Shown here one piece after another: positions 1-38,619 of a stretch of DNA of 38,619 nt (the first letter of the stretch is position 1; each line of letters begins with the position of its first letter). Position numbers and translations under genes: made by a program. The notes beneath the pieces are model-generated. The model saw only the letters and a program-made list of their open reading frames with translations, had not been told where the DNA came from and did no database searches. Source of the DNA: Minisyncoccota bacterium (GTDB lineage: Bacteria; Patescibacteriota; Minisyncoccia; Phycocordibacterales; UBA9973). The stretch is taken from positions 88,201 to 126,819 of the forward strand of contig JAGOUR010000002.1 of the NCBI GenBank assembly GCA_018061145.1, in the 5' to 3' direction.

Positions 1-61
1 ATGACAATGGTAAGTCTTTTTTCATATATCAAATATACGCCATTTTATCTCTTTTTCAAAA

Positions 62-89
62 TTGCTTTTATCCTATTTTCTGGTAGAAT
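62..89 (+). promoter_or_regulatory. Promoter of tRNA-Leu
   Basis: A TTGCTT -35 box at 62-67 and a TAGAAT -10 box at 84-89 are separated by 16 bases. The -10 ends 9 bases before the first base of the tRNA at 99. This also shows that the long open frame opening with TTG at 62 cannot be translated from that codon, because it lies in the -35 box. Confidence 0.55.
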
Positions 90-98
90 ATGCAAATT

Positions 99-180
99 GC
101 CGGGGTGATGAAATTGGTAACCATGCGCGACTCAAAATCGCGTGTCGCAAGACTTGGGAGTTCAAGTCTCCCCCCCGGCA
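99..180 (+). tRNA. tRNA-Leu (anticodon CAA)
   Basis: The acceptor stem GCCGGGG (99-105) pairs with CCCCGGC (173-179), with A180 as discriminator. The anticodon arm is CGCGA-CTCAAAA-TCGCG, giving anticodon CAA (Leu, UUG codon). The T arm is GGGAG-TTCAAGT-CTCCC at 156-172, and there is a class II variable arm. The CCA tail is not encoded: the bases after A180 are CTT, which open the coding frame of the next gene. Confidence 0.93.
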
Positions 181-181
181 C

Positions 182-745
182 TTGTTAAATAAAAAACTTA
201 TTGCGTATATCGTTGGTGTTGCAATCGGTGATGGAAATCTATCAAATCCAAATGGCCGAGCAGTTCGGCTACGTGTCACTTGTGATAATAAATACCCTAA
301 ACTTAAAAATCATATAAAAGAATCCCTGCAAATCTTTTTCCCAGAAAATAAAGTTTCAGAAGTTAAAAGAACGGGTTGCGTAGATATATCTTGCTATTCA
401 AATAAACTAGAAGAAATTCTAGGTTGGAAAGCAAAAGGTGGATCAAAAGAAAAACAAAATGTCTCAATCCCTGACTGGATATTAAACAACAAAACTTACA
501 CCAAAGAATGTCTTCGTGGATTAATACAAACTGATGGATCTATCTATAAAGACCGAGGATATCTAATGATAAATTACACGACTATTATAGAAAAACTTGC
601 TTATCAATATTTTGATATTTTAGAAAAATTGGGATACAAGCCCCAGATAAGAGAAGTTAAATTTAAGGGTTATAAAAAATACGTTATTCGATTATCTAAG
701 GATGTTGAAAAATTTACAAAAGAAATAAAAGTTTGGAAAGAATAG
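182..745 (+). CDS. LAGLIDADG homing endonuclease attached to tRNA-Leu
   Basis: This is a two-motif LAGLIDADG endonuclease of about 187 residues, an I-DmoI-like size and layout. The first motif reads IAYIVGVAIGDG near residues 7-18 and the second LRGLIQTDGS near 119-128. Both keep the metal-binding aspartate (GDG and TDG), so the enzyme may be active. The open frame continues back through the tRNA to 62, but the tRNA promoter lies there. The only canonical start between the tRNA and motif 1 is TTG at 182, two bases after the tRNA discriminator. It therefore shares the tRNA transcript, and cleavage at the tRNA 3' end would release a nearly leaderless mRNA (inference). The tRNA itself is intact, so this is not an ordinary intron. 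The downstream asparaginase-like gene follows after 25 bases and probably has its own promoter. Confidence 0.8.
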   Translation: MLNKKLIAYIVGVAIGDGNLSNPNGRAVRLRVTCDNKYPKLKNHIKESLQIFFPENKVSEVKRTGCVDISCYSNKLEEILGWKAKGGSKEKQNVSIPDWILNNKTYTKECLRGLIQTDGSIYKDRGYLMINYTTIIEKLAYQYFDILEKLGYKPQIREVKFKGYKKYVIRLSKDVEKFTKEIKVWKE

Positions 746-770
746 ATTTTGTATGGTATTCTTTACATGT

Positions 771-1286
771 ATGGAAAATAATAAATTACATTTTATACTA
801 ACAGGCGGAACAATTGATTCATATTACGACGGATCAAAAGATACAGCTGTACCCAGTGAGCATTCAGTTATTCCTAAATTTATAAAAATTCTAAAGCTAT
901 ATGAAGAATGTACTTTTTCAGAAATATGCATGAAAGATAGTAGAGAAATAGATGAAAATGACAGAAAAAATATTCTTCATGAAGTAGAAAACAGTGAATC
1001 AAAAAGAATAATAATTACACACGGAACCTACACCCTCCCAGACACAGCAAGATATCTAAAGGCAAATTTAAAGGAAATAAATAAAACAATTATATTTACC
1101 TGTTCAATGATACCACTTGATGGATTCAATCTTAATGACGCAGGATTCAATATTGGTTACGCAGTAGCGAAATCCCAAGATTTAAAAGAAGGTGTATATG
1201 TATGTATAAATGGTAGAATTTTTTCACCAGAAGAAATAATGAAGGTAATCTCAGAAGGAAGATTCTCCTCCGTCTATACCAAATAA
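771..1286 (+). CDS. Asparaginase-like protein, N-terminal domain only
   Basis: About 171 residues match the N-terminal half of type I/II L-asparaginases: TGGTIDS near the start holds the first catalytic threonine, and ITHGTYTLPDTARYL matches the second threonine site. The C-terminal domain of the usual ~330-residue enzyme is absent, and a strong terminator follows directly, so this is a stable short form and not a fresh truncation. Two active-site positions are altered by eye: the aspartate after the second threonine (HGTD in E. coli) is tyrosine, and the catalytic lysine region (FKSVN in E. coli) reads RFSSV. Classical asparagine hydrolysis is therefore doubtful. A start at 753 is possible, but a TTGGAA/TATTCT promoter (733-762) ends 8 bases before 771, favouring the second ATG. 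Confidence 0.7.
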   Translation: MENNKLHFILTGGTIDSYYDGSKDTAVPSEHSVIPKFIKILKLYEECTFSEICMKDSREIDENDRKNILHEVENSESKRIIITHGTYTLPDTARYLKANLKEINKTIIFTCSMIPLDGFNLNDAGFNIGYAVAKSQDLKEGVYVCINGRIFSPEEIMKVISEGRFSSVYTK

Positions 1287-1318
1287 AAAATAACCAGGAT
1301 TAATCCTGGTTATTTTTT
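1285..1318. terminator. Bidirectional terminator between asparaginase-like gene and murB
   Basis: The hairpin TAACCAGGAT/ATCCTGGTTA spans 1291-1312. It has A-rich sequence before it and T-rich sequence after it, so it can stop the plus gene ending at 1286 and the minus gene ending at 1317. Confidence 0.85.
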
Positions 1319-2363
1319 ATTTTATTATTTCTGGCTCTTGTTCAAGAGTGATACCGAATTTATCAAATACAGTTTTTATGATTTGATCGCGAGCATTTGC
1401 AAAGTCCTGTCCTGTCGCATCTCCATTGTTTACTAATACTAGAGCATTCTTTTCATATACAGATACATGCCCGAAATTATGACCTTTGAGTCCTGCATTC
1501 TCGATCAGCCATCCAGCAGGAATTTTTACTAAATTATTTTCTTCCGCTAGGCCTTGCCTAGCGGAGACTGGGAATGAAGGTATTTCGTGATACAAAATTT
1601 TTAATTTTTCAAAAATACTCTTATCAACTATCGGATTCTCAAAGAATGATCCAACATTCGGAATCTCAGCAGGATTTGGCAATTTGGATGCACGGATATC
1701 CATGATCGCATTGCGGATATCAATCAGACTCGGACTGTTTATATTGTTCTCTAGGAAATATTTTTTTACTCCTGGATAGTTTGGAATTTCTGGTATATTT
1801 TTAGACAACTGCAATGTCACGCTGGTGATAAAGTATCTACCCTTTTCCTCTGTTTTGAATATGCTATCTCTGTATCTAAATTTACAATCTTCTTTTGATA
1901 AAGTCTTGTATTCTAGCTCGATAGTATCAAATACATCCACAGATATTAGAGTATCTTTTATTTCCTGCCCGTATGCGCCGACATTCTGCACAGGCGTAGC
2001 ACCCATAGTGCCTGGAATAGCAGACATAGCCTCGACTCCTGATAGGCCCATAGAGCAAACCCTCTCTACAAATTTATCCCAATTCTCCCCGGCACCAATT
2101 TTTAAAGTTGTATAGTTATCATCTTCATCGAGAATATCAAAACCGAAAATTTCAGCTTTTAGAGCCAAGACATTTAACACATCATCATTGAATACTAGAT
2201 TGGAACCACCACCTAGTGGTAGTACTCGGATACCCTTTTCCTGAGCAAATAGGTAGATATTTTTTAAATCAGCAGGGTCAGAGACTTTTGCCATATAGCG
2301 AAATTTACCCCCAGATGCGAGAGTGCAATATCCTTTTGAATCTACATATTCTAGTATTTCCAT
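1317..2363 (-). CDS. murB: UDP-N-acetylenolpyruvoylglucosamine reductase (MurB)
   Basis: This is an FAD-dependent type I MurB of 348 residues, which reduces UDP-GlcNAc-enolpyruvate to UDP-MurNAc in the cytoplasm. Family motifs include LPLGGGSN (FAD site), PGTMGATPVQNVGAYG, CKFRYRDSIFK (catalytic arginine) and GSFFENP (proton-donor serine), plus PAGWLIENAGLKG and a C-terminal glutamate in QEPE. It is divergent from the HTH-MurA gene that carries out the preceding step. Residues ~267-273 are encoded by a small perfect palindrome (1544-1564: CCGCTAGG, 5-base loop, CCTAGCGG) that looks like an in-frame insertion between conserved blocks. A TATAAT -10 (2397-2402) lies about 33 bases upstream, so this gene is expected to have a short leader without a clear Shine-Dalgarno. 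Confidence 0.96.
   Translation of the reverse strand: MEILEYVDSKGYCTLASGGKFRYMAKVSDPADLKNIYLFAQEKGIRVLPLGGGSNLVFNDDVLNVLALKAEIFGFDILDEDDNYTTLKIGAGENWDKFVERVCSMGLSGVEAMSAIPGTMGATPVQNVGAYGQEIKDTLISVDVFDTIELEYKTLSKEDCKFRYRDSIFKTEEKGRYFITSVTLQLSKNIPEIPNYPGVKKYFLENNINSPSLIDIRNAIMDIRASKLPNPAEIPNVGSFFENPIVDKSIFEKLKILYHEIPSFPVSARQGLAEENNLVKIPAGWLIENAGLKGHNFGHVSVYEKNALVLVNNGDATGQDFANARDQIIKTVFDKFGITLEQEPEIIK
1544..1564. repeat. Small palindrome inside murB
   Basis: Perfect 8-bp arms CCGCTAGG (1544-1551) and CCTAGCGG (1557-1564) surround a 5-base loop. It encodes ARQGLAE-type residues that sit between conserved MurB blocks, consistent with an in-frame palindromic insertion. Confidence 0.6.
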
Positions 2364-2611
2364 CCCATTAAAAAATTTAAATAATAATACTTCATAATTA
2401 TAGCTTATCTTCGTTGATTTTCTAACGGGACAAGTATTGCAATTATATCATATGTGATATATACTGCAAATATATGAATCCCGTAGTAGAAAATGGCATT
2501 GCTATTATGTAGGTAAGAGAATAAAGATTCATTAGTAGAAAATATATTATTTTAATAATTTAATTTTAATTAGAAATAGCAAAACACATAATGCCATTTC
2601 TCACTAACGGG
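2364..2611. promoter_or_regulatory. Shared murB / HTH-murA intergenic region with operator-like repeats
   Basis: The 248-base divergent region holds several repeats. A long imperfect inverted repeat joins 2478-2500 (ATCCCGTAGTAGAAAATGGC...) with 2590-2613, which covers the HTH-MurA start codon. TAGTAGAAAAT occurs at 2484-2494 and 2533-2543, with a diverged inverted copy inside 2596-2606. CTAACGGGA occurs at 2422-2430 and 2603-2611, and in inverted, shortened form at 2479-2486. ATATCA-N4-TGATAT forms a dyad at 2445-2460. The murB -10 TATAAT is at 2397-2402 on the minus strand. These are candidate binding sites for the XRE domain of the adjacent fusion protein (inference). Confidence 0.5.
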
Positions 2612-4123
2612 ATGAAAAAGCCAAATGATACACAAAAAATAGGTTATTTTATCAAAGAACTCCGCGAGCGTCGTGGTATGACCCAAGACGAATTCGCAAA
2701 AGCACTCTCCACTTCCCAATCAGCAGTAGCCCGTATGGAAAAGGGTGAGCAGAATTTTAGTACAGAAATACTGGGCAAGATTTCCGAAGTCCTAGAACAT
2801 CAGATCGTATCCATAAACAATTCTATAGACTTTCAGATTACTGGTGGCAAAAAATTATCCGGCAGTATCGCCACAAATTTCTCAAAGAATGGATCTGTCG
2901 GACTCCTTTGTGCTTCCCTATTGAATAAAGGCAAGACTACACTACACGGCATCGCCCGCATCGAGGAAGTATACCGAGTCATCGAGATACTTGAGAGTAT
3001 CGGAGTCGAAGTAAAATGGATAGATAAAAACTCTGTCACTATTACTCCGCCAAAAACTTTAAACCTAAAGAATATAAATGTAGAGTCTGCAATTCGCACT
3101 CGATCTATCGTCATGCTCATGGGACCACTCATACACCTACTACCTACATTTTCATTACCTCATGCATCTGGATGCAAGCTCGGCAAGCGTACAGTCAGTG
3201 CACATATGTATGCACTCGAAGAGCTAGGAGTAAAGATCAAAACAACAGCAAATAGCTACGATGTGACCGCCAATAAATTAAAAGCTGCTGATATCGTCAT
3301 GTATGAAGCTGGAGATACAGCTTGCGAGAATATCCTCACCGCAGCAGCAAAAGTAAAAGGCACTACAACTATTCGATGTGCCAGTGGAAACTACATGGTC
3401 CAAGAGATCTGCTTCTTCCTACAAGCTCTCGGAGTAGAAGTCTCTGGTATTGGCACAGGGACTATCACAGTCACAGGCAATCCAGATATAAATATGAATG
3501 TGGAGTATTCAAATAGCGAGGACCCTATCGAAGCCATGATGTTCATATCTGCAGCAATAGCTACTGATTCAAAATTGACTATCACACGATGCCCTATCGA
3601 CTTTTTAACTCTAGAATTATACAAATTAAAAAAGATGGGTTTGAAATATAAAATATTAAAAAAATATTTGTCTTACAATGGAAAAACAAATCTAGTAGAT
3701 ATTGAGATCTTCCCCTCAAAGCTAACTGCTCCACAGGACAAGATACACGCAAATCCATACCCAGGTATAAATATCGACAACTTGCCTTTCTTTATACCTA
3801 TAGCAGTAAAATCAAAAGGCCAGACACTCATACACGACTGGTTCTATGAGAATCGTGCAATCTATGCGACAGAATTAAATAGGCTAGGTGCTAGTATCAC
3901 ATTAGCGGACCCACATCGACTATATATCCAAGGTGGTACTGAATTGAAATCTGCTCAGATTGTATGTCCCCCAGCACTACGCCCATCGATGGTCATCCTC
4001 ATCAGTATGATGGCTGCATCTGGTACATCTGTACTACGCAATGTCTATATGATAAAGCGTGGATACGAAGAGATTGCCGAGCGATTAAATAGCATCGGCG
4101 CAGATATTAAAATATTGAAATAA
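2612..4123 (+). CDS. XRE-family HTH fused to UDP-GlcNAc 1-carboxyvinyltransferase (MurA-like)
   Basis: The protein is about 503 residues. Residues ~10-65 form an XRE helix-turn-helix (IKELRERRGMTQDEFAKALS, then TSQSAVARMEKGEQ). The rest is a full EPSP-synthase/MurA fold. MurA catalytic features are visible: the KN pair (FSKNGSVGLL), the active-site cysteine in ASGCKLGKRT, the aspartate in INIDNLPFF, and the C-terminal block ALRPSMVILIS...RGYEEIAERLNSIGADI. It should transfer enolpyruvate from PEP to UDP-GlcNAc, the step before MurB. The HTH suggests it also binds DNA, plausibly as a regulator of its own and murB expression. The ATG at 2612 is preferred to 2591 because it gives a typical HTH N-terminus and the upstream ATG lies inside an inverted repeat. 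The fusion is the unusual point; enzyme activity and DNA binding are both inferred. Confidence 0.9.
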   Translation: MKKPNDTQKIGYFIKELRERRGMTQDEFAKALSTSQSAVARMEKGEQNFSTEILGKISEVLEHQIVSINNSIDFQITGGKKLSGSIATNFSKNGSVGLLCASLLNKGKTTLHGIARIEEVYRVIEILESIGVEVKWIDKNSVTITPPKTLNLKNINVESAIRTRSIVMLMGPLIHLLPTFSLPHASGCKLGKRTVSAHMYALEELGVKIKTTANSYDVTANKLKAADIVMYEAGDTACENILTAAAKVKGTTTIRCASGNYMVQEICFFLQALGVEVSGIGTGTITVTGNPDINMNVEYSNSEDPIEAMMFISAAIATDSKLTITRCPIDFLTLELYKLKKMGLKYKILKKYLSYNGKTNLVDIEIFPSKLTAPQDKIHANPYPGINIDNLPFFIPIAVKSKGQTLIHDWFYENRAIYATELNRLGASITLADPHRLYIQGGTELKSAQIVCPPALRPSMVILISMMAASGTSVLRNVYMIKRGYEEIAERLNSIGADIKILK

Positions 4124-4130
4124 AAGAAAC

Positions 4131-4172
4131 AAATCCCCCAGATAGGGCTCTCGAGCCCTATCTGGGGGATTT
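4131..4172. repeat. Perfect 20-bp-arm palindrome after HTH-murA
   Basis: Arms at 4131-4150 and 4153-4172 are perfectly complementary around a 2-base centre (core CCCCCAGATAGGGCTC). It could end the HTH-MurA transcript, but there is no T-tract on the plus strand. Its right edge overlaps the TTGACA -35 box of the next gene (4171-4176), so it may be an operator or protein-binding site instead. Confidence 0.75.
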
Positions 4173-4199
4173 GACATATATGGATAAATAGTGTTTAAT
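4171..4199 (+). promoter_or_regulatory. Promoter of GNAT gene
   Basis: A consensus TTGACA (4171-4176) and TTTAAT (4194-4199) are spaced by 17 bases. A start near 4206 leaves an 18-base leader before ATG 4224 and rules out the upstream GTG at 4191. Confidence 0.65.
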
Positions 4200-4223
4200 T
4201 ATTTAAAAATAAACATTATTTAT

Positions 4224-4724
4224 ATGCATGTAAAAATAATACCACTGACCCCGGACAGATTGGCCGAGTATCGCGCACTGCGCATCGAAGCATTCACTGT
4301 CGACTCCCTCGCATTTGGCCTAATGACACCAGAAGAAGATGTACTGAACACAGACGAGAAATTACTCGAAGAGACATCAGAAGATGAAGTCAAAAGAGTA
4401 TTCCTAGCTGAAGTACGTAGAAAAATAGTCGGAATGATAGTAGTCAGAAAATATAGCCCTACGAAAAACAGAGCTTGGATTAGACTATTCTATGTATCCC
4501 CTAGTATGCGCGGGCAGAAAGTTGGATATGAACTATTTGAGAGCGCCCTTACTCACATTAAAAAACAAGGAGTCCCCTCTGTTGACCTAGCTGTAATTGA
4601 GACACAAGAAACAGCAATTGGAATTTACAATAAATTCAAATTTAAAAAAATCGATGAAGGAGTCGCCAGAAAAAAATTAAATGGTAAATATCCAAAGTTT
4701 GATATTATGAGACTTTGGGTTTAA
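4224..4724 (+). CDS. GNAT-family N-acetyltransferase
   Basis: This protein of about 166 residues has the GNAT acetyl-CoA fold. The central strand IRLFYVSPSMRGQKVGYELF gives motif A (the R/Q-x-x-G-x-G/A-like pyrophosphate loop reads RGQKVGYEL). It is followed by LAVIETQETAIGIYNKFKFKKID, the typical motif B region where a helix precedes a C-terminal strand. The N-terminal block (IPLTPDRLAEYRALRIEAF) is also typical. The acceptor cannot be predicted. It lies between HTH-murA and a convergent methyltransferase, with its own promoter and terminator, so it is probably monocistronic. Confidence 0.88.
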   Translation: MHVKIIPLTPDRLAEYRALRIEAFTVDSLAFGLMTPEEDVLNTDEKLLEETSEDEVKRVFLAEVRRKIVGMIVVRKYSPTKNRAWIRLFYVSPSMRGQKVGYELFESALTHIKKQGVPSVDLAVIETQETAIGIYNKFKFKKIDEGVARKKLNGKYPKFDIMRLWV

Positions 4725-4726
4725 AT

Positions 4727-4762
4727 AAAAAAGAGCAAGGCTTATACCTTGCTCTTTTTTTT
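4727..4762. terminator. Bidirectional terminator
   Basis: The hairpin AAAAAAGAGCAAGG (4727-4740) / CCTTGCTCTTTTTT (4747-4760) has a 6-base loop. It serves the GNAT gene and the convergent methyltransferase gene. Confidence 0.9.
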
Positions 4763-4763
4763 A

Positions 4764-5546
4764 TTAGAATTTTGTAGCTTCTATACACATGAACATCGGG
4801 ATTTCTTTGCGGGCGCGGTCTTCGGCAACTGCACGAGGTCCTGATTGAGATTTCTTGTGTGATATCCACTCCTCAAGGTGTGTGATAGCCAGACCATTCT
4901 TGGAAAGCAATTTTACATAGTACTGTAGTGGTCGGTGGAATGAGATAGTCTTGATCTTCATCCGTGGATCACTCTCACCTGGTGTCATATCTATAGAGAT
5001 CTTGGATTCAGACATGTATTTATCTACGATGCGAGATTGTATTCCATCTGCAAAGTACCAATCACTATCCTGAGGGACACGGAATGATGGATGATTCAGT
5101 ACAAGTACTATTCGTCCGCCAGTCTTTAATATACGATTACACTCGGCAAATACCTGGGATACATTTTCGATATTCTGAATGGCTAGAACTACTACGATAG
5201 TATTTACAGATTCATCTGGTAGGAATGGTGACTTGTGTGCAGGAGATACATAGAACTCTACATTTGGATTCTTTAGAGATGCACGTTCTACTAGATTGCG
5301 AGATATATCTGAAGCTATCACTTTTACATTCTTTTGTCTCGCAAAAATATTAGAAAAATATCCCTGACCACAAGCCAAGTCAAACACTACTTCACCAGGA
5401 CGCAGATCTAGCACTCGGAGTAGATTCGGAGAGATAACTTTTGCTTGATAACTGTCAGTGTCCTTTTCTAGTAGCTCGTCATACCATCCAGACACACGAT
5501 TCCAAGAAGTATCTTTTTTATTAGTATTTTTATCATTATGTAACAT
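4764..5546 (-). CDS. Class I SAM-dependent methyltransferase
   Basis: The protein is about 260 residues with a Rossmann-like methyltransferase core of the Methyltransf_11 type. Motif I is VVFDLACGQGYFS, followed by the acidic strand end VIASDIS. Motif IV lies around NTIVVVLAIQNIEN, and ILKTGGRIVLVLNHPSFR is the post-motif strand seen in small-molecule methyltransferases. The substrate is not predictable. The first ATG of the open frame (5567) lies upstream of a near-consensus promoter whose -10 is at 5556-5561. The ATG at 5546, 9 bases beyond the -10, is therefore the likely start and the mRNA would be essentially leaderless. Confidence 0.88.
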   Translation of the reverse strand: MLHNDKNTNKKDTSWNRVSGWYDELLEKDTDSYQAKVISPNLLRVLDLRPGEVVFDLACGQGYFSNIFARQKNVKVIASDISRNLVERASLKNPNVEFYVSPAHKSPFLPDESVNTIVVVLAIQNIENVSQVFAECNRILKTGGRIVLVLNHPSFRVPQDSDWYFADGIQSRIVDKYMSESKISIDMTPGESDPRMKIKTISFHRPLQYYVKLLSKNGLAITHLEEWISHKKSQSGPRAVAEDRARKEIPMFMCIEATKF

Positions 5547-5555
5547 TATAGGAGT

Positions 5556-5584
5556 ATTATAGCACAAAAATACTAAAAAATCAA
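5556..5584 (-). promoter_or_regulatory. Near-consensus promoter of the methyltransferase gene
   Basis: On the minus strand TTGATT (5579-5584) and TATAAT (5556-5561) are spaced by exactly 17 bases. The expected start is about 5549, only a few bases before ATG 5546. The -35 box abuts the stop codon of the upstream lamin-tail gene. Confidence 0.8.
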
Positions 5585-5585
5585 G

Positions 5586-7028
5586 TTATTCCAAAATGTC
5601 CATATCCTCAGGCCTTATTTTAGAATCTAGATTGTCTTTCCTCTGGAACATGCTCCCCTTGTATGCCAGATAGTACAGATACAGAGAGGCTCCAAACATA
5701 GCGAATCCTATGACTATGATGATGACAGGCCATGATATAGGGACTCTAGTATTCCCCGCCTGGGCAGATAGATCATCTAGGTTTATAACCTTTTTGTATT
5801 TATCTGATGCAGTTTTGGTAGTATTTGTGTTTGTACTTTTTATTGTTTGGATTTTTGTATTTGTATTCTTATTTTCAAAATTTGTATTGGCAGTAGGTGG
5901 GTATGTAGCGAACAATTCACCTGCAGGAGAATACATAGAGACAGAAGAAAGATCTTCAAAATTAAAACCAGTTATTCTGCTGGGTAGCTTTATCTTTTTG
6001 CCGGGCATGATCGTAGTACCGACAGCAAAATAAAAATTGTTCTTTGTACCCTGAATCTTCCATCCGGATACAGATGCCTCGTATGATGACTTGTTCTCTA
6101 TCTCGATATATGGATCCGTAGGGCTACCGATAGATGAGATGACTACGCCAGGAGATACTACTTTTATATTCAATCGATCTGTAAATTCTGGCTCATCAGA
6201 GAAATAATCTTTGTAATACGAAAGAGTGATCAGGTATTCCCCCGGATAATCATAACGATACAGAAATGGTGTATTGAAATCTAAAGTATCTCGAGAAATC
6301 CCATCCCCAAAATTCCACACCAATCTTCCATTTTTTATCAGCTCTTTATCCAACCCAATAGTCTTTTGACTCAACTTGAAATCCACACCCGAAGTGACCA
6401 CACTCTTGGAGATTATCTCGGTAGAAATTTTAGATATTTTTGTATTTACTTTGGGTGACGCACCTACGGATGTATTGTTCTCTGTGTCAGAACTTTGATT
6501 TGGTATATTTTCTTGATTATCAATAGTCGTACTACTCTGATATAAAGATCCGGGAGTCGGAGTGCTTGCCACCCAGATACTACCAGACTTGTGTAGAGAA
6601 TTCCCATCTTCAGCACCGCCGAGAGTAGCACTATATGTCACGCTATCGATAACCTGACCATCATTTAGGATAGATACAGTTCCCCCGTCCTTGTCTAGGG
6701 ACATAGAAGTGTCTATCACAATCCCAGAGAAACCTGGATGATCGATATCAAATGTAGCCAGATCTCCCGTGAGGATAAAAAAAGAATTCGCAGAGACAGA
6801 AAAGCTCACCTTATTATTCATATAATGAGATGAGCCATCATTAAAACGCCACTTTGATGCATCGACAGATACTGGAGAGCTACCACTGTTATAAACCTCC
6901 ACCCACTGATGATTTGCATTTGACCCTTTGGGGTCGTACATAATCTCACTTATTTCCAAATTCGCAGATGCTATGACGGGCATCACGACAGCAAACAAAA
7001 TAATAAAGTGGATTAAAAAAATTTTCAT
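5586..7028 (-). CDS. Lamin-tail-domain and PKD-like surface protein with C-terminal anchor
   Basis: The 480-residue protein starts with a signal peptide (MKIFLIHFIILFAVVMPVIASA). A lamin-tail domain covers about residues 22-150 (ISEIMYDPKGS...WVEVYNSG). A Thr/Ser/Asn-rich linker leads to a PKD-like domain (NFGDGISRD...YRYDYPGEYLITLSYY, ~235-290). A second, shorter LTD-like domain follows (IEIENKSSYEASVSGWKIQG, ~305-375). Another low-complexity linker precedes a transmembrane helix (WPVIIIVIGFAMFGASLYLYYL) and a short charged tail. It should be displayed outside the membrane. It begins one base after the stop of the upstream ATPase gene, so the two are translationally coupled. Function is unknown; adhesion or envelope structure is a guess based on domain type. 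Confidence 0.85.
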   Translation of the reverse strand: MKIFLIHFIILFAVVMPVIASANLEISEIMYDPKGSNANHQWVEVYNSGSSPVSVDASKWRFNDGSSHYMNNKVSFSVSANSFFILTGDLATFDIDHPGFSGIVIDTSMSLDKDGGTVSILNDGQVIDSVTYSATLGGAEDGNSLHKSGSIWVASTPTPGSLYQSSTTIDNQENIPNQSSDTENNTSVGASPKVNTKISKISTEIISKSVVTSGVDFKLSQKTIGLDKELIKNGRLVWNFGDGISRDTLDFNTPFLYRYDYPGEYLITLSYYKDYFSDEPEFTDRLNIKVVSPGVVISSIGSPTDPYIEIENKSSYEASVSGWKIQGTKNNFYFAVGTTIMPGKKIKLPSRITGFNFEDLSSVSMYSPAGELFATYPPTANTNFENKNTNTKIQTIKSTNTNTTKTASDKYKKVINLDDLSAQAGNTRVPISWPVIIIVIGFAMFGASLYLYYLAYKGSMFQRKDNLDSKIRPEDMDILE

Positions 7029-7029
7029 T

Positions 7030-9582
7030 TTACTCTAATACTTTTTTGAGTACATCCTCGGGTACTTCTTTGGCAGGTACTCTCATCTGCCAAGGGTCAG
7101 GCTTTTGTGTAGCCTGGTCAAAATCTTCAGTTTTTACGTCCTCTACTGGAGCTGGATTGTATTCTGGCACGTCTTGTACTGTCTGAGGTTCTGCTATTGG
7201 AGGTACTATTACTTCTTCAATTTTTTCTTCTACTATTTCTGGTATGACAGGTGTCTCTAGGAGCACAGGCTCTGGGTCAGGTATTTTGATTTCTTCAATC
7301 TTGGGGATTTCCACTACAGGCTCTGGATCAGGTATTTTAACTTCCTCTATTTTAGGAGTCTCGATTATTGGTTCTGGTATTTTAACCTCTTCTATCTTTG
7401 GTATTTCTATTACAACTTCGGGGGCATTAACCACTTCTACTTTTGGAATCTCTAAAACAGGAGTAGGTTCTGGAATTTTAACTTCTTCTATTTTTGGAAC
7501 TTCCACTATAGGCTCGGGGATCATCTCTTGCTTTGGTACATCTACTACAGGAGCAGGGATAGGAGTAGGAGTTTTTTCTTCTACGACAGCTGGAGCAATT
7601 ACAGTTCCAGCGGCAGCAGCAGGAGCCACACGAGCAAGAAGATCTTTGAGTGAAGATTTCTTTTCTTCAGAAGCTTCCCTACTAGGTAGGACTACCTTGG
7701 GCTTCACAGGATTTACATGAGGAGCTTCTGGCTTTTTAAGTGCAGACAAAGACATAGGTTTTACTATTTCTTTTTTGACTTCTACTACCTCTGGAACTTT
7801 TTTATCATCTAGATCCTCTGGCTTTTCATTCTTTATCTTATTCAGTAAATCTTTTAGTAATGGTGATGGTCCGTGAGTTTTTTTCACAAAAGGCTTTGGT
7901 GCGAATTTTGGATTTGGGGCACCATTCCTAGGAGGAAAACTCTTAGCTGGGAATTTACCATCACGATGTGAATATTCCTTTTGAGGTTCATGCTCTACAG
8001 CGGCAGTAAATGATGAAGTCACACGAGATCCATCTGCTTTGAATTCGATACCTAGGGCTGCTAGTGGTTGAGAATTCACAGCTTCTTGCTTGAAAGCTTT
8101 TGGAGTGATGAACCCCTTTGCTGCCTCTAGATTTCCCTCTTTTATTTTAAATAGACAATCCTTGCAGTAGATAGGCTTCTTTGGATCTGGCTCAAATGGG
8201 ACCATGATCTCTTTTGCACAGTTCAGACATGAGGCTTTGAATTTACCTATAACATCCGGATTGTCTGTAGATTGCAGAGTACCACTCCAGCGCATAATCT
8301 CGGATTCTACTTCTTCGCGGGGCTTTGTATAAAGCGCACGAGATGATTCTACTATTTTATCTTTCACATTCGCAGTGAGGTCTACCTTTATCGGTGGGAG
8401 TGTGGTCGCAGAAAATGGTCGACTAGTGATACCGTCGATCATCAATTTTAGGTACACGTGATAGTTCGGCAGGTTCACCAAATCCTGAGCCATGAATTCA
8501 GGCTCGAATTCTTTTTCTAGAAAATCTGCATCGTCTGCACCTACACGGAATATGATCATAGTACCCACGTTTCCAAAAACAGCATCACGAACCTTACTAC
8601 CATCCTTGTTTTCAAGCTGAGCAGTATATTGGTGGGCGACGATTAGATTCAGGCGGTATTTGCGGGCCTCGGAGAGGATGTTTGCAAATGAATCTGTAGC
8701 AAAGTTCTGGAACTCGTCGACATATAGATAAAAGTCCTTACGATCATTCTCGGGGATACGTACGCGCTCCATGGCAGCGAGCTGGATCTTTGTGATGAGC
8801 ATTCCTCCCAATAGAGCAGAATTGTCTTCACCGACGCGCCCCTTTGATACGTTCACCAGGAAAATCTTGCCATCATTCATGATGTCAAAAATATTGATAG
8901 TAGATCTCGGCTGACCTACGACATTACGAATGATAGAAGTCGAGAGGAATTGTCCGACTTTGTTTTGGATCGGAGCGATGGCTTCATTTCTGAATTGATC
9001 ACGCCACTGCTCGTACTCGTGCACCCAAAAAGCTTTGACCACTGGGTCCTTCAAATTACCTATGATCATCTGACGATAATCTTTATCCACTAGGATACGA
9101 GGAATACCTAGGAGTGTAGTACCTGGGGTATCTAGGAGCGCTAGGATGGCATTGTTCAATATGTATTCCATACGACTACTCCATGCATTGGCCCAGATTT
9201 TTGTAAAGATTCCCATCAGACCTGAAGCTACTAGGTGCTTGTACTTTGGGTCATCGAGTTGTAGTACGTTGAAGCCGATATGAAAATCAGTATCTGCCGG
9301 ATTGAAATATATAACATCTTTTACTCGATGCTCGGGTATCAGATGGAGTACTTCTTCTACTAGCTCGCCGTGAGGATCCACTACACAGATACCCTCGCCA
9401 TTTTGAATATTCTGTACTATAAGATTAGAAAGGAGTACAGATTTACCTGTACCAGATTTTCCCAATATGTACATATGCTGGCGACGATCTTTTCTTTTTA
9501 TACCAAAGACATTCGCAGAATTGCGGAAATTTGTCTTGCCGAAATATGTAATATCACGATTGTGTGGGATATTGTTATCCAT
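7030..9582 (-). CDS. TraD/VirD4-like DNA-translocase ATPase with zinc ribbon and repetitive tail
   Basis: The 850-residue protein has a type IV secretion/conjugation coupling-ATPase core in residues ~1-410. The start HNRDITYFGKTNFRNSANVFGIKRKDRRQHMYI precedes Walker A GKSGTGKSVLL; VCVVDPHGELVEEVL follows, and Walker B is FYLYVDEFQNFATDSF. Residues ~455-480 carry a CxxC...CxxC zinc ribbon (CLNCAKE...IYCKDCLF). The last ~250 residues are Pro/Glu/Val/Ile-rich with imperfect repeats of the type IPKIEEVKIPEPxPVVE. No transmembrane segment is evident. It forms an operon with the downstream lamin-tail protein. A TATAAT lies 7 bases before the ATG. A shorter paralogue without ribbon or tail is at 15133-16611. 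A role in DNA transport or type IV pilus/competence function is inferred from the family. Confidence 0.88.
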   Translation of the reverse strand: MDNNIPHNRDITYFGKTNFRNSANVFGIKRKDRRQHMYILGKSGTGKSVLLSNLIVQNIQNGEGICVVDPHGELVEEVLHLIPEHRVKDVIYFNPADTDFHIGFNVLQLDDPKYKHLVASGLMGIFTKIWANAWSSRMEYILNNAILALLDTPGTTLLGIPRILVDKDYRQMIIGNLKDPVVKAFWVHEYEQWRDQFRNEAIAPIQNKVGQFLSTSIIRNVVGQPRSTINIFDIMNDGKIFLVNVSKGRVGEDNSALLGGMLITKIQLAAMERVRIPENDRKDFYLYVDEFQNFATDSFANILSEARKYRLNLIVAHQYTAQLENKDGSKVRDAVFGNVGTMIIFRVGADDADFLEKEFEPEFMAQDLVNLPNYHVYLKLMIDGITSRPFSATTLPPIKVDLTANVKDKIVESSRALYTKPREEVESEIMRWSGTLQSTDNPDVIGKFKASCLNCAKEIMVPFEPDPKKPIYCKDCLFKIKEGNLEAAKGFITPKAFKQEAVNSQPLAALGIEFKADGSRVTSSFTAAVEHEPQKEYSHRDGKFPAKSFPPRNGAPNPKFAPKPFVKKTHGPSPLLKDLLNKIKNEKPEDLDDKKVPEVVEVKKEIVKPMSLSALKKPEAPHVNPVKPKVVLPSREASEEKKSSLKDLLARVAPAAAAGTVIAPAVVEEKTPTPIPAPVVDVPKQEMIPEPIVEVPKIEEVKIPEPTPVLEIPKVEVVNAPEVVIEIPKIEEVKIPEPIIETPKIEEVKIPDPEPVVEIPKIEEIKIPDPEPVLLETPVIPEIVEEKIEEVIVPPIAEPQTVQDVPEYNPAPVEDVKTEDFDQATQKPDPWQMRVPAKEVPEDVLKKVLE
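7244..7500 (-). repeat. Imperfect tandem repeat encoding the ATPase tail
   Basis: About six imperfect ~51-base copies encode the KIEEVKIPEPxP-type peptide repeat in the C-terminal tail of the TraD-like ATPase. Copy-number change by slippage is likely. Confidence 0.7.
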
Positions 9583-9808
9583 TGCATTTATTATATCACA
9601 TATGTTAAGATGAAAACATGTTTAAATACATGCAGACAAATTTCCTTCCGCTACCTCCCATCTACACATCTTAGTAGTTGGTATTTGTATTGTATATTTC
9701 TCGAAATATTGAATGTAAGAACCAGCTCCTAAGCTGGATTTTTATTTGTTAAATACAAATATTTGTTCTTTTTTGCACATTCAAAACTACATAATATAAT
9801 AAGAAAAC
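9583..9808. promoter_or_regulatory. Divergent promoter region with an isolated terminator hairpin
   Basis: The minus-strand -10 TATAAT at 9590-9595 lies 7 bases before the ATPase ATG. The plus-strand TATAAT at 9795-9800 lies 8 bases before proC, with TTTGCA at 9772-9777. Between them is a plus-oriented terminator-like hairpin CCAGCT-CCTA-AGCTGG (9722-9737) followed by ATTTTTATTT, with no gene upstream of it on that strand. A further dyad, ATATTTCTCGAAATAT, lies near 9696-9711. The hairpin could end a short RNA from this region. Confidence 0.5.
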
Positions 9809-10696
9809 ATGAAAAACATCTTAATCATCGGAGCTGGGGATATCGGATATCCACTAGCCCTAACACTCTCTTCCCTTTTTGATGGAAGTATCTACGTAAC
9901 ACGCAATGATAAATCCAAGGGATTCAATGGTTTGGAAAAAACCTGTACTTGTGGATATGATAATGTAAAATTCGTAAAGAATGCAGATGTCATCATCCTA
10001 GCAGTACGCCCAGCACAATTAGAAAGCGTACTCACAGAAATCGCCCCCTACCTGACTGAGGACAAAGTCCTCATCTCTATCGCAGCATGTAAAAAAACTG
10101 AACTTATCCGCAGTATCGTCGGACCAAATGTTCAGATTGCACGTGCTATGCCCAATGTCGGTTTGTCTTTTCAGAAATCAATGACATTTTTATGTTTTGA
10201 TTCAAAAAATACAAACACAAATTTTAACTCTGCATCTGTGATATTCTCAATTCTCGGTGAGATTGAAATAATCCCCGAAGAGATGATGAATGCAGGAACT
10301 ATCTTCTCAGGATCCATGCCCGCCATAATGGCCAAGCTTTTTGGATCTTGCGGTAAACCACCTAGGGTCTATTTAAATAATGGGTGTCTTGAGACTATAA
10401 CAGTTATCAGGAATATCCTGACTGAGATAACTCTGGAAAATGGATTTAGTAATGGAGAAGAGATAATCAACCAGGTATATGATGGTCTGTATCAAACCAC
10501 CACAACAGGAGGTAAATCATTTGAAGAAGTTATTCACGATGTGGCCACTCCTGGCGGATGCACTCAAGCCATGCTGACCAAGATCGACATGGATGAATGG
10601 CTTCGAGCCGGATTAGCAGACAACTACAGAAAAATCTGGAAGGAAATGCTCCAAGATGTAATAGGCGCAGGAATAGCTCGCCTAGAAAAAATGTAA
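9809..10696 (+). CDS. proC: Pyrroline-5-carboxylate reductase-like protein (ProC family)
   Basis: This is a 295-residue NAD(P)-dependent reductase. The N-terminal Rossmann motif is IIGAGDIGYPLA, followed by VILAVRPAQLESVL and IARAMPNVGLSF, both typical ProC strands (VKP and RxMPN). The C-terminal dimerisation domain has the block EVIHDVATPGGCTQAML, matching the family SPGGxT signature. The expected reaction is the last step of proline synthesis. No other proline biosynthesis gene is visible here. The gene has its own leaderless-type promoter and a bidirectional terminator. Confidence 0.88.
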   Translation: MKNILIIGAGDIGYPLALTLSSLFDGSIYVTRNDKSKGFNGLEKTCTCGYDNVKFVKNADVIILAVRPAQLESVLTEIAPYLTEDKVLISIAACKKTELIRSIVGPNVQIARAMPNVGLSFQKSMTFLCFDSKNTNTNFNSASVIFSILGEIEIIPEEMMNAGTIFSGSMPAIMAKLFGSCGKPPRVYLNNGCLETITVIRNILTEITLENGFSNGEEIINQVYDGLYQTTTTGGKSFEEVIHDVATPGGCTQAMLTKIDMDEWLRAGLADNYRKIWKEMLQDVIGAGIARLEKM

Positions 10697-10717
10697 TTTT
10701 TTTGTATTCCAACCAAA

Positions 10718-10756
10718 GAAAAAAAATGCTCACGTATACACGTGGGCATTTTTATT
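10718..10756. terminator. Bidirectional terminator after proC
   Basis: The hairpin ATGCTCACGT/ACGTGGGCAT (10726-10749, one G-T pair) has a run of A before it and T after it. It lies between proC and the convergent DUF1653 gene. Confidence 0.85.
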
Positions 10757-11060
10757 ATCCATATAACTCTTTTTTCTTTGATTCTAATTTTGAAATAATT
10801 TCTGGGTCTGTGATCTTGGAAAATCTTGGAAAAGTTTTCCCATCTCTATTCATAACCTCGGTAAAATTCTCCACTGAGCGAACAAATACATCCATATCGT
10901 TACCTTTAAAAATATCTACTTCATACAAAGGTTTATAGAACAAAACTTCACAATCTTTTTCTGCATCAAAACCAAACCCTTGTATAACATATGAATGACC
11001 ATATATATCCTCGGGATTATGCTTGAAATGATAATAATATTCTCCAATTTGTGGCTTCAT
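10755..11060 (-). CDS. DUF1653 domain protein
   Basis: This is a 101-residue protein made almost entirely of a DUF1653 domain. It opens with KPQIGEYYYHFKHNPEDIYGHSYVIQGFGFDAEKDCEVLFYKPLY and closes with VFVRSVENFTEV...GKTFPRF. That order (GxYxHFK, YxV, VxYxxLY, xVRxxxxF, xxRF) matches the small beta-rich family by eye. Biochemical function of the family is not established. It starts 14 bases after the stop of the Cys-rich protein gene, on the same strand, so they are probably cotranscribed. Confidence 0.85.
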   Translation of the reverse strand: MKPQIGEYYYHFKHNPEDIYGHSYVIQGFGFDAEKDCEVLFYKPLYEVDIFKGNDMDVFVRSVENFTEVMNRDGKTFPRFSKITDPEIISKLESKKKELYG

Positions 11061-11074
11061 AATTTAATTATATA

Positions 11075-12841
11075 TTAGAAAACTTCTTTTTTATAACACT
11101 CTTCACAATAGATAATTTCATTATCTATGTCGTATGCAGTAGAAAAAATATTCTGACATTGTCCGCCCAAATGAGAATCGTGAACTTGAGTGTTCCTGTA
11201 TTCAAATTTTACAGGATGCTCCCCTTCGCACATACACTTAATTTCTTTTAAAATTGGAGGAGCCATAAATAACTGTCTTCTTGAAAATCTGCAATTCGAA
11301 CAATACCTAGGTATAGGTAAATTGGAATTCTTTAAAAAAGATAATTCATCAGGAATAATACGGTACGCCTTCTCACACAAAGAACAACCAATTATTTCTT
11401 TTGTTATATTCTCATCAACATCACTAATAGAATCAGGAATATCTACTGATTTTATAGTGGTATTATATTCTCTTAAATTTGCATCTCTCCATATGAACCC
11501 AGCCTTTTCAACATCTTCTTTATTTGAAGGAAATTGATCATTTATCAATGTTTCGTTGTACGCAAATGGAGACATCTCTATCGGAAAAAATTCACCGTAT
11601 CTATATACAATATCTCTTTCATTTACATAAGGCATATCATCCATATGTTTTTTAATTTTTTCCACTAGATCAAAATATTCTTCTTTTGTATATTGCTTAT
11701 TAAAAATACAATACTGTTTATCTTTCAAGCCAACACAACCAAAACAATTTTTAGATCGTCGCATGTTTATACAGTATTCCAACTCCTGGCATCCAGGCCA
11801 ACATTCATAACAAAATTTTATTTGATCAACTTGCTCCCCTACAATCATACATTCATAGATTTGTGAGGCGCTGACGCCCCAGCAGGTATAATCATAAGAA
11901 TCGCTAGCGCCACCAAATGGAACATCCTGCACGTATTTTAAATTTTGACCTTGCTGTACAATATAACTATATTTTACATTCTTACTATCCTTTATATCTT
12001 CACCTAATACATCCTGATTTCTAAAACCAAGCATGTATTTTACAGGAAATTTTTTCCAGAATTCTTCTGATTTACACCTAGCGTCAAAAAATCCTGACCA
12101 TGTATCCAAATTCATAGATTTAATTTTTTCGAAGTATTCTTCTTTTGTATATTGTTGATTAAAAATCTTGTAAGTAGAATTTCTAAGATTTATACAACCA
12201 AAACAATTTGTACATCCAACACAATTTTTAGAAAACCACACATCAACACAGTTCTCTGAATTAATAGATCCAACTGTATGATAACTTTTATCAACACGAA
12301 CATTGTCATAGCAAAATTCACTGTTATAACAACTAGTTAAATCAAAACAATTTTTAAGCATACTACCATTACAGCAATATGCGCAATCTTCCATAAAAGT
12401 AGCATTAAAACAAAGATATGAATTTTTCATATCGTCACACATATTTGAATAATCACAATTCACACACCTCTGCATTGATTTTGCAGGATATGGCACAGTA
12501 TATAAAAGTTCTTTCATTTGAGTAAAAAATGGAACAGAAAAATCATAGTCTCTTCCATAATCAAAAGAATCCCAATTATCGCTATTCCAATATGACTGCT
12601 CGTATAGAGTCAAACCTGCATCTGGGTGAACACCTGTAAATATTTCTTTTCCAGTAACTGCATCTACGCCTCGAAATAAATGCCAAACATTGCGCCATAT
12701 TATTCTGCGCTTATATCTACACTCCGGACAAAATGTCGGAGCAGGAACCTTAATCTTTTCATAGAATGAAAAATCATCAGGTTCGATCATAAAATCACCC
12801 TTACAATTCTGACATATTCTACTTTCTTTATTTAACATCAT
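11075..12841 (-). CDS. Cys-rich zinc-ribbon repeat protein A
   Basis: The protein has 588 residues and 38 cysteines. The N-terminus is a zinc ribbon (CQNCKGDF ... APTFCPECRYKRR). The middle is a ladder of cysteine-centred repeats (RCVNCDYSN, DCAYCCNGS, NCVGCTNCFGCINLRN). Twice the motif CFGCxxLRNxxY/KxxQYC-IFNxQYTKEEY occurs (near ~215-235 and ~365-390). A second ribbon follows (GCSLCEKAY ... RYCSNCRFSRR), and a third pair closes the protein (YCEECYKK). The ladder suggests a stacked, metal- or disulfide-stabilised repeat fold. I do not recognise a characterised function. A paralogue with the same architecture lies at 13403-15094, with a MazF-like gene between them. No signal peptide is visible, so it is probably cytoplasmic. 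Confidence 0.85.
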   Translation of the reverse strand: MMLNKESRICQNCKGDFMIEPDDFSFYEKIKVPAPTFCPECRYKRRIIWRNVWHLFRGVDAVTGKEIFTGVHPDAGLTLYEQSYWNSDNWDSFDYGRDYDFSVPFFTQMKELLYTVPYPAKSMQRCVNCDYSNMCDDMKNSYLCFNATFMEDCAYCCNGSMLKNCFDLTSCYNSEFCYDNVRVDKSYHTVGSINSENCVDVWFSKNCVGCTNCFGCINLRNSTYKIFNQQYTKEEYFEKIKSMNLDTWSGFFDARCKSEEFWKKFPVKYMLGFRNQDVLGEDIKDSKNVKYSYIVQQGQNLKYVQDVPFGGASDSYDYTCWGVSASQIYECMIVGEQVDQIKFCYECWPGCQELEYCINMRRSKNCFGCVGLKDKQYCIFNKQYTKEEYFDLVEKIKKHMDDMPYVNERDIVYRYGEFFPIEMSPFAYNETLINDQFPSNKEDVEKAGFIWRDANLREYNTTIKSVDIPDSISDVDENITKEIIGCSLCEKAYRIIPDELSFLKNSNLPIPRYCSNCRFSRRQLFMAPPILKEIKCMCEGEHPVKFEYRNTQVHDSHLGGQCQNIFSTAYDIDNEIIYCEECYKKEVF

Positions 12842-12908
12842 ATTTTTTGCAATTTCCTGCCCCGTAGGAAGTACTCTTTCCTTTGAGGTGGCATGCTCTT
12901 GTTTCTAT

Positions 12909-12999
12909 TTGCATAAAATTTTATATATGGTATATTATATGTATTGATGTCCTTCGGGACTTCCGAGAATACCCGCCTTGTGCGGGTATTCGATTTTTA
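12909..12999 (+). ncRNA. Possible short plus-strand transcript
   Basis: A TTGCAT/TATATT promoter-like pair (12909-12914, 12931-12936; 16-base spacer) is followed by hairpin GTCC-TTCG-GGAC (12949-12960). A perfect 10-bp terminator hairpin GAATACCCGC/GCGGGTATTC (12967-12991) with a T-tract (12994-12998) ends it. No ORF fits. The predicted RNA would be about 55 bases and runs antisense to the mazF 3' end. The hairpins could alternatively just terminate the minus-strand mazF message. Confidence 0.35.
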
Positions 13000-13395
13000 G
13001 GACAAGATTTTATTGAATAATTGAATAACTATTTGTAAATCTCTCTTATTAATCTTCCCTACTTTTCTCAATAACCTATTCGAGCTAATAACTCTCATTT
13101 GAGAGAATACTACGACACCACTTCCTCCTTCTTCATATTCAACTTTATAATGATATTTGTCAACAAAATGATTCTTACTCGTCAAAGGAAAAACATACAT
13201 TGTATGCCTATTTATTACTTTTAAAATTAATACTGGTCTCTCAAAAGTCTCGTGTTTACCATCCATCTCTTTACCGATATTCAAACCCATAGTAGTCCAC
13301 CAGATATCTCCTGCGTGAAAATTAAAATCATCACCTATTTCTTTTTTATTAATAGACTTTTTTAAAGTATTCCAATTATCAAAATCTTTTTCCAT
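12997..13395 (-). CDS. MazF/PemK-like toxin (mRNA interferase family)
   Basis: The 132-residue protein has a short N-terminal helix (FDNWNTLKKSINKK) before a PemK/MazF fold. The core reads AGDIWWTTMGLNIGKEMDG...FERPVLILKVINRHTMYVFPLTSK, then VVFSQMRVISSNRLLRKVGKI. The GDIWW, RPVLIL, S/TSK and Q-x-R-x-I-S landmarks of the family are all present. MazF toxins cleave RNA, usually with a cognate antitoxin gene beside them. None is seen here: the neighbours are the Cys-rich proteins A and B. It follows protein B by 7 bases and also has a TATAAT (13402-13407) 6 bases before the ATG, overlapping the end of protein B. The N-terminal extension is inferred to be a CPR subfamily trait. Confidence 0.82.
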   Translation of the reverse strand: MEKDFDNWNTLKKSINKKEIGDDFNFHAGDIWWTTMGLNIGKEMDGKHETFERPVLILKVINRHTMYVFPLTSKNHFVDKYHYKVEYEEGGSGVVVFSQMRVISSNRLLRKVGKINKRDLQIVIQLFNKILS

Positions 13396-13401
13396 AAAGA
13401 T

Positions 13402-13407
13402 ATTATA
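13402..13407 (-). promoter_or_regulatory. -10 box of the mazF-like gene
   Basis: TATAAT on the minus strand ends 6 bases before the ATG at 13395. The -35 is weak. AGGAGG, ~15 bases upstream of the ATG, is too distant for a normal Shine-Dalgarno. Confidence 0.45.
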
Positions 13408-15094
13408 TTACCTCCTGCTGATAACATTTTTCACAGTAAACAATCTCCGGTCTTTCTGGGGCGTAGCTAGTCTCGAATTCATTCTCACAACCATCCTTCA
13501 TACATGTACGGTGCCAGAGCTTACGAGGAGTGCGCTTGTTTAGGCGATCACGAAAACGACAAGGGAAACATTGCTCTGGTAGTGGTACATTTATCTTTTT
13601 ATGCAACAGCAACTCTTCAGAAGTTATTTTAAAAGCTGTCGCACAAGCAGTATGCTTTTTCTTTTCAACATCAGAATCTTGAGACTTGCAACTTATGATT
13701 TCATTCAAAATACTTTCATCTGTCTCTTTGATCGATTGGGGAATATTTTCATGACTCATAGTTACCACATAACTACGCGCATCACGATTATACCACCGCC
13801 AACCCTTACTTAGGACTTCTTCTTTGGTCATTGGGTAATAATGCTGAGCCACTGTCTCATTATAAGCAAATGGGGATATTTTAGTGGGGAAAAACTCACC
13901 CCATTCCCCACCTTCTTTCATGTGGTCAATAATTTTTCTAATCAAAATTTCATATTCTTCTTTGGAATATTGCTTATTCAAAATACAATATTTATTTTTA
14001 TTCAAAGCAACACAGCCAAAAATAGAATCACAACTAAAACAATTTTCTACGTACTTACAATCGAAAATATTCCACGACCGAGAGCAACCTATGCTCCTTG
14101 CTGAGTAACCAACACCCTCCATCTCATAATCAAGCTCATTATACGCCATTTCTGTGACGTCTAAACAATTTTTCATATACCAAGCATCCTGACAATAACT
14201 TGAATCTTCTGTATCAAAGACACAAAAACAATCCTGGCTATTCTTGAGATTCTCAAGATAAGAACCATTAGAATTTAATATTTTTTGCCCGACATAATAT
14301 TTAGTAGGTAAACTCAAGGCCAATTCTATGTGCTTTTTTAGAACCATATCAATCTCAGACCTAGTATATTTAAATTCGGATAAGCGCTTTTGATATTCTT
14401 CTTTTGTAAGTTGTTCATTGAACCAATAATAAGATTTGTTTCGCAAATTTACACTGCCAAAACAGTCATTGCACCCTTTGCAATCCTTTAAAAAATAGCT
14501 ATTAAAACAATCAGTGCAATTATCTAAATATGCAGAATTCGAACATTTTGTACAAAAGATACACTCATACAAAAGTTCACAAGAAAGTATACTGTTGCAA
14601 TCAATGCATTCACGACTTTTCCCATACAATGATCCGTACATAGAATCCTCACTAGCATCAGAACCAAAAACCATATAACAATTTTTTAAATCTTGAGATT
14701 GATTAGTATAATCGCTGTTAACACATCGAAAATGAGCTACGCTCACTTTTGGGGTTCGTTCTCTCAAATCTTTAAATTGCTCGAAAAATGTTTTAGAAAA
14801 ATCAAAATCACATCCATATTGAAATCTATCCCAATCATCACTCCACCAGCATTTTGTGCAGTATACAGGACCCGAATATTCTGGATTGTAGATAGAGACC
14901 ATCGGATTTAGACATTTTGAACAATTCCTACGATAAAGATCCCATTCATTGCGATCAGAAATTCTTCTTTGATATCGACAATCCGGGCAAAATGTCGGAG
15001 CAGGAACACCTATCTTTTCATAGAATGAAAAATCATCAGGCTCGATTATAAAATCACCCTTGCAATTCTGGCATATTTTGGTCTCGGGAGTCAT
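13403..15094 (-). CDS. Cys-rich zinc-ribbon repeat protein B
   Basis: The protein has 563 residues and 40 cysteines, and is a paralogue of the 11075-12841 product. It has the same N-terminal ribbon (ICQNCKGDFIIEPDDFSFYEKIGVPAPTFCPDCRYQRRI), with an extra CSKC...YCTKCWW pair. A cysteine ladder follows (CIDCNSILSCELLYECIFC, then TKCSNSAYLDNCTDCFNS). The conserved CFGSVNLRNKSYYWFNEQLTKEEY and CVALNKNKYCILNKQYSKEEY blocks are present, and the C-terminus has ribbon pairs (EQCFPCRF, VYCEKCYQQ). The function is not known to me. It heads a probable operon with the MazF-like gene. The DNA at 14990-15094 and 12700-12840 is strikingly similar between the two copies, suggesting a recent duplication or conversion of the N-terminal ribbon. 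Confidence 0.85.
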   Translation of the reverse strand: MTPETKICQNCKGDFIIEPDDFSFYEKIGVPAPTFCPDCRYQRRISDRNEWDLYRRNCSKCLNPMVSIYNPEYSGPVYCTKCWWSDDWDRFQYGCDFDFSKTFFEQFKDLRERTPKVSVAHFRCVNSDYTNQSQDLKNCYMVFGSDASEDSMYGSLYGKSRECIDCNSILSCELLYECIFCTKCSNSAYLDNCTDCFNSYFLKDCKGCNDCFGSVNLRNKSYYWFNEQLTKEEYQKRLSEFKYTRSEIDMVLKKHIELALSLPTKYYVGQKILNSNGSYLENLKNSQDCFCVFDTEDSSYCQDAWYMKNCLDVTEMAYNELDYEMEGVGYSARSIGCSRSWNIFDCKYVENCFSCDSIFGCVALNKNKYCILNKQYSKEEYEILIRKIIDHMKEGGEWGEFFPTKISPFAYNETVAQHYYPMTKEEVLSKGWRWYNRDARSYVVTMSHENIPQSIKETDESILNEIISCKSQDSDVEKKKHTACATAFKITSEELLLHKKINVPLPEQCFPCRFRDRLNKRTPRKLWHRTCMKDGCENEFETSYAPERPEIVYCEKCYQQEVI

Positions 15095-15132
15095 ATTTTT
15101 ATTCTGCTATATATTTACCCAAATAGCAATAT

Positions 15133-16611
15133 TTAGATGAGTGGCTCTGAGGCTTTTTCTTCTTTTACTTCTACCTTTTCTTCGGGTCCATCTTCACCCT
15201 TACCCTTTCTCATAATAGCGGCTTTTTCTTGAGCAGAGCGGACGATAGTAGACTCCTCTTCTTCGATCAGCTTGCGTGCATCATCAGCAGTGATAGCATA
15301 TTTAAGACGAGAAGAAGCTATGACTTCATCTCTGTACGATGGATGAGTCGGTGGTAGTACACGTAGTGTCTCGGCAGAAAATGGATCATAACTCTCTCCA
15401 TCGATAGTCATCTTGATATAGAATTCTCCCACTCCGAGGTTGATCATATCTTTGACGTCGAATATAGGTGCAAACTCGGGCTTCAACTTTACAGCATCAT
15501 CTCCACCTACGCGGAATGATATTATAGATCCCACGTTTCCGAGAACCGCCTGCTGGACCTTTGGTAATAGCTGTCCCACGTACTGGTGAGCGACAGTCAG
15601 ATTCAATCCGTACTTACGAGCCTCGGAGAGAATGTTTTCAAATGTATCCGTCACGATGTTCTGGAACTCGTCGACGTATAGATAAAAATCTTTACGTGCA
15701 TCGTGCGATAGTTTTGCACGGGCCATACCGGCCTGCTTGATCTTGGTCAGGAACATAGCTCCAAAGAATGAAGAGTTCTCTTCTCCGATCTTTCCTTTTG
15801 AAAGATTGATGAGTAGAATTTTTTGCTCATTCATAATCTTTTCGATATCAATCTTGTTTTCTTTTTGTCCAAAGATATTGCGGAGCATCGGATCAGAGAG
15901 GAATTGCCCCAGCTTGTTCACGAGCGGGATGATAGCGTCTGTATCAAATTTTTCGGACCAGTCCGCGAATTCAATAGCCCAGAATCTCTTTACCATGTCA
16001 TCCTCGATATACTCTACTACTTTTTGACGGTAGTTACGGTCAGTCAGCATCGAGATCATACCGCGCATAGTAGCGTGTGGGTAGTCGAGCAATGCGAGTA
16101 CAGTAAAACGGAATACGTGTTCAAGACGTGGTGTCCAGTTCGCGCCGAATTGTTTGCGGAGCACCTCGATCAACCCTTGGGTCAACTGGTGCTTGAAAGT
16201 AGGATCCACATTTGATAGTGGATTGAAAGATGCCGGATAATCTACATCTCCTGGGTCTAGAATACACACATCCCCCACTCTCTCTTTTGGGATAAAACCT
16301 AATATATCATCGATGAATTCTCCGTGAGGGTCGATCACACATACACCATGCCCGTAGGCTATGTCTTGGCGGACCATGAGCTCCTGAATCTTGGACTTTC
16401 CCACCCCGGACTTGCCTATTATATATAGATGGCGTCTGCGGTCTACACGCTTGATACCAAAAACGAACTTCTTTTCTTCAAGAGAAGCCACGTAGTTCGT
16501 ACGGCCGATAAATGAGATATCTGCAGGTTCATCCTTGCCTAGTACTGGTAGGTCTGGTGGTGGAGGAGCGTATTTGATTATCTGAATCTTGTTTGGTTTA
16601 CTGAAAGACAT
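15133..16611 (-). CDS. TraD/VirD4-like DNA-translocase ATPase, short paralogue
   Basis: This is a 492-residue coupling-type ATPase. It has Walker A GKSGVGKSKIQE, the VCVIDPHGEFIDDIL strand, Walker B DFYLYVDEFQNIVTDTF and the downstream SEARKYGLNLTVAHQYVGQL helix seen in TraD/VirD4-type proteins. It is clearly paralogous to the first ~420 residues of the 7030-9582 product but lacks its zinc ribbon and repeat tail. It ends instead in a short Glu/Lys-rich tail. The start at 16611 is chosen over 16710, because the longer version overlaps the divergent Nramp gene and its promoter and adds an unlikely aromatic N-terminus. Its partner genes are not adjacent. A role in DNA transport is family-level inference. 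Confidence 0.87.
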   Translation of the reverse strand: MSFSKPNKIQIIKYAPPPPDLPVLGKDEPADISFIGRTNYVASLEEKKFVFGIKRVDRRRHLYIIGKSGVGKSKIQELMVRQDIAYGHGVCVIDPHGEFIDDILGFIPKERVGDVCILDPGDVDYPASFNPLSNVDPTFKHQLTQGLIEVLRKQFGANWTPRLEHVFRFTVLALLDYPHATMRGMISMLTDRNYRQKVVEYIEDDMVKRFWAIEFADWSEKFDTDAIIPLVNKLGQFLSDPMLRNIFGQKENKIDIEKIMNEQKILLINLSKGKIGEENSSFFGAMFLTKIKQAGMARAKLSHDARKDFYLYVDEFQNIVTDTFENILSEARKYGLNLTVAHQYVGQLLPKVQQAVLGNVGSIISFRVGGDDAVKLKPEFAPIFDVKDMINLGVGEFYIKMTIDGESYDPFSAETLRVLPPTHPSYRDEVIASSRLKYAITADDARKLIEEEESTIVRSAQEKAAIMRKGKGEDGPEEKVEVKEEKASEPLI

Positions 16612-16682
16612 ATATAAATATATTGTAGCAAATAAAAAATAAAAAAAGTAGCGATACTCTATGTCAAGATAATCAAATATAG

Positions 16683-16688
16683 TATAAT
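16683..16688 (+). promoter_or_regulatory. -10 box of the Nramp-family gene
   Basis: TATAAT ends 7 bases before ATG 16696, again predicting a leaderless mRNA. On the opposite strand TTGACA (near 16663-16668) may serve the divergent ATPase gene. Confidence 0.5.
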
Positions 16689-16695
16689 TATATTT

Positions 16696-18069
16696 ATGAC
16701 AAAAGATCACAATATACTAGAAGATGTTATCGAGGCGCCAGCAATCGCCCTCGAGAAGACTGTCGGAGCTGTAGAGAATCTAGAACATGCAATCATGGAC
16801 GGCAAAATCGTTAAAAGTGGAAATTCTTATTTAAAAAAATTAGGCCCCGGACTCATCACGGGTGCAGCAGATGATGATCCATCTGGCATCGCTACGTATT
16901 CACAGACTGGTGCACAATACGGCACAGGACTACTATGGATGGCGGCATGGACATTCCCCCTCGTCGCTACTATCCAGGAGATGTGTGCTCGTATCGCATT
17001 AGTGACTGGAAAGGGTCTCGCGGCAAATATAAAAAGTATGTACTCAAAAAAAGTACTCTATTTTTGTACATTACTACTATTCCTAGCAAATACACTAAAC
17101 ATCGGAGCGAATCTAGGTGCTATGGCAAAAGCGATACAGCTCATAATCCCTGCATTTAATTTTACAATTTTAATAATTTTGATTGGAATCGTCGGGTTAC
17201 TATTACAGATATTTATCTCATATCAAAAATATGCAAGCTATCTAAAATGGCTATCTCTGGCATTGCTTTCATATGTGGCCACAGGATTGATAATACACAT
17301 GGACTGGTCCGTATTGCTACATGACGGATTGGTACCTCATCTCACATTTGATAACAATGAGATACTGCTGATCACAGGAATACTCGGAACCACAATATCA
17401 CCATACCTATTCTTCTGGGAGACTGGCCAAGAAGTAGAAGAGCAGATAGCCGAAGGCAAGACTACAGTACTATCTCGAAAAGGTACGAATGACAAAGAGA
17501 TTCGCAAGATGCGCATCGATGTATGGAGCGGTATGTTCTTCTCAAACCTCGTCATGTTCTTTATCATCGCAGTTTGCGCAACGACATTATTCAAGAACGG
17601 AGTTACCAATATAGACACGGCTGCTGATGCAGCGCAGGCACTAGCACCATTTGCAGGTAAATGGGCATTCGTACTATTCACCCTAGGTATCATAGGCACT
17701 GGGATGCTATCAATACCGGTACTAGCAGGATCTACTTCCTATGCTATGTCTGAATCATTTGGATGGAAAGAGGGATTGTACAGGAAGCTAAAAGAGGCTC
17801 GTGCATTCTACGGAGTGATCATCATATCTACCCTACTCGGTATACTGATAAACTTTATAGGGATAGACCCTATCAAAGCCTTAATCTACTCAGCCATCTT
17901 CAATGGTATGGTAGCACCTATTATTATATTCTTTATCGTAGGTATCAGTGGCAGTCAAAAGATAATGGGTAAATACAAAAACAAAAAAATTACAAATATT
18001 ATCGGCTGGTCTATAGCAGTAATCATGAAAGTCGCATCTATCTGGGCAATGATCGAAATATTCACATAA
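16696..18069 (+). CDS. Nramp-family divalent metal transporter (non-canonical motifs)
   Basis: The 457-residue protein has about 11 transmembrane helices after a ~45-residue soluble N-terminus. The first helix carries DDDPSGIATYSQTGAQYG, where canonical Nramp proteins have DPGN. In the helix 6 region the usual MPH motif is replaced by TTISPYLFFWETGQEVEEQ. These substitutions match the Nramp-related branch with altered metal-site residues, some members of which transport magnesium. The substrate here cannot be fixed from sequence. A long cytoplasmic loop (GKTTVLSRKGTNDKEIRKMR) follows helix 6. It is monocistronic, with a strong terminator. Confidence 0.88.
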   Translation: MTKDHNILEDVIEAPAIALEKTVGAVENLEHAIMDGKIVKSGNSYLKKLGPGLITGAADDDPSGIATYSQTGAQYGTGLLWMAAWTFPLVATIQEMCARIALVTGKGLAANIKSMYSKKVLYFCTLLLFLANTLNIGANLGAMAKAIQLIIPAFNFTILIILIGIVGLLLQIFISYQKYASYLKWLSLALLSYVATGLIIHMDWSVLLHDGLVPHLTFDNNEILLITGILGTTISPYLFFWETGQEVEEQIAEGKTTVLSRKGTNDKEIRKMRIDVWSGMFFSNLVMFFIIAVCATTLFKNGVTNIDTAADAAQALAPFAGKWAFVLFTLGIIGTGMLSIPVLAGSTSYAMSESFGWKEGLYRKLKEARAFYGVIIISTLLGILINFIGIDPIKALIYSAIFNGMVAPIIIFFIVGISGSQKIMGKYKNKKITNIIGWSIAVIMKVASIWAMIEIFT

Positions 18070-18070
18070 T

Positions 18071-18098
18071 AAAAATCGCTCCCACGGGAGCGATTTTT
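18071..18098. terminator. Terminator after Nramp gene
   Basis: The hairpin AAAAATCGCTCC/GGGAGCGATTTTT at 18071-18097 has a 3-base loop. It works for the plus gene and for the convergent DUF2061 gene. Confidence 0.9.
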
Positions 18099-18318
18099 AT
18101 TTTCTCATTATCATATGCTTTCCCCAATGTATTCTATTCCAAGCCCTCTCGTGAAAGAAATACATCATGATACTAATAACATTGGATATAATCACAAAGA
18201 TTATAGTTTTCTCCGCACTCTGAGTCACCAGATACGCAATTGAACTGTCCAATAAAATACTGATCAATCTATAAGTCACGGCTTTAGCTATAGAACGTTC
18301 CCTCTTTTCTCTGTGCAT
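18097..18318 (-). CDS. DUF2061 small membrane protein
   Basis: This is a ~73-residue protein of the DUF2061 type, with RSIAKAVTYRLISILLDSSIAYLV...IIFVIISNVISIMMYFFHERAWNRIHWG. It has two transmembrane helices and the closing HERxWNRIxWG signature. The function of the family is not established. The ATG at 18318 is preferred to the longer 104-residue frame from 18411, whose N-terminal extension is Cys/Phe-rich and outside the family's normal length. Confidence 0.85.
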   Translation of the reverse strand: MHREKRERSIAKAVTYRLISILLDSSIAYLVTQSAEKTIIFVIISNVISIMMYFFHERAWNRIHWGKHMIMRK

Positions 18319-18445
18319 AGGATACTTTAAATTAAAAATTATTGAATAAAAAAAAATTGATTCTGCGGAGTCATATCGTGCAAGCTTACAAAGACACAAC
18401 TGACGCAACAATACTGTTTATTATAGCATTAAAAAATACATAACA

Positions 18446-18478
18446 AAAAATGCACACATCTTGCGATGCGTGCATTTT
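18446..18478 (-). terminator. Terminator of the 18491-18859 gene
   Basis: On the minus strand, hairpin AAATGCACGCATC/GATGTGTGCATTT is followed by TTTTTTG. It lies 13 bases past the stop codon of the small membrane protein gene. Confidence 0.75.
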
Positions 18479-18490
18479 AATACACTTAAT

Positions 18491-18859
18491 TCAGGAATTA
18501 AAATGAATCACTGAACAAACTAAGGCAATAAAGCCTAAAATCAAAAACCATTTAATCCACGGAAGAGCAGGATGTTCTTCTTTTTGATATTCAGGTTGCC
18601 TAGCATATCTAGGTGAAATCTTGGGAGAAGCAGAGCCAGGTTCTTTACTTTTATCCACTGATGGCTTTTTATTTTTAAAAGCAATAACATTGTAAAAATA
18701 GAAAAAAGCTAAGATAAAAAACATGACAGATACACCCAGAAGATATTGATGATATTCTGGACCAAGTATTGTAGTGTCCCCACTAAAGAAATAATAAAGA
18801 CCTAATGATCCTAAAGAAAAAAAGCTAAAAGCTAAAATGATTTTAAAAGACTTTTTCAT
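18491..18859 (-). CDS. Small three-helix membrane protein, unknown
   Basis: The 122-residue protein is not recognised. Hydrophobic segments lie at about residues 7-25, 38-60 and 102-119. A basic, Pro/Ser-rich loop (KNKKPSVDKSKEPGSASPKISPRYARQPEYQKEE) separates the second and third. It is followed by its own terminator. A 200-base gap separates it from the divergent lipoprotein gene. Coding confidence rests on length, initiator ATG and clear membrane pattern. Confidence 0.65.
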   Translation of the reverse strand: MKKSFKIILAFSFFSLGSLGLYYFFSGDTTILGPEYHQYLLGVSVMFFILAFFYFYNVIAFKNKKPSVDKSKEPGSASPKISPRYARQPEYQKEEHPALPWIKWFLILGFIALVCSVIHFNS

Positions 18860-18969
18860 ATGATTTATTTTTGTTTTTTTAAAACAATATCACGATTAGC
18901 TAGATATGTCAATGATACAATATACTTAAAATACCTATCCTCTGAGTAATCTGAGACACCTCAAGTGGT

Positions 18970-18998
18970 TTGACAAAATAATATTTAAAATGTAATGT
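18970..18998 (+). promoter_or_regulatory. Promoter of the lipoprotein gene
   Basis: TTGACA (18970-18975) and TAATGT (18993-18998) are spaced by 17 bases. The start near 19005 gives a ~55-base leader with a strong AGGAGG (19047-19052), 7 bases before TTG 19060. This Shine-Dalgarno is much stronger than at neighbouring genes and fixes the TTG start. Confidence 0.65.
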
Positions 18999-19059
18999 AA
19001 AATTAATTAATTGAATTTTATTAAACCAAAAAACAAGTCCCCCTTCAGGAGGCAATAAA

Positions 19060-19686
19060 TTGAAAACTAAAAACACAGTTACCTACATCTTGATCATATT
19101 GATCTTGATGATTATCACCTCTTGCGGTCCTAGTGCCGAAGAAAGAGCCGCTCGGGAGAAACCTATCTCTGAAAAAATAAAAAGTGAAGGGATGGTTAAC
19201 GGAGTGGTGTATGTAGAACTCATCAATGAAGATAGCATAGACTGCAGTAATACCTCAGTTACCGAAATCTACGCTCTTAGGATTACCCTAACCCTAACCA
19301 AATTTAAGAAAGAACACCCAAAGATGAGAGTCATATCTTCCGATGTTCAATATTTTAGCGAGGGTAATGGCAAGACTTATCCTGTTGGTATACAAATTAT
19401 TTTTGAACCGAAAGAGATACCTAGGGTGGAAAAACGACCAGAATGGATGGATAATTTAGTTGAAGGAACTATATCTATACCCAAAGGTGGTACGCTCTGT
19501 GGGACTCTGGGTATGACAGAAAAAGAGGCTTTAGATTTTGCCAGGGCCAATGATATAAAGTATTGGTATGAGGGTAAAATCTTGAAAGTTGATATCCAGC
19601 CAGAAGACTGGATAAACTTTAAAACAAAGGTGGTAAAAGAATGGAAAAAGGTAAAACCTTTTTACCACAACCGTGGGCATTCTTAA
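19060..19686 (+). CDS. Predicted lipoprotein, unknown
   Basis: The 208-residue protein starts at TTG, supported by the AGGAGG at 19047-19052. A lipoprotein signal peptide (YILIILILMIITSC) is followed at once by a Ser/Glu/Arg-rich linker. The mature part has no motif I recognise. It is charged, with scattered cysteines (SIDCSNTS, GGTLCGTLG), and contains EKEALDFARANDIKYWYEGKILKVDIQPEDWINF. Classical SD use and a lipobox make it look somewhat different from its neighbours and possibly acquired, but base composition does not settle this. Confidence 0.75.
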   Translation: MKTKNTVTYILIILILMIITSCGPSAEERAAREKPISEKIKSEGMVNGVVYVELINEDSIDCSNTSVTEIYALRITLTLTKFKKEHPKMRVISSDVQYFSEGNGKTYPVGIQIIFEPKEIPRVEKRPEWMDNLVEGTISIPKGGTLCGTLGMTEKEALDFARANDIKYWYEGKILKVDIQPEDWINFKTKVVKEWKKVKPFYHNRGHS

Positions 19687-19712
19687 GGAAATGAATGTGC
19701 AAAAAACAGAAA

Positions 19713-19745
19713 ATGCGTCAGTTACCCAAACTGGCGTATTTTTAT
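19713..19745 (+). terminator. Terminator of the lipoprotein gene
   Basis: The hairpin ATGCGTCAGTT/AACTGGCGTAT (19713-19739, with G-T pairs) is followed by TTTTTAT. Confidence 0.8.
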
Positions 19746-19822
19746 ATATAAAACTCAACATAGTTGCAAAAATTATTAAATAAGGTAATATATAGTCTAT
19801 TGAGTTTTTACTCGATATTTAT

Positions 19823-19848
19823 GGGCCGTTAGCTCATCTGTAGCACAA
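19823..19848 (+). pseudogene. tRNA-Ala 5'-half copy
   Basis: GGGCCGTTAGCTCATCTG at 19823-19840 is identical to the first 18 bases of the functional tRNA-Ala, 70 bases downstream. It continues with a degraded D-arm (TAGCAC versus GTAGAGCAC). No anticodon or T arm follows. The bases upstream also resemble the leader of the real gene, so leader plus 5' half were duplicated together. Confidence 0.8.
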
Positions 19849-19892
19849 CAGAAGCAAATTTAAGTTATTAGGTTTAGTGTAAAGTTATTCAT

Positions 19893-19965
19893 GGGCCGTT
19901 AGCTCATCTGGTAGAGCACGTCATTTGCAATGACGGGGTGGCAGGTTCGAGTCCTGTACGGTCCA
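19893..19965 (+). tRNA. tRNA-Ala (anticodon TGC)
   Basis: The acceptor GGGCCGT (19893-19899) pairs with ACGGTCC (19958-19964, one G-T pair), with discriminator A19965. The D stem is GCTC/GAGC, the anticodon arm CGTCA-TTTGCAA-TGACG, and the T arm GGCAGGTTCGAGTCCTGT. The CCA tail is not encoded. Confidence 0.95.
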
Positions 19966-19980
19966 CACGTTGAAAAAGTA

Positions 19981-20007
19981 GCCCCGACTTTGGTCGGGGC
20001 CTTTTTC
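19981..20007 (+). terminator. Terminator after tRNA-Ala
   Basis: GCCCCGAC-TTTG-GTCGGGGC (19981-20000) is followed by CTTTTTCTT. It is enclosed by a 10-bp inverted repeat, ACGGTCCACA (19958-19967, tRNA 3' end) and TGTGGACCGT (20011-20020). Confidence 0.85.
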
Positions 20008-20010
20008 TTG

Positions 20011-20300
20011 TGTGGACCGTAAGCAAATGAACTGCTTCATTTGCGCCAGGACGAGAAAGACTTTTCTGTGATTTGTTTACAAATCCAGAAAAGTACCCGC
20101 GACCGTAGGGCGAGAGATTCCTGTAGGACGAAAAAGGTTTACTGACCATGTAATGGTCGAGATTCCTGCCAGGACGAGAAAGACTTTTCTGTGATTTGTT
20201 TACAAATCCAGAAAAGTACCCGCGACCGTAGGGCGAGAGATTACTGTAGGACGAAAATGGATACTGGTCATGTAATGACCGAGATTCCTGTACTTTCCAC
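20011..20300. repeat. tRNA-Ala-linked structured tandem repeat
   Basis: This gene-free stretch starts with an inverted copy of the tRNA 3' end (20011-20020) and an 8-bp hairpin GCAAATGA/TCATTTGC (20023-20044). Two tandem units of ~123 bases follow (20045-20167, 20168-20290). Each unit has hairpin A (ACTTTTCTG, then GATTTG-TTTA-CAAATC, then CAGAAAAGT), a GGGCGAGAGATTCCTGTAGG-type linker, hairpin B, and the linker CGAGATTCCTG. Hairpin B reads GACCAT-GTA-ATGGTC in unit 1 and GGTCAT-GTA-ATGACC in unit 2, with two compensatory pair changes. The linkers and the last 20 bases (CGAGATTCCTGTACTTTCCA) resemble the tRNA 3' end (CGAGTCCTGTACGGTCCA). The minus-strand open frame across it is antisense to the tRNA and not credible. 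Confidence 0.8.
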
Positions 20301-20326
20301 AAAAAAACGCCTTCGGGCGTTTTTTC
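20301..20326. terminator. Bidirectional terminator before ddl 3' end
   Basis: AAAAAACGCC-TTC-GGGCGTTTTTT at 20302-20325 ends the repeat region on the plus strand and ddl on the minus strand. Confidence 0.85.
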
Positions 20327-20328
20327 TT

Positions 20329-21333
20329 TTACCTCTTTTTTATTGCCAATTCCAATATATGATCTATGAATTCAGCCATGTTGGATCCGACAGCATACAG
20401 AGCCTTTGGTGTCAGAGATTCATCAGTGAGCCCGGGAAGAGTATTCACCTCCAGAGCATATATCCCCCGCTTTGGATGAATCATAAAGTCACTTCGAGAA
20501 TAATGAGACAAGCCTAATTCTTTGTGTATCAATCGAGCTAGATGTTCGAGCTCTATCTTTTCATCTGGACTAAAATTACCCGGACAAATCTCCTTGGATA
20601 TCCCACTGTATTTTGCATCATAATCAAAGAAAACTTTTTTCTTTGGAATACGAATCTCAATCGGGGGAAGACTGTAGTAGTCCTGCCCACGAAAACCTTC
20701 TACTACTGCCACAGTCGCCTCTTTACCATTTATCAATTCTTCTACCAACGCACTAGTATTGTTCTTTGCATACTCAATAAATACATTTACCAAATCAGAA
20801 GTTGTCTTGCATACATGAATACCAACAGAGGATCCAGAGGCTACGGGCTTTACTATCCATGATGGTGGCATACTTTTTGCTACATGGAGCGCACAGTGTT
20901 GTGCATAAAAAGCGAGCTCCCCATCCGTCTCTTCATCGTATACAGGGAAAAGCATATGCTTTGGAGTCTTGATACCAAAATCAGAAAATCTTTCTTTTGA
21001 TAGGACCTTGTTGTACCCAACAGCAGAAGCAAAAGCCCCAGATCCAGTGTATGGTACATTCAACTGATCAAAGAGTTGCTGAATCTTGCCATCCTCGCCA
21101 TAGTCTCCATGCAGAGCATTGAAAACTACATCCACCTTTTGTCTGACGTCGTGAGGTGCTATAGGTAGACCATTTACATGCCATATACCATCTCTATCGA
21201 TCAATATATCAATAGCCTTGTATTTATGAGCTAGCTTTGGTCCGCGTAGATGCGCCAAAACATTGCCCCCCGTAGAAAGTGACACATTGTATTCTGGGCT
21301 GATTCCGCCACGCACAACTCCAACTTTTATCAT
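20329..21333 (-). CDS. ddl: D-alanine--D-alanine ligase
   Basis: The 334-residue ATP-grasp ligase makes D-Ala-D-Ala for peptidoglycan in the cytoplasm. The N-terminal motif VGVVRGGISPEYNVSLSTG matches the GGxSxExxVSL signature. NALHGDYGEDGKIQQLF is the HGxxGEDG block, and PWIVKP-type residues (SWIVKPVASGSSVGIHV) form the ATP site. The C-terminal RSDFMIH...ALEVNTLPGLTDESLTPKA gives the metal- and D-Ala-binding NxxPG loop. Length is normal. An ATP-grasp relative lies upstream on the same strand, separated by a 122-base palindromic element. Confidence 0.95.
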   Translation of the reverse strand: MIKVGVVRGGISPEYNVSLSTGGNVLAHLRGPKLAHKYKAIDILIDRDGIWHVNGLPIAPHDVRQKVDVVFNALHGDYGEDGKIQQLFDQLNVPYTGSGAFASAVGYNKVLSKERFSDFGIKTPKHMLFPVYDEETDGELAFYAQHCALHVAKSMPPSWIVKPVASGSSVGIHVCKTTSDLVNVFIEYAKNNTSALVEELINGKEATVAVVEGFRGQDYYSLPPIEIRIPKKKVFFDYDAKYSGISKEICPGNFSPDEKIELEHLARLIHKELGLSHYSRSDFMIHPKRGIYALEVNTLPGLTDESLTPKALYAVGSNMAEFIDHILELAIKKR

Positions 21334-21364
21334 ATTTTTATTATAGCAAATAAACTGATTTTTA

Positions 21365-21486
21365 ATAAAATTTATAAATAGTTATTGAGCAGGAACCTGC
21401 GCAGGAGCGACTGGCGACGAGCAGAGCACAAAAATTCAGCAGAATTTTATGCGTGTCCTGCGAAATAAGCTATTTACAAATTTTAT
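21365..21486. repeat. 122-bp palindromic element between ddl and the ATP-grasp gene
   Basis: The ends at 21365-21381 and 21470-21486 are inverted repeats matching at 16 of 17 positions (ATAAAATTTATAAATAG type). Inside are CGCAGGA/TCCTGCG (21400-21406, 21456-21462), AAAATTC/GAATTTT (21431-21437, 21442-21448) and the small palindrome GCAGGAACCTGC. The right end overlaps the last ~5 bases before the ATP-grasp stop region at 21501. The structure is MITE-like, but no ORF or clear target duplication is seen. Confidence 0.65.
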
Positions 21487-21500
21487 TTCTATTTTTATTT

Positions 21501-22685
21501 CTATTTTTTAAGCCAAAGATCCCAGACATGTTCTGCGATGTTTATAGGCTTGCCTTCCAGAGCAAAGAAATGCAAATCAATATAAGGCATAGAATTGCAT
21601 TCTATGATGCCCCATCTCTGAGTATCAGGATCGGCAGTCGGATCACCTATAATCAGATCAAAGCCCGCCACGGGGATATCCACTATCTTGGCAGCTCTTT
21701 CAAATATCTCATGCATTTTGGGGTGAACCTCTGGTAGCATCTCGCGTGTATATCCGCCAAAGAATCTGCCAGTCTTCGCAGAAAGATTTACTTTCCTACC
21801 GTCTTCCAGAATACTATTGATACCCAGATTCTGCCGAGCGAGGAAATCCAGAGCATCCCTATCTATAACAATATCCCCCATGCGCTCATTTTTATTTTGA
21901 TTTTTATTTTTTACTAAATCCTCGATACTACTATGGCCATCACCAGCGACCGAAGGTGGATCTGCACGGAAAAATCCAACGAGCTTCCCATCAACTGTAG
22001 TCGCACGATATACAGACCCGAAAAGATGTTCCTCGACTACAACTGCAAGTGATATCACATGGGCGAGATCCAAGGCCTTCTTTAATTCATTTTTTGTATT
22101 AATATTTGTTGTTGTATGACGACCACGTGAGCCAGATCTGGGTTTTACAATCACGGGCTTTTCTAACTTATCAAAAATCTTTTCTGCCGTTCCAAGGAAC
22201 AGAGCTGATCCTGCAGAAGGAGACGCGACTCCTTCTTTTCTCAATCTTTCTGATAAAATAAATTTATCATCTACCCAGGAATACCCCGAGCAAGACATCT
22301 GCGGAGGTACAGGGATACTCTCAAAATTTATACACTTACCATTTACAAATGCCCTATACTGCTCTATCGGTCGGCCAAACATTATAACCTGTTGCATTTT
22401 GATACCTCGACGCTCAGCCTCGTCCCATACTAACCTGGATCTACCTGTGATGGATTTATCCTTGTCATCACTATATTTCAAAAAACCAAAAAAAACAGAA
22501 ATTTTATAAAAAAACTTCTCGAACAATTTAAAAAGAGTATGATTCTCGTCAATCTTAAATATTTTTAAAAATACTCGCCCTATTCGGCCGATAGTCTCAT
22601 CTAGCAGGTCGGACAACAGGAGCAAGCCATGATTTGTATTACTAGTACCACAGGCACTGCATTTGTTTCTTTTTGTATGTTCCAT
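21501..22685 (-). CDS. ATP-grasp ligase, cyanophycin-synthetase/GshAB-like
   Basis: The 394-residue protein starts with a CSACGTSNTNHG cysteine pair and a predicted helical region. The ATP-grasp core has EKPVIVKPRSGSRGRHTTTNI, AVVVEEHLFGSVYRATTVDGKLVGFFRADPPSV and GFDLIIGDPT...WGIIECNSMPYIDLH, where ECNSMPxxxxH is the metal-binding end. This pattern resembles the ATP-grasp domain of cyanophycin synthetases and glutathione synthetase fusions, without their other domains. It probably makes a peptide or amide bond with unknown substrates. Its position next to ddl hints at cell wall or peptide modification, but that is inference only. Confidence 0.8.
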   Translation of the reverse strand: MEHTKRNKCSACGTSNTNHGLLLLSDLLDETIGRIGRVFLKIFKIDENHTLFKLFEKFFYKISVFFGFLKYSDDKDKSITGRSRLVWDEAERRGIKMQQVIMFGRPIEQYRAFVNGKCINFESIPVPPQMSCSGYSWVDDKFILSERLRKEGVASPSAGSALFLGTAEKIFDKLEKPVIVKPRSGSRGRHTTTNINTKNELKKALDLAHVISLAVVVEEHLFGSVYRATTVDGKLVGFFRADPPSVAGDGHSSIEDLVKNKNQNKNERMGDIVIDRDALDFLARQNLGINSILEDGRKVNLSAKTGRFFGGYTREMLPEVHPKMHEIFERAAKIVDIPVAGFDLIIGDPTADPDTQRWGIIECNSMPYIDLHFFALEGKPINIAEHVWDLWLKK

Positions 22686-22705
22686 AAATTACCAGAAATA
22701 AAAAA

Positions 22706-22753
22706 ATCCAAAAAACAGAATTAAATTTAAGACTGTTTTTTGGATATTTTTTT
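22706..22753 (-). terminator. Terminator of uvrC
   Basis: Perfect 13-bp arms ATCCAAAAAACAG (22706-22718) and CTGTTTTTTGGAT (22733-22745) have T-runs on both sides. On the minus strand it lies ~100 bases past the uvrC stop, before the ATP-grasp start at 22685. Confidence 0.85.
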
Positions 22754-22845
22754 AGTGTCCTCCGATCATAAAATAACTTCTAAAATAAAGTATTAATGAA
22801 TCGACTTCATATATTATATCACAGCGTTTTTAAATACCACAAGTA

Positions 22846-24024
22846 TTACAAAAAGGCCTTATTCCTCTTGGCTCTATGGAATGTAATGGCGAATCTATGA
22901 GACTCCACGTTTGCAAGAATTATAGACTTTTTATGAGCTAAAATAATCTTTTCACCCCCCATCAGCGCCTTTGCTTTATGTCTTTCATCTTTTACTACAC
23001 CTACTACTGGTATCTCATATTGATACCTAGACAATACCTGATGCGCTACATTTACCTGGGCAGTACCACCGTCCACTACGATCAGATTAGGCAACCCCCA
23101 CTCTGTATGACGAAATCTACGAGATAAAATCTCTTCCAGAGCTCCAGTATCATTTGCATCTTTTTGGCTCTCGATTATAAACTTGCGGTATTCACTATTA
23201 TCAATCTTGCCATCTGAAACAACAGTCATCACCCCTACCATATTCTTGCCAGACATATGGGCGACATCATACGCCTCGATACGAAAATTATTTTTCGTAG
23301 TAGATATCAAATCGTCCTTGATCAAAGCAACATCATTTATATGCTCCAATGCAAAAATCTTTTTCTTTATCTCTCCAGCGCGCTCAAATTCTTTTTCTTT
23401 TGCATACTTCATCATGTCTTTTTTCAAATTTACGATGACTTGCTTTTTCTTGCCCTGGAAAAATAATATTAAATTTTTAATATTATTTTTCTGATCCTTT
23501 TCTGGAATCAATGAGAGCTGTTTGTAAAATTGATAATTTTGCTTCTTGTCTGAATGATTATCAAAAAATGGAAATATTTTTCGGATGATACGCATGGCCT
23601 CGCGGAGCTGTAAGCCGTTTGGGAATGGACCGAAAACTTTTTTATATTCACTCTTATTTAGTTTTCTACCACGAACGACTAAAACTTTAGGTATTTTTTC
23701 ATTAGTTATACATACATAATTGAAGCTCTTATTATCTTTTTCTTTTGTATTGTATCGGGGTTGATGTCTCTTTATCAACTCGGCTTCTAGTATGAGTGCC
23801 TCGAGCACTGAATCAGTCTCCTGGTATTCTATATGATCAGCCTGCACGACCATATCCACTAGTAGTGGCCCCCGTGTAGCTATAAGATCGCGACCAAAGT
23901 AGCTTTTTACTCTATCGCGTAGAGATGTAGCTTTACCTATATACAGTATTTCCCCACCCTTATAGAAAAAATACACCCCTGGGTGATCCGGTAAATTAGC
24001 TTTTTTATAGACAGAGACTTTCAT
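22846..24024 (-). CDS. uvrC: Excinuclease ABC subunit C, short form
   Basis: This 392-residue UvrC keeps both nuclease centres. The GIY-YIG domain spans about residues 15-95 (GVYFFYKGGEILYIGKATSLRDRVKSYF). A UVR motif lies near 200-235. The RNase H-like endonuclease covers ~245-390, with AYDVAHMSG (first Asp), VVDGGTAQ (second Asp) and ESHRFAITFHR (His) visible. The tandem helix-hairpin-helix DNA-binding tail of the usual ~560-610-residue enzyme is missing. This is not a frameshift, since the protein ends in the normal post-catalytic FHRAKRN segment. It acts with UvrA and UvrB encoded nearby in 3'- and 5'-incision during nucleotide excision repair. Confidence 0.94.
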   Translation of the reverse strand: MKVSVYKKANLPDHPGVYFFYKGGEILYIGKATSLRDRVKSYFGRDLIATRGPLLVDMVVQADHIEYQETDSVLEALILEAELIKRHQPRYNTKEKDNKSFNYVCITNEKIPKVLVVRGRKLNKSEYKKVFGPFPNGLQLREAMRIIRKIFPFFDNHSDKKQNYQFYKQLSLIPEKDQKNNIKNLILFFQGKKKQVIVNLKKDMMKYAKEKEFERAGEIKKKIFALEHINDVALIKDDLISTTKNNFRIEAYDVAHMSGKNMVGVMTVVSDGKIDNSEYRKFIIESQKDANDTGALEEILSRRFRHTEWGLPNLIVVDGGTAQVNVAHQVLSRYQYEIPVVGVVKDERHKAKALMGGEKIILAHKKSIILANVESHRFAITFHRAKRNKAFL

Positions 24025-24030
24025 AGAGAT

Positions 24031-24059
24031 ACTATACTCTATATTGATTTTATTTTCAA
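24031..24059 (-). promoter_or_regulatory. Promoter of uvrC
   Basis: On the minus strand TTGAAA (24054-24059) and TATAGT (24031-24036) are spaced by 17 bases. The -10 ends 6 bases before ATG 24024, so transcription should start at or next to the start codon. Confidence 0.7.
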
Positions 24060-24168
24060 AAAGAGTAAACTAAAAAACAAGAAACCAACCGCACGTGCTT
24101 TTCTAGGAGAAAGTACTTTGCACCTCAAAAATTCAATAAATTAGATTCACAAAACAAACGTAAAGACA

Positions 24169-24711
24169 ATGAACAACGAAGAACAAAACGGTAGCAATTT
24201 ATCTGCCCAAGAAGGATTAGAAGAAGTTCCATTCACTAATGGAAAAATTATACCCTTGAGCAAACAAGAGGGTGAAAAGCTGAAGATATCAATAATCAAT
24301 GATATAAAAAATCAATTTAGCGTTGATATAACAAAACCAAAAAGCTATGAAAATTTATCCGCACAAAGCTTATTGAGTGTGTGGAGAATCATGAATAGTA
24401 CTGATATATCAGACAAGGAGGAATTGGTTGTCTTTCAGAAGATAAAAAATGTTTTCTTGCAAACTTTTGAAAAAAATAGTCGCCAAATTGAATTTTCGGA
24501 AAGCATTAACAAGAGTAAGGAAAATTTTTGCGTAGCCAACCTGAGACTATCAAAGGACAAGAAAGAATTTTTGACTCTTTGGGTTTTAGGCTCAGAAATA
24601 GTAAAAATTAATGAACCTTTTAATCCTGAAAAATACACGGATGCTGAAATAGAGAGATTGAAAAGGAACGAATTGTCTGCTGGAGCTAAGGTAAGGTCTT
24701 ATCGTTTGTAA
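24169..24711 (+). CDS. Hypothetical protein, 180 residues
   Basis: Not recognised. It is a soluble, charged protein beginning MNNEEQNGSNLSAQEG, with no membrane segment and a predicted mix of helices (QSLLSVWRIMNSTD, LVVFQKIKNVFLQTF) and short strands (VANLRLSKDKKEFLTLWVL). It lies on the plus strand between the divergent uvrC and the minus-strand uvrA, with a strong terminator immediately downstream. The terminator, length and ATG support a real gene. Regulation cannot be read beyond a lone promoter region at 24060-24168. Confidence 0.65.
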   Translation: MNNEEQNGSNLSAQEGLEEVPFTNGKIIPLSKQEGEKLKISIINDIKNQFSVDITKPKSYENLSAQSLLSVWRIMNSTDISDKEELVVFQKIKNVFLQTFEKNSRQIEFSESINKSKENFCVANLRLSKDKKEFLTLWVLGSEIVKINEPFNPEKYTDAEIERLKRNELSAGAKVRSYRL

Positions 24712-24716
24712 AATAG

Positions 24717-24748
24717 AAAAGTCAGCAATACCCCTTGCTGACTTTTTT
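24717..24748 (+). terminator. Terminator of the 24169-24711 gene
   Basis: AAAAGTCAGCAA (24717-24728) and TTGCTGACTTTTTTT (24735-24749) flank a 6-base loop. Confidence 0.88.
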
Positions 24749-24821
24749 TGTTTGACTTTTTTTGTTAAAATTATATTATTTAAAAAACATCCCCAAAAAA
24801 TAACCATTAAACCATTGCACA

Positions 24822-25052
24822 ATGAAAACATCCCTGCTTTACTTTGTAAAAATTCTCTTTAGAAGAGATTCCCCTCAGCTTTGCTATGTAATATTCCCTT
24901 TTATTGTATCATCCATATCTCTGGCCATCGCAGGCTTTATTTGGACAGATTTGATAAATCTTTATTTAGAAACTACCCTCAAATTTATTGTAGTAGATAT
25001 TATAATCGCAACAATCATAGGATTTACCCTATGGTCACTTGAGAACAAATAA
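24822..25052 (+). CDS. Small two-helix membrane protein, unknown
   Basis: The 76-residue protein is not recognised. Two hydrophobic stretches are visible: YVIFPFIVSSISLAIAGFIW (~22-41) and TLKFIVVDIIIATIIGFTLW (~52-71). A basic segment (KILFRRDSPQ) precedes the first. It is flanked by terminators on both sides (24717-24748 and 25051-25087), so it forms a separate unit between the 24169-24711 gene and the convergent uvrA. Confidence 0.55.
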   Translation: MKTSLLYFVKILFRRDSPQLCYVIFPFIVSSISLAIAGFIWTDLINLYLETTLKFIVVDIIIATIIGFTLWSLENK

Positions 25053-25087
25053 AAAAAATGCGGTCACATAACTGGGACCGCATTTTT
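25051..25087. terminator. Bidirectional terminator before uvrA 3' end
   Basis: AAAAAATGCGGTC and GACCGCATTTTTT pair around a 10-base loop at 25053-25087. It serves the small membrane gene and uvrA. Confidence 0.88.
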
Positions 25088-27820
25088 TTATTTCCTCTTT
25101 AAAACTTTCTTTAGATATTTACCAGTATGTGATTTTGGAGTATTAGCAACTTCTTCTGGGGTACCCCGCGCTACTATTCTACCACCACCAGATCCACCCT
25201 CAGGGCCAATGTCTATCAAATAATCAGAGCACTTTATGATATCCATATTGTGTTCGATCAGGACTACAGTATTCCCCTTGTCTACGAGCTTGCTGAGTAC
25301 CTCTAGGAGCTTGGCCACATCATCATAATGCAATCCGACAGTAGGCTCATCGAGTAGATAAATAGTCTTCTCTAAGTGTGGACGGTAAAGCTCGCTAGAT
25401 ATCTTTACACGCTGAGCTTCTCCTCCTGAAAGAGTAGTCGCTGATTGACCGAGAGTCAGGTATCCCAATCCTACATCCATCAGTGTACGAACGCGGTCAT
25501 ATACAGCAGGGATATCCTCAAAGAATACTAGAGCCTCCTCTACTGTCATCTGCAATACTTCGTAGATATTCTTCTTTTTGTATTTTACAGTCAGTGTCTC
25601 TTTGTCAAAGCGCTTGCCATTACAGACATCACAAGTCACATATACAGTAGGTAGAAAGTGCATCTCTACTGCGATCTCGCCATTCCCTTCACAAGCTTCA
25701 CAGCGACCACCTTTTACATTAAAAGAAAAACGATTTGATTTCCATCCACGCAGACGTGCATCATCTGTAGCAGCAAAAAGATCACGCATATGAGTAAATG
25801 CCCCAGTGTATGTAGCCAGATTGGACCGGGGTGTGCGACCGATCGGAGATTGGTCTATGAGTATCGCACGAGATAGATATTCAGATCCAGTAAAAGATGC
25901 ACAATTGTATATCTTGGCTGTTCTGAATTTTCTATCGTATTTACCCTGTAGATTCTTGTGTAGAATCTCGTACATAAAAGAACTCTTTCCACTGCCAGAT
26001 ACACCTGTGATAGTCACCATCTTGCCTAGTGGGACATCTACATTCATATTATCAATATTAAAAACTTTTCCTCCGACAATCTTGATAGTACCTTTGTCTT
26101 TACTACGACGAACCTCTGGCACTTCTATGCGAGTCTCGTTGCGAAGATATGACAGAGTACGACTGCCTGATTTATTCTTTGGAGCAGAGAGCAATTCCTC
26201 TAGATATCCAGAGACCACAACCTCTCCACCATGCACTCCAGCCTTGGGTCCGATATCTACGATATAGTCAGACGCATAGATAGTATCCTCGTCGTGTTCT
26301 ACGACTAGAATAGTATTCCCCAGGTCACGGAGATTCTCGAGGGTCTTGATCAATTTTTCATTATCGCGCTGATGTAGTCCTATCGTCGGCTCATCGAGCA
26401 CATACAGTGCCCCCACGAGGCGTGAGCCTAGCTGTGATGCGAGACGGATACGCTGAGCCTCGCCTCCAGATAGAGTATTCGCCTTTCTATTTAGAGAAAG
26501 ATATTCAAGGCCTACGTTGAGTAGGAATTGGATACGTGCCTCAATTTCTTTTATCACTACTTTTGAGATTTCTTTTTCTTGTTCATTTAGTTCTAATTCC
26601 ACAAAAAAGTCTGCTACCTTTTCGATGGAGAGCTCTGTAATATTTAAGATATTTGTCTTACTCTTGCCTAGATATACATGGAGTGCCTCGACACGCAGAC
26701 GAGCACCATTACACTTTTCACATTCATCGAGTGCACCAAAATACTTTGTACCCAGACCATTACAATCTGGACATGCACCATATGGACTGTTAAAAGAGAA
26801 TAATCTTGGCTCGATCTCTGGGAAAGAAAATCCATCATTTGCACAAGCGAATTTTGTAGACATGACGAATTCCTCGTATTCTGGAGAATGAGAAGAAATC
26901 TTCTCGGAGGAATCTGCGCTACGACCAGAGAGAACTTGCCCTTCCAGGCCAGGATGCGAATGGCGGAGAGAACGATTTTTCGAAGTCTCTATATTTTTAT
27001 TCTTAGAATCGTGTGGGCCGAATTGTATAGTCACCAGACCTTCGGATTCTAATATAGCCCGCTCTACGGCCTCGGATAGTCTCATGCGTGCATCACCCGG
27101 ATTATCACGGAATTCATGCACAGCAAAACTATCCACCAATACATCGATATTGTGAGATTTTGTTTTTGATAGATCTATACGTTCACGGAGATTGCGAATC
27201 TCGCCATCGAGGCGAATCTTTTGATAACCTTTATTCAACAGATCGTAGAGCATCTGATAGTACTCGCCTTTGCGACCTCTTACTACTGGTGCATAAATAG
27301 TGATAGGAGTCTCGTCCCATTCTACGCCCATAACTTTTTGCTTCTTTGCAGTTTTTTCAAAAGTTTTAATTTTTTCTAAAATGAAATTTAAAATTTCTTC
27401 ATTTGATAGTTTCTTAATCTCCGCTCCACATTCTGGACAGTGTGGTCGTCCGATACGCGCATAGAGAACACGGAGATAGTCGTATATCTCAGTGATTGTA
27501 GCTACTGTAGAGCGAGGATTGTTTGAGCGAGATTTCTGGTCGATAGAGATAGCTGGAGACAGACCTGTGATCTCGTCCACATCTGGCTTTGGCATCTGAT
27601 TTAGGAACTGGCGGGCATATGCAGACAGAGACTCCACATATCGGCGCTGACCCTCGGCAAAGATAGTATCAAAAGCCAATGATGACTTTCCAGATCCTGA
27701 CATACCGGTAATAACCACCATCTTGTTGCGTGGCATCTCTACACTAATATTCTTTAAATTGTGTGTTCTTGCACCTTTTACGATGATCGATTCACTATGA
27801 TTTGTATCTTTTTTAGCCAT
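25088..27820 (-). CDS. uvrA: Excinuclease ABC subunit A
   Basis: The 910-residue UvrA has two ABC ATPase modules. The first has Walker [24 protein letters not shown], signature [17 protein letters not shown] and a Walker B/H-loop region ([14 protein letters not shown]...VVEHDED). The second has Walker [17 protein letters not shown], signature [15 protein letters not shown] and [11 protein letters not shown]. Zinc sites are visible as [13 protein letters not shown]...CEKCNGARL and CEACEGNG...CDVCNGKRF. It dimerises, scans DNA and loads UvrB. Residues ~277-309, just before [21 protein letters not shown], are encoded by a decayed palindromic sequence that reads as an in-frame insert ([20 protein letters not shown] region). 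Another palindrome sits just upstream of the start codon. uvrC and uvrB are the nearby partners. Confidence 0.96.
26893..26990. repeat. Decayed palindromic insert within uvrA
   Basis: The left end (AGAAATCTTCTCGGAGG) and the reverse complement of the right end (AAAATCGTTCTCTCCG) are similar but imperfect. The encoded segment [20 protein letters not shown] interrupts two conserved UvrA blocks. It resembles decayed palindromic coding repeats seen in other bacteria by composition, though homology is not proven here. Confidence 0.5.
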
Positions 27821-27839
27821 AAATTATAAAGTGGGCCTG

Positions 27840-27886
27840 CCCCGTTAGAGGTAGGCGGTAAATTCCCGCCGTTAGCTCTAACGGGG
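27840..27886. repeat. Nested palindrome upstream of uvrA
   Basis: Outer arms CCCCGTTAGAG (27840-27850) and CTCTAACGGGG (27876-27886) enclose inner arms GGCGG (27854-27858) and CCGCC (27866-27870). It sits 20 bases before the uvrA ATG, so it would be in the promoter or leader. The CTAACGGG core also occurs near murB/HTH-murA (2422-2430, 2603-2611). Confidence 0.75.
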
Positions 27887-28020
27887 GGTATATCAATATT
27901 AAACTATGCATAGTATACCATCTATTACCCTATTTGACAAAGAAGCTATACAGGAGTACAGTTAAGAGAAATTTTCGAATTCATTAAATTCCGTTTAACC
28001 CTTAAAAAAACACAAAAGCT

Positions 28021-28365
28021 ATGGCGTCTAAGTATTTTAAACTTAAGATTAAATTTACCAAAGAAATGGTAGAAATTTCCGACGAACCCAAAAAAGAGGA
28101 ATCAGAAAATGATACTTTTATTTTTGAAGTTCGAAAGCGAGGCCTACCTGATGATCATGATTACAAAGTATCTCAAAAAGAGGTACAAGCAATTATTGAG
28201 GAAGAATTTGAAAAAAGTTTCCATGCAAAGAAATTTGAATTTGAAGACTTTGATTCAAACCGAACAAACTGGGATTCCGCAGGAAGTTCAAAGGTAATTA
28301 TTAAAGCCAATTTCGAAGAACTTGAAGCAGAAAGAAACCGGCACTTACAACCACAAGCAAGCTAA
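28021..28365 (+). CDS. Hypothetical charged protein, 114 residues
   Basis: Not recognised. It is very rich in Lys and Glu (SDEPKKEESENDTFIFEVRKRG, EFEDFDSNRTNWDSAGSSKV) with alternating hydrophobic strand-like segments (FKLKIKFTKEMVEIS, KVIIKANFEELEAE). No membrane segment or known motif was seen. It begins at an ATG 135 bases after the nested palindrome and ends with a terminator shared with the convergent uvrB. It is likely real but short, and no function can be offered. Confidence 0.5.
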   Translation: MASKYFKLKIKFTKEMVEISDEPKKEESENDTFIFEVRKRGLPDDHDYKVSQKEVQAIIEEEFEKSFHAKKFEFEDFDSNRTNWDSAGSSKVIIKANFEELEAERNRHLQPQAS

Positions 28366-28386
28366 AAAGCTTAAAGACAAACAAAG

Positions 28387-28418
28387 AAAAAAAGCGACCA
28401 ATAGGCCGCTTTTTTTAT
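28387..28418. terminator. Bidirectional terminator before uvrB 3' end
   Basis: AAAAAAGCGACC and GGCCGCTTTTTTT pair with one A-C mismatch around AATA at 28388-28417. Confidence 0.75.
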
Positions 28419-30610
28419 TTCTCTTCTTTTTTATCCAATTTTCTCTTCAACATCATAATCTCATCTCGCAATATTGCTGCAGTCTCAAAGTCGAGCTCTT
28501 TTACTGCACTATTCATTTCTTTTTCCTTCATCTTGATAATCTTGTCATAGACGATGGAATTGCGCTCTTCATCAGATAGTAGCAGATTGTTGATTGAATC
28601 TTTTTCTGTCTTCCCTTTTTTATTCTTGTCTTTTGCAAATGCTTTTTTGAATAGTTCGATATCTAGATCAAGCTCGGCATTCACTGCCTTCTCATGCTTG
28701 TTCTCCATTCTCTCTGTGATATCCTGAATCTTCTTCAAGATTGTCTTCGGAGTAATTTTATTTTTCTTGTTGTATTCTATCTGGATATTTCTACGGCGAG
28801 TAGTCTCCCCTATGGCACGCTCCATACTGCCAGTCATCTTGTCGGCATACAATATCACTCTACCCTCACTGTTGCGAGCAGCACGGCCGATAGTCTGGAT
28901 CAGCGATGTCTCCGATCTGAGAAAGCCCTCTTTGTCTGCATCGAGAATTCCTATTAGTGCCACCTCTGGTAGGTCTAGACCTTCACGGAGAAGGTTCACT
29001 CCGACGATCACATCGAATTCCCCTTTTCTAAATTGAGTCAAGATTTGAATACGCTCGATAGTCTTGATCTCGCTGTGCATATACTCGGCTTTGATACCTT
29101 TTTCTTTAAGATATATAGAAAGGTCCTCGGCCATACGCTTTGTCAGCGTAGTCGCAATCACACGAAAACCTTTTTTAATTGTATTCTCAGTTTCTAAAAT
29201 AAAATCTTGGACCTGCCCCGGATAATTCCCCTCTTGAGGGGTGGCTCGTAGAGACGGGGTGGATGCATTTGATTCGTCCACCTCCCCCTGCGGGTACTCC
29301 TCAAGAGGAGAATTAAACCCTGCACTCACTGGCTTTATAATTATCTCTGGATCTATCAATCCCGTAGGACGAATAATCTGCTCGACGATCTTGTCACTCA
29401 CTGATTTCTCTCTGTCAGAAGGAGTCGCAGATACGTATACCATCTGACCTACGCGCTCTTCGAACTCTTCAGATTTCAAAGGCCTGTTATCTTTTGCAGA
29501 TGGCAATCGAAAACCGAACTCTACGAGAGTCTCTTTTCTGGATTTATCTGCTGCATACATACCCTGGAGCTGTGGCAGTGTGACATGTGATTCATCAATA
29601 ATAGTTAAAAAGTCCTTCTTAAAGTAAGCCAACAATGTCTCGGGTGCCTCGCCCTCCTTCTTGCCAGACAAATGTCGAGAATAGTTTTCGATACCATTAC
29701 AGTATCCGACCTCCTTGATCATCGCCAGGTCATAGTTTGTACGGCGTTTTATTCTCTCCAATTCCAATGGTTTGCCTTCCTTTTCAAATTTCTTTAATTG
29801 ACCATCTAATTCTTTTTTAATACTCTTCACCGCACGATCCACCTGAGCCTTCTCTGTGATAAAGTGTTTTGTCGGGAAAAGGAAAATACTCTCCTCTTCA
29901 GAGATGATATGCGAAGATACTGGATCTACTTTTGCAATTCTAGAAATTTTATTACCAGCGAATTCTATTTGATAAACAAAAGTCTCTGACACGGGCATGA
30001 CCTCGATCTTGGGACCGATAGATCTGAACTGTCCAGAATTTATATCTGCATTCGTACGTTCGAAATGCACCTCGATCAATTTCTTCATTATCGTCAGACG
30101 ATCCACTTTTTCACCGACAGATATTTTCAGATTCACACGCTCGTACTCCTCGGGACTTCCGAGACCGTAAATACAAGACACTGACGCGACGATGATGGTA
30201 TCCCTGCGTGTGAGAATCGCTTGTGTAGATGCATGACGAAGACGATCAATCTCTTTATTGATCTGTGCATCTTTTTCTATGTATGTATCACTCGCTGGCA
30301 TGTACGCCTCTGGCTGATAGTAGTCGTAGTAAGAGACGAAATAGTGAACCGCAGCATCTGGGAAAAATTCACGGAACTCCTGGGCCAGCTGTGCAGCGAG
30401 AGTCTTGTTGTGGGCGATGATCAATGTCGGCTTGTTCACCTGCTGTATCACATTGGCAATAGTGAAAGTCTTGCCCGTACCTGTAGCACCCAGGAGTGTC
30501 TGCTTGCGTAGACCTTTTTCAATGCCATCCACCAATCCAGAAATAGCCAACGGCTGATCCCCAGCTGGCTTGTAATCACTCTTTAGTTTGAATACACTCT
30601 TTTCCTTCAT
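28415..30610 (-). CDS. uvrB: Excinuclease ABC subunit B
   Basis: The 731-residue UvrB is a helicase-like damage-verification subunit. It has Walker A LLGATGTGKTFTIANVI, the beta-hairpin region YYDYYQPEAYMPASDTYIEKDAQIN, and DEAD-type motif TIIDESHVTLPQLQGMY. Helicase motifs V/VI follow (VNLLREGLDLPEVALIGILDADKEGFLRS, QTIGRAARN). The C-terminal UVR domain (MNSAVKELDFETAAILRDEI) contacts UvrC. Compared with the usual form, an extra ~30-37 residues (around 430-463) sit between RPTGLIDPEIIIKPV and GQVQDFILETENTIKKGFRVI. These are encoded by a nested 91-bp palindrome (29224-29314). The open frame stays intact, so the product is probably functional. A candidate ncRNA and its terminator lie directly upstream of this gene. 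Confidence 0.96.
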   Translation of the reverse strand: MKEKSVFKLKSDYKPAGDQPLAISGLVDGIEKGLRKQTLLGATGTGKTFTIANVIQQVNKPTLIIAHNKTLAAQLAQEFREFFPDAAVHYFVSYYDYYQPEAYMPASDTYIEKDAQINKEIDRLRHASTQAILTRRDTIIVASVSCIYGLGSPEEYERVNLKISVGEKVDRLTIMKKLIEVHFERTNADINSGQFRSIGPKIEVMPVSETFVYQIEFAGNKISRIAKVDPVSSHIISEEESIFLFPTKHFITEKAQVDRAVKSIKKELDGQLKKFEKEGKPLELERIKRRTNYDLAMIKEVGYCNGIENYSRHLSGKKEGEAPETLLAYFKKDFLTIIDESHVTLPQLQGMYAADKSRKETLVEFGFRLPSAKDNRPLKSEEFEERVGQMVYVSATPSDREKSVSDKIVEQIIRPTGLIDPEIIIKPVSAGFNSPLEEYPQGEVDESNASTPSLRATPQEGNYPGQVQDFILETENTIKKGFRVIATTLTKRMAEDLSIYLKEKGIKAEYMHSEIKTIERIQILTQFRKGEFDVIVGVNLLREGLDLPEVALIGILDADKEGFLRSETSLIQTIGRAARNSEGRVILYADKMTGSMERAIGETTRRRNIQIEYNKKNKITPKTILKKIQDITERMENKHEKAVNAELDLDIELFKKAFAKDKNKKGKTEKDSINNLLLSDEERNSIVYDKIIKMKEKEMNSAVKELDFETAAILRDEIMMLKRKLDKKEEK
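29224..29314. repeat. Palindromic coding insert in uvrB
   Basis: Outer arms AATTCCCCTCTTGAGGGGT (from 29224) and ACTCCTCAAGAGGAGAATT (to 29314) are nearly perfect inverted repeats, with the inner TGGA/TCCA arms around a central loop near 29270. It encodes the PLEEYPQGEVDESNAS region of UvrB, which is absent from standard UvrB proteins. Its ends and its position between conserved blocks indicate insertion of a small palindromic element in frame. Confidence 0.85.
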
Positions 30611-30642
30611 ATGTCTATATACAATACGCTATTTTGAGAAAT

Positions 30643-30815
30643 AAAAAAAGCCGGACGCATACGCGCCGGCATTTTTCTGTTTTGTGTTTTAAATTGACCG
30701 GATGGTGCCGGTAGACTTCGTACCTCCGTCTCCGAGAGGCATTTACTTGGGATACCTTGTTTTAGGTCCCTCAACCCCAAAATCTTAGCTTAAGAAAAAA
30801 TTCTGGTTTACAATA
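30643..30815 (-). ncRNA. Candidate structured non-coding RNA upstream of uvrB
   Basis: On the minus strand a TATTAT -10 (30813-30818) with a weak -35 precedes ~150 bases without an ORF but with hairpins: GGGACCT/AGGTATCCC (30749-30770), CCTC...GAGG (30723-30739) and ACCGG-N6-CCGGT (30697-30712). A strong terminator follows (GCCGG/CCGGC plus CGC/GCG at 30650-30670, then seven T). No tmRNA, RNase P or SRP signature is visible. It could be an independent small RNA or an attenuated leader for uvrB, which starts 33 bases beyond. The flanking 30611-30642 and 30820-30955 show no gene. Confidence 0.45.
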
Positions 30816-30955
30816 ATATGCATTTTCGCTCGCCACTACTAACACATAACTTAAACATAAAACATTTTACAACACTTCATAAATATGACCCCAACTCATC
30901 ACTAATAGGATCATCAATTGTTTTTACCATTTCAAACATAATATAGACAATTGTT

Positions 30956-31162
30956 TTATTTTTGAAAATGCTGTATTTCGATAGTCAAAGAACGAATAGA
31001 ATCAATCACAATAGTGTCTAACTCCGGATTTTTAAACACACCAACAACACTAAAATCTATCCCTCTCATTGCTTCCCAGCACCTGTCACTGGTGCCCTGC
31101 GCGACAAGATAGACCTTTATAAAATCTACGTACACAATATACTCAAATACTAAATTTTGCAA
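30956..31162 (-). CDS. Doubtful small ORF
   Basis: A 68-codon frame opens with TTG directly after the tgt terminator (YIVYVDFIKVYLVAQGTSDRC and following residues). No motif is recognised. A TTGCAA/TATTGT promoter-like pair overlaps its first codons, so any translated product would be shorter than the frame and its start is unresolved. It may be a gene remnant or non-coding. Confidence 0.25.
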   Translation of the reverse strand: MQNLVFEYIVYVDFIKVYLVAQGTSDRCWEAMRGIDFSVVGVFKNPELDTIVIDSIRSLTIEIQHFQK

Positions 31163-31164
31163 AT

Positions 31165-31189
31165 AAAAATGACCACATTGTGGTCATTT
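31165..31189 (-). terminator. Terminator of tgt
   Basis: Perfect 9-bp arms ATGACCACA/TGTGGTCAT (31169-31187) are followed on the minus strand by TTTTTATTT, immediately past the tgt stop. Confidence 0.88.
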
Positions 31190-32479
31190 TTATTTTAAAT
31201 AATCCTTCAAGAATTCTTCTTTAAACTTAAAAAAAGTGTCATCTAGTATTGCGTTACGCATATCCATCACGAGCTTGTTTATAAAATATACATTATGAAT
31301 AGAGCCTAGTGTACCAGCGAGCATCTCCTTTGATCGATACAGATGAGATACATATGCACGAGTATAGTTGGTGCATGTATAGCATTCACAGCCATCTTCG
31401 ACAGGAGTGAAATCTTTTACATATTGAGCATTCATCATATTTATCTTTCCATTCCGAGTATACAGAGTACCATTACGAGCGATACGAGTAGGAGCCACGC
31501 AATCAAAAAGATCTACGCCATTCTCTACGCCCATAAATAAATCTTCAGGCTCGCCGATACCTAGTAGGTGGCGAGGCTTCTCTTCAGGAAGGACTTCATT
31601 CACCCATTTTACAGCTGTACTCATATCCTCCTTGGCAAATGAACCACCAATACCAAAACCATCAAAATCCATAGAGCCGATAACCTCTGCGCTCTGCTTG
31701 CGGAGCTTTTCAGATCTGCCACCTTGGACGATACCAAAAAGTGCTTGGGGAGGGCGCACCTCATCCCCCGCCTTCTCCTGGAAATGAGAAGGGGCTGAAT
31801 TCCCTCCTCTCCTTTCAGGAGAGGATTGAGGTGAGGTGAATTTCTCCCCCTCTAGTTTTTTATGTTCATCCAAACTTCTTTTAGCCCATGCATGAGTACG
31901 AGAAAGAGCTTCCTCTTGATATCTCTCAGTCTCGGCAGGACTAGTACATTCATCAAAAGCAAAGATGATATCTGCACCTAGATTCTGCTGAATCTGGATA
32001 GATTTTTCTGGTGTGATGTAGTGTAGTGATCCATCAAGATGAGACCGAAAAGATACACCATCATTCCCTATCGTTGCTAATCTGGGTACACCATCATCAG
32101 CCGATGATCGCTCTGGAATCTGCACACTCGGATCGGCAGGCTTTACTACTTTTGAAATCTCTTTACCGTAGGCAGCACCCAAGGAAAAAACCTGGAACCC
32201 CCCAGAGTCTGTCATTGTCGGTCCGTGCCAATTCATAAATTTCCCAAGCCCTCCTGCCTCAGCTACAATCTCGTCTCCTGGTTGTAGATACAGATGATAC
32301 GTATTCGCGAGTACTACCTGAGCACCTAGACCAGCTAACATCTCGGGAGTCATAGCTTTTACTGTAGCCTTGGTACCCACAGGGACAAAAGAAGGTGTAA
32401 GAATATCACCATGAGGTGTAGACAACACTCCTGCACGACCCAGACTATCTTTTAGTTTTTTCTCAATTATAAATTTCAT
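31190..32479 (-). CDS. tgt: tRNA-guanine transglycosylase
   Basis: The 429-residue enzyme exchanges the wobble guanine in GUN-anticodon tRNAs for a queuosine precursor. Key blocks are MTDSGGFQVFSL (catalytic Asp region), DECTSP, ALFGIVQGG, FDCVAPTRIARNG (nucleophile Asp) and the zinc site CECYTC...H. It is longer than the usual ~375 residues. An insert at ~210-244 (TSPQSSPERRGGNSAPSHFQEK...) lies between LDEHKKLEGEK and ALFGIVQGG and is encoded by palindromic DNA. A second extra segment (~110-130, PADPSVQIPERSSADDGV) contains ATCATC-AGCC-GATGAT at 32093-32108. The second ATG (32479) gives the canonical MKFIIEKK start. It lies downstream of mreB/mreC on the same strand. Confidence 0.94.
   Translation of the reverse strand: MKFIIEKKLKDSLGRAGVLSTPHGDILTPSFVPVGTKATVKAMTPEMLAGLGAQVVLANTYHLYLQPGDEIVAEAGGLGKFMNWHGPTMTDSGGFQVFSLGAAYGKEISKVVKPADPSVQIPERSSADDGVPRLATIGNDGVSFRSHLDGSLHYITPEKSIQIQQNLGADIIFAFDECTSPAETERYQEEALSRTHAWAKRSLDEHKKLEGEKFTSPQSSPERRGGNSAPSHFQEKAGDEVRPPQALFGIVQGGRSEKLRKQSAEVIGSMDFDGFGIGGSFAKEDMSTAVKWVNEVLPEEKPRHLLGIGEPEDLFMGVENGVDLFDCVAPTRIARNGTLYTRNGKINMMNAQYVKDFTPVEDGCECYTCTNYTRAYVSHLYRSKEMLAGTLGSIHNVYFINKLVMDMRNAILDDTFFKFKEEFLKDYLK
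31746..31851. repeat. Palindromic coding insert in tgt
   Basis: Two perfect hairpins, CCTTCTC/GAGAAGG (31771-31777, 31786-31792) and CCTCTCCT/AGGAGAGG (31806-31813, 31817-31824), sit inside a weaker outer inverted repeat (GGGGAG...CTCCCC, CACCTCA...TGAGGTG). It encodes TSPQSSPERRGGNSAPSHFQ, reading through in frame. Confidence 0.8.
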
Positions 32480-32580
32480 AATAATTTTTAATTTCAAATT
32501 TTTAATTTTATAAATAATTTATTAATGTTGAAAAATTAATTCATTTAATCATTATTTAAAAATTACAAAATTCAAAAATT
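32480..32580. repeat. AT-rich imperfect palindrome between mreC and tgt
   Basis: This ~100-base spacer is almost pure A/T. Its left (ATTTTTAATTTCAAATTTTT type) and right (AAAAATTACAAAATTCAAAAA type) halves are imperfect inverted repeats. It may be a decayed palindromic element. Promoter elements for tgt cannot be separated from this background. Confidence 0.4.
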
Positions 32581-33375
32581 TTATCTTTCCACCTGTACCC
32601 ATTTTAATTGCTGTACATTTACAGGAGATCTCAATATTACTTTTTTTACTGGATCAGTAGGATTCGATATCACATCTTCCATAACTGCGATGACCATAGA
32701 TCGAGCATCCGGGATCAATACCATAGTACCCCTACTACTATCTAGTTCTACTGGGACTGACATTTCAAAATTCCCCCCGCCACGACCGATCAATTCTACG
32801 CTAGCATTTGAGCCAGAGATCGTCACCTCGGTAGTCTCTCCGGGATTCGAATATAGTGACACTAGTGCACTATCATCATACACATGAGATACATACCCAA
32901 TAGGAATTTGGGCGTTAGCAAAAACTTTATCCCCTTCTTTAATTCCAGAATCTGTACCAACGTCTATGATCAGAGTATCATAAGGTGATTGACTTGGTCG
33001 AACCAAAACATTGCCCAAAACAAAAGAATGATTCTTTGGTATTCTTCCTAGTAAACTTTTCAATTCTTCATTTTCCGATTTCAAAATCTGATAATCTGTC
33101 ATCGCTAGATTCTGTTCTATTAGTCTCCTATTTAAATCTTCATTCTCAGCAAAAACAGATTTTTTTGTACGAACAATATATGCAGATGAACCTGCTGTAT
33201 CTACTACAGCATTGCGAGCTCGCCACAGAGGCTTTCCTAAAAAATTAAAAACTCCACCAGAAATAGAAACGACACCAGTTAGAAATAATACAAGAATAAT
33301 AAAGCTGAGAATAGCTCCTTTTATCAAGCGACCCTTGCGCTCTATACTCTTTTTATCTCGGAACTGATATTTCAT
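32581..33375 (-). CDS. mreC: Rod shape-determining protein MreC
   Basis: The 264-residue protein has a cytoplasmic N-terminus (KYQFRDKKSIERKG) and one transmembrane helix (AILSFIILVLFLTGVVSI, ~21-40). A coiled coil follows (~75-110, VFAENEDLNRRLIEQN...LKSENEELKSLL), then the two-barrel periplasmic-type domain (VLVRPSQSPYDTLIIDVGTDSGIKEGDKVFANAQIPIGYV). It links MreB to wall synthesis enzymes at the membrane. Its start overlaps the mreB stop by 23 bases, so the two are translationally coupled. mreD and rodA are not in the window. Confidence 0.94.
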   Translation of the reverse strand: MKYQFRDKKSIERKGRLIKGAILSFIILVLFLTGVVSISGGVFNFLGKPLWRARNAVVDTAGSSAYIVRTKKSVFAENEDLNRRLIEQNLAMTDYQILKSENEELKSLLGRIPKNHSFVLGNVLVRPSQSPYDTLIIDVGTDSGIKEGDKVFANAQIPIGYVSHVYDDSALVSLYSNPGETTEVTISGSNASVELIGRGGGNFEMSVPVELDSSRGTMVLIPDARSMVIAVMEDVISNPTDPVKKVILRSPVNVQQLKWVQVER

Positions 33376-34399
33376 CTGTTTTTATTAGAACATCTTGATA
33401 ATAATCAAATTCTTGAAGGATGATACCCGTACCACGAGCAACAGCAGTCAGTGGATCCTCGGCAATAAATATAGGGATTTTCAATGCGTTGAATAGCATC
33501 TTGTCTAGGCCACGTATGAGTGCACCTCCACCTGCTAATACCACTCCACGATGCATACTGTCAGAAAGCAATTCAGGGGGTGTAGTCTCTAGAACTTCTT
33601 TTACCCCATCTACGAGAGATACGATAGAAGACATAATAGCCTCGCGGATATCTGAGTCAGTCACGATCACCTGGCGTGGCAATCCAGTGACGATATCTCG
33701 TCCACGAACCTCGGCCTCTAGTGGTTCGGTCTCGATCACATTACCTATCGCAATCTTTACACCTTCAGCAGTCTTCTCTCCGATGAGAAGTTTGAATTCA
33801 TCACGCATGTAATTTATAATATCTTGGTTTAATTTATCTCCAGCTATTTTTAGATTCTTTGATCGCACTACACCAGCGAGTGAGATAACAGCTACATCAG
33901 TAGTACCACCTCCTATATCTACAATCACAGAAGCCACAGGATCCATAACTGGCAATCGAATACCAATAGCAGCAGCCATAGGCTCCTCGACGATATACAC
34001 CTCGCGAGCACCAGCAGACAATGCTGCATCTTCTACTGCGCGTATCTCCACATTTGTGATACCAGTCGGTACACCCACTACGACTCTAGGACGAATGAAT
34101 TTCTTTGACATCTTTTCAGCCTTACCGATCAGATAAGCTAGCATCTCCTCTGTCACTTCAAAATCAGAAATCACACCATCCACCACAGGGCGGACAGCAC
34201 GTACGTGACCAGGAGTACGACCGAGCATTTGCTTTGCCTCGGCACCCACAGCCACTATCTGACCAGTCTTTTGATTAACCACGACGACAGAAGGCTCGTT
34301 TATCACGATGCCATGCCCCTCTAGGTAGACTAGAGTGTTTGCTGTGCCGAGATCAATCCCGATATCATTTGAAAATTGTTTGTATAGTTTCTTTAGCAT
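33353..34399 (-). CDS. mreB: Rod shape-determining protein MreB
   Basis: This is a 348-residue actin-like ATPase that forms membrane-bound filaments guiding wall growth. It has IGIDLGTANTLVYLEGHGIV (phosphate 1), VIVDIGGGTTDVAVISL (phosphate 2) and the adenosine region GVVLAGGGALIRGLDKML. The start at 34399 lies inside the last codons of proS (35-base overlap). It matches the typical MLKKxxxxFSNDIGIDLG N-terminus and is preceded by AAGGA with a suitable gap. Such overlap suggests coupled translation with proS. Confidence 0.97.
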   Translation of the reverse strand: MLKKLYKQFSNDIGIDLGTANTLVYLEGHGIVINEPSVVVVNQKTGQIVAVGAEAKQMLGRTPGHVRAVRPVVDGVISDFEVTEEMLAYLIGKAEKMSKKFIRPRVVVGVPTGITNVEIRAVEDAALSAGAREVYIVEEPMAAAIGIRLPVMDPVASVIVDIGGGTTDVAVISLAGVVRSKNLKIAGDKLNQDIINYMRDEFKLLIGEKTAEGVKIAIGNVIETEPLEAEVRGRDIVTGLPRQVIVTDSDIREAIMSSIVSLVDGVKEVLETTPPELLSDSMHRGVVLAGGGALIRGLDKMLFNALKIPIFIAEDPLTAVARGTGIILQEFDYYQDVLIKTDEISVPR

Positions 34400-35615
34400 A
34401 TATATTTCCTTTCTCTTCTGTGCGTTTCTTTACTTCATATCCATCTTTACTGTTACTTCTCTTTGATACCACAATTCGATAAGGAATACCAATCAAATCT
34501 GAATCTGCAAATTTCTCACCAGCACTCATGCCAGCACGGTCATCGAATAGGACTTCGATATTTTGACCTTTCAATAAATCATAAAGTTCATTTGCATCCT
34601 TTCGTACTTCTTCGTCTTCACCTAGCACTAGTAGATGAGCTTGGAATGGAGCGATAGATTCTGGCCAGATGATACCTTTGTCATCAGATAGGACTTCTAC
34701 TACTGTACCCATCAGACGTGATAGTCCGATACCATAGCTACCCATGAACACCAACACATCCTCACCTTTTTCATTTGTATAATTTAGATTGAATGGCTCT
34801 GAGAATCTTGTATTGAGTGAGAATATATTCCCCACTTCGATAGATTTATTCTCAACTAGATTCGCCTTGTCTAATCCGAGATTCTGCAATACTTCATCGT
34901 TGTAGACTTCTAGGTTCACTGCTATACCCTTGTTCTCGTCTATGTAAATAGTGTCCTCGCCTGATGAAGTGATAGTCTGGAATTCATGAGAATACTTTGA
35001 AAAGACTCCACCTGAAGCAAATGTCATATATGTGATATGACCAATACCTACACGCTGAAATACATTCTTGTAGGCAACCTTTGCTCTCTCGTAGAATTCA
35101 TTGTGCTCAGCTTCGTCTTTGGAGAATGAGTACAGTGCCTTCCAGTAGAACTCACGTCCACGCAAAATACCAGATTTACTACGTGTCTCATTTCTAAAGA
35201 TACTCTTGAAATCGTACGGATAGATAGGCAGATCTTTATAAGAGCTGATGTATTGAGTGAGGAGATTTGAATACGCTTCTTCATTTGTAAATGAAAGACC
35301 AATCTCACCACCATTCTTTAATTTTGATTTGAACCAGTTGTCTACAACATCGTCACTCCAACGATTGGATTTTTCCCATACTTCCTTGTTTTGTATGATA
35401 GATGTACGCATCTCGATACCACCTATAGCATTCATCTCACTACGGATGATATCCTCGATCTTTTTAATAACAATAAGTCCTAGTGGTAGGAATGAATACA
35501 CTCCGGCCATCTCCTTGTAAATAAAGCCTGCACGAATAAGGAGCTCTGCATTCTTGGCTATCTCATCCGCAGGGGCCTCCTTCTTTGTTTTTGTAAATAA
35601 TTGAGATTGTCTCAT
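34365..35615 (-). CDS. proS: Prolyl-tRNA synthetase, short form without editing domain
   Basis: The ~416-residue class II synthetase charges tRNA-Pro. It has the LRAGFIYKEMAGVYSFLPLGLIVIKKIEDIIR start, FRNETRSKSGILRGREFYWKALYSFSKDEAEH (motif 2 loop), and the motif 3 block VFMGSYGIGLSRLMGTVVE. A C-terminal anticodon-binding domain follows (AHLLVLGEDEEVRKDANELYDLL...VLFDDRAGMSAGEKFADSDLIGIPYRIVV). The bacterial YbaK-type insertion that edits Ala-tRNA-Pro is missing, which is common for reduced forms. The third-codon ATG (35615) gives MRQSQLF, the usual start. The stop is TGA. Confidence 0.95.
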   Translation of the reverse strand: MRQSQLFTKTKKEAPADEIAKNAELLIRAGFIYKEMAGVYSFLPLGLIVIKKIEDIIRSEMNAIGGIEMRTSIIQNKEVWEKSNRWSDDVVDNWFKSKLKNGGEIGLSFTNEEAYSNLLTQYISSYKDLPIYPYDFKSIFRNETRSKSGILRGREFYWKALYSFSKDEAEHNEFYERAKVAYKNVFQRVGIGHITYMTFASGGVFSKYSHEFQTITSSGEDTIYIDENKGIAVNLEVYNDEVLQNLGLDKANLVENKSIEVGNIFSLNTRFSEPFNLNYTNEKGEDVLVFMGSYGIGLSRLMGTVVEVLSDDKGIIWPESIAPFQAHLLVLGEDEEVRKDANELYDLLKGQNIEVLFDDRAGMSAGEKFADSDLIGIPYRIVVSKRSNSKDGYEVKKRTEEKGNIYAKETIQTIFK

Positions 35616-35656
35616 ATACCCCATACTACCCTAAAAACCCATTTTGGGCAAAAGAA

Positions 35657-35682
35657 TAGCCCTCCGAAAAGTCGAAGGGCTA
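35657..35682 (-). terminator. Terminator of the 35691-36038 gene
   Basis: On the minus strand TAGCCCT pairs with AGGGCTA (35657-35663, 35676-35682), with an inner UCGA/UCGG pairing, followed by ATTCTTTT. It separates the small unknown gene from proS. Confidence 0.65.
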
Positions 35683-35690
35683 AACTGTGT

Positions 35691-36038
35691 TTAACATTGT
35701 TGTTGTTTGATGATCTTTTCATAGTTCTCCTGGCAATCTTGCCAGAGAGCTTGATAAATATCTTTCTTTTCGTAAAATTTTAAGAACTCTCTTTTTTCAA
35801 GACAACTATTCCATGTTTTTTCATCAAGCAAAGAATAATTATTAGTTCCAAAAATAACAGTTAATTTCCTTTCTCGTGTCATGTGAAAAAAAGTTTCTTT
35901 TTTAGAATTTTCATCACGAACCTTAACAAGAAACCAATAGGCAGGGATCAACCTAGTAACTTCCAATTCATCGTCTAGATTTTGGAAAATCTGAATCATC
36001 AAATTCTCGTTTACTTTAAAAAAATCGTAATCTTCCAT
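35691..36038 (-). CDS. Hypothetical protein, 115 residues
   Basis: Not recognised. It is a soluble, charged protein with strand-rich N-terminal half (RLIPAYWFLVKVRDENSKKETF) and helical C-terminus rich in Lys/Glu (REFLKFYEKKDIYQALWQDC, YEKIIKQQQC). ATG, length and a terminator just downstream support it as a gene. It is divergent from rpsB, sharing a 246-base intergenic region. Confidence 0.55.
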   Translation of the reverse strand: MEDYDFFKVNENLMIQIFQNLDDELEVTRLIPAYWFLVKVRDENSKKETFFHMTRERKLTVIFGTNNYSLLDEKTWNSCLEKREFLKFYEKKDIYQALWQDCQENYEKIIKQQQC

Positions 36039-36084
36039 AACTATATATAATTAAAATTTGTGTATATTATATCACTTTTATGTG

Positions 36085-36284
36085 TAATCGTCAAGTAGCA
36101 AAAAGCCTTATTTTATGGTACTATCTCTGTACCTTCCGTGAGGGGCTTTTTTAATAGAGAACCCTTGTAAATAGGCTGGAATGCTTAAAAACGGAACCAT
36201 TCACCCGTCGAAAGGTGGATTTATAATTAATCACAGAAGAGCATCGCGTCAAAATGACGTACGCGATGTGATTCCGCAGAATCA
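36085..36284 (+). promoter_or_regulatory. rpsB leader region with terminator-like and S2-leader-like hairpins
   Basis: A TAGCAA/TACTAT promoter-like pair (36096-36101, 36119-36124) overlaps a three-part structure: outer AAAAAGCC/GGCTTTTT (36100-36107, 36144-36151), inner GGTAC/GTACC (36117-36121, 36129-36133), plus a T-tract. Either this hairpin terminates a short transcript or these boxes are not the promoter. Further on, CATCGCG/CGCGATG (36242-36248, 36262-36268) and ATTCCGCAGAAT lie just before the rpsB start. The latter recalls autoregulated S2 leaders; homology is not shown. Confidence 0.45.
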
Positions 36285-36992
36285 ATGACTGATGTAAACA
36301 AGAAAATCGAGGAAATGTTTCAGGCTGGTACTCACTACGGGTATTCAAAGTCTCGACGTCACCCCTCTACAGCACCTTACATTTTTGGTACAAAAAATGG
36401 CGTAGATATTATCAACATAGAAAAGACACACGAAGTATTTGAAAAAGTACTAGAAATGGTGGCAAATCTTGCACAAGGGGGCAAATCTATCATTTTCGTA
36501 GGTACAAAGAGTGAGGCTCGTCAGCAAGCTACTGAGACAGCGCTGGCTCTTGGTATGCCTTATGTATCTGACCGTTGGGTTGGAGGTACTCTTACAAACT
36601 TCCCTGAGATAAAGAAGCGTGTAGCAAAGCTACTAGACCTACGTGATCAAAAAGAAAAAGGTGGTCTTGATAAATATACAAAGAAAGAAAGACTCCTAAT
36701 CGACCGTGAGATGGCTGATATGACAAAGAATTTCCAAGGAATCACAGCAATGACAAAGATCCCAGATTATATGATCGTAGTAGACCCAAAGAAAGAGCAC
36801 ATCGCAGTTACAGAGGCTCAAAAGATGAAAATACCAGTAATCGCAATACTAAACACTGACTGTAATGCAAAGAGCGTAGAGTTCCCTATCATTGCTAATG
36901 ACGCATCTGTTTCTAGTATTTCATTCTTCCTAGAGAATATAAAAGCTGCTTACGACCGTGGTCTAGCAGGTCAAACAAACGAAAAGAAATAA
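36285..36992 (+). CDS. rpsB: 30S ribosomal protein S2
   Basis: The 235-residue S2 protein binds the 16S rRNA neck of the small subunit and bridges S1. It opens with IEEMFQAGTHYGYSKSRRHPSTAPYIFGTKNGVDIINIEKT, the diagnostic S2 block. VSDRWVGGTLTNFPEIKKRV, PDYMIVVDPKKEHIAVTEAQKMKIPVIAILNTDC and the C-terminal ISFFLENIKAAY segments follow. The next gene tsf starts after 76 bases, the classic rpsB-tsf order. A structured leader precedes it. Confidence 0.97.
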   Translation: MTDVNKKIEEMFQAGTHYGYSKSRRHPSTAPYIFGTKNGVDIINIEKTHEVFEKVLEMVANLAQGGKSIIFVGTKSEARQQATETALALGMPYVSDRWVGGTLTNFPEIKKRVAKLLDLRDQKEKGGLDKYTKKERLLIDREMADMTKNFQGITAMTKIPDYMIVVDPKKEHIAVTEAQKMKIPVIAILNTDCNAKSVEFPIIANDASVSSISFFLENIKAAYDRGLAGQTNEKK

Positions 36993-37068
36993 TATTTAGA
37001 GAATCTTTAATTCGATTTTCTAATGTTCTTTGCTATAATTATTAAATATAATCTAATTTTTGTTTTTT

Positions 37069-37851
37069 ATGTCTATACAAATAACAACTGAGTTGATAAA
37101 AGAATTGCGAGATAGTACAGGTGTATCTGTCATGCAATGTAGAAAGGCCCTAGAAGAGGCTGAGGGTGATATGGAAAAAGCTCTTCTAGTGCTAAAGAAG
37201 AAGTCTAGCGATATCGCAATGAAAAAAGCTGATCGTGAGGCACATGAAGGTGCAATCACAGTAATATCAAATGGAAACAAAACTGTAATATTCACACTAT
37301 ACTGTGAGACAGATTTCGTAGCCAAGAATGAAGACTTTGTAAACCTAGCAAATACACTAGCAAACAAAGCTCTAAATGAAGGCGTAGAAGCAATGAAAGA
37401 ATCTTCAACTGAGCTTATAAATACAGTTGTTCAAAAGTGTGGAGAGAAAATAGAATTAGGCAAAGTAGAGCTTGTAGAGGGAGATGTAGTAGGTTCATAT
37501 GTACATATGGGCAAGACTGCTGTAGTAGTATCTCTAGAAGGAGGTAGTACAGAGATCGCTCGCGACATAGCTATGCACATAGCAGCTATGAAGCCTGCAT
37601 ATATCACACGAGAAGAGATAGATGAAAAAGCTTCATCTGCAGTACGTGAGATGTTTGCAAAAGAAGTATCAGAATCAGACAAGCCAGAAGATATCAAAGC
37701 AAAGATGCTAGAAGGCAAAATCAGTACATACTTCAAAGAGCAAACACTTCTTGATCAATCATTTATCAAGAACCCAGATATAACGATAGCTACCCTTCTT
37801 TCAAATAACAAAGCCGTGATCAAATCTGTATCACGCGAATCAATAGGATAA
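37069..37851 (+). CDS. tsf: Translation elongation factor Ts
   Basis: The 260-residue EF-Ts exchanges GDP on EF-Tu. The N-terminal UBA-like domain (ITTELIKELRDSTGVSVMQCRKALEEAEGDMEKALLVLKKK) is followed by the conserved TLYCETDFVAKNEDFVNLANTLA, whose TDFVAKN motif contacts EF-Tu. MHIAAMKPAYITREEI then marks the second subdomain. The start at 37069 (MSIQITTE) is chosen over 37060. Stop and next gene are separated by one base. Confidence 0.96.
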   Translation: MSIQITTELIKELRDSTGVSVMQCRKALEEAEGDMEKALLVLKKKSSDIAMKKADREAHEGAITVISNGNKTVIFTLYCETDFVAKNEDFVNLANTLANKALNEGVEAMKESSTELINTVVQKCGEKIELGKVELVEGDVVGSYVHMGKTAVVVSLEGGSTEIARDIAMHIAAMKPAYITREEIDEKASSAVREMFAKEVSESDKPEDIKAKMLEGKISTYFKEQTLLDQSFIKNPDITIATLLSNNKAVIKSVSRESIG

Positions 37852-37852
37852 T

Positions 37853-38263
37853 ATGATATTTATCGTTATTATATTTTTCATAGCTATAATAACAGCATTC
37901 GGAGTGCTTGCATTTCGAGCGTGGGAATTGCGCACTGGACAAACTGAAGTAGAAATTGCAGAAAGTCCAGTGCAGCAGTTATCCCTTAGACAAATAGAAA
38001 AGATTATGCTATATTTGTTGAAGCACTTTATCCAAGGGTTGGTACTCGTAGTAGTAAAATACTGGTTTACCACAACAACAAAGATAAGTGTCTGGTTAAA
38101 GGAAAAGTGGCCTAAGGTAAATGCAATATTTAAAAAGAAGCCACAGAGTACTATCCCCCAAAAGCCATCATTTGTAACAAAAGCTGTCCTTGAGTCAAAA
38201 TCAAAGATCAGACGTTTGAAGCAAAAGATCCGTGAAGAACACGCAGTAGAAAGTGAAAACTAA
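37853..38263 (+). CDS. Small membrane protein after tsf, unknown
   Basis: The 136-residue protein has an N-terminal transmembrane helix (MIFIVIIFFIAIITAFGVLAF). A second amphipathic or membrane-associated helix follows (KIMLYLLKHFIQGLVLVVVKYW, ~50-72), then a strongly basic tail (KEKWPKVNAIFKKK...KSKIRRLKQKIREE). It begins one base after the tsf stop and so is translationally coupled to it. The basic tail could bind nucleic acid or phospholipid, which is inference. The family is not recognised. Confidence 0.7.
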   Translation: MIFIVIIFFIAIITAFGVLAFRAWELRTGQTEVEIAESPVQQLSLRQIEKIMLYLLKHFIQGLVLVVVKYWFTTTTKISVWLKEKWPKVNAIFKKKPQSTIPQKPSFVTKAVLESKSKIRRLKQKIREEHAVESEN

Positions 38264-38280
38264 ACAGCGCAAGCTGTAGT

Positions 38281-38308
38281 GCCGCTTTGTGCTGTTTTGG
38301 TAAATACA
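38281..38308 (+). pseudogene. tRNA-Thr 5'-half copy 1
   Basis: GCCGCTTTGTGCTGTTTTGG resembles the first part of tRNA-Thr (GCCGCTTTAGCTCAGTTGG), with an identical acceptor 5' strand. The anticodon and T arms are missing. It lies 71 bases before copy 2. Confidence 0.7.
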
Positions 38309-38351
38309 AAGTATATGGCAGGTTCATTGTTTAAAGATTAAATTTATATAT

Positions 38352-38379
38352 GCCGCTTTATGCTGTCTTGGTAGATATC
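38352..38379 (+). pseudogene. tRNA-Thr 5'-half copy 2
   Basis: GCCGCTTTATGCTGTCTTGG followed by TAGATAT is closer to tRNA-Thr than copy 1 and lies 76 bases upstream of the intact gene. The bases after both copies share a TTGTTTAA-type leader-like sequence, suggesting leader-plus-5'-half duplication. Confidence 0.75.
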
Positions 38380-38427
38380 AAAAAGTAAGTATAATACGTT
38401 AGTTGTGTTGTTTAAGTTTAAATATAC

Positions 38428-38503
38428 GCCGCTTTAGCTCAGTTGGTAGAGCAACGCTTTTGTAAAGCGAAGGTCCTCAGTTCGAGTCTGAGAAGCGGCT
38501 CCA
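38428..38503 (+). tRNA. tRNA-Thr (anticodon TGT)
   Basis: Acceptor GCCGCTT (38428-38434) pairs with AAGCGGC (38493-38499), followed by T and an encoded CCA (38501-38503). The D stem is GCTC/GAGC, the anticodon loop TTTGTAA gives TGT, and the T arm is TCAGTTCGAGTCTGA. An encoded CCA distinguishes it from the Leu and Ala tRNAs here. Confidence 0.95.
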
Positions 38504-38619
38504 TCACTCGCATTTCGTCGGGAATACTAAAATTAGCACGGGCGGCGCGAAGCGCCGACCACGGATTTTCGCCTGATTTTGAAACAGCATTCTCGGAATT
38601 CGGCGCGCTCGCACGCACT
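38504..38619. other. GC-rich tail after tRNA-Thr
   Basis: This sequence is visibly richer in G+C than the rest of the window and has hairpin potential (GGCGC-GAAG-CGCC type at about 38544-38557). No ORF, tRNA or terminator T-tract is seen before the window ends. Confidence 0.4.

Follow-up and report, generated by a model that had tools for sequence, protein, structure and literature searches.

Structured elements that carry copies of the 3' end of a neighboring tRNA form an array behind tRNA-Ala and a family behind tRNA and tmRNA genes of Patescibacteria

The window analyzed here is a stretch of 38,619 nucleotides from a Patescibacteria genome of 734 kb, with positions counted from its first letter. 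Its plus strand carries a tRNA-Ala(TGC) gene (19893–19966; ARAGORN and Rfam RF00005) that is preceded by a partial duplicate of its own 5' end (19816–19840, a 96% direct repeat of 19886–19910) and followed by an intrinsic terminator with terminator-like character on both strands (19981–20008). Behind this terminator lies a repetitive array (20010–20302), and a second intrinsic terminator (20302–20325) marks its end, so that the array is enclosed by terminators on both sides. A first-pass annotation had placed the repeats directly after tRNA-Ala, which is incorrect because the first terminator intervenes.

The array opens with the acceptor-anti arm (20010–20021), in which the acceptor 3' end of tRNA-Ala (19957–19968) recurs as its reverse complement, a perfect inverted repeat of 12 nt. 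Hairpin H1 (20023–20044; 9 bp with a CTGC loop) separates this arm from a second inverted copy, the T-anti arm CCAGGAC (20046–20052), which is the reverse complement of the 3' strand of the tRNA-Ala T-stem as seen in the sequence and in the T-anti test described below. Module A1 continues with hairpin H2 (20060–20094), lying within a match to R1, our covariance model of this core (20046–20124, E 2.6e-8), and with hairpin H3 and its GTA loop (20098–20112, from the R1 alignment), and is closed by a T-sense copy, TTCCTG (20118–20123). Sequence and direct repeats define three further modules on the same strand: B1 (20124–20168; T-anti TAGGAC, H3 at 20144–20158, T-sense at 20163–20168), A2 (20169–20246; T-anti, H2 at 20183–20217, H3 at 20221–20235, T-sense TTACTG), and B2 (20247–20290; T-anti TAGGAC, H3 at 20266–20280, T-sense at 20285–20290). 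The A2 region is again matched by R1 (20169–20267, E 3.2e-8). Last comes an acceptor-sense copy, TACTTTCCACA (20291–20301), in which the 3' end of tRNA-Ala is repeated directly though in decayed form; it pairs with 20010–20021 when the two are folded together computationally.

Every feature that the first-pass annotation had listed for this array is present in the sequence. The two units of about 123 bp are real, with copies 123 nt apart (20045–20137 and 20168–20260) that are 98% identical across 93 nt and tail parts (20132–20168 and 20254–20290) that are 81% identical; together the two units contain four T-stem modules. Each unit has the reported 15-bp hairpin with one bulge (20060–20094, repeated at 20183–20217), composed of 9 + 6 bp with a single bulged T and a TTTA loop. 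The small hairpin indeed differs at two base pairs with pairing kept (GACCAT-GTA-ATGGTC at 20144–20158, GGTCAT-GTA-ATGACC at 20266–20280), both differences being compensated, and the inverted tRNA 3' end is present ahead of the array. The suggestion of an inversion-prone palindrome was not supported, as the GTA loop keeps one orientation and the stem varies freely. The predicted fold of the array beats all of 200 shuffled sequences (z = −5.7 on the plus strand, −6.8 on the minus strand), and a scan for sigma-70 promoters gave no signal above chance.

The array at 20010–20302 is one member of a family that stands behind many tRNA and tmRNA genes. In the genome of the window, homologous elements follow the genes for tRNA-Glu (CTC and TTC), His, Ser (TGA and GCT), Gln (TTG and CTG), Gly-TCC, Asn, and Trp, with a remnant behind tmRNA, and the arms of each element resemble the tRNA in front of it. 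Each element combines three parts: the T-arm of its own tRNA in inverted form, split by a 9-bp hairpin; a structured core; and the tRNA 3' end repeated in direct orientation. In the order to which the window belongs, the inverted copy also takes in the acceptor end. Read along the tRNA strand, the full plan is acceptor-anti, H1, T-anti, H2, a UACYG linker, H3 with its GUA loop, an optional H4, T-sense, and acceptor-sense. H1 stems are varied in sequence among relatives, and their pairing is almost purely Watson-Crick.

Two unrelated cores occupy this common plan. The type-1 core found in the window was detected with R1 in 56 of 148 genomes of the order, and a search of a sample of 380 genomes from the phylum gave no match outside the order. 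R1 matches in named genomes fall into Nomurabacteria, Kaiserbacteria, Taylorbacteria, Yonathbacteria, and other Patescibacteria, some of the records being titled merely "bacterium". The type-2 core (R2) is present in 96 of 286 genomes of the class and in 50 of the 380 phylum genomes, 31 of which lie outside the class. The first-pass annotation had stated that its reading would be refuted if related genomes held no homologous units or if hairpin arms changed without compensation; homologues were found in many genomes and their arms vary with compensation, so that this refuting outcome did not materialize.

The arms fit the tRNA beside which they stand. For type 1, T-anti arms match their own tRNA at 4.48 of 5 positions (3.03 ± 0.09 with permuted tRNAs), and the acceptor-sense and acceptor-anti arms match at 5.63 and 5.69 of 7 positions, respectively (4.50 ± 0.09 and 4.36 ± 0.10 when permuted). 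Among type-2 elements of the class sample the acceptor-sense copy is the best kept part (6.27 of 7 vs. 4.46 ± 0.18), and the acceptor-anti signal is weak (5.09 vs. 4.51 ± 0.14), which makes the acceptor-anti arm mainly a type-1 feature. The same correspondence can be followed at a single locus, where tmRNA ends vary (CATCTCCAC, CAGTTCCAC, CACTTCCAC) and the inverted arm varies accordingly. The earlier proposal of a link to tRNA-Ala was thus right about the tRNA end and wrong about Ala: the partner is whichever tRNA or tmRNA stands upstream, and the arms fit that one. An RNA specific to tRNA-Ala can be rejected since the elements follow many tRNAs and tmRNA.

Placement relative to these genes is strictly directional. 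A tRNA or tmRNA 3' end lies no more than 500 nt upstream on the same strand for 65 of 80 type-1 modules, and none of the remaining 15 has such an end on the opposite strand. Searching named genomes for the exact core pattern gave 39 of 57 sites behind tRNA or tmRNA genes and none in opposite orientation, and type-2 elements are found behind tRNAs at 22 of 29 loci in the class sample and at 16 of 20 in the other classes of the phylum. Many of the non-linked sites are near contig edges, after a decayed tRNA or, judged by eye, after a tRNA that appears to be interrupted by an intron. Because many copies lie at contig ends, the family may account for some of the assembly breaks beside tRNA genes of Patescibacteria. 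In one related genome (G017), tRNA-Phe is separated from its terminator by the element. At two loci (L278 and L287) elements stand behind a tRNA that ARAGORN missed; there, interruption by a group I intron was suspected by eye, and Rfam did not confirm it.

The claim of selection on structure held, as shown by covariation. Across 90 distinct type-1 modules, 92.9% of paired cells are standard pairs, and the covariation score is 0.575 compared with 0.181 ± 0.008 for shuffled alignments and at most 0.108 with partners slid. This alignment had been fitted to the structure and is therefore biased towards it; a seed alignment built without structure shows two-sided changes in 12 of 22 pairs. Imperfect pairs are more often G.T than A.C (30 vs. 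10, p = 0.002), suggesting that it is the plus strand that folds, and one G.U pair is kept in all nine sequences of the type-2 seed alignment.

These observations support the main rival to the interpretation that we develop below, namely that the elements are structured, co-transcribed RNAs that serve a function in the cell, a reading that we hold less likely. Its tail would mimic a tRNA, with an acceptor and T-stem helix in which the core replaces the T-loop, and it might bind a tRNA enzyme or control maturation of the preceding tRNA. The plus-strand signal, the invariant type-2 wobble, the strong covariation, the strict same-strand placement, and the phylum-wide spread of type 2 all speak for this possibility. 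Against it stand the low G.U content (1.9%, vs. 4.8% in tRNA stems of the same loci), the occurrence of two unrelated cores within one plan and, as described next, patchy occurrence with fast turnover at orthologous tRNAs and direct repeats that extend well into the trailer, where tRNA selection does not act.

In 46 of 86 elements, 12 nt or more of the tRNA 3' end recur exactly as a direct repeat, and none of the 86 matches another tRNA in this way. For type 1 alone, 28 of 65 elements keep a distal copy of at least 12 nt; many have lost it, which counts against the insertion reading developed below. The left edge of the repeat is mostly at or beside the junction of T55 and C56 (GGGTT/CG in the tRNA, GTGAC/CG in the element), starting a few bases later in modules with H4. 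By contrast with this fixed inner edge, the right edge varies from 0 to 69 nt beyond the tRNA, so that the trailer and even the terminator can be included; because the trailer is not under tRNA selection, copying is a likelier source of the repeat than selection. The upstream tRNA stays complete. A repeat of this kind, anchored at a fixed inner edge, is one criterion for tRNA-integrating elements with a tyrosine recombinase, and the family satisfies it; the pattern resembles the footprint of site-specific insertion.

Orthologous tRNAs gain, lose, and swap elements. Comparing two genomes of one genus, elements behind tRNA-Glu-CTC, Ser-TGA, Gln-TTG, Gly-TCC, and Asn are present in G000 only and those behind Phe and Pro-TGG in G017 only, and at tmRNA within this genus anything from an empty locus to several modules is seen. 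A core usually has its closest match at a different tRNA, as in the pairs Glu-TTC and Pro-TGG (97%) and Ser-GCT and Gln-TTG (89%). Mean core similarity within a genome or within an isoacceptor showed no clean difference, so only this nearest-neighbor pattern is informative, and gene conversion that exchanges cores between sites could mimic part of the mobility signal.

Relatives also exist outside the tRNA context. Within the window, a dispersed relative of the type-2 core (21362–21488, plus strand; R2 match with E 3.3e-4; type-3 core at 21389–21461) has as its base a palindrome of 18 bp that is specific to this locus; it lies between ddl and the following gene and has no link to a tRNA. The one-contig genome G017 has many R2 matches that are not tRNA-linked, similar dispersed copies being scattered across it, and several of these stand on locus-specific palindromic arms of up to 17–19 bp where the control maximum was 13. 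Separately, tRNA terminators of G000 (e.g., at L015, L021, L024, and L034) are unusually long near-perfect palindromes that reach the tRNA end.

Such palindromes are what one would cite for a further rival, i.e., that the elements are by-products of replication in which template switching at hairpins yields inverted and direct repeats and perfects palindromes without any transposition. The long, nearly perfect terminator palindromes in the genome of the window, the almost purely Watson-Crick H1 stems, and the palindromic arms of the dispersed relatives fit this idea. We nevertheless regard it as very unlikely because it explains neither two cores conserved across families (for type 2, across classes) nor the fixed edge in the T-loop. 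Simple expansion of a tandem repeat was likewise rejected.

Position, strand, the two arms, the fixed inner and variable outer edge, turnover, and the conserved fold are thus established. The explanation that we favor, with confidence that hardly tips the balance, is that the family consists of undescribed non-autonomous, non-coding mobile elements targeting the T-loop of tRNA and tmRNA genes, where insertion does not damage the tRNA. We infer that cutting or exchange of strands at a specific site of the T-loop would join the right end of the element to C56 and that copying would then duplicate the tRNA 3' end. Movement may proceed via a single-stranded form of the plus strand, either RNA or single-stranded DNA, and the inverted arm would be made or kept through fold-back of this single strand on the tRNA end. 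Once in place, the inverted arm is predicted to lock the spare 3' end into its own helix and keep it from competing during tRNA folding, a shielding that would make insertion tolerable. Against this reading, the strong structural conservation and the G.U pair present in all type-2 seeds suggest a role for the plus-strand RNA, something for which an element acting purely as DNA would have no need.

Since no protein is encoded by the elements themselves, any enzyme that mobilizes them has to be supplied from outside, and we found none linked to them. We saw no excised form, nor any otherwise identical strain in which the site is empty. Y1_Tnp transposase genes are mildly enriched in element-bearing genomes (42 of 56 vs. 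48 of 92 others, Fisher p = 0.009), and near-complete carrier genomes without Y1 exist (e.g., G083 and G034). Small GIY-YIG genes are universal in the sample and hence do not discriminate, although some are neighbors of elements behind tRNA or tmRNA genes. At the tmRNA locus of the genome of the window (L072, minus strand), a small GIY-YIG open reading frame lies between tmRNA and the core remnant and ends inside the H2 arm, with a further GIY-YIG match just upstream of the tmRNA. Behind tRNA-Trp of the same genome (L030, reverse complement, ca. 1911–2816), a ribokinase-like gene is located between two element copies in a cassette-like manner. These two cases indicate that elements can frame genes.

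A specific form of the mobile-element reading would make them integron- or satellite-like cassettes, inserted by a tyrosine recombinase either as a circle or as a folded single strand with a stem that, like attC, mimics the att site of the tRNA. The direct repeats with their fixed edge, the folded stem that equals an att duplex with H1 as a one-sided extra hairpin, and the ribokinase-like gene would agree with this. We consider it unlikely because no recombinase was found linked to the elements (without a genome-wide integrase survey), nearly all of them lack a gene, and identical repeats run beyond the tRNA end, which is unexpected for an att site brought from elsewhere.

A bolder version of the mobile-element reading, which we put forward merely as a possibility, takes the inverted T-arm as a guide: the single-stranded form would pair with the near-universal T-loop region, join between T55 and C56, and renew both guide and direct repeat by copying the new tRNA. 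If true, a whole bacterial phylum would harbor a mobile element that carries its own guide and retargets itself, and one that is safe for its host because the tRNA is rebuilt.

The statement that the repeats fit neither CRISPR, REP, nor known non-coding RNA families also held. Rfam was searched at gathering and at lenient thresholds; in the window and at eight element loci only tRNA reached the gathering score, and other matches in flanking loci do not cover the elements. A group I or group II intron was not supported, the intron covariance models giving no match on the elements; one group I intron lies nearby at locus L272. Phage records gave no match, and three pattern scans of viral contigs returned five contigs with the core pattern that are unrelated, further matches having been checked for tRNA adjacency only. 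CRISPR was excluded based on repeat architecture rather than cas genes, given that the units are whole structured modules, 98% repeated, with conserved "spacers".

Among known systems, REP/BIME elements with their RAYT (Y1_Tnp) transposases are similar in being small, non-coding, hairpin-based intergenic repeats, and HUH transposases occur in many of these genomes. However, the family differs by a larger multi-helix fold, the link to tRNA 3' ends, and copies of the neighboring tRNA, and an arrangement of elements flanking a Y1 gene was rejected after inspecting 14 Y1 loci (type-1 matches at 0 of 14, type-2 matches at 1 of 14). Islands and satellites integrated at tRNA 3' ends by tyrosine recombinases share the direct repeat, the T-loop edge, and the intact tRNA, whereas the elements described here are ca. 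100–300 bp long, too short to encode a recombinase and without an integrase gene, carry an extra inverted copy of the tRNA end, and have repeats that extend tens of nucleotides past the tRNA. Integron attC sites resemble them as folded single strands with a stem that imitates a recombination site and with one-sided extrahelical parts (no attC model was applied), but here the stem sequence is that of the adjacent tRNA, and there is no integrase and almost no cassette. Primer binding sites of retroviruses and LTR elements are comparable in that the inverted arm complements a tRNA 3' end up to the T-loop, yet this arm is split by H1 and stands beside the gene of its own tRNA, and no reverse transcriptase or LTRs were seen. 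The double-hairpin elements of mitochondrial genomes are mobile non-coding hairpin units in compact genomes as well; to our knowledge, they have no tRNA-derived arms.

Our literature search, which did not cover most subscription journals or any preprints, found no description of such elements. The family resembles REP/BIME, tRNA islands, attC sites, and primer binding sites in part, and for each of these a defining feature is missing or untested. Patescibacteria are tiny, mostly uncultured bacteria with some of the smallest genomes among bacteria; the family occurs across this phylum and touches tRNA and tmRNA genes, which are among those least free to change. If mobile, the elements have arms that are rewritten to suit each new tRNA and a precise landing point in the T-loop, and the mechanism can be tested directly; if functional, they constitute a new class of tRNA-linked RNA.

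Two minor observations concern the surroundings of tRNA genes. Decayed partial copies of tRNA 5' ends lie upstream of element-bearing tRNAs not only at 19816–19840 of the window but also at L008 (590–657) and L010 (ca. 450). At the beginning of the window, an open reading frame at 62–745 overlaps and follows tRNA-Leu(CAA) and contains a LAGLIDADG-like domain (PF14528, E 3e-13), a homing-endonuclease-like gene immediately behind this tRNA.
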